Made by a program: the position numbers and the translations under genes. DNA of 28,991 nt from a virus: positions 1-28,991 of IMG/VR virus record IMGVR_UViG_3300025168_000451. One strand, written 5' to 3'. The notes beneath the pieces were generated by a model. That model did not search any database and had not been told where the DNA came from. It saw only the letters and a list, made by a program, of their open reading frames with translations. Shown piece after piece: positions 1 to 28,991 of this stretch (position 1 is the first letter of the stretch; each line of letters begins with the position of its first letter).

Positions 1-1034
1 TCTCCACCTACAAATGCTTCCTCAAAGGCAGCGCCAACCGACCCTACCAAGGCTTCATCATCATAGAGGGCGCGAGCTACTAAGCTATTCCCGAATCCCT
101 GGGCAGCCTCTTGGCGACCCTCCTCATATGCCTGCCTTGCAGCCGACCTAGCAATCGCACCAATAGACTCAGGTGCCTTGCCCTTCGCTAACTCCATAGC
201 GATATCCGCTGTAGACTTTGCCGCAGCCCTTCTGACATTTAATGCCCTGGTAACTCCCTTCCCTAGCCTTGCCATAGGCAGGGCTTCGCTTAGGCCAATG
301 GCACCCGAGGCAAGGAGACCTAACGCCTCCTTGCCAGCACCTACGTCTTCTCCCGTCTCTTCTTCGTACCTAGCAGTTTCCGAGGCGTAGCTTCCGGCGT
401 TCATAAGGGCACCAGAGAGGGCAGACGCGGCCACACCGTACCCGGAAGCAGCGAGTGCGCTCGCGCCCAATAATGGGGCGGCTCCAACGGTGGCAACGGC
501 AGGCGCTGCCATGCCAGCCAAGGTCCCTAGGCCCATGCCAACTTGCGCCCAGTTTGAATCCCGATATGCAGGATCTATTTTTAGGAGCAGGTCATTCAGT
601 TTTTTCCTGTTGTCCTTTTCAGCCTGGGTATCTTCATCTAGCGATGTGGCGGCAAGAACGGCTTGTTTTGCCAGTAGGCCCGCTTGAGCTACGCCAATGG
701 GAATTGAACGACCTAGCGTGGCGATCCCACCTAAAGCCGTGCGGCCACCAGTATCCTCAGACGTAGGTGTCGGGGCTCTGCGTGACGGGGGCACCTCATC
801 GCTAGGTGATGAAGGCTCCGGCCCCTGATAGCCCTCCTGCCAAGGAAGCACAATTCCCTGAAACGAACCCTGTCTTGCGGGAGCAGCCGGGGCTTCTTGT
901 TGTGCGGAAGCTGCGGTTGCCTCCTGAGCCAAGGCAACTTCAAGCTTCGACATGAAGGCTTCACGTTCTTCTGCCGACATGCCCTCAGGTAGAACGATCA
1001 CCCTACCGTCAGGCAAACGTATTCTCTCGCCCAT
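1..1034 (-). CDS. Large internal virion / polyvalent-type protein, N-terminal part (truncated by window edge)
   Basis: An open frame starts at the ATG at 1034 and runs without a stop through 344 codons to the left edge, so the C-terminus is missing. Residues 7-27 (LPDGRVIVLPEGMSAEE...) match the short N-terminal motif seen at the start of many large phage internal virion proteins. Residues 35-100 are Ala/Pro-rich and contain GIVLPWQEGYQG (60-71), which resembles the glycine motif of the three upstream large genes. Residues 161-211 are a long Ala/Gly-rich hydrophobic stretch that could insert in a membrane. Residues 300-314 (RQAYEEGRQEAAQGF) resemble motifs in phage polyvalent proteins. It follows the 961-aa gene after 40 bp. 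Infer an ejected virion protein; enzymatic domains, if any, lie beyond the edge. Confidence 0.8.
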   Translation of the reverse strand, partial: MGERIRLPDGRVIVLPEGMSAEEREAFMSKLEVALAQEATAASAQQEAPAAPARQGSFQGIVLPWQEGYQGPEPSSPSDEVPPSRRAPTPTSEDTGGRTALGGIATLGRSIPIGVAQAGLLAKQAVLAATSLDEDTQAEKDNRKKLNDLLLKIDPAYRDSNWAQVGMGLGTLAGMAAPAVATVGAAPLLGASALAASGYGVAASALSGALMNAGSYASETARYEEETGEDVGAGKEALGLLASGAIGLSEALPMARLGKGVTRALNVRRAAAKSTADIAMELAKGKAPESIGAIARSAARQAYEEGRQEAAQGFGNSLVARALYDDEALVGSVGAAFEEAFVGG

Positions 1035-1074
1035 ATGTTAAATTCCGATTATGTCCAGAATAAAATGTCGGCGC

Positions 1075-3960
1075 TTACTGCGGGCGACCGTATAGAGGAT
1101 GGTCTGACGTGGCGATTCGGGACCGACCTTCCATCGGCGGCACGTCCACCGACATTGGATCTCCTTCCTCCCTTCCAATCCCCAAGATACCAGCGTTCTG
1201 GTCCCTGAAACGCCCCTGCATGCGTACTATCCTTTCGTCATTTTCCCTTACAGTTTCCTCAAGCCTGTCGCGAGCTTGCTCGAACGCTCTCATATTTTCC
1301 TCAGCAATAACAAGCCGTTGTCTCGTCCTCTGCGTGCTTTGGCGAGGGCCAAGCTCGCCAAGTTTGGCGGCTTCCGATGACCAATAGTTGTACTGAGCCG
1401 TCGCGGTATTTAGAGACTGACGATCCAATTGTCTGACCAACGCTTGTTTCATCTTGGCTTGATCCAATGTATCTACCGCATTCCCTTCATTGTCCACGGA
1501 GAAGTCGTAGTTGTTAATGCGTCTTCGTAGATGTTTAACATGGCTTTCTAGGTTAGCAACATTGCCCGGATCACTCATTTCGTCGCTAATGGAATAGAAC
1601 TCGTCATCCTCCCGCATCATCGCCATATACTGTGCACGGTCCTCTGCTGGTCTAGTGGCGGCTTCTTCTCTCTGCTTCAACTGGAATGCACCAAAGGCAT
1701 CCTGAGAAGCGAGCAGACTTCTTAGGGCCTCAGTGTTACTAGAGTTTAGAGCCGACTCTATCTGAGCCTTGAGTCTCAGGTCCACACTCTTGTTGTTAAG
1801 GAAATCTGTACCAATGGCCATGATCTCAGTGTCAGATACCTGCATGTGATCGGTAAGCGCAGTCTGGATCTCAGCCAGATTCGTACTTTCAGTGACCCGA
1901 GCAGCCTGATCGGCTGTCTCAATCCCACGCCTCGCCAGCTCCGCAGCGGCCCTAAGCGCAATCTGCGATTGCTCGCCCGAATGAATAGAATCAAACGTTG
2001 TGGTCCTATCGTCGTCGGTACCTTCTAGGATGCTACGAATAGAATCAATCGTTGTGGTCCTATCGTCGTCGGTACCTTCTTGGATGTCATGGATCGAACC
2101 AGTCGTTGTCCCTCGGTCCTCGTACATTTTCGCAAGACTATCGGCAACCTCCTTCTCCATCTTTTCTTTACCTGTCGCGAGCGTATTTTGGATCCCGAAC
2201 ACATCTGTTAGCTCGGTATTCCTGATCGTCCCTACCTTGTCTAGGACATCAGTGAAGGATTGGTTCGCGCCATAGGGATTCATCGCAAGCTCGCCCAACC
2301 CGCCAAACAAGGCAGAGTCAGCCCTTAGACTAGCAGAACGCTGTAGTGCAGCCAGTTGTGTTTCCGACAAGCCCCTCCGCTCTTCAAACAAGCCACGAGC
2401 AATGTCTCTTGCATGTGCGCTGCTTGTATCCCTCTCCTGCATAATCTGTTCAAGGTCAGCCTCCCGCACTTTCGCCCCCGCATCCCTTCTCTCCATCTCA
2501 CCCCTATACGTAGCCACCCGCTCTTTCGCCCCGGCATCTCTTCTCTCCATCTCATCCATAAGCGTAGCCCGCTGCGTTGCAAACGTGGCATCTCTTTCTC
2601 CCTCAATTGTATCGAGCCTCCCCATCTGCTCATCTGCCATCGCAGCGGCGAATCGTCTATCTCCTCTAGCTCTATTGGATTGCATTGTCGCGTCTTGTCT
2701 ACGTTGGCCCAACGTACCCTCTATCGCTGCGATGCCTCTGTCTTTTTGATCGCCTCTCTCAACCGTGACAGCATCCAACTCTCCCTGTATATCCCTAGCT
2801 CTCTTAATATCTTCTAGGGTTTTACCGTAAATGGTCCCGGCACTTGCAATCTCTCTTAACTGTTGAGTGTTCGCGTCTCGTAGTAGGGTCTCATCTGTTA
2901 TGCTCATATCACCTAGTGGGCGGCTCTCATAAGGATCACCGCTCAAAACGCTTCCCCCAACTTGAGCTACAAGATCATCTAGCGACATTGCATCTGCATC
3001 TGCATCTGCATCTGCACTAGGAGTCCTAGACAGCCCAGCCTGAAGCCCCTCTCGTGTCTCTAGGTCAGGTCTATTGACGGTCTGCGTGGCAGGTGTTCCT
3101 ACCCTGTCGAGGGCGTCGGCGTAGTCAGTTTCCTGAATGACACTTGGCACCTCTATCAGGTCAGAAGCGAGAACTGTACCCTGCCCCTGGGGGAGACCCC
3201 TTTGCCTGTCCCTATTGTTGTACGTATTCAAACTGCTCTGATCGTACAAACCTGCCTCAACTCCCGCTTGGGACATTATCCCCTCGTCCCAATCGTCCTG
3301 GAGTTTTTGTACATTGACGCGCCTCGTGGCCGTAGGCGCTGGCTTCCAATTAGGATGTGGTGTCTCAGTTTCTAGGTGCATTTTGACGCCATTAACAACG
3401 CCGACACCATGAGCATGCATGTCTGGCACGTTTGTAGTACCGATCATACCACCTACATGGTACCCAGGGATTAGCCCTCCTCCAGCCATCATAGCCCTCG
3501 CAGGAACCTCCTCACGAGACGACCTAGCAAACGCTTCAGGGCTGAGATCAGGAGCATCCGGATTGCTTTCAATCCACGATTCGTAGGTTTGCTCACCACC
3601 CGGAGTTGGTCCCCCGGCGATACCACTCTGAAGGGCAGCCGTTTCCTCGGGCGTTAGCTGCTGATCTGCGCTTGGGTCTACCCCGACAACGCCGCGATCC
3701 TTGAGGGTCGCTTCTAGGATGGTCACAGGAGCCTCCTCAACGGGAACGCCCTGCATCTTAGCTAGCTCTTCTTGCTCTTCTTGCTGTTCCTTAGCTTTAA
3801 ACGCAGCAGTTAGGGCCTCCTCTTCTTTTATTCTCGTTAGAGCAAAGATAGGAGAAATACCCTGGGGCAGATATTCCCCCATGGCAGCTTTATTTAACTC
3901 ATCCGGTCCCATTTTCCGGACTATGTCAAACTGTGCTCCGGGCATCATTGGAAAGGCCAT
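1075..3960 (-). CDS. Large repeat-rich helical structural protein, probable internal virion protein (961 aa)
   Basis: No family with a known function is recognised. The start ATG at 3960 is preceded by AGGAG ten bases upstream. Residues 40-70 are a Glu/Lys/Gln helix. Residues 159-171 hold the motif AGGGLIPGYHVGG, shared with neighbouring large proteins. Residues 318-326 are a short Ala-Asp repeat. From roughly residue 380 to 560 the protein is highly charged and helical, with five clear 18-residue repeats at 452-541 (EMERRDAGAK units). A second 18-residue array lies at 615-668 (DRTTTIDSI type). The rest is mostly helical with a Met/Pro-rich tail. Length, helical content and position after the tail genes suggest an internal or ejection protein like the large core proteins of T7-type phages. 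This role is inferred from context, not homology. Confidence 0.82.
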   Translation of the reverse strand: MAFPMMPGAQFDIVRKMGPDELNKAAMGEYLPQGISPIFALTRIKEEEALTAAFKAKEQQEEQEELAKMQGVPVEEAPVTILEATLKDRGVVGVDPSADQQLTPEETAALQSGIAGGPTPGGEQTYESWIESNPDAPDLSPEAFARSSREEVPARAMMAGGGLIPGYHVGGMIGTTNVPDMHAHGVGVVNGVKMHLETETPHPNWKPAPTATRRVNVQKLQDDWDEGIMSQAGVEAGLYDQSSLNTYNNRDRQRGLPQGQGTVLASDLIEVPSVIQETDYADALDRVGTPATQTVNRPDLETREGLQAGLSRTPSADADADADAMSLDDLVAQVGGSVLSGDPYESRPLGDMSITDETLLRDANTQQLREIASAGTIYGKTLEDIKRARDIQGELDAVTVERGDQKDRGIAAIEGTLGQRRQDATMQSNRARGDRRFAAAMADEQMGRLDTIEGERDATFATQRATLMDEMERRDAGAKERVATYRGEMERRDAGAKVREADLEQIMQERDTSSAHARDIARGLFEERRGLSETQLAALQRSASLRADSALFGGLGELAMNPYGANQSFTDVLDKVGTIRNTELTDVFGIQNTLATGKEKMEKEVADSLAKMYEDRGTTTGSIHDIQEGTDDDRTTTIDSIRSILEGTDDDRTTTFDSIHSGEQSQIALRAAAELARRGIETADQAARVTESTNLAEIQTALTDHMQVSDTEIMAIGTDFLNNKSVDLRLKAQIESALNSSNTEALRSLLASQDAFGAFQLKQREEAATRPAEDRAQYMAMMREDDEFYSISDEMSDPGNVANLESHVKHLRRRINNYDFSVDNEGNAVDTLDQAKMKQALVRQLDRQSLNTATAQYNYWSSEAAKLGELGPRQSTQRTRQRLVIAEENMRAFEQARDRLEETVRENDERIVRMQGRFRDQNAGILGIGREEGDPMSVDVPPMEGRSRIATSDHPLYGRPQ
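1957..2118 (-). repeat. 54-bp tandem repeat, about three units, within the 961-aa gene
   Basis: The DNA copies starting at 1983 and 2037 are almost identical for about 50 bases with a period of exactly 54; a third is diverged. It encodes 18-residue units (residues 615-668) with DRTTT.DSI at the start and EGTDD at the end. The two close copies differ by only a few bases, which implies recent duplication or conversion. Confidence 0.8.
2338..2607 (-). repeat. 54-bp tandem repeat, five units, within the 961-aa gene
   Basis: Residues 452-541 divide into five 18-residue units: IEGERD..., EMERRDAGAKER..., EMERRDAGAKVR..., IMQERD..., LFEERRG.... The two middle copies (starting at 2471 and 2525 on the plus strand) are nearly identical. 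Weak units may extend the array towards residue 380. Eighteen residues is five helical turns, consistent with a long rod. Confidence 0.8.
2989..3016. repeat. Hexanucleotide microsatellite (CATCTG)n
   Basis: Four perfect CATCTG units plus partial flanks encode an Ala-Asp run (residues about 315-325) in the 961-aa protein. In-frame hexamers could gain or lose units without breaking the gene. Confidence 0.8.
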
Positions 3961-4002
3961 TTATCTACAACTCCTAAAATTAACTATCTGACAGCCTACT
4001 GA

Positions 4003-5805
4003 TCATTCTACTGGGGGAACTACTGGTCCAGTCGGTACCGCCCCCTGATTCCTATTCATCCATTGCTTATAGGCGGCCAAGCCTTTGGCACCGAGTCCCA
4101 TCAGATTACTGGCAGCGCCAACCTCAGGATTATAAGACGCTTGCGTTACCGTGCTCTGATACGGCAGGGCTCCTAGCTGCGAGTTCATCCAAGCAGCCTG
4201 TTGCATATCGTACTGCTGCTGCTGCTCATGCTGTGCTCTCTGGTAGTCTAGGCCTGATTGACTTAGCTGACGCTGGCCTTGTCCTGCCCGGTTCATTGCA
4301 TCTAGCCGTTGCAGTTGCTGGGTCTGCTGATTCGCGCCCAAGGCCATCTGCTGTCCGCCAATATTAGCCAACTGAGAGTAGGCCCCTGCTTCTCTACCCA
4401 TGGCACCCTGCTGTCCTTGCAACATGTCTCCAGTGGTGCTGAATCCTTGAGTAGCAGCTTGTTGTGCTGCTTGTAAGCCCTGTAACCCTTGTTGAGTGCC
4501 CTGATTAGCAGCCTGGTAGCCTTGCTGCTGCCCTTGCATGTCGAACTGGGTACCCTGCGTAGCAGCGGCCCGTTGATCCTGTAGGCCCTGCATGCCCATT
4601 CCGATACCAGCTTGCTGCGCCGACAACATCTGCCCCTGAGCACCTGCTTGGCTTGCAGCCGCTTGCTGCTCTGCGCTAAGACCAAGCTGCTGACCTGCTG
4701 CCACACGACGAGCATCTTCCTGCTCACGCGAAATAGCACTCTGAAACGCATCCTGTTGTCCTTGTCCGATGATACTAGCAGCCTGTTGTGCGGCATCCTG
4801 TGCCTGCTGCCCCGCCATAATGCCTTGTCTGTACCCACCAAACGCGCCAGCACCGGCAGCCTGTGACCCCAACTCTTGGCCCTGTTGCTTCTGAAACTCT
4901 ATCAATTGCTGCAACTGAGGATCAGTAACATTCTCGGTGTACTGAGACATATATCCAGACATGTCTGCTGACTTGCCTAGCTCAGGTCCAGTTTCACCTA
5001 TAGCACGCATGCGTCCCGCAGCGGTTGCTGCCTGATCTTGGATTCCTTGACCAAGTTCAGCCATTTGTGCTTGACCCGCTTGGCCAGCCTCCATTTGTGC
5101 TTGGCCCAAGGCGCCTTGCTGTACCTGCGCTGCTGCTCCAGTCTGACGCATGCCAGAACCTGCCAACTGACCCTGCATTTCGGCTCGACCAGCTAGGTTC
5201 TGCATACCTTGGGCACTTGCTTGCCCTTGGTCCATGGCAGTTGAGGCCAAGTTGCCATATTGTGTCGCCGCAGCTTGGTAGCCTGGGATCATACTACCAG
5301 TTCCCTGTGCAGCAGCATTCAATGTAGACTGAGCCTGTTGGGTGCCCTGTGGCCCTGCGCCTGTCCCGTAAGCACCATAGCCAGCCTGTGCAGCAGCTTC
5401 CATGCCCGTGAACCCGGCAACCCCTGGACCAAACTGCTTAAGAGGGGCCTCACCGGCCTTCATGATCTTGTCTTTGACTTGGCCAAACTGTGAAGCGACT
5501 GCAGGGTTTAATTGCTCTGACCGCACATTAAGCTGAGTGGACTGGCCGTAGCCCGCTGGCGCGGTGGCACCGCCCTCTTGGAAACCAATGACTCCACCCC
5601 TAGCTCTACGTAGGAGCCCTCCACGAACAAGTTTAGCAGCAACACTGCTAGGAACCCCTCGTGCCATCAACCTCGCTAGGTCAGAACTATCTTTTGTGGG
5701 AGTGTGTGCTTGGCCCTTCTTCGATAGCCCCATTATCCCAATCCCACCACCGGAGCGGTAGCGTCGTCTACGCATATTGCCCACCATAAGTCCCAGGTAA
5801 AACAT
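4003..5805 (-). CDS. Gln/Gly/Ala-rich structural protein, probable internal virion protein (600 aa)
   Basis: The protein has a basic N-terminus (RRRRYRSGGG) resembling the N-terminus of the upstream 1265-aa protein. It carries the shared motif RGGVIGFQEGG at residues 69-79, then a very Gln/Ala/Gly-rich helical body. The segment around GYMSQYTENVTDPQLQ and GAGAFGGYRQG resembles a recurrent family in aquatic phage late modules that alternates short Q/A helices with a GAFGG[YS]RQ signature. The annotated start overlaps the previous gene by 38 bp. ATGs at 5787 and 5775 are alternatives, and 5775 (8-bp overlap) gives the MRRRRYRSGGG start. No start has a strong ribosome site. A virion-internal or tail-hub role is inferred from gene order only. 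Confidence 0.82.
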   Translation of the reverse strand: MFYLGLMVGNMRRRRYRSGGGIGIMGLSKKGQAHTPTKDSSDLARLMARGVPSSVAAKLVRGGLLRRARGGVIGFQEGGATAPAGYGQSTQLNVRSEQLNPAVASQFGQVKDKIMKAGEAPLKQFGPGVAGFTGMEAAAQAGYGAYGTGAGPQGTQQAQSTLNAAAQGTGSMIPGYQAAATQYGNLASTAMDQGQASAQGMQNLAGRAEMQGQLAGSGMRQTGAAAQVQQGALGQAQMEAGQAGQAQMAELGQGIQDQAATAAGRMRAIGETGPELGKSADMSGYMSQYTENVTDPQLQQLIEFQKQQGQELGSQAAGAGAFGGYRQGIMAGQQAQDAAQQAASIIGQGQQDAFQSAISREQEDARRVAAGQQLGLSAEQQAAASQAGAQGQMLSAQQAGIGMGMQGLQDQRAAATQGTQFDMQGQQQGYQAANQGTQQGLQGLQAAQQAATQGFSTTGDMLQGQQGAMGREAGAYSQLANIGGQQMALGANQQTQQLQRLDAMNRAGQGQRQLSQSGLDYQRAQHEQQQQYDMQQAAWMNSQLGALPYQSTVTQASYNPEVGAASNLMGLGAKGLAAYKQWMNRNQGAVPTGPVVPPVE

Positions 5806-8800
5806 CTGATAAATCGACAGGAGGGGGTTGGTCCAGCATCCCCGTCCTCTGCATCCTCACATCATCTTGCAACTGGTCCAGTACACCTGCCCCACGCTCA
5901 GTATTCCCACTGCCTAAGCCACTAACTACATCGGCAGCAATAACGAATTCACCGGAGCCAATCGCCACATCTTGTTCATATGGCATTCCTTCGTCAGCTG
6001 TCACGATGATATCGTCTGCCATTCCGTCTCCGTTTCCGGGTACTAGGCCACCACCCTGCATCTGTGGAGGCATCTGTGGAGGCATTGGCGGAGGCTGCAT
6101 CTGCGGAGGACCCATCTGCGGAGGCATTGGTGGACCCATCTGCGGAGGCATCTGTGGAGACGCCTGTGGAGGCATCTGTGGAGACCCTTCTGGAGACTCC
6201 TGTGACTGAATGATCTCTACAAGTTGATCAAACTCTTCTGGACTAATGACCTCCGGTACAAACGCATCCTTGAATGCCATAGTAGTTTCGGAGTCTCCGG
6301 CTACAACAGCACTGGCAAATGCATCCATAACCTCGTCTGGTATCCCACGATCATCGCCACCTTCTGGGATCACCCCACCCTCAGCCCTACCCGTGGGTAG
6401 ATAACTTTGGATCGCCGTTGGCTGATTCATGCGATTCAACATGGCCGCCGCACCCGGATTGCCAGCCTGTGCAAACTGGCCCGCTGTTGTTGGCATCGCG
6501 TTAGGATTGAATCCGCCAGCAAATGGTGAGGCCGGAGGAGGAGTAGGGGCGGCTGCCGCTGCCTTGGCCGCTGCTGCTGCTGCCGCTGCCGCCTTATCTG
6601 CTGCGGCCTTATCTGCTGCCGCCTTATCTGCTGCAGCCTTCTCTGCCGCCTTGGCCGCTGCTGCTGCCTTTTTTCTGGCTGCTGCAGCTGCGTTGGCTGC
6701 TTCTGGCGAAGGCTTGTTCTCATCTTTCGGGAGAGGGGCAACGACGCTGGAAGGCTTGTAGTCAGCATCACGCCGCTCCTCCGGAACCGCGTTCCTGTTC
6801 TCAATAATGTCTGGGACATCGTCCTCAAACTGCTCGTCTCCCAAGAACCTCCAGTCCTTTATGTTGCCTTCGTCGTCGTAGGGATCCTCAGTCGATCCCG
6901 GCACGGGCGGTCCTGTTACAGACGGTTGGCGATAAGGGCTTACGTATTCCTCTGGATCCTCTTCGGTACGGGGCCTGTTCATACGAGCAATGATGTCTTT
7001 TCTCCTTTGCTCATCTGAAACATTGGAATCCGGAGTAGCCTTAGGCTTAGGCTTAGGCTTAGGAGCAGCGGCCACCGTATTCGGAACAAACTCCTCCATG
7101 CCTCCTAGCTCCCCAAACTCGTCCTCGTCGTCAAAGCTCATGTCACGCGGCATCACTGGCGCTGGCCTTGCCGGAACCGGAGCCACCGGCCTAGGAGGAG
7201 CAAGCGTTACTGGAGGTAGTCCGACCCCATCTGTGATCTCAAACTCACCTTCCATATCACCGCCCATCGGAGGTCTTGGCATAGGCGGAGGAGCTACAGG
7301 TGCGGGCATAGGCGGAGGAGCTACAGGTGCAGCAGCTATCGTATCTGGAATAAAATCTCCGATACCATCCATGCCCGGAGGCGGACTCATGTCCTGCACG
7401 GGTGGCTGAGAGACCTGCGGTGCTGGAGCAGGAATCTTTGGCGGGTACAACCTACGCATCTCAGCCGCATCCTCAGCCCTGATACGTGCCTCTTCGTCCG
7501 GATCTGGCAGACGATATCGAAGACGCTCTTCGGCGGTAAGACGCCTACGCTTTTTTGCATCCGGACGAGACTTAGCCTTGGGTTTAGCCTTGGATTTAGC
7601 CTTGGGCCTAGATCTAGGCTTGGGCCTAGACCGCCGAGGTCGATCAAGCTCATCCCCAATCATCATGTCATCATATTCACCACCCTCCTGATAACCGGGA
7701 ACTAAGCCTCCTCCGAAATGACGGCTTGCGTACAGTCCTCCTGTCGCACCCTGAGGAAGGAACGCGCTCTGCGAGTTCCAATCCAGCCCACCCGATGGGG
7801 CATTAGGATCAGCGGCTCTTCGTTGGGCCGGTCCCGAAACTTGTACGGACTGAGTAGGGCCGCTTTGGAAACCAGCTTCTCGCTGCTCTAGGCCACCAAC
7901 GATTGGCATAGCCGCTGCAAGGAGTCCTTCTGCCCCCTGCAGTCCCTTACCTGCAGCCTTTGCTTTCGCCAAGAAGCCCGACAGCCCCTTGCCACCCTCC
8001 GCTGCGCCCTTAGCCCAACCCGCCGATGCACCCTGGACACCCTTTCTGCCTACGGCAGACATTATCCCTGTCTTGAGCCCATGCGTCAGTGAGTCGCCCC
8101 ACGACCCAGCATTAAGGGTTTCCCACTCGCCAGTCTGAGGGTTCCTTGTCATCTTACCCATTTTCTTGTCCAACATCCCAGCAATGCCACCTATGGCACC
8201 TGCAGCCACAGGACCGATGCCTGGAATGAACATGGCCGCTACTGGAGCAACCTTTAGGACAGGCCTTAGGATGTTACGCCTAAGCCAACCACCAAAGCCA
8301 TAAGCTGGGATATACTGTCCATTAACGAGCACCATCGGCACTTCGCCACCGCCAGCTAGGCCATAGGGCATCATACCACCACCTCGCAGCCCTACGATAC
8401 CACCATTCTGATAACCCGGAATCAAGCCACCACCAGCCATTGGTTCGATGCTCATCTTCCAACTGGTTGGGGCTCCACTTGCGCCACCAGAGGCTTCATT
8501 CGTAGGAGTAGGCGGGGCTTGTGCAGGCGTTTGTACAGGCGGTTGCCCAAATGCGGAGGGCTGCGTTGGCGGCGCGTTTAACGCCGCTTGCTGCGCCTGC
8601 GTAGATGCCGCATTGGACATGCCGAAGTCCCGCGCAGGGCCATCGAATACGGAAGCCGTATTACTTAGGTTCATCATGGGCAGCTGCGGCCCACTAGCCA
8701 GCATCTGCTGCGGCGGACGAGGCGCATTAGCAAAGGACGGTGGAGGAGGCGAAGTCGGTTGTGCGTAGCCTGGCCCTCCTACAGGAGTAGGGGTTGAATC

Positions 8801-9565
8801 CATAAACGGCAGATCGGGTCGCGGTTTCATTGTCCGCGCACGTTCCATCATCTGCTGTTCCATCAGATTATCCCGCTGCATCTCCTCCTGCGTAGGTGCT
8901 CGCTGTCCGAACCCCAACCCGGAATTGTTCTGAGAAGGTGGCTGTGCCGTCCTAAATGTTTGCAGTAACGCTTTCTCTTCCGGTGAGCGCATCGACTGCC
9001 CTATCGCCGGATTAGCTCGTTGCTGCTCATTCTCTTTAGACATCTGTGCTTGCAATGTCTCGTACTCAGACTGCATCTGCGGCGTAATTGACTGTTGAGC
9101 TTGCTGTCGCCGCATCTGCAGCTGCTGCTGCATCTGCTGCTGCTGCTGCGGCGTGGACGACATCTGCTGTGTCTGCCGTTGCCCTCGTCCTATCTGAGCC
9201 TGCGTCAAGCCATATGTGTTTGACGATGAAGGAGCCTGCATTCCCTGCTGTGGCTGACCGTAAGGCAGGTCTTGCAGAGGGGGAAGTGAAGACAGGTACG
9301 GATTTGTCCACTCCTGTTGCCCCATCGACTGCATCTGTTGCGGCTGCATCTGCTGCATCTGCTGCATCCGTTGCAACTGCTGTGGCGCTCTAGGCGTGAC
9401 ACCTGAAGCAATGCCTTGCTGCCACATACTATTACCAGATGAAGCAGGCGGAGCCATATCCATAAACTGACTCTGCTGGGTCCGCTGCCTCTGCAACTGC
9501 TGGGGCGTCATCTGAACCCCGCCACCATGCCGGAATCGGCGGCTACCATAGTTTCCGATTGACAT
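5768..9565 (-). CDS. Giant low-complexity virion protein with conserved C-terminal motif (1265 aa)
   Basis: This is the largest gene in the window. In order it shows: a Gln/Met-rich region (20-180); the motif MAGGGLIPGYQNGG (376-389); a hydrophobic Gly/Ala/Pro stretch (about 429-462) that could enter a membrane; a second motif copy GGGLVPGYQEGG (618-629); a strongly basic Arg/Lys/Pro/Ser tract (642-676); Pro-rich acidic linkers; an Ala/Lys tract with AADK repeats (about 954-1009); Pro/Met/Gln repeats (about 1132-1170); and a conserved-looking C-terminus with DGMADDI (1180-1186) and SGEFVIAADVVSGLG (1204-1218). The latter matches a block I know from many marine phage late proteins, usually as SDGEFVxPADVVSxLG. 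Its specific role is unknown. Likely a structural protein that contacts DNA or membrane, by inference from composition. Confidence 0.85.
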   Translation of the reverse strand: MSIGNYGSRRFRHGGGVQMTPQQLQRQRTQQSQFMDMAPPASSGNSMWQQGIASGVTPRAPQQLQRMQQMQQMQPQQMQSMGQQEWTNPYLSSLPPLQDLPYGQPQQGMQAPSSSNTYGLTQAQIGRGQRQTQQMSSTPQQQQQMQQQLQMRRQQAQQSITPQMQSEYETLQAQMSKENEQQRANPAIGQSMRSPEEKALLQTFRTAQPPSQNNSGLGFGQRAPTQEEMQRDNLMEQQMMERARTMKPRPDLPFMDSTPTPVGGPGYAQPTSPPPPSFANAPRPPQQMLASGPQLPMMNLSNTASVFDGPARDFGMSNAASTQAQQAALNAPPTQPSAFGQPPVQTPAQAPPTPTNEASGGASGAPTSWKMSIEPMAGGGLIPGYQNGGIVGLRGGGMMPYGLAGGGEVPMVLVNGQYIPAYGFGGWLRRNILRPVLKVAPVAAMFIPGIGPVAAGAIGGIAGMLDKKMGKMTRNPQTGEWETLNAGSWGDSLTHGLKTGIMSAVGRKGVQGASAGWAKGAAEGGKGLSGFLAKAKAAGKGLQGAEGLLAAAMPIVGGLEQREAGFQSGPTQSVQVSGPAQRRAADPNAPSGGLDWNSQSAFLPQGATGGLYASRHFGGGLVPGYQEGGEYDDMMIGDELDRPRRSRPKPRSRPKAKSKAKPKAKSRPDAKKRRRLTAEERLRYRLPDPDEEARIRAEDAAEMRRLYPPKIPAPAPQVSQPPVQDMSPPPGMDGIGDFIPDTIAAAPVAPPPMPAPVAPPPMPRPPMGGDMEGEFEITDGVGLPPVTLAPPRPVAPVPARPAPVMPRDMSFDDEDEFGELGGMEEFVPNTVAAAPKPKPKPKATPDSNVSDEQRRKDIIARMNRPRTEEDPEEYVSPYRQPSVTGPPVPGSTEDPYDDEGNIKDWRFLGDEQFEDDVPDIIENRNAVPEERRDADYKPSSVVAPLPKDENKPSPEAANAAAAARKKAAAAAKAAEKAAADKAAADKAAADKAAAAAAAAAKAAAAAPTPPPASPFAGGFNPNAMPTTAGQFAQAGNPGAAAMLNRMNQPTAIQSYLPTGRAEGGVIPEGGDDRGIPDEVMDAFASAVVAGDSETTMAFKDAFVPEVISPEEFDQLVEIIQSQESPEGSPQMPPQASPQMPPQMGPPMPPQMGPPQMQPPPMPPQMPPQMQGGGLVPGNGDGMADDIIVTADEGMPYEQDVAIGSGEFVIAADVVSGLGSGNTERGAGVLDQLQDDVRMQRTGMLDQPPPVDLSDVLPGTYGGQYA
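6541..6700 (-). repeat. Ala/Lys low-complexity tract with AADK repeats in the 1265-aa gene
   Basis: Imperfect 15-bp repeats (GCTGCGGCCTTATCT type on the plus strand, about 6598-6645) lie within a GC-rich Ala-coding stretch and encode KAAAD units flanked by poly-Ala. Such tracts form extended or helical linkers and are prone to slippage. Confidence 0.7.
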
Positions 9566-9568
9566 ATG

Positions 9569-9901
9569 CTAACTCGTCTCTACGCCGAAGACACTAAAGG
9601 CTATCTCATCTGCTGCCGACGACCTGACCGTGACCACATCACTGTCATTTAGGGTAATACCTATCATCGTAAAGACAGAGTCATTGGCCGCCATCACCTT
9701 GCCATAATAAATATAATGCTTGTTTTCAACCACTGCTCCAAACGGACGCACCGCAAGTCTAAAATTTGGTGTATTGCCCGTAATATTGCAGGCGACAACA
9801 GAACTAATTGTCGTTTGCGTTCCCTCAGGGACGGTATATAGGTCTGCATTATTCGTGTCACCAGGTGCAACCTGTCCCAATACTTTTAGGGTGTCAGCCA
9901 T
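9569..9901 (-). CDS. Small beta-rich structural protein of a common aquatic phage family (110 aa)
   Basis: The sequence (LGQVAPGDTNNADLYTVPEG... NFRLAVRPFGA... HYIYYGKVMAANDSVF) follows a pattern widespread in phage tail modules: a predicted beta-sandwich of about 100 residues with VxPxGTQxxISSxVxCN and IxLxxxDVVxVxS blocks. The function of the family is not established; a small tail or capsid accessory protein is plausible. The start overlaps the end of the 67-aa gene by 8 bp, and its stop lies three bases before the ATG of the giant 1265-aa gene, so these are likely translated from one message. Confidence 0.82.
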   Translation of the reverse strand: MADTLKVLGQVAPGDTNNADLYTVPEGTQTTISSVVACNITGNTPNFRLAVRPFGAVVENKHYIYYGKVMAANDSVFTMIGITLNDSDVVTVRSSAADEIAFSVFGVETS

Positions 9902-10097
9902 TACTAGCGCCTAAAAAGAGAAACTGATACTTACGTAATGACAAAGATCCATCTTTGTCATTTTGTGTCTTCACGTCATGGACATCACTGGCAACATCTT
10001 GAAAATTCTGCTCAATAGTCCTGCGAGACACACTTTCGTCTGCTTCCTCATACTCTGATGGCGCAGAGTTCAGTGCCCGATAGGATTTGATTGGCAT
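9894..10097 (-). CDS. Small protein of unknown function, tail module (67 aa)
   Basis: A short acidic N-terminal half (NSAPSEYEEADESVSRRTIEQNF) is followed by DVKTQNDKDG and a hydrophobic C-terminus (YQFLFLGASNG). The ATG directly abuts the TAA of the 59-aa gene upstream, and the end overlaps the 110-aa gene by 8 bp. Similar short ORFs with an RTIEQNFxDV block occur next to tail genes in other aquatic phages, to my recollection. No function can be assigned. Gene reality is supported by the tight coupling on both sides and the lack of competing frames. Confidence 0.72.
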   Translation of the reverse strand: MPIKSYRALNSAPSEYEEADESVSRRTIEQNFQDVASDVHDVKTQNDKDGSLSLRKYQFLFLGASNG

Positions 10098-10277
10098 TTA
10101 CTTGCGCCAACCGTCTTTGGCTTTTGTTTTTGCCGTTTTACTCAATTCGCCGTAATGAAATAGTCTCACGCTGGATGCGGTATGCGTAACCCCACTATGC
10201 AATGTGCCATTTTTCATTTTGTGCATTTTCCCAGTATGCACTGACCCATTTTTTCTGTAGTGCTTGACACCTTTCAT
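10098..10277 (-). CDS. Small basic His/Lys-rich protein (59 aa)
   Basis: Translating from the ATG at 10277 gives 59 residues beginning MKGVKHYRKNGSVHTGKMHK and ending KAKDGWRK, followed by TAA directly next to the ATG of the following gene. The start is four bases after the TGA of the 95-aa gene. The protein has repeated short His/Gly/Lys units (VHTGKMHKMKNGTLHSG) and an LFHYGELSKTAKTKAK block that I recall from small proteins of marine phages and cyanophages. The charge suggests nucleic-acid contact or packing with virion DNA, but this is inference. It completely fills a gap that would otherwise look non-coding. Confidence 0.8.
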   Translation of the reverse strand: MKGVKHYRKNGSVHTGKMHKMKNGTLHSGVTHTASSVRLFHYGELSKTAKTKAKDGWRK

Positions 10278-10281
10278 GTTA

Positions 10282-10569
10282 TCACCATTTCTCCTTATCA
10301 GCCCAATACGCTGCGGACATCTTACCTTTCTTTATGTTTTTGGCATGACGAGCCTTGAAGCTTGCGCGTTTAGCCTGGCTTTGTGGATCGGTCTTTTTGC
10401 CCGCCGTTTTCGCACCCTGCTCTCCAAACCGGATTAGCTTCAATTCGTGCCCTTTTTGCGCCAAGACTACATGAGACTTTGTTTTATGCTTAGGTGTCTT
10501 TTTGGGTTTATTTACACCCTTTAGCCCATGTTTCTTGAGCATTGAAGCTCGTCTTTTTTCGTGGGCCAT
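10282..10569 (-). CDS. Basic conserved phage protein, DUF6321-like (95 aa)
   Basis: Strongly basic protein with KPKKTPKHKTKSHVV, IRFGEQGAKTAGKK and SFKARHAKNIKKGKMSAAYW blocks. This order (KSHVV, IRFGxQG, RKSFKARHxKNIxKGKxSxAYWAxKxKW) is a recognisable small family in aquatic phages, which I believe carries the label DUF6321. Its function is not known. The start is well supported: AAGGAGA lies five bases before the ATG. It is followed immediately by another small basic protein, so the pair may work together, for example on virion DNA, but that is inference. Confidence 0.87.
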   Translation of the reverse strand: MAHEKRRASMLKKHGLKGVNKPKKTPKHKTKSHVVLAQKGHELKLIRFGEQGAKTAGKKTDPQSQAKRASFKARHAKNIKKGKMSAAYWADKEKW

Positions 10570-10578
10570 TGTCTCTCC

Positions 10579-12957
10579 TTATCGTCTGCCGTCTGTTCTA
10601 CCGTCTAGCCTTACAGGTCCAACGCGCCAGCCGTATCCGGCACCAGTGCTTTCTACCTTCATAGAGACCTGCCTAGCCCTGCCACGAATAAATGCTTGGT
10701 CTGTGCTTGATGTGACCGAGGCGCTTGCTATTTGCGACTGTGCCTCCGCAGGGAAGTTGTGTCCATTCAGACTAATCGTCACTGCATCATCAGAACCCCC
10801 GCCCCTAAACTGGATATCTGGTATGATCCTGTTTAGTGCCCAGAACTGATCGCCGTCACCAAGTTCGATGTCGCCTGTCTCAATGTAGGCTGTCATTGCT
10901 GACCCATCATCGTCATGGCCATTTTCGTGACTGTACAAGTAGTTCGGGTACACCGCTATGACCGTGTCTCCACCACCTGTAGCGGCAGTCGCCGTATCCG
11001 CAATCGTAATCGTGTAAGTGTCAGGATTGGTGATTGACACAACAGTATGTTCGTCATTCAAGACTACTGTAGACAAACCACCCACCGTAGACACATTACT
11101 AAAGATGACCTTATCGCCAGCCACCAACCCGTGATTCGTATCAGTAACACTTACGTTTTCTGTCGCATCGGTAGTAGTAGTCATCGGGTTGCTGCCGAAG
11201 GACTTATTCCGGATTGACGATGCCTGCGGATACTCCACTGTATTCGCAGAATTCCAAGCCCCACGTACTAGCGTTCCAGTGTACCAGATCTTCTCGCCAT
11301 AGTTATAAATGACATACTTGTCATTCTCTCCGTTTCCAGAAGCTGATGGATAGATCCAGATAACTTCAGAGAAGTCTGCGTTAGATCCACAAACAACTTT
11401 ATGCGATTGCCCTAAATCAAAATCATCAAACACAGTGCCAAGAACTGGGCAAGTAATTTTTTGGGCTGTGCCGGTGTATTGATAAAAAGCCCCGCGATCC
11501 ATAAAGAACACAGTGCCATCCGCGTTTACCGCCGCATTGGGCGAGATAAGAGACATCCCCTTCGACGCCTCCGTAAACGAGAAGTAAAAAGGGCTGCCTA
11601 CGTACCTCATGGATACAATGCCGTTGTCGGTCCAGATTAGGGTTTCCTGGCGTGTTGTCAGGGCACCAATGATCTCAGAACCAGAGGATAGCTCTTGGCC
11701 ACCCGCGCTATTAGTGGATAGTGGCTGCCATTCAGCGGCATTTTCTGAGTTAGACCATCTTACAAATAATGGGTTGATGGTTGTCGAGCCGATGGGATTG
11801 CAGCCAATCGCGATAACGTGACGCGCCACATCCGACATCATTACCTGAGTGCTCGCCGTTGGCGTGTAGAAGATGCCAGCCGTGTATACAACGGATACGC
11901 CCGTACCGCCGCCAGTCGCCGTGCTTGAAGCGTTAGCACCACCGAGATCGGCAGTCCAAGTAGTCTTGGTGGGAGTTGAGGCTACCGTTACCGCGACGTT
12001 TATACGGGCAGCTGTGATCCCGCCTACCGCAGCAGATCCGGTCAGCGTGACCGTATCCCCAACCCCTGCCCCGTGACCACCCTTGTCAGTGATCGTAATA
12101 ATCGTAGAGCCACTAGCCGTCACAACAGGATTAGCGCCGAGCGTTATTGACCTACGTGTTATACCACTGAGAGGTACCGCCCGGTCTGCGGTGCCCACGC
12201 TTTCGTCCCAGTAGTAAATGTTACCCTGACGGACATTGGCGATCATGTCATCACCAAAGTTTACTATCGACCACAAGCGCAACTGATTAGCCTGGCTTAG
12301 GCCTGCGCCTGACCCCCACGTGCCTGACCCCCAAGTATCCGATCCCCAGCCAGCCGCAGAAACATAAGTATCAAGGCCACTATTTATTTGGAAGGTCGCA
12401 ACCACACTCGCGCCTCCACCACTTGCGCTGGACGTGGCCTGTGCGTCACACACAACTCGGAATTTAGTTGTGGGGTCCGCATTATCCGGGTCACCCAACG
12501 CCACAATCCGATGTTCTGTATTGAGGGAACCAGTACCTATCCCAGCAGTAGCTGTTGCACCAGCAAGCGTCACATAGTCCCCAGTAACCGCACCATGTGC
12601 GGCGGTTGTGTCTATCGTAACAACCGCCGTCTCATCGACCGCTGCGATCTTGTTTGTACCAAGCGTAACCGTGCTACGGATCGGGGTTATGTCATAATAA
12701 TTATTACCCAGAGACACATACAACTTGAGGTTGGTGCCAAGCCCAACATACTTGCTTCCAGAGTCAGTAACCCAGTCATGCAAGTACCTAGCGGTGCCAG
12801 AGAAGGTAGCTAGGATGAATTTTACCCAGCCACCAATTTTCTCAGCGAAGCCCTTACGAAATCGCACCTTGTCAGAATCATACCAAGTACCCTGTGCTGA
12901 GTACCTAGTACCGTCTGTAAAGACCCCTGACTTTGGAGCGATCTTGGTAAAGGGCAT
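10579..12957 (-). CDS. Large tail protein, P22 gp10-like stabilisation type (792 aa)
   Basis: The N-terminus (GTWYDSDKVRFRKGFAEKIGGW, residues 23-44) carries the WxDSDxVRFRxGxxEKIGGW signature of large tail/stabilisation proteins in short-tailed aquatic phages. The core has repeated aromatic beta-strand blocks such as LRLWSIVNFGDDMIA (227-241), FVRWSNSENAAEW (398-410), LIWTDNGIVSMRYVG (440-454) and VIWIYPSASGNG, which suggests a propeller-like fold. Three insertions with a common pattern lie at residues 98-192, 272-361 and 587-673. In P22, gp10 sits below gp4 and closes the tail channel; a similar place here is inferred. It follows the 100-aa gene after 5 bp, with a G-rich stretch as ribosome site. 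Confidence 0.85.
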   Translation of the reverse strand: MPFTKIAPKSGVFTDGTRYSAQGTWYDSDKVRFRKGFAEKIGGWVKFILATFSGTARYLHDWVTDSGSKYVGLGTNLKLYVSLGNNYYDITPIRSTVTLGTNKIAAVDETAVVTIDTTAAHGAVTGDYVTLAGATATAGIGTGSLNTEHRIVALGDPDNADPTTKFRVVCDAQATSSASGGGASVVATFQINSGLDTYVSAAGWGSDTWGSGTWGSGAGLSQANQLRLWSIVNFGDDMIANVRQGNIYYWDESVGTADRAVPLSGITRRSITLGANPVVTASGSTIITITDKGGHGAGVGDTVTLTGSAAVGGITAARINVAVTVASTPTKTTWTADLGGANASSTATGGGTGVSVVYTAGIFYTPTASTQVMMSDVARHVIAIGCNPIGSTTINPLFVRWSNSENAAEWQPLSTNSAGGQELSSGSEIIGALTTRQETLIWTDNGIVSMRYVGSPFYFSFTEASKGMSLISPNAAVNADGTVFFMDRGAFYQYTGTAQKITCPVLGTVFDDFDLGQSHKVVCGSNADFSEVIWIYPSASGNGENDKYVIYNYGEKIWYTGTLVRGAWNSANTVEYPQASSIRNKSFGSNPMTTTTDATENVSVTDTNHGLVAGDKVIFSNVSTVGGLSTVVLNDEHTVVSITNPDTYTITIADTATAATGGGDTVIAVYPNYLYSHENGHDDDGSAMTAYIETGDIELGDGDQFWALNRIIPDIQFRGGGSDDAVTISLNGHNFPAEAQSQIASASVTSSTDQAFIRGRARQVSMKVESTGAGYGWRVGPVRLDGRTDGRR

Positions 12958-12962
12958 AGTTG

Positions 12963-13265
12963 TTATTCCCCCCTAGGGCCGTCGCCAGACTGTACCGTAA
13001 GGCAACGCTTGGTTGGATCATCACTATCTAAGTCGCCCCCAATGATCTGATCGCCCTGAACCATGCCTGAGCCTATCAGAAACGCTTCCCACTTGTTCTG
13101 AGCCTGGACATATACCTGATGGGAGTCGTTAACACCTTGAAGCAGACCCTTGGCTAGATTTGCCTGACTGGGAGAGAGGCAAATGTCCCTAACAGACGCA
13201 GAACTAGGAATCTGTACTATTGGTGACTCGCTAGAGTCCTCCTTCATCTTACTATCCGCCGACAT
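12963..13265 (-). CDS. Small hypothetical protein of the tail cassette (100 aa)
   Basis: I do not recognise this protein. It has a charged Ser/Glu/Lys N-terminus, a helical middle (SPSQANLAKGLLQGVNDSHQ, then VQAQNKWEAFLIGSG) and a Gly/Asp-rich tail. The frame stays open upstream to an ATG at 13343, but the ATG at 13265 is preferred: it has AAAGG seven bases upstream and overlaps the preceding 76-aa gene by only 14 bp. The longer form would bury most of the coiled coil of that gene in overlap. It lies between a membrane/coiled-coil protein and the large tail protein, so a virion or lysis accessory role is possible but unsupported. Confidence 0.7.
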   Translation of the reverse strand: MSADSKMKEDSSESPIVQIPSSASVRDICLSPSQANLAKGLLQGVNDSHQVYVQAQNKWEAFLIGSGMVQGDQIIGGDLDSDDPTKRCLTVQSGDGPRGE

Positions 13266-13482
13266 TGCTGAGCCTTTCTTTGAGGTTTCCTGCTTCCGTT
13301 TCGACCGCTGCGAGCCTTTCCCCATGTTGATCCACCTTGTCATCTAGCCGGTTGCACAAGTTTTCAATGTTTATAATAGACTGCCTCATCCCGTTCAAAC
13401 CGACCTTAACTCCACCATACGCCGCACCGGCAGCTACGGGCAGGGTCAATAATGATATGAGAGTAGTCACATTAATTTCCAT
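13252..13482 (-). CDS. Small membrane-anchored coiled-coil protein, holin-like candidate (76 aa)
   Basis: Residues 5-24 (VTTLISLLTLPVAAGAAYGG) form one hydrophobic transmembrane segment close to the N-terminus. Residues 32-72 form a heptad-like amphipathic helix with IENLCNRLDDKVDQHGERL. This architecture (N-terminal membrane anchor plus short coiled coil) is frequent among small phage proteins listed as holin-like or XhlA-like, though XhlA itself has the anchor at the other end. No endolysin gene is visible in the window, so a lysis role cannot be confirmed by context; a membrane-tethered structural or spanin-like role is equally possible. The gene begins five bases after the preceding stop and its end overlaps the 100-aa gene. 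Confidence 0.75.
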   Translation of the reverse strand: MEINVTTLISLLTLPVAAGAAYGGVKVGLNGMRQSIINIENLCNRLDDKVDQHGERLAAVETEAGNLKERLSNVGG

Positions 13483-13487
13483 TTCAT

Positions 13488-13835
13488 CTATGCCGTTAAA
13501 AACTCTATGCCAGATTTTAACAGACTTGATTCTTCTTGCGTCATCCGGTCATTGCGGCCAGTGGACTTAGTGTTCAATAAGGCGCGAGCGTGTTCAACCC
13601 AATTCATGTTATCAAGCGCAAAAACTTGATCAACCCCAATCAGATCAAACCATTTTTGTGCGGCTTTGCTACCAAGCCACGTTGTCGCCTTAACCCGATA
13701 CTCATTACTTCTCCTACGATATCCACTAGGTGAATAACGGCTAAGTATTGCGTCACTACGCATATCCTTAATGGCTTGCACAATTATTGCAGAAACAACC
13801 GCAGCTTCCTCAGTCCCGCCAGGGGCTCTCAACAT
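13488..13835 (-). CDS. Hypothetical helical protein (115 aa)
   Basis: No confident family. The protein has EEAAVVSAIIVQAIKDM near the start, an Arg/Tyr-rich stretch (RYSPSGYRRRSNEYR), and WLGSKAAQKWFDLIGVD, faintly like small phage proteins with a WxxxxGxD block. The open frame extends to a GTG at 13847, but the ATG at 13835 shares its A with the TGA of the upstream gene (TGATG). The same arrangement occurs at four other junctions in this window and has GGAAAA upstream, so that start is chosen. The tight coupling supports a real gene. A regulatory or virion role cannot be decided from sequence. Confidence 0.7.
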   Translation of the reverse strand: MLRAPGGTEEAAVVSAIIVQAIKDMRSDAILSRYSPSGYRRRSNEYRVKATTWLGSKAAQKWFDLIGVDQVFALDNMNWVEHARALLNTKSTGRNDRMTQEESSLLKSGIEFLTA

Positions 13836-14161
13836 CAGCTTTTCCACGGTGGCATCATCAGTTCTGTCGTCGGCGTAATCTCCTCTGTAATCATGGCGTC
13901 GATTTTAGCCTTGAGTCTAGCCACTTCAACGTCGCCTAGACTTGCTGTAGTCCAACCCTCCACATCGCTTTTCGTCAGATCAGCAAACGGTATAAACGCA
14001 TCGCCCTCCGTATAGGTGCAGCCAGCCCTGCCATAGAGAAAGGCTGAATGACCATTTCCATCGTCGCCGCCTAGCCTCCAGCGGATATTGTAGACGACAT
14101 CCGTCTGGCCCGCCGCAGAGGGGGAAGCGTCTAGTCCCGAGAAAAACCACGTATAAGTCAT
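13835..14161 (-). CDS. Small phage protein downstream of the tail fibre, fibre-associated candidate (108 aa)
   Basis: The N-terminal half is beta-rich (TYTWFFSGLDASP, VVYNIRWRLGG, FLYGRAGCTYTEGD). The C-terminal half has FADLTKSDVEGWTTASLG, a helix (VARLKAKIDAMITEEI) and ends TTELMMPPWKS. The ADLTxxDVxGWxxAxLG ... PTxxxxxPW layout is a small family I have seen repeatedly near fibre or tail genes of phages; its role is not established. It begins six bases after the fibre stop but has no clear ribosome site, so translation may depend on termination of the fibre gene. A fibre-assembly or minor tail role is inferred from position. Confidence 0.78.
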   Translation of the reverse strand: MTYTWFFSGLDASPSAAGQTDVVYNIRWRLGGDDGNGHSAFLYGRAGCTYTEGDAFIPFADLTKSDVEGWTTASLGDVEVARLKAKIDAMITEEITPTTELMMPPWKS

Positions 14162-14167
14162 TTTGGG

Positions 14168-16636
14168 TTAAGCCTCTAGCGCAGCAATTCGCGCCTTGAG
14201 TGTTTGTACTTCTGCGTCTAGCTCTTGCATGGCGGACCACAAGACAGGTGTCATGCGCCCGTAATCCATGCTATAGAAGGACCCGTCATTTGGCAGAGCT
14301 TTTACAAGTTCCGACATCTGAGCCCTTACATCTTGAGCGATGAAGCCAATCATCCGGCGATCCGAACCTTCTTCCAGCACCACTGAGCCATCTACAATTT
14401 TGCCGGAATGCTTGTCAAAGATCTTTGCATCTATTGCTCGCACTTCAGCCAAGCCGTAAGGACTCGCGGCGACGTTCGTCTTTAGTCTTGAGTCAGAAAA
14501 GGTTGTCCACTCTACGTCAGCGTGGCCTGACCCTTCGGCGTCAAAGATGAAACGTGCCGTTCCGTTGTTTGCGACTGTAAACAAATTTGAGTCGGAACCT
14601 GCTGCCTGCACGTTGCCATCACCCGCTGTCACCGCCGTCTCGACTTGGACAATACCAACAGCCGATGTGGACTTCGTTGTATCTGCTGCTTCACCAAGGA
14701 ACCCTTCAAGCACTAGTGCGAGGCCCGCAACACCGTCTGCGTCCTTGAGTCCGCCTACAGTCAAGCCACCGGATGTCGCCTGATATTTGCGAAATGCGCC
14801 ATACGTGTCGGCTTCGGCCTTGTTCGTCATGTTGTGTCCAACATCACTGCTTTTTAGCGCAAAAATCTCGTTGTCTGCCGCGCCCTGATTAACAGTCAAG
14901 CCCAGTGTCATTTTCGAGTTGGCTGTGTCGCCAACGAACGTCGCGCCTTTAAGCATTGTAGCGCCAGCCGCAACGTACAGCGCAGCGCTTGTTGCCCCTT
15001 CAGTCGGAGCCGCAGTGACGTATAGACTTGCAGCTACCGTGACAACGCCGCTTCCGCCTAGATTGTCAACGATAATCGGCTCGTCCACCTTGAGAGATGT
15101 TACGACTCCAATGCTCTCAGTGGCCGACTGCGTGTTGATATTGCCCCGAATGTGGGCTATCGCGAGGCTTCCGGTGTCGCCCGCAGCACCTGTCAAAGCG
15201 TGTTGGAGCGCAGTCCCCACGGCGAGATTGCCAGAGCCGTCAGAGGTGTACGCTCCGCCGATTAGCGTGGCGATTCTGCCGTCCGCTGCGCCGCCTATCG
15301 CACTCGGTCCCGTGCCGGTCACTATGAGATTGCCACCGATAGTCCCCGCGCCATCAGCGGTTAGAGCGTTGACCTGGAGGTTTCCTGACGCCGAGGCCGC
15401 AGCGTTGTACACCCTGAGTAGACTTGCCCCTTCCGATACGAGGAAAGCGACACTGGTTCCAGCCTCCTGAAACCGTATGGCGGGAGAACCGCTGCCTCGG
15501 TTGAGCGTGATCGCGTTCGACCCGTGGAACGTGCCTGCACCCGCACACTCTAGGCTGGAGGAGGCTGTAATTGCGCCAGTCAACGTGCTTACGCCATCTA
15601 CGACTAGCGTCTGCGTGTCTACCGCAGTGGTGGTGACCTTACCAGTGGACGGGTTATAGGTCAGCGTTCCGTCACTTTCCAAGCCAAGATTGCCGCCATC
15701 TACATCTCCACCGGCAGTGAAGACAATTGCGTTGTTTTCGTTTGTAGACTCGTTGTCAGTGATTGTGACTGTAGTCGCTAGAGTCGCAAGGGCCACGGCG
15801 ATGTTGGCTGTGCCGTCGAACGAGGTGCCACCGATCTCGCGAGCAGTTGCTAGTGCGGTCGCGGTCGCAGCATTGCCCGTCGTTGAGCCAGAAGAGCCGG
15901 AAGTGTTGCCGGTGACGTTTCCAGTCAGAGGTCCAACAAATTCTCCTGATGTATTCGTACCCGTAGTAACCAGATTCTCATTACCGAATGTGATTGCACC
16001 TGACGTATCGGTTATTGATCCAGCGGCGAGGACTAGGGTTCCGGGCTTAACAGTTGTCGTTGCTACGACATCGTCTGCATATACGTTCGCCCAACGTACT
16101 CCAGTAGTTCCCAGGTCATCCGTTGAGTCTGTGTCCGATACTACGTCGTCACCATGTGTGGTAACACCCGTGAGCGTGGTCGCACCCGCTACACTCAAGG
16201 TGCTGCTCAGTTCTAGGTCTGCAAACGCATCAAGCACCGCAGCGCCTGACCCCGCACCATCTGTATAGACTACTGCGTTTTTGCCAGCGGCAATCGTGAT
16301 GTTCGCGCCAGATCCCTGACTAATAATGATATTTTGAGAACCGCTTGTAGCGTTCTCAATAATCCAAACCTTCTTAACCGTATTGGGGCCAAGCGTGATG
16401 GTACAAGCAGAGTCCAATGTGCCTGTGTACTTCAGGAACAATGCACGACCCTCGTCAGCCGCACCGTCTGCTATCGTAGTGGCGTGGGCGTCCGCGTTGG
16501 TCGTGATGCCCTCAGTACCATACCCCAGCGCCTGACCGACTAACTCAAGGTTTAGGTTGGTGGAGGTACCCCAAGTACCCGACTCGTCGCCTGTCGCGAT
16601 TTCCTTCAGCCGCAAATTATTTACATATGTTGCCAT
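14168..16636 (-). CDS. Tail fibre/spike with C-terminal intramolecular chaperone (peptidase S74)
   Basis: The N-terminus (ATYVNNLRLKEIATGDESGTW) is the typical virion-binding start of aquatic phage fibres. The middle is Gly/Thr/Ala-rich beta repeat, for example LTGNVTGNTSGSSGSTTGN. The C-terminal 109 residues are an S74 intramolecular chaperone: SDSRLKTNV begins at Ser714, with Ser714 and Lys719 spaced like the catalytic Ser/Lys pair of endosialidase-type chaperones. GFIAQDVRAQM, YSMDYGRMTPVLWSAMQEL and a final coiled coil (AEVQTLKARIAALEA) follow. In this family the chaperone trimerises the fibre and then cleaves itself off before the Ser. AGGAAAG precedes the start. It is the best receptor-binding candidate in the window. 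Confidence 0.93.
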   Translation of the reverse strand: MATYVNNLRLKEIATGDESGTWGTSTNLNLELVGQALGYGTEGITTNADAHATTIADGAADEGRALFLKYTGTLDSACTITLGPNTVKKVWIIENATSGSQNIIISQGSGANITIAAGKNAVVYTDGAGSGAAVLDAFADLELSSTLSVAGATTLTGVTTHGDDVVSDTDSTDDLGTTGVRWANVYADDVVATTTVKPGTLVLAAGSITDTSGAITFGNENLVTTGTNTSGEFVGPLTGNVTGNTSGSSGSTTGNAATATALATAREIGGTSFDGTANIAVALATLATTVTITDNESTNENNAIVFTAGGDVDGGNLGLESDGTLTYNPSTGKVTTTAVDTQTLVVDGVSTLTGAITASSSLECAGAGTFHGSNAITLNRGSGSPAIRFQEAGTSVAFLVSEGASLLRVYNAAASASGNLQVNALTADGAGTIGGNLIVTGTGPSAIGGAADGRIATLIGGAYTSDGSGNLAVGTALQHALTGAAGDTGSLAIAHIRGNINTQSATESIGVVTSLKVDEPIIVDNLGGSGVVTVAASLYVTAAPTEGATSAALYVAAGATMLKGATFVGDTANSKMTLGLTVNQGAADNEIFALKSSDVGHNMTNKAEADTYGAFRKYQATSGGLTVGGLKDADGVAGLALVLEGFLGEAADTTKSTSAVGIVQVETAVTAGDGNVQAAGSDSNLFTVANNGTARFIFDAEGSGHADVEWTTFSDSRLKTNVAASPYGLAEVRAIDAKIFDKHSGKIVDGSVVLEEGSDRRMIGFIAQDVRAQMSELVKALPNDGSFYSMDYGRMTPVLWSAMQELDAEVQTLKARIAALEA

Positions 16637-16663
16637 GTTTCTTTCCTATCTGTAGCAGAATCA

Positions 16664-17104
16664 TTACGAGGGCACGAGTGCCCAATCAGGTGTCTGCGAG
16701 TCAGATACTCCTGACCAACTTGGTGTTTGCGAGTCAGATACTTCTGACCAACTTGGTGTCTGTGAATCATCTATTATCGCCCAAACATTTACTCGTTGCG
16801 TTTGTCCAGTCGCAGACAAACCTGTGACGGAAACAGTTACTCCAGTACCGCCACTTGCTGTTACTGACCCAATCGCACTGGTCGCGCTCAACCCGGTAAG
16901 CGTAAGGTTGGAGTCTCCGGAAACAACCACCGATCCTACGGCACCCGTTCCGGCTATTCCCGTTACCGTAACATTTGATGTACCCGTTACAGTAACGCTT
17001 CCTAACGCTCCGGTTCCCGCTACTCCTGTTACCGCGACGGCAACATTTGTATTGCCCCAGGTATCGGAGCCCCACGTACCTCTGCCCCATCCGCTAACGG
17101 GCAT
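16664..17104 (-). CDS. Repeat-containing small structural protein (146 aa)
   Basis: Begins with Trp/Gly repeats (GWGRGTWGSDTWG), continues with four beta repeats of the type VTVTGxAGTGAVGSVxVxG, and ends with three copies of an 11-residue unit (SDSQTPSWSGV). Proteins of this layout are common in late modules of aquatic phages; a fibre-like beta-stack and virion surface location are plausible but unproven. The Trp/Gly start is echoed inside the 792-aa tail protein (WGSDTWGSGTWGSG at residues 204-217), which suggests a shared structural unit. The gene follows the 143-aa gene with one base between stop and start and lies just ahead of the fibre gene. Confidence 0.82.
   Translation of the reverse strand: MPVSGWGRGTWGSDTWGNTNVAVAVTGVAGTGALGSVTVTGTSNVTVTGIAGTGAVGSVVVSGDSNLTLTGLSATSAIGSVTASGGTGVTVSVTGLSATGQTQRVNVWAIIDDSQTPSWSEVSDSQTPSWSGVSDSQTPDWALVPS
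16673..16771 (-). repeat. Three 33-bp tandem repeats at the end of the 146-aa gene
   Basis: Residues 112-144 are three 11-residue units of the form xDSQTPxWxxV; the DNA copies share stretches such as CTGACCAACTTGGTGT. The repeat is in frame and ends two codons before the stop. Confidence 0.8.
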
Positions 17105-17105
17105 T

Positions 17106-17537
17106 TTACGCTATGCGAATAATCGCATTGCTCGCATCTGCTGCGGGAAACGCAATTGAGAATGTCCCAGCAGTAGCAGTCTTGTCCGCCCCGAAATCCA
17201 GAATCAATACCGATGTGTCCCCACTGGTATCTTCATTGAAAATCATAGCGCCTCTGGCCGTAATCGTAGCTGTCGTCCATGAGGTATCAGCGAAATCCGT
17301 GAGCGCCGTAGTGCCGCTAGAGGATGGATCGACTCTCGTAAGAGTGTTTCCCTTGGCAGTATAGTTAGTACCGCTCACTTCGTTGCTTGTAGTGTACGCT
17401 GTAGTGGCCGCACCCAAGCTCGCACTGCTTGTATACAGCGCAATCTTAAAGGTGTTACCGCCGCTATTTAAGAAATTGTGCTTTGCCTCAAGCAATTCTT
17501 TCTTGAAAGAGGTGCACATTGCCTGAGTAATCGCCAT
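17106..17537 (-). CDS. Conserved phage structural protein (143 aa)
   Basis: The sequence (AITQAMCTSFKKELLEAKHNF, TFKIALYTSSASLGAATTAY, ARGAMIFNEDTSGD, LDFGADKTATAGTFSIAFP, NAIIRIA) matches a very common protein of about 140 residues in aquatic and other environmental phages. It has a short N-terminal helix followed by a beta domain. The family is repeatedly found between connector and fibre genes; its exact virion position is not established to my knowledge. The ATG shares its first A with the TAA of the preceding gene (TAATG), indicating translational coupling. Confidence 0.85.
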   Translation of the reverse strand: MAITQAMCTSFKKELLEAKHNFLNSGGNTFKIALYTSSASLGAATTAYTTSNEVSGTNYTAKGNTLTRVDPSSSGTTALTDFADTSWTTATITARGAMIFNEDTSGDTSVLILDFGADKTATAGTFSIAFPAADASNAIIRIA

Positions 17538-17815
17538 TACATTCTCTCCACAGAATTAGCTAAATCGTTGTGTCCAGCTACGCGCAGTAAGTTAACGACA
17601 CGTGAGCGATCTTCGTTGATCGCCTCGTACATATAGTATGCCGCAGCCTTGTGAATAAACTCCTTAAACTCTAGCGCCTGCTCCGCTATTAACGGGTGAG
17701 CATCTGCCCCAACGCTAACAATGTGATCAGCGGCCCTTCTCGCCCAGTGCTCCGGGCCAAGTGTTGTGTCGTTGCTTGTTGCAACGCTAACCGTGCCCAC
17801 ATCAGCATTAAACAT
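17537..17815 (-). CDS. Small helical conserved phage protein (92 aa)
   Basis: Mostly alpha-helical with PEHWARRAADHIVSVG, LIAEQALEFKEFIHKAAAYYM, EDRSRVVNLLRVAGHNDLAN. The pattern WAxRAAxxIxxVxxxAxPxIxEQAxxFx...YYxxxAxxxDRxxxxxxLxxAGHxDLA is a recognisable small phage family that lies beside the connector adaptor gene. Function unknown; an assembly or connector accessory role is inferred. It overlaps both neighbours by one base (TGATG at the start, TAATG at the end), so it sits inside a coupled block of connector genes. Confidence 0.82.
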   Translation of the reverse strand: MFNADVGTVSVATSNDTTLGPEHWARRAADHIVSVGADAHPLIAEQALEFKEFIHKAAAYYMYEAINEDRSRVVNLLRVAGHNDLANSVERM

Positions 17816-18447
17816 CAGTTGACAGCCATACTTATCGTTCCGTCTCTGTACTCATCAACAGTCATGCGGCCCTCTGCCTGCAGCTTCAGGAGGTCCAGTG
17901 CTTCCTGGTACCTCTGCTGATACAACTGCATCACATCTGCGTCACCCTTCATGTATGTGTACGCCTCGACTAGGGAGCCATAAAGCAAGACCGTATCGGC
18001 ATTTGTCCCTAGCCACGAGGTACTAGAATCGACAATTGAAGCTGGCTGATAGTAGTAATGAAGCTCTGTGACAAAATCTGCGTTAGGCGTTGGCCCAAGA
18101 ATGAATGTGTCACTAGTGAACATGCCGTAATACTTAGGCACCCCTTCGGTAGACGCATTGGGATAGGTAGCCCTAATAAAGTTTGCGTCTTTGTTTAACA
18201 AAAAGATTTGGTTGCTAGAACTTGTTAAGGACAACGACAACGGCAATAAAAAATCCGTTGGAACCTCTAGGTATTTATTCCCATCAGTTATGGTACCAGC
18301 GACGTTTTTACGATTCACAGGCAAGTTCACAGAGCGATAGATACGTTGTTCGGCTTGCTTGATAAACGTGTCAATCGAAGCTACGAAACTAGTGCCTGTG
18401 TTGTTGCAGTAATCCTTGATGGCCGCAGTTAATTCAGCATAGGTCAT
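17815..18447 (-). CDS. Head-tail adaptor protein, SU10 gp7-like (210 aa)
   Basis: The N-terminus (MTYAELTAAIKDYCNNTGTSF, then FIKQAEQRIYRSVNLPVNRK) is the helical signature of phage adaptor proteins of the SU10 gp7 type, which form a ring under the portal in podoviruses. Middle blocks (YLEVPTDFLLPLSLSL, GVPKYYGMF, LGPTPNADFVTELHYYYQP) and the C-terminal helices (LLYGSLVEAYTYMKGDADVMQLYQQRYQEAL) fit the whole family length of about 200-215 residues. It overlaps the 111-aa gene by four bases (ATGA) and the 92-aa gene by one base. Confidence 0.85.
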   Translation of the reverse strand: MTYAELTAAIKDYCNNTGTSFVASIDTFIKQAEQRIYRSVNLPVNRKNVAGTITDGNKYLEVPTDFLLPLSLSLTSSSNQIFLLNKDANFIRATYPNASTEGVPKYYGMFTSDTFILGPTPNADFVTELHYYYQPASIVDSSTSWLGTNADTVLLYGSLVEAYTYMKGDADVMQLYQQRYQEALDLLKLQAEGRMTVDEYRDGTISMAVN

Positions 18448-18779
18448 GTCGTCACCGTCACCCTGCCTACTGAGCCAGTAGCAGTCAGATTTCCAGAAGT
18501 GTTTGCATTTCCACTCCCAACAGGGTCAAAGGCAAACAGCCTCCTGCTTTGGTCCTGTGATGTATCTGGCCTAGCGTCTCTCAATGCTTCCGGGTCAGCA
18601 TACGTTCCCAGCCTACCCAAGAAGTTCTGTGGCTGATCTTCATCTAACATGTCCTTGCCGACCATGAGTCCCGTCATGCGTCCAGCTTTAACCTGCGGTA
18701 CAAGATCCCTTAGCCTGTACCTGAATCCAGTTCGGTCACAAAAACCAAAAGCATATTTACCATTAGCAATATGAGACAT
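18444..18779 (-). CDS. Connector-region structural protein (111 aa)
   Basis: Contains YAFGFCDRTGFRYRLRDL, a Gly/Met segment (GRMTGLMVGKDMLDEDQPQN), and DPEALRDARPDTSQ. The order CDRxGFRYxxxxL ... DPQALRxxRPD is a recurrent small family between the gp4-like and adaptor genes of aquatic podoviruses; the single Cys followed by DRxG hints at a decayed metal knuckle, but a full Cys set is missing. The tail is Gly/Thr/Val-rich. Role unknown; a minor connector or tail piece is inferred. It overlaps the 225-aa gene by one base and the adaptor gene by four bases. Confidence 0.78.
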   Translation of the reverse strand: MSHIANGKYAFGFCDRTGFRYRLRDLVPQVKAGRMTGLMVGKDMLDEDQPQNFLGRLGTYADPEALRDARPDTSQDQSRRLFAFDPVGSGNANTSGNLTATGSVGRVTVTT

Positions 18780-19456
18780 TAGGAATACCCTCCAGGCACA
18801 AAATGAACAGAAGACTTATCACGATCTTCCTGTTGTGCTAGATCCCACTGAAACTCGTATTCTGCCTTTAGTTCTACTGAGCGCACAAACGATTCCGGGT
18901 ATTTTTGTGAAATGTAAAACGCTAACCCCGACACCAATGCAGGTAGAAAGCGAGCCGGAATATCAGAAGTCGTAGAACCTACCGAGCCCGTATCTTGTAT
19001 ACGTCTTATCCGTTGATAAACAAACGTGTAAATCTTGTCTGGCGCTGGCCACAGGTACACGACTGGGGCATCGCGCTGCTTGTCGATGAACAAGTTTACA
19101 GGCCTTCCCTCAGTGAGCTTATTCGGAATTGTCGAATATTGAGACACACTAATCCGAGAGATTGGCAGGTCACTTTGCGACGTACCGACTCCATCCCGAA
19201 TCCAATGCTCGACAAGATCAATCGTGTCAGCTGGTAGTGTAAGCGAAGGGGTGCTTGCAACAGTGCTCGCCGTACCCTGCTCTACGCACCAGAAATTAAG
19301 ACCACGATTTGCCCACTCAATGCTCAAGAGATTAAGCGACCTGCGAGCCGTTTCGATGTCATACCCAGTCTTCGACTGAAGACCACATCGCTCAAACGCC
19401 TCTTCAATAACCTCTGATATCTCAAGGTCAAATGTGGCAGTTCCCGAAGTAGTCAT
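18779..19456 (-). CDS. Head completion / packaged-DNA stabilisation protein, P22 gp4-like (225 aa)
   Basis: The helical N-terminus ISEVIEEAFERCGLQSKTGYD followed by TARRSLNLLSIEWANRGLNFW is the signature of gp4-type tail accessory factors in short-tailed phages, which bind the portal after packaging and close the channel. Beta blocks (STPSLTLPADTIDLVEHW, RPVNLFIDKQRDAPVVYLWP, FVYQRIRRIQDTGS) and a C-terminal helical segment (ARFLPALVSGLAFYISQKYPE) complete the family pattern. The start has AGGTGA six bases upstream. Position between capsid genes and the adaptor is as expected for this role. Confidence 0.85.
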   Translation of the reverse strand: MTTSGTATFDLEISEVIEEAFERCGLQSKTGYDIETARRSLNLLSIEWANRGLNFWCVEQGTASTVASTPSLTLPADTIDLVEHWIRDGVGTSQSDLPISRISVSQYSTIPNKLTEGRPVNLFIDKQRDAPVVYLWPAPDKIYTFVYQRIRRIQDTGSVGSTTSDIPARFLPALVSGLAFYISQKYPESFVRSVELKAEYEFQWDLAQQEDRDKSSVHFVPGGYS

Positions 19457-19481
19457 CGCAAGTCACCTCTAGATGGCATTG

Positions 19482-19661
19482 TTAAATCGCCCTCCAATTC
19501 GGATACTCCTTGGCTATATGACTCGTGTAGCCGACCTCTTCCGCTTCTTTCGGATAGTTCTTTACTAGCTTGCTGTAGTATCCGTCATCATTTACCACTT
19601 CAGCTTTTTTCTTAATTACGTCTTGGAAGCTGGGTGAAGTTGGCTTTGTCTTGTCAGGCAT
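19482..19661 (-). CDS. Small hypothetical protein (59 aa)
   Basis: From the ATG at 19661, which shares its A with the TAA of the 131-aa gene (TAATG), the frame gives 59 residues, MPDKTKPTSPSFQDVIKKK at the start and HIAKEYPNWRAI at the end. It is Lys/Glu/Tyr-rich, helical and soluble, with no membrane segment or recognisable motif. Gene reality is supported by the coupled start, exactly like other junctions in this operon, and by the fact that it fills the otherwise empty gap before the gp4-like gene (25 bp remain). Function unknown. Confidence 0.75.
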   Translation of the reverse strand: MPDKTKPTSPSFQDVIKKKAEVVNDDGYYSKLVKNYPKEAEEVGYTSHIAKEYPNWRAI

Positions 19662-20056
19662 TAGTAACTTTTCCTTACGGCCACCATTACGGTATAGCGA
19701 TCACCGGAGTCATGGCCTGTAGTGGTGAACATGACATCGCCAGTCGGGCTAGACGCATTGTTCACAAGGGGACCGGCCTGTCGCCAGTCATAAAAGCCGT
19801 AGCCGCTGAGTGTCCAGCAAATTACATCAGTGCTGGCGTCCCACAGAATATCAACGGTCATGCCAGAGCAGTCGTACCACATCTGCTCAATGGCAACCTT
19901 AGTGCAGGCCCTGCCTGTGCCAGACTCCGCGCTAAGTGCGGATACATCTACCTTCTTGACGGCAGCTTCACCAGTACCATCAGAGATGTTGGTGAACTTC
20001 AAAACAGCAATTCGGTCGCCGTCTTGGATTGTCTGGGACGTTACTGCGTCAGCCAT
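19661..20056 (-). CDS. Conserved small structural protein, head/connector region (131 aa)
   Basis: Blocks DAVTSQTIQDGDRIAVLKF, TNISDGTGEAAVKKVDVSAL, MTVDILWDASTDVICWTLSG and SGDRYTVMVAVRKSY match a common family of about 130 residues in aquatic phages: beta-rich, with DGxRxxVxKFTNISDGTGE near the start. It typically lies close to capsid genes; no experimental function is known to me. A strong GGGGAGA precedes the start. It is the first gene after the hairpin-containing gap that separates the capsid block from the connector block, so it could head a separately controlled message. Confidence 0.83.
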   Translation of the reverse strand: MADAVTSQTIQDGDRIAVLKFTNISDGTGEAAVKKVDVSALSAESGTGRACTKVAIEQMWYDCSGMTVDILWDASTDVICWTLSGYGFYDWRQAGPLVNNASSPTGDVMFTTTGHDSGDRYTVMVAVRKSY

Positions 20057-20165
20057 TTAATTCTCCCCGCGAGGACAGGGCTTTTGCCCCGCTTGCAATA
20101 GGAGATACGGCTACCCACCCATTTAGATGGGCAGCCTATCTCATTCTAATATACCACTTGAATCA
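20057..20165 (-). other. Intergenic region between head-decoration and 131-aa genes
   Basis: This 109-bp gap is unusually long for this compact operon. It contains a strong 15-bp hairpin (20102-20142) and a minor GGGC-AAAA-GCCC hairpin (20078-20089), then the ribosome site of the 131-aa gene. I see no convincing promoter and no coding frame. Confidence 0.6.
20102..20142 (-). terminator. 15-bp hairpin after the head-decoration gene (terminator or processing site)
   Basis: GAGATA (20102-20107) pairs with TATCTC (20137-20142), and GGCTACCCA (20109-20117) pairs with TGGGCAGCC (20128-20136) with one G-U and a single bulged base at 20108. An alternative inner stem CCCAT/ATGGG is possible. No U-tract follows on either strand, so it is not a textbook intrinsic terminator; it may protect a 3' end, be cut by RNase III, or attenuate. 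Confidence 0.5.
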
Positions 20166-20765
20166 CTATGCAACAGTTGAAATAGGTGATCCAGAGCCAA
20201 CGGCCATCCAAACCTGCCCAGTGCCATTGTCGGATACGCAAACAATGCGAGCAGTGGAGCCGACTACGGTTGACGCGACAAAGGTGAAGGTGTCGCCAGC
20301 TACATCAATTACAGCATTAGCTGCTGTTCCACCCGTCAGACTTAGCTGGGCACTAAACGCACTACCCGTAGCTGCTGGGATCGCAATCGTCGTTGTCTTG
20401 CTTCCGCCTACAGCAGTAGTGACCAGGAAATCAAAATACGCACCCGTGTTAGCGCCTGAAGACGCTGGGAGGTTAATCACATTGTCTAGCGTTCCATGAA
20501 TCAAAACAATGGAACCTGACTGCGCGATGGTCAAAGCAGAGGTAACTGCCCCAGAAGCTTCCCAAGTCGTAATGATCGGGCGTCTTGCTTTCAGCGTGCT
20601 GGTAGTAGCAATAGCACCATCAGCAGTAATTGAGCCTACATCAGTGATATTACCACTTGAATCAACATCAAAGTTGGTAGTGAATGCACCAGTTGTAGAA
20701 CTCTTGGTGACTTGCTCAAATCCACCTTCTGAGCGAATCGGTCCTGAAAAAGTCGTGTTAGCCAT
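20166..20765 (-). CDS. Head decoration / head-fibre candidate (199 aa)
   Basis: The N-terminus (NTTFSGPIRSEGGFEQVTKS, TTGAFTTNFDVDSSGNITDV) is the start of a family that lies next to the capsid gene in many aquatic podoviruses. It has a Gly/Thr/Ala-rich beta body (LINLPAS-like strands, FDFLVTTAVGGSKTTTIAIP, VWMAVGSGSP). The NxxGPVRSExGF and NFDVDxSGNxT blocks resemble fibre anchors, so a surface decoration or head fibre is a fair guess. It is not a known enzyme. A strong AGGAGA lies six bases before the ATG. It stands alone between two hairpin-bearing gaps. Confidence 0.82.
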   Translation of the reverse strand: MANTTFSGPIRSEGGFEQVTKSSTTGAFTTNFDVDSSGNITDVGSITADGAIATTSTLKARRPIITTWEASGAVTSALTIAQSGSIVLIHGTLDNVINLPASSGANTGAYFDFLVTTAVGGSKTTTIAIPAATGSAFSAQLSLTGGTAANAVIDVAGDTFTFVASTVVGSTARIVCVSDNGTGQVWMAVGSGSPISTVA

Positions 20766-20790
20766 TAGTTTCTCCTGTCGTGGCTAGTGT

Positions 20791-20808
20791 CTATCAAGTA
20801 ATTGATAG
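20791..20808 (-). other. Perfect 7-bp inverted repeat in the capsid-decoration gap
   Basis: CTATCAA (20791-20797) and TTGATAG (20802-20808) form a perfect stem with a four-base loop, 25 bases before the start of the 199-aa gene and just after the terminator-like hairpin. It could be an RNA-processing stem or an operator; no protein partner is apparent. Confidence 0.45.
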
Positions 20809-20810
20809 TC

Positions 20811-20854
20811 AGGGAAAAGAAGAGGCAGGAACGGCCCCAATACGGGACCGTCCC
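20811..20854 (-). terminator. Terminator-like hairpin downstream of the major capsid gene
   Basis: On the minus strand ACGGTCCC and GGGGCCGT (20851-20844 and 20838-20831) pair around a five-base loop, extended outward by about three further pairs to 20854/20828. A CT-rich tract with CTTCTTTT (20826-20811) follows. This looks like a leaky intrinsic terminator right after the capsid gene, as T7 has after gene 10. Downstream genes would then be expressed less than capsid. Confidence 0.55.
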
Positions 20855-20867
20855 CACCCCCCACTTA

Positions 20868-21803
20868 CTACGCTCCAGGCGAACCCCAGATCCCAAGCGG
20901 ATCAGAGACGCCAAAGCTGTAACGCTCACGAGCCTTGTAACGAACATTTCCGGTATCGAAATCACCGTCCATGCTTGTCTCAAGAGCAACGCGATTGAAG
21001 TGCTTAAGCCCATTCGGAATGTCGGTAAGCAGGAACCACGCATCCGTGTCTGTCAGGAAGTGATTCACAACTGTACCACCCGGCACAACACCCATCGAAC
21101 GCACAGCGTTGATGTCGTTGTCCGCAGTTCCGGGGCGAAGCTCAGACTGCATCACCCGTGTCGCCACAAACTGCAAATCGGGCGGGATGACAAGTGTCTG
21201 TGCACGAGCAGCGATCATCAGACCACGCTCATCCGTCCACTTACCAATCTGAATAACAGCAGCCTCAAGAGAAGTCTCATTGAGGTCAACTGCGGTGGCT
21301 GGACGATTAGAGTTGTAACCACCTCCGACGAGAGGGTGACCCCCTCCGCCGGTAACTCCATCACCAACAGCCGTGAAGAGGTTTACACCGTCTCCACTCT
21401 GATAAGTAGCATCAAACCCATTGTTCATAGGAACAACAGCCTTGACCTGCTTGGTGTGAGCCATGGCGCGAGCCAAGGCCTTGGTGTAACGAGCCGACAG
21501 AGAATCATAAAGATTATCCTCCATCGCCTCTTCCGTGATGGCGAAACCCATTGCAATCGTTTCATGGTTATACCTAGCCGTGAACGATTCCTGGGCAGCG
21601 TCATAGGAAATTGCCGATCCCTCATCCTTAACAGGGGCAGCATCGAAGCCCGAAAGCTTCACTTCTTCCTCAAAAGACCTGCTTGAGCTTTCCGTATCAT
21701 AGATCTCAGCATGCTCATCATCGTAGCGAGCGTACTCCATACCAAAGAGAGCGTTGAGCCCTGGAAGCAGTTCTTTTAGAAGTTGTGCTCTTGAAATAGC
21801 CAT
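20868..21803 (-). CDS. Major capsid protein, Mu gpT-like (HK97 fold)
   Basis: Length (311 aa) and blocks agree with the Mu gpT-type major head subunit: AISRAQLLKELLPGLNALFG at the start, RSFEEEVKLSGFDAAP (42-57), ARYNHETIAMGFAITEEAMED, NLYDSLSARYTKALARAMAHT, HPLVGGG (near 156), TLVIPPDLQFVA and the C-terminal RYKARERYSFGVSDP. Family knowledge: this forms the icosahedral shell with an HK97-like fold. There is no obvious protease gene next to it, and the N-terminus shows no cleavable delta domain. The ribosome site AAGGAGA is the strongest in the window, in keeping with high output, and a terminator-like hairpin follows. Confidence 0.92.
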   Translation of the reverse strand: MAISRAQLLKELLPGLNALFGMEYARYDDEHAEIYDTESSSRSFEEEVKLSGFDAAPVKDEGSAISYDAAQESFTARYNHETIAMGFAITEEAMEDNLYDSLSARYTKALARAMAHTKQVKAVVPMNNGFDATYQSGDGVNLFTAVGDGVTGGGGHPLVGGGYNSNRPATAVDLNETSLEAAVIQIGKWTDERGLMIAARAQTLVIPPDLQFVATRVMQSELRPGTADNDINAVRSMGVVPGGTVVNHFLTDTDAWFLLTDIPNGLKHFNRVALETSMDGDFDTGNVRYKARERYSFGVSDPLGIWGSPGA

Positions 21804-21810
21804 TTGTCAG

Positions 21811-21817
21811 TCTCCTT
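21811..21817 (-). promoter_or_regulatory. Strong ribosome binding site of the major capsid gene
   Basis: AAGGAGA lies seven bases before the capsid ATG and overlaps the stop codon of the preceding 205-aa gene, a near-ideal Shine-Dalgarno sequence that fits a highly translated gene. Confidence 0.75.
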
Positions 21818-22433
21818 ACACGCCTAAGCAGTTTAAGTACATGTGGGGAGAAACTGTGAAGCTAGATGCAGCATTAAACTTCACAATGACATCTGGGAAC
21901 GCATCACTCGCCGTGGTCCCTTTCGGGGGCAAGCTCTTCGGACCCTCAACAAAATCAACGATACGAAGAGGCAGCGTAGCCGTTGTTGCTGGCGTGCTAC
22001 CATCAAGTGCGTTCTTGGACTTACCAAAGGTCGCACTTCCTGCTGTAACGACCACAGCCGCATTCAATCCACGATCTGTGGTGTTCAGCGCTTCATCCGC
22101 CTGCATCTGCATAAGAACAAACGGATCGTCTAGCACATACGCCATCGCGTCAGTGGCTGCGTTGTCTGCAGGCCAAAAATTTGAAAACGTCTTCTGCTTG
22201 CTTGTTGGGTCCGTGTACGAGCAACCCATAAAGATCCCTACCGCGCCAAGCGCAGTGGTCCCCGTATTCTTGATAATCGTGCCATCCGTATGGACGGACA
22301 CGAAATCGCCGTTGGAAATCAGAGTATCATATGTCGTAATAATCGGCAGATGTCTCGTCAATCCGGTAAAGGACCCAGAAGAACTCAGTGTTCCGATGGG
22401 CCTCGCCCCGTATGGGGCTGCTGTAGTAGCCAT
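21816..22433 (-). CDS. Capsid-associated structural protein (205 aa)
   Basis: Begins ATTAAPYGARPIGTLSSSG and continues with HTDGTIIKNTGTTALG, GIFMGCSYTDPTSKQKTFSN and YVLDDPFVLMQMQADEAL. This is the pattern of a family directly upstream of the capsid gene in many aquatic podoviruses: N-terminal PYGxxPI..., a beta-rich core with GxFxGxxYxxP and a YVxDDPxxxxxxQ block. A capsid cement or minor head protein is the usual guess; function is not proven. The start has GAGG five bases upstream, and its stop is inside the ribosome site of the capsid gene. Confidence 0.83.
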   Translation of the reverse strand: MATTAAPYGARPIGTLSSSGSFTGLTRHLPIITTYDTLISNGDFVSVHTDGTIIKNTGTTALGAVGIFMGCSYTDPTSKQKTFSNFWPADNAATDAMAYVLDDPFVLMQMQADEALNTTDRGLNAAVVVTAGSATFGKSKNALDGSTPATTATLPLRIVDFVEGPKSLPPKGTTASDAFPDVIVKFNAASSFTVSPHMYLNCLGV

Positions 22434-22461
22434 AATTACCTCTTTTGGTCATTTAGTAGCA

Positions 22462-22932
22462 TCAGCGGCTACCGCCACCGAACGCCACACTAGTCTTACG
22501 ATTGGGCGCTAAAACTGGCATCCGAGGATCGTTCTCGCGCATATAGTTGTTGTCAACAGCCTGCATCTGCGATTCGGCGTGATTCTTATAATACTCCCGC
22601 CTTTTCGCGACCATCTCTTCAGATGACTTGCAGAGCAATAGCCCGCCAACCTCTATACCACCCTTCTGTGCCCACTCCGACTTATGATCGCTCATAATCT
22701 GAAGCTCTGGGTGGTCTTCGGCACGAACTGGTTCCCATCCTTCACGAAAGCGTTTAGACACATTCATGTTATCTGGACTGCCGACCATGGATGTTCTTAC
22801 CCACCGAAAAACCCAGCCATCCTGTGGCTCTGGATCGGGGAGTATAGATGCGGGTTCCCACGATTTCTCACGAGTGTCGTTTTCACGACTCTCTAGCGCG
22901 TGGGTTTCCCTTGGAGCGCGTGTGTCAGCCAT
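22462..22932 (-). CDS. Head-assembly-associated protein of unknown function (156 aa)
   Basis: Charged N-terminus (RAPRETHALESRENDTREK), then DGWVFRWVRTSMVG with DNMNVSKRFREGWEPVRAEDHP, a GGIEVGGLLLCKSSEEMVAKR block and a helical segment YYKNHAESQMQAVDNNY. The GWVFRWxRxSxxGxxDxxNVSxxxREGWEPV pattern is conserved among aquatic phages between scaffold and capsid-associated genes; no function has been shown to my knowledge. AAGGAG precedes the start, and the ATG shares its A with the scaffold stop (TGATG), so stoichiometry with the scaffold may be coupled. Confidence 0.82.
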   Translation of the reverse strand: MADTRAPRETHALESRENDTREKSWEPASILPDPEPQDGWVFRWVRTSMVGSPDNMNVSKRFREGWEPVRAEDHPELQIMSDHKSEWAQKGGIEVGGLLLCKSSEEMVAKRREYYKNHAESQMQAVDNNYMRENDPRMPVLAPNRKTSVAFGGGSR

Positions 22933-23969
22933 CAGACCATCTCCTTCATAAGCTGTGTGGCATACTGATGTGGCGTTAACCCCAGGCGTTTCGCGAGTGA
23001 AACCTGAGTCGAAGTCAATGTTACTTTGCGTGGAGCGGCACCTGTGTTTCTTACGGCAGGGGCCACCACGGAATTCGTCTTGCGACGAGTTGCGGTTTCA
23101 ATAACGACTGGTTCAGAAGAACTTTGGCTATTGTCACCGAAGTACGATGGGAAAACTTCTCTCATGCGATTATCAATCGATGTATAATACGCGCTTGAAC
23201 TTGGGTCAATGCCCTCATCAGTGACAAGTCTTTCATGGACCCCGTAAGCGAAACTAGTCATCTCCTTATCATTGCCGAACCATGGGTTGCTTTCCTGCCA
23301 CTCTGCAGCCGCTGGATCGACACTATTTTGCTGTGGTTCTTGAAAAGTCTGCTGTTGTGCAGCTTCTCGTTGTTCAGCAGCCACACCCTGCTTCCAGTTC
23401 TCTATAACTCTTTGTGACACGGCTGGAGCCGATGCCTGTACGAGTTGCATTTCAGTCATAGCCTGCTGTGACTTTGCAATCTCTTCTGAGTCCCCAGACT
23501 CATGGGCCTCTTTCAATCTTTTCTGAGCAGCCTCGACGGCCATCTGTGCACCATACTTACTGTGCTCATTAAGCGCCTTTTGAGAGTCCTGGACAAGTCT
23601 CAATAGCCGCTGGTTCTCAGTCTGAAGAGTGCCCGTGTAGTTGACCGCTTCCTTTGAGAGTCTTTCGGAAGCCTCCTTCGCCCTGCGCTCTTCATGGTAC
23701 TGCCATTTAAGCTTTTTCATGCGCTTAAATGCGCGATTCCCGTAACTCTCAATCTCTGAGTCGGTTGCCATGTCTTCGTCAGAAGAACCCGAACCCGTTT
23801 CGCCAGAACTAGAGTTTGAGTTATCAACCCTCCGATCATCCTGTGGACGATCATCGACAACTGAAATGTCTAAATCATTTTCTGTCGAGGTGTCTTCGGG
23901 CGAAGCGATTGTAGTCTTCACGCCCAAGAACTTGTCCTCTTCACTGGTTCGCCCCGTTTCAAAGCTCAT
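22932..23969 (-). CDS. Scaffolding protein (345 aa)
   Basis: No catalytic motif is visible. The protein has an acidic, Asp/Ser-rich N-terminal region (ENDLDISVVDDRPQDDRRVD, then a Ser/Gly/Glu stretch), a long charged helix with coiled-coil character (about 75-200; MKKLKWQYHEERRAKEASER, VQDSQKALNEHSK), a Gln-rich linker and a C-terminal basic helical end (KVTLTSTQVSLAKRLGLTP). Composition, size and location between portal and capsid fit phage scaffolds such as those of T7 and P22, which assemble inside the procapsid and leave on packaging. It lies one base after the GroES-like stop. Confidence 0.8.
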   Translation of the reverse strand: MSFETGRTSEEDKFLGVKTTIASPEDTSTENDLDISVVDDRPQDDRRVDNSNSSSGETGSGSSDEDMATDSEIESYGNRAFKRMKKLKWQYHEERRAKEASERLSKEAVNYTGTLQTENQRLLRLVQDSQKALNEHSKYGAQMAVEAAQKRLKEAHESGDSEEIAKSQQAMTEMQLVQASAPAVSQRVIENWKQGVAAEQREAAQQQTFQEPQQNSVDPAAAEWQESNPWFGNDKEMTSFAYGVHERLVTDEGIDPSSSAYYTSIDNRMREVFPSYFGDNSQSSSEPVVIETATRRKTNSVVAPAVRNTGAAPRKVTLTSTQVSLAKRLGLTPHQYATQLMKEMV

Positions 23970-23970
23970 A

Positions 23971-24405
23971 TCAAGCCCTCTCTAAGCCTCTAGGGTCATC
24001 AACAATTGCTTCAACGGTATCATCATTAATCAATCGAAACTCTTTACCATGAATCTTAATTCTTGTGCCACTGAAGGCCCGGAATACTACCCAATCTCCT
24101 ACTTCACAGTACGGCCCGCTAGGAAATCTGCCGTAATTGACATAGGCATCAGGACCCATCGACATCACCCAGCCCACAACAGTTGCAATGGACTCCTCTC
24201 GCTGGGACTCAGAGGACTTGATGATACCACCTTCAGTCGCTTCCTCGACTTCAGGCAGGGCGATTAAAAGCTTATAGCCCTTGGGTACAGGCAGCTGCGA
24301 TGCGTAGTTGCGTGCCGAACCCTTGTCTTCCAAGGACTCACGGCCCTTGTCAGTGATCGTAATAATCTCATCCAATACATCAACATCACTTGCGAGTGTA
24401 GCCAT
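23971..24405 (-). CDS. Phage-encoded GroES-like co-chaperonin (Cpn10 fold)
   Basis: After a divergent 40-residue N-terminal extension, residues 41-136 follow the Cpn10 layout: PKGYKLLIALPEVEEATEGG, with GGIIKSSESQ at 59-68 in place of the GroES mobile loop (GGIVL), then a strand (ATVVGWVMSMG), a shortened roof hairpin region (RFPSGPY, 93-99), VGDWVVFRAFSGTRIKIHG (102-120) and EFRLINDDTVEAIVDD. In T4, the analogous gp31 replaces host GroES so that GroEL can fold the capsid protein; the same role for the capsid or another virion protein here is inferred. Its place between portal and scaffold fits. GAGAGG precedes the ATG. Confidence 0.87.
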   Translation of the reverse strand: MATLASDVDVLDEIITITDKGRESLEDKGSARNYASQLPVPKGYKLLIALPEVEEATEGGIIKSSESQREESIATVVGWVMSMGPDAYVNYGRFPSGPYCEVGDWVVFRAFSGTRIKIHGKEFRLINDDTVEAIVDDPRGLERA

Positions 24406-24495
24406 TTCAGCCTCTCGTTGAATATGCGCTCCTAGGGAGCGAAGGTTACTTCTTCTACTTGTACAAAATTTAATTTTTATTTCATCAATGTGTGA
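24406..24495 (-). promoter_or_regulatory. Leader of the GroES-like gene: AT-rich tract and short hairpin
   Basis: A 90-bp gap in an otherwise packed operon. On the minus strand an AT-rich stretch (24455-24485) is followed by the perfect hairpin CGCTCC-CTA-GGAGCG (24441-24427) and then the ribosome site. The AT-rich stretch could hold an internal promoter (TTGATG at the -35 side, no good -10), which is weak evidence. The hairpin lacks a U-tract, so a terminator is unlikely; RNA stabilisation or translational control is possible. Confidence 0.4.
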
Positions 24496-24690
24496 TCAAA
24501 AACCATTGTCACGCATCTTAGATTCCAAATCTATGATCTCACGCTCTGACCACGCAAGACCCTCTATGATGCCACACATTTTACGATAATCTTCCATGTC
24601 CTTAGCTGAACCAAGGGAGATATGGTCAGCGATTTCGTTCATTTGAACTCGTATTTTTTTCTTAAGCACTGAAAATACGTCCTCACTCAT
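24496..24690 (-). CDS. Small conserved helical phage protein beside the portal gene (64 aa)
   Basis: Two helices: EDVFSVLKKKIRVQMNEIADHI and MEDYRKMCGIIEGLAWSERE. This small VFxxLxxxIRxxMNExADHxxxGxAxxxxDYxxxxGxIxGLAxxERExxDL pattern is found directly downstream of portal genes in many environmental phages. It may be a portal or terminase accessory protein, but its function is unknown. The start overlaps the portal stop by 8 bp, so the two are translationally linked. Confidence 0.82.
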   Translation of the reverse strand: MSEDVFSVLKKKIRVQMNEIADHISLGSAKDMEDYRKMCGIIEGLAWSEREIIDLESKMRDNGF

Positions 24691-27199
24691 CCGTATCTTC
24701 CACCCCCATCTCTCTGCCGAGTTTAATGCCCTCTAGTTCGTGACCAGCCTTGAACTTTGCTTCTTCTATATCTGCTTCTAGCGCCAACTTCTGCTCTTCA
24801 AGCTTGAGGCGTTCAGTCTCCATACGCTCCTTACTTGCGAGCTTCTGTACTTCAAGGTGCAACTTGGCAGCGTCCATCTGTTGAGTCATGCTGTCATCTT
24901 GTGTGTCAGCTTGCAATTTCTGCGCTGCAAGCTGCTGTTTCGCCGTCTCAGACTGCTGCTTTCTATCCAGATCTGACTGTTTCATGGCAAGCTCTTGTTG
25001 CCTCATTTGCATAATCGGATCTTCCTGTTGTGCTGCCGCCGCCTGGGCTTGCTGCTGCTGTTGTTTCTTGCCCATCATTTGATCGGCTGCATCCGCAACA
25101 AGAACGCTTAGTCTCTTCTCCATATCCTGCGGCAAAGCCTGACCCATCGGCGGCATCGGGACACCAAGCTCATCTTCTACCTGCTTGCGGAAGACAAACG
25201 CTAGGTGTTCACGGATATGTGCGTCCAGCGAACCCATGACGGCCCCTCCGGCTGGGCTGTTCTGCACTTCTTGCGCCATCTGAGGGTCATTCTTTAGGAC
25301 CATATGCACACGCATATGGGCTTCGTGATCTTGGTATTCATACACCTTGACGGGCGATTGTGTCAGCATGTCCTGATTTTCGCTAACTGGATCCTTCGGA
25401 GGAACCTCATCGCTGGAAGGTACGACCTGATCAGCATTTGGTATGCCGATCAGTTCCATCATCTGTCGATGGAGTAACGGTAAGTCGTACAGATTTGGTG
25501 CCTGTGCCGCCAATTGAAGTGCAGCCTGGTACTGCATGATCCGCTGTGCCATTGAGGAGGCGTTAGGATCTGAGACCGGAACGATATCAACACGGTCATC
25601 AAAGTCCTCTAGCTTGATGCCCTCTCCCTCATCGGTCTCATATGGGTAATCTGGCTCTGTATAATCAAAAATAATTTTCGATAGGATTTTATATTCTTGT
25701 TTCAAGCTCGCATGTATTCTGGCTTGGATAGCAGACTGGACCTTCATCGCCCGCTCCATAATCGCAAGAGTGGTCCCTACGGGAGCCTCTTGGTTCATGT
25801 CTGCGACCTTAAGGTCTGCCATTGAAGCGAACCGCCTGCCCTCTTCTACGATATTACCCAACAACTGATAGAGAACCGAAGAAGGTTCCTTGTACGGAAG
25901 GAACGTAATGTTGTCCCTGATAACACCCCCTGGGACATCAACGTCTCTAAACTCTCCGGGCATGATCGGGGTGTCGTCACCCTTAATCCGAAGCCCACGA
26001 GTCTTAAGACCTCCTGGCAGGTTAGAAAGAGTTCCTGCATCGACCAGTTGACGGAGTAGGCTGGTAGCTGACTTTGCGAGTCCTCCGACCATGTGTATCA
26101 GGCCAAGATTGTAAAATCCGATGCCCGGAACGTACCCATAGTGAACGAAGTGCTGCTTTTTAGTCCTAAACTCGTCCTCTTCATCCCAATTGCGGTAGAT
26201 CGACAGGACCGTAGAGCTACCCTTTTCAATAGTGATGACATAAGGCAGTGCGATACCGTCATCGTCCTCAAACCCTGGCAAATCAACATCGACATGCATT
26301 TCAAGAAGCTGATGCCTGTCTTCTTTTTCATATGACGGCTTTACCCCGCCAATTTCCCGGTACTTATCAGTGATGGGACTTTCTTCGATATATGAAGAAG
26401 AAAGTTCCACATCTCTATAGAAACCACTAACCTGAAGCTTTTTTATCTGGTTTGTGCTTCTATTCATGATATGGGTATATCGTTCTGCTTGTTCTAGTCC
26501 TGCCTCGTTGAAAGCAACAACGAAATCCTCCGCAGGCACGAACATAGAAGTCGGCCTACCCAGCGAAGGATCGAAGTAGATCTTGCGGAACGCTGATCCA
26601 GCAAGCGGCAAGCTAAACAATAGCTTTTCCGTTTCAGACCTGTATTCTGTCATGACTTCACACAACTGGAAGTTCATGTAGTCCTGAACACGCTTGGCCT
26701 GCTTCTCACGTTCTTTGCTGGCTAGGCCCCATATCTGGGTTTTAACTGGACCCTTTGCTGGCATGATTTCCTGAATCGTTTGACTCTGGAATCTCACGAC
26801 AGCTTCAGAAAGCATCGGGTGGAATACGCCACACGCCCCAGCCCAGGGAGTAGTGCGATCCTCAATCTCAAGACCTAGCTGGTCGAGACCCTGCTTGTAT
26901 ACCTGTTCCCAGTCGGACCTGCTGCTCTTATCTCCATCGAACTTACCGATGAGGTCAGAAGCAATTCTACTCAGATCACTGTCATCGATTACTTCGGCAA
27001 GGTTGCTGTCGAACTCTACTTCGATCTCGCCCATATCTGCCATCGGATCGAAATCAATCTCTACGCCACCGTCCTCAAGTTCTGTGACTATAGAATCTTC
27101 AGGAAACTCATCCCCTTCTTCGATGACCATGAGACTTTCAGGTTCCATGCCCAAACTATCTTGACTGAATAAACTATCCAGAGGTTTATCTATAGCCAT
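24683..27199 (-). CDS. Portal protein (P22/T7-type long portal, 838 aa)
   Basis: Acidic N-terminal tail (1-75), then the portal core: DWEQVYKQGLDQLGLEIEDR (96-115), TPWAGACGVFHPMLSEAVVRF (117-137), a helix with VQDYMNFQLCEVM, LLFSLPLAGSAFRKIYFDP, VPAEDFVVAFNEAGLEQAER, and the pore-side GFYNLGLIHMVGGLAKSATSLL. The C-terminal third has a poly-Gln/Ala stretch (about 712-730) and a long amphipathic coiled coil (MRQQELAMKQSDLDRKQQS; LHLEVQKLASKERMETERL), like the helical barrel of long portals such as P22 gp1. It forms the twelve-subunit DNA entry channel. Preceded by AGGGGG and placed 29 bp after TerL. Confidence 0.92.
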   Translation of the reverse strand: MAIDKPLDSLFSQDSLGMEPESLMVIEEGDEFPEDSIVTELEDGGVEIDFDPMADMGEIEVEFDSNLAEVIDDSDLSRIASDLIGKFDGDKSSRSDWEQVYKQGLDQLGLEIEDRTTPWAGACGVFHPMLSEAVVRFQSQTIQEIMPAKGPVKTQIWGLASKEREKQAKRVQDYMNFQLCEVMTEYRSETEKLLFSLPLAGSAFRKIYFDPSLGRPTSMFVPAEDFVVAFNEAGLEQAERYTHIMNRSTNQIKKLQVSGFYRDVELSSSYIEESPITDKYREIGGVKPSYEKEDRHQLLEMHVDVDLPGFEDDDGIALPYVITIEKGSSTVLSIYRNWDEEDEFRTKKQHFVHYGYVPGIGFYNLGLIHMVGGLAKSATSLLRQLVDAGTLSNLPGGLKTRGLRIKGDDTPIMPGEFRDVDVPGGVIRDNITFLPYKEPSSVLYQLLGNIVEEGRRFASMADLKVADMNQEAPVGTTLAIMERAMKVQSAIQARIHASLKQEYKILSKIIFDYTEPDYPYETDEGEGIKLEDFDDRVDIVPVSDPNASSMAQRIMQYQAALQLAAQAPNLYDLPLLHRQMMELIGIPNADQVVPSSDEVPPKDPVSENQDMLTQSPVKVYEYQDHEAHMRVHMVLKNDPQMAQEVQNSPAGGAVMGSLDAHIREHLAFVFRKQVEDELGVPMPPMGQALPQDMEKRLSVLVADAADQMMGKKQQQQQAQAAAAQQEDPIMQMRQQELAMKQSDLDRKQQSETAKQQLAAQKLQADTQDDSMTQQMDAAKLHLEVQKLASKERMETERLKLEEQKLALEADIEEAKFKAGHELEGIKLGREMGVEDTDE

Positions 27200-27228
27200 T
27201 AACCGCCCCCTAATTACGTCGTAGATTG

Positions 27229-28725
27229 CTAATAGTAATCTGCCCTGCGGTTAGGTAAGTCATCGTCCCACGCTTCATCGCTCTCAAGATTAATGAAGCC
27301 ACCCTGCCTGAACCTTATCAGTGCTTGGGTCGATGAGTCAACTAGATCATCATGGTCGCCTGTAGGAAACGCGGCAAATTGCTCTATAACTTCTTCTGCC
27401 CATCTCTTTTTGGGTGCCCACACATGACCACTGTGGAAGAGATCGGATACGGCATTAACTCTGGCAATCTTATCCTTCCCTCTGCCAGGACTATATTCTG
27501 ATACTGGGATGCCCATTCTACGCATTTCAAAAATCAAAGGGCTGCCTGCTGCCTTGGCCTCAATGATACAGGCATCGGGCTGGTATTCTTTGTGCATCTC
27601 ATAAGCCCGAGTCTTTAGCTCAGGAAACTCCAGCCGCTCCTGCAGGGCATCCAACAAAATAATATTAGCCTTTTTGTCTTCATCGTAGAAGACGCCCCAC
27701 GTTGTACAAGCACTGTAGTCAGCAGTTTCTTTGGCTAGAAATGCGGTGTCCCATGACTGGATAACAAATTCACAGTCAGGCGGACTTTTCTTTTCCCATT
27801 CCTTCCACCATTCCCGTTTGATGATTGCACTCTCTTCGGAGGTGGGATCCTGCTGGTACTGGGCACTCCACTTACCAAGAGGTAGTTCAGCCTTGAGCGA
27901 TTCAAGCTGGTCAATGGGCCAGAACCCAGGCCAAAGCGAATTACCGCTAGGCAGGATCGCAGGAAGCTCAATGACTTCCCACTCGTCTGAACCACCCCTC
28001 TCCATTGCCGCCCGCACAATCCTGCCCGTCAGATCCTTCTTGGCCCAGCGTGTCATAACCAAACAAATCGCACCACCAGGCTGTAGTCGCTGCCTTGGAC
28101 CAGATGTGTACCATTCGTAGGTCTTATTGTAAACAGCCGGATCGTTAGTAGCCGCCTCCTGCTCAGAATGTGGATCATCCACTATGAGAATATCCGCACC
28201 CTTACCTGTAACAGCACCACCTACACCAATAGCAAAGTAGTCTCCACCTTGGTTCGTATTCCAACGACCAGCAGCCTTAGAGTCAGAGCTTAAAGCAACA
28301 GCTGGAAATAAATTCTGATAGTCATTAGTGCTTACCAAGTTACGAACCTTACGGCCAAACCCAACAGCCAACTCAGCCGTATGTGCAGTCTGAATAACCT
28401 TCTTGTCTGGATACTTGCCAAGATACCAAGCAGGAAACAGATAAGATGCAAATTCTGACTTTGTATGACGGGGGGGCATGTTGATGATCAATCTCTTCAA
28501 CTCACCAGTGGCAATCCTATTAAAGGCATCTGCCATCACACGATGATGCTCCCCCTCAATGAACGCAGGCCAAACCTGTTTCACAAATTCCAGGAAATCC
28601 TCATGTGCGGTTTCCCTGTTCTCCATAGCCTCAATCGCATTGAGGTCAGAACGAATCTCCTCCTGCTGAGAAACAGACAACCCCAAAGCATCTTCGGCTA
28701 TACCTAAGATTTTCGATATGTCCAT
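27229..28725 (-). CDS. terL: Terminase large subunit (ATPase and nuclease)
   Basis: Counting from a GTG codon at 28728 (ATG at 28725, chosen here, is one codon later), the Walker A-like P-loop PPRHTKSE lies at 85-92. The Walker B motif ILIVDD ends at residue 185, and a coupling-type TRW lies at 226-228. The RNase H-like nuclease follows: Asp327 in QSWDTAF, Glu390 in CIIEAKAAG and the Asp pair 460-461 in GDHDDLVD. All key acidic residues are present. About 500 residues is usual for this family. The enzyme binds the portal, moves DNA into the procapsid by ATP hydrolysis and cuts the concatemer. No small terminase subunit is visible; it may lie off the right edge or be elsewhere. Confidence 0.95.
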   Translation of the reverse strand: MDISKILGIAEDALGLSVSQQEEIRSDLNAIEAMENRETAHEDFLEFVKQVWPAFIEGEHHRVMADAFNRIATGELKRLIINMPPRHTKSEFASYLFPAWYLGKYPDKKVIQTAHTAELAVGFGRKVRNLVSTNDYQNLFPAVALSSDSKAAGRWNTNQGGDYFAIGVGGAVTGKGADILIVDDPHSEQEAATNDPAVYNKTYEWYTSGPRQRLQPGGAICLVMTRWAKKDLTGRIVRAAMERGGSDEWEVIELPAILPSGNSLWPGFWPIDQLESLKAELPLGKWSAQYQQDPTSEESAIIKREWWKEWEKKSPPDCEFVIQSWDTAFLAKETADYSACTTWGVFYDEDKKANIILLDALQERLEFPELKTRAYEMHKEYQPDACIIEAKAAGSPLIFEMRRMGIPVSEYSPGRGKDKIARVNAVSDLFHSGHVWAPKKRWAEEVIEQFAAFPTGDHDDLVDSSTQALIRFRQGGFINLESDEAWDDDLPNRRADYY

Positions 28726-28728
28726 CAC

Positions 28729-28860
28729 GAAGTATACCCCCGAATATGTAAATGGGCATCCCTTGACAAAAACATATAATCTATACTAGTTAGATAGTCT
28801 ATAGTAATAAAGTAAATACTATTAAAAAATAGATAATACCTAAAAGTAGTTACTAGCTAA
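28729..28860 (-). promoter_or_regulatory. AT-rich leader of the terminase operon
   Basis: This stretch of very AT-rich DNA carries many short ATAG/CTATA elements and inverted repeats, for example ATCTA...TAGAT around 28780-28795, and has no coding frame of note. It is the natural place for the promoter of the right-to-left gene array. I could not pick a convincing -35/-10 pair on the minus strand. On the plus strand TTGACA (28763) and TATAAT (28775) are perfect hexamers but only six bases apart. Confidence 0.4.
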
Positions 28861-28865
28861 TAAGC

Positions 28866-28905
28866 CCCCTCCCTGGAAAAATATCAGGTGAGGGGATTTT
28901 TTTTT
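28866..28905 (+). terminator. Plus-strand intrinsic terminator
   Basis: CCCCTC-CCTG (28866-28875) pairs with CAGG-T-GAGGGG (28885-28895) with one bulged T, a nine-base loop and then A followed by nine T residues (28897-28905). This is a textbook rho-independent terminator for a transcript running left to right. On the minus strand the same hairpin lacks a U-tract. No plus-strand gene precedes it. Confidence 0.72.
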
Positions 28906-28991
28906 GAAAAAACGTGATCGACAGAGCAAAACACTGTTTGTTGGGGGGGCGTAGCTCGGCCCCCATAGGGGGGGGGGGGGGGGACTAGGGG
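28906..28991. other. Non-coding right edge with G homopolymers
   Basis: No gene seen. Seven Gs (28943-28949), five Cs (28960-28964) and sixteen Gs (28968-28983) occur close together. CCCCC-ATA-GGGGG can fold as a hairpin. G-runs at a contig edge are frequently sequencing or assembly artefacts, so coordinates here are unreliable. Confidence 0.6.

Follow-up and report, generated by a model that had tools for sequence, protein, structure and literature searches.

The nearest described counterparts of the genes analysed here are the podoviral ejection or internal virion proteins (phrog_4287, internal virion protein D and DNA transfer protein), which have the same position after the nozzle gene and the same order. 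Tape-measure proteins (PHROG tape-measure families and Pfam Tape_meas_lam_C, PF09718) are also close: they are most of the annotated carriers of the glycine motif described below, among the matches listed, and the 1265-aa protein of our window has a tape-measure-like C-terminal domain. They differ in that the window phage looks short-tailed, that the 1265-aa protein has no family match, and that the motif in the window also occurs in two neighbouring genes. How a podophage virion gathers several ejection proteins that are unrelated to one another is poorly understood, as is the role of the unstructured parts of tape-measure proteins.

Encapsulin cargo is docked to the interior of a shell of the HK97 fold by cargo-loading peptides, which are short and hydrophobic and lie in flexible, Gly-rich linkers. 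The phage motif is like them by analogy, as a short hydrophobic tag in a Gly-rich linker, and possibly works in the same way; unlike those terminal peptides, the phage copies are internal, multiple and also found in tape-measure proteins. The capsid-targeting or prohead-protease sequence of the T4 type is N-terminal and always has Glu at its cleavage site, whereas the phage motif is internal and its Glu is not invariant. Tape-measure and ejection proteins are known, but the literature searched, which covered a minority of subscription journals, yielded no tag common to adjacent ejection genes. A text search of a review of ejection proteins (PMC8954989) returned nothing on a common glycine motif, and the strings GGIVAF, GGLIPGY, GGYSDGG, GGMVPGY and GGIVALA were unprinted in the PMC literature searched, most subscription papers and bioRxiv preprints lying outside its scope.

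Results

Gene content of the window

The window (the whole stretch of DNA that was analysed) is an entire IMG/VR virus contig of 28,991-bp, a fragment whose annotated late genes lie on the minus strand. These encode a terminase, a portal, a GroES-like protein, a Mu gpT-like major capsid protein, adaptors, a tail fibre with an S74 chaperone and a nozzle-type protein, followed by the motif genes (Table 1). The portal is ~42% identical to the portals of pelagiphages HTVC023P and HTVC027P, Roseobacter phages CRP-901/902 and phage DSL-LC04; HTVC023P-type phages are described as Podoviridae (PMC9599517). The nozzle-type protein matches chain Y of PDB entry 9NWI, from Pseudomonas phage Pa223 (PMC13299392), with an E-value of 2e-12. 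Judged by this protein, the ejection genes and the podovirus relatives, the window phage is probably short-tailed and of a marine type. Amid the head genes lies a GroES-like co-chaperonin gene (23971-24405), which several relatives also have, and two nearby genes (17815-18447 and 18779-19456) match the SU10 adaptor family, an apparent duplication of the head-tail adaptor.

Past the nozzle gene, the relatives encode a protein with a tape-measure-like C-terminus, a phrog_4287-type protein, a third protein and a large DNA-transfer protein, and this order is the same in HTVC023P, HTVC027P, CRP-902, DSL-LC04 and MinM2 (phrog_4287 itself is present in DSL-LC04 and HTVC027P). The 1265-, 600-, 961- and partial 344-aa genes of the window fill these four slots and make up a putative podoviral ejection-protein module, whose products are thought to enter the host with the DNA. 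The 600- and 1265-aa genes overlap by 38 bases. Clear orthologs of both proteins are encoded by a 52.7 kb relative, G001, where the third protein is weakly similar. Direct homology searches gave no match for the 600-aa protein and matched only the C-terminal domain of the 1265-aa protein, for which PHROG and Pfam gave 0 and 0 family matches; curated tape-measure families were matched by relatives of this protein only, via the C-terminus. That domain is of the GPGTxxSDSIPAxLSxGE[FY]V type found in tape-measure proteins, and a similar one occurs in TMP-like proteins of podophages, often with GGI..LGGYSDGG 22 residues upstream of SDSIP...GEFVV. The 961-aa protein (1075-3960) contains the internal repeats DADADADADA and EGTDDDRTTT[IF]DSI.

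Motif copies

Translation upheld the central observation of the first-pass annotation: the 961-, 600- and 1265-aa proteins have a glycine motif in common, which can be written GG-hydrophobic-hydrophobic-(P)-G-[YF]-x-x-GG. All copies are on the minus strand and the four main ones are exact. Two further copies, GGIVGLRGGG and GGMMPYGLAGGG, follow directly after the first copy of the 1265-aa protein; they were absent from that annotation, and some columns are invariant in their region when the orthologs are aligned. The left-edge gene had been credited with an instance, GIVLPWQEGYQG, which has no GG pair and is therefore not one. As for the degenerate forms proposed near the C-terminus of the 1265-aa protein, GGVIPEGG stands as a degenerate copy, at which the aligned relatives do not keep a full motif, whereas GGGLVPGNG opens an element of another kind, the tape-measure-type C-terminal domain GxGDGMxDxI...GE[FY]VV. 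The description of the proteins as otherwise unrelated holds for the 961- and 1265-aa pair, whose best BLASTP alignment is the motif itself (MAGGGLIPGY), but the 600- and 1265-aa proteins align best through a common N-terminal RR[YF]R-GGG string.

The N-terminal strings of the 600- and 1265-aa proteins are similarly basic, aromatic and glycine-containing (RRRRYRSGGG and SRRFRHGGG; 5743-5775 and 9518-9544); their counterparts are EYQGGG and RYRNGGG in relatives and MFRKGG or RHFKEGG in other phages, and they are perhaps half of the glycine motif.

Table 1. Ejection-module genes, motif copies and neighbouring elements in the window
Feature	Position	Strand	Evidence
Nozzle/stabilisation-type protein, 792-aa; no motif; upstream edge of module	10579..12957	-	phrog_3287; PDB 9NWI chain Y
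Putative tape-measure-like ejection-module protein, 1265-aa	5768..9565	-	synteny with annotated phages; C-terminal domain; ortholog
Protein in slot of phrog_4287 'DNA ejection protein', 600-aa	4003..5805	-	synteny; GAFGG.R.G string; ortholog E 1e-57
Putative third ejection-module protein, 961-aa	1075..3960	-	position; weak similarity to G001 641-aa protein
Start of DNA-transfer-type protein, cut by contig end; no motif	3..1034	-	position; N-terminus like G001 2731-aa protein
Tape-measure-type C-terminal domain GGGLVPGNGDGMADDI...GEFVIAADVVSGLGSGN, 1265-aa protein	5846..6055	-	homology; alignment
Motif copy AGGGLIPGYHVGG, core GGLIPGYHVGG (3448-3480), 961-aa protein residues 159-171	3448..3486 with preceding AG	-	translation; shuffles
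Motif copy GGVIGFQEGG, 600-aa protein residues 70-79	5569..5598	-	translation; shuffles; aligned relatives
Motif copy GGLIPGYQNGG, 1265-aa protein residues 379-389	8399..8431	-	translation; shuffles
Motif copy GGLVPGYQEGG, 1265-aa protein residues 619-629	7679..7711	-	translation; shuffles
Tandem extra copies GGIVGLRGGG (8375-8404) and GGMMPYGLAGGG (8345-8380), 1265-aa protein	8345..8404	-	translation
Degenerate copy GGVIPEGG, 1265-aa protein	6356..6379	-	translation
Hydrophobic segment FIPGIGPVAAGAIGGIAG between two motif clusters, 1265-aa protein	8156..8293	-	ortholog alignment; low-confidence helices in model

Tests against chance

Strict matches were expected ~0.0003 or fewer times per protein in shuffles that preserved GG and GGG, against 1, 1 and 2 observed in the 961-, 600- and 1265-aa proteins, and other proteins of the window with several GG pairs gave zero motif matches. 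Because the regular expression was written after these copies had been seen, the real proof is the test on an independent sample. In 80 viral contigs fetched by alignment of the motif-free nozzle protein, the strict motif occurred 19 times downstream of the nozzle (0.46 expected) and 0 times upstream (0.51 expected), and the loose motif 58 times downstream (16.7 expected) and 4 times upstream (21.9 expected). Some of these contigs are related, so that the counts are not fully independent, and the strict pattern already drew on relatives inspected earlier. The nozzle proteins of this sample had no motif match. Shuffling in 40-residue blocks (downstream expectation 0.93 strict and 25.2 loose) and a mirror-pattern control (2 strict and 25 loose matches downstream) agreed with the main test. 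Among relatives selected by portal, the loose motif was found 14 times in the module against 4.9 expected and 3 times elsewhere against 11, with one G001 module gene scored as elsewhere. A DNA pattern for GGhhPG[YF]xxGG, among the matches listed, fell in the frame of the longest ORF in 81/88 viral matches as compared to 24/81 matches in cellular genomes, where it was mostly off-frame.

The motif is real, linked to the ejection module across divergent phages and conserved at the protein level. Its linkage to the virion gene neighbourhood is strongly supported by the nozzle-seeded contigs, the shuffle and mirror controls and the portal-selected relatives; neither equal frequency in unrelated Gly-rich proteins nor a loss of the neighbourhood linkage, the two outcomes named as refuting in the first-pass annotation, was seen in the frame test, the nozzle-seeded and portal-selected counts and the mirror and local-shuffle controls. 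That the motif is a chance or low-complexity artefact of Gly-rich proteins is extremely improbable: Gly, Ala and Gln are indeed abundant in the module proteins, but the shuffle, local-shuffle and mirror controls, the cellular frame test and a residue preference outside the pattern (below) all contradict it.

Conservation among relatives

In the third protein, the motif still aligned in 3-4 syntenic relatives, where the flanks diverge and hardly align. The ortholog alignment of the 1265-aa protein had 17/28 invariant columns in the motif and 18/192 elsewhere; its copy at 7679..7711 kept GG..P.[YF]..GG in 5/5 aligned relatives, and the context TSWKMSIEPMA plus motif of the copy at 8399..8431 is common to L163 and L167. 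At the aligned site of the 600-aa protein, relatives have GGIIGFQAGG, GGVIGFQAGG or GGVIRGYQQGG. Two or three adjacent genes carry the motif in G001, G035, G051 and G037. Proteins with the motif have one to several copies of it. Among cultured phages, DSL-LC04 has GGIASLAKGG and a variant, GGIVQRFQEGS. A motif-free model of the N-terminus of the third protein retrieved 15 further proteins, most of them with GG[IL][VIT]x[FLY] at residues 97-170. The motif is partly position-locked, at ~residue 100-165 in the third protein and just before the C-terminal domain in the tape-measure-like protein. The gene order does not require it, because the canonical form is absent from the distant portal relatives CRP-902, Caulobacter RW, MinM2 and HTVC023P.

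A peptidoglycan-hydrolase domain stands shortly after the third-protein motif in L403:16150-18249 (FlgJ-like) and L239:6355-8286 (PHROG endolysin type), which suggests that this protein is a predicted virion-associated lysozyme in both. A motif-only scan of IMG/VR found annotated carriers that were mostly tape-measure proteins, some with lytic domains, among the matches listed. A nearly identical PVERM(S/T) string follows the motif in tape-measure-like proteins of L401, L402, L405, L410 and L415. Outside the ejection module, a 75-aa protein of DSL-LC04 (L367:1315-1542), whose gene sits between the cement and adaptor genes, ends with the motif-like GGGMMKGYKMGG plus SACK.

AlphaFold2 models of two motif regions had mean pLDDT values of 42 and 58 (~33-55 in the motif stretches), which are perhaps low from shallow alignments (5 and 8 sequences). 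A PDB search with a motif-centred alignment and relatives of the module proteins returned no structure covering the motif.

Sequence specificity

At position -2 from the first GG, which the search pattern leaves free, Ala was found in 58/82 instances from the nozzle-seeded loci and the relatives of the window, as compared to 14% at other GG pairs of the nozzle-seeded proteins. Homologous positions and some motif-selected contigs are part of this set, so the p-value is not literal, but the effect is large. The residue ahead of this Ala is often M, Y or F, and Q/A followed by G/E/N/D predominate in the two positions ahead of the second GG. The rough consensus is [MYF]-A-x-G-G-[ILV]-[VIT]-[AGP]-[FYL]-[QA]-[EDNG]-G-G, with a PG variant in the clade of the window and in tape-measure proteins, and there are two main flavours, GGhVPGYxxGG and AxGGIVAFxxGG. 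The copies of the 961- and 1265-aa proteins share 9 identical residues and 2 identical codons. Since their codons differ, selection acts on the protein, and a recent duplication of the motif DNA was rejected.

Discussion

Our main reading, to which we assign a probability of about 0.45, is that the string is a short linear motif by which ejection or tape-measure proteins dock as the virion is assembled. The copies are short, specific, repeated, common to neighbouring proteins and placed in divergent linkers, which argues for a motif of this class. It would act in linkers of podophage ejection-module and tape-measure proteins, which presumably exit the virion together with the DNA, and in these linkers the flanking glycine pairs may serve as hinges that free the hydrophobic core and the aromatic residue. 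The core could then dock into a common groove, belonging either to a virion component or to the partner ejection proteins, and docking would collect otherwise unrelated, mostly flexible proteins and hold them in the ejection apparatus until release. When the first-pass annotation offered a docking or capsid-entry signal, the docking half was the better choice; entry into the capsid alone would leave out the tape-measure proteins of long-tailed phages, which carry the motif and are not capsid contents. Long-tailed phages may use the motif differently. A single groove is not proven, because the VPGY and IVAF flavours coexist in one phage. A match of flavour within one phage was also considered as proof of a common receptor and rejected: the change of P to R in two G001 proteins is suggestive only, and since flavours also mix inside one phage such a match is insufficient.

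The main rival to docking is a structural spacer or turn derived from tape-measure C-terminal regions, which would sit where domains join and have no binding partner of its own. The fixed distance often kept between GGI..LGGYSDGG and the SDSIP...GEFVV domain, the prevalence of tape-measure proteins among the annotated carriers listed, and the motif shortly ahead of the hydrolase domain in L403 and L239 all agree with it; the side-chain specificity (Ala at -2, the aromatic residue, Q/A) exceeds the needs of a flexible spacer, many copies adjoin no recognisable domain, and the models give no confident structure. We regard a spacer as unlikely, though worth serious weight. A membrane-active element, whose hydrophobic core would insert into host membranes in the manner of a fusion loop once ejected and aid a DNA conduit, seems rather unlikely to us. 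In its favour, podophage ejection proteins and tape-measure proteins are both believed to function within the cell envelope, T5 engages membranes by a hydrophobic hairpin tip and by hydrophobic segments of its tape-measure protein (PMC10038345), and two motif clusters flank a hydrophobic segment in the 1265-aa protein. Against this, the core is four to five residues long with acidic or polar residues often ahead of the second GG, membrane-like segments occur in only 12/60 motif proteins, and in one weak test of the membrane-active role raised initially the motifs were not enriched near such segments (5 motifs nearby against 4.2 expected).

A processing site for a virion maturation protease, also proposed at first, is very unlikely. 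Tape-measure proteins of lambda and T5 are cleaved, the T5 cut falling after R1127 with a hydrophobic stretch on one side and the muralytic domain on the other (PMC10038345), and the motif sometimes marks a domain boundary; the residues ahead of the second GG vary, however, copies are internal and in tandem, and a Pfam search of the head genes on this partial contig gave no protease.

Docking, our main reading, could extend to a widespread tailed-phage code for sorting and docking in which the two-flavour motif recruits unrelated ejection and tape-measure proteins via a common groove. Such a code is doubtful at present; if it exists, a phage could swap ejection proteins and keep just the tag. 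The docking question reduces to mutating ~ten residues, and if docking is wrong, the mutants bear on the membrane, spacer and protease alternatives. Across divergent phages, the motif is a handle for annotating 'hypothetical' ejection genes from sequence alone.
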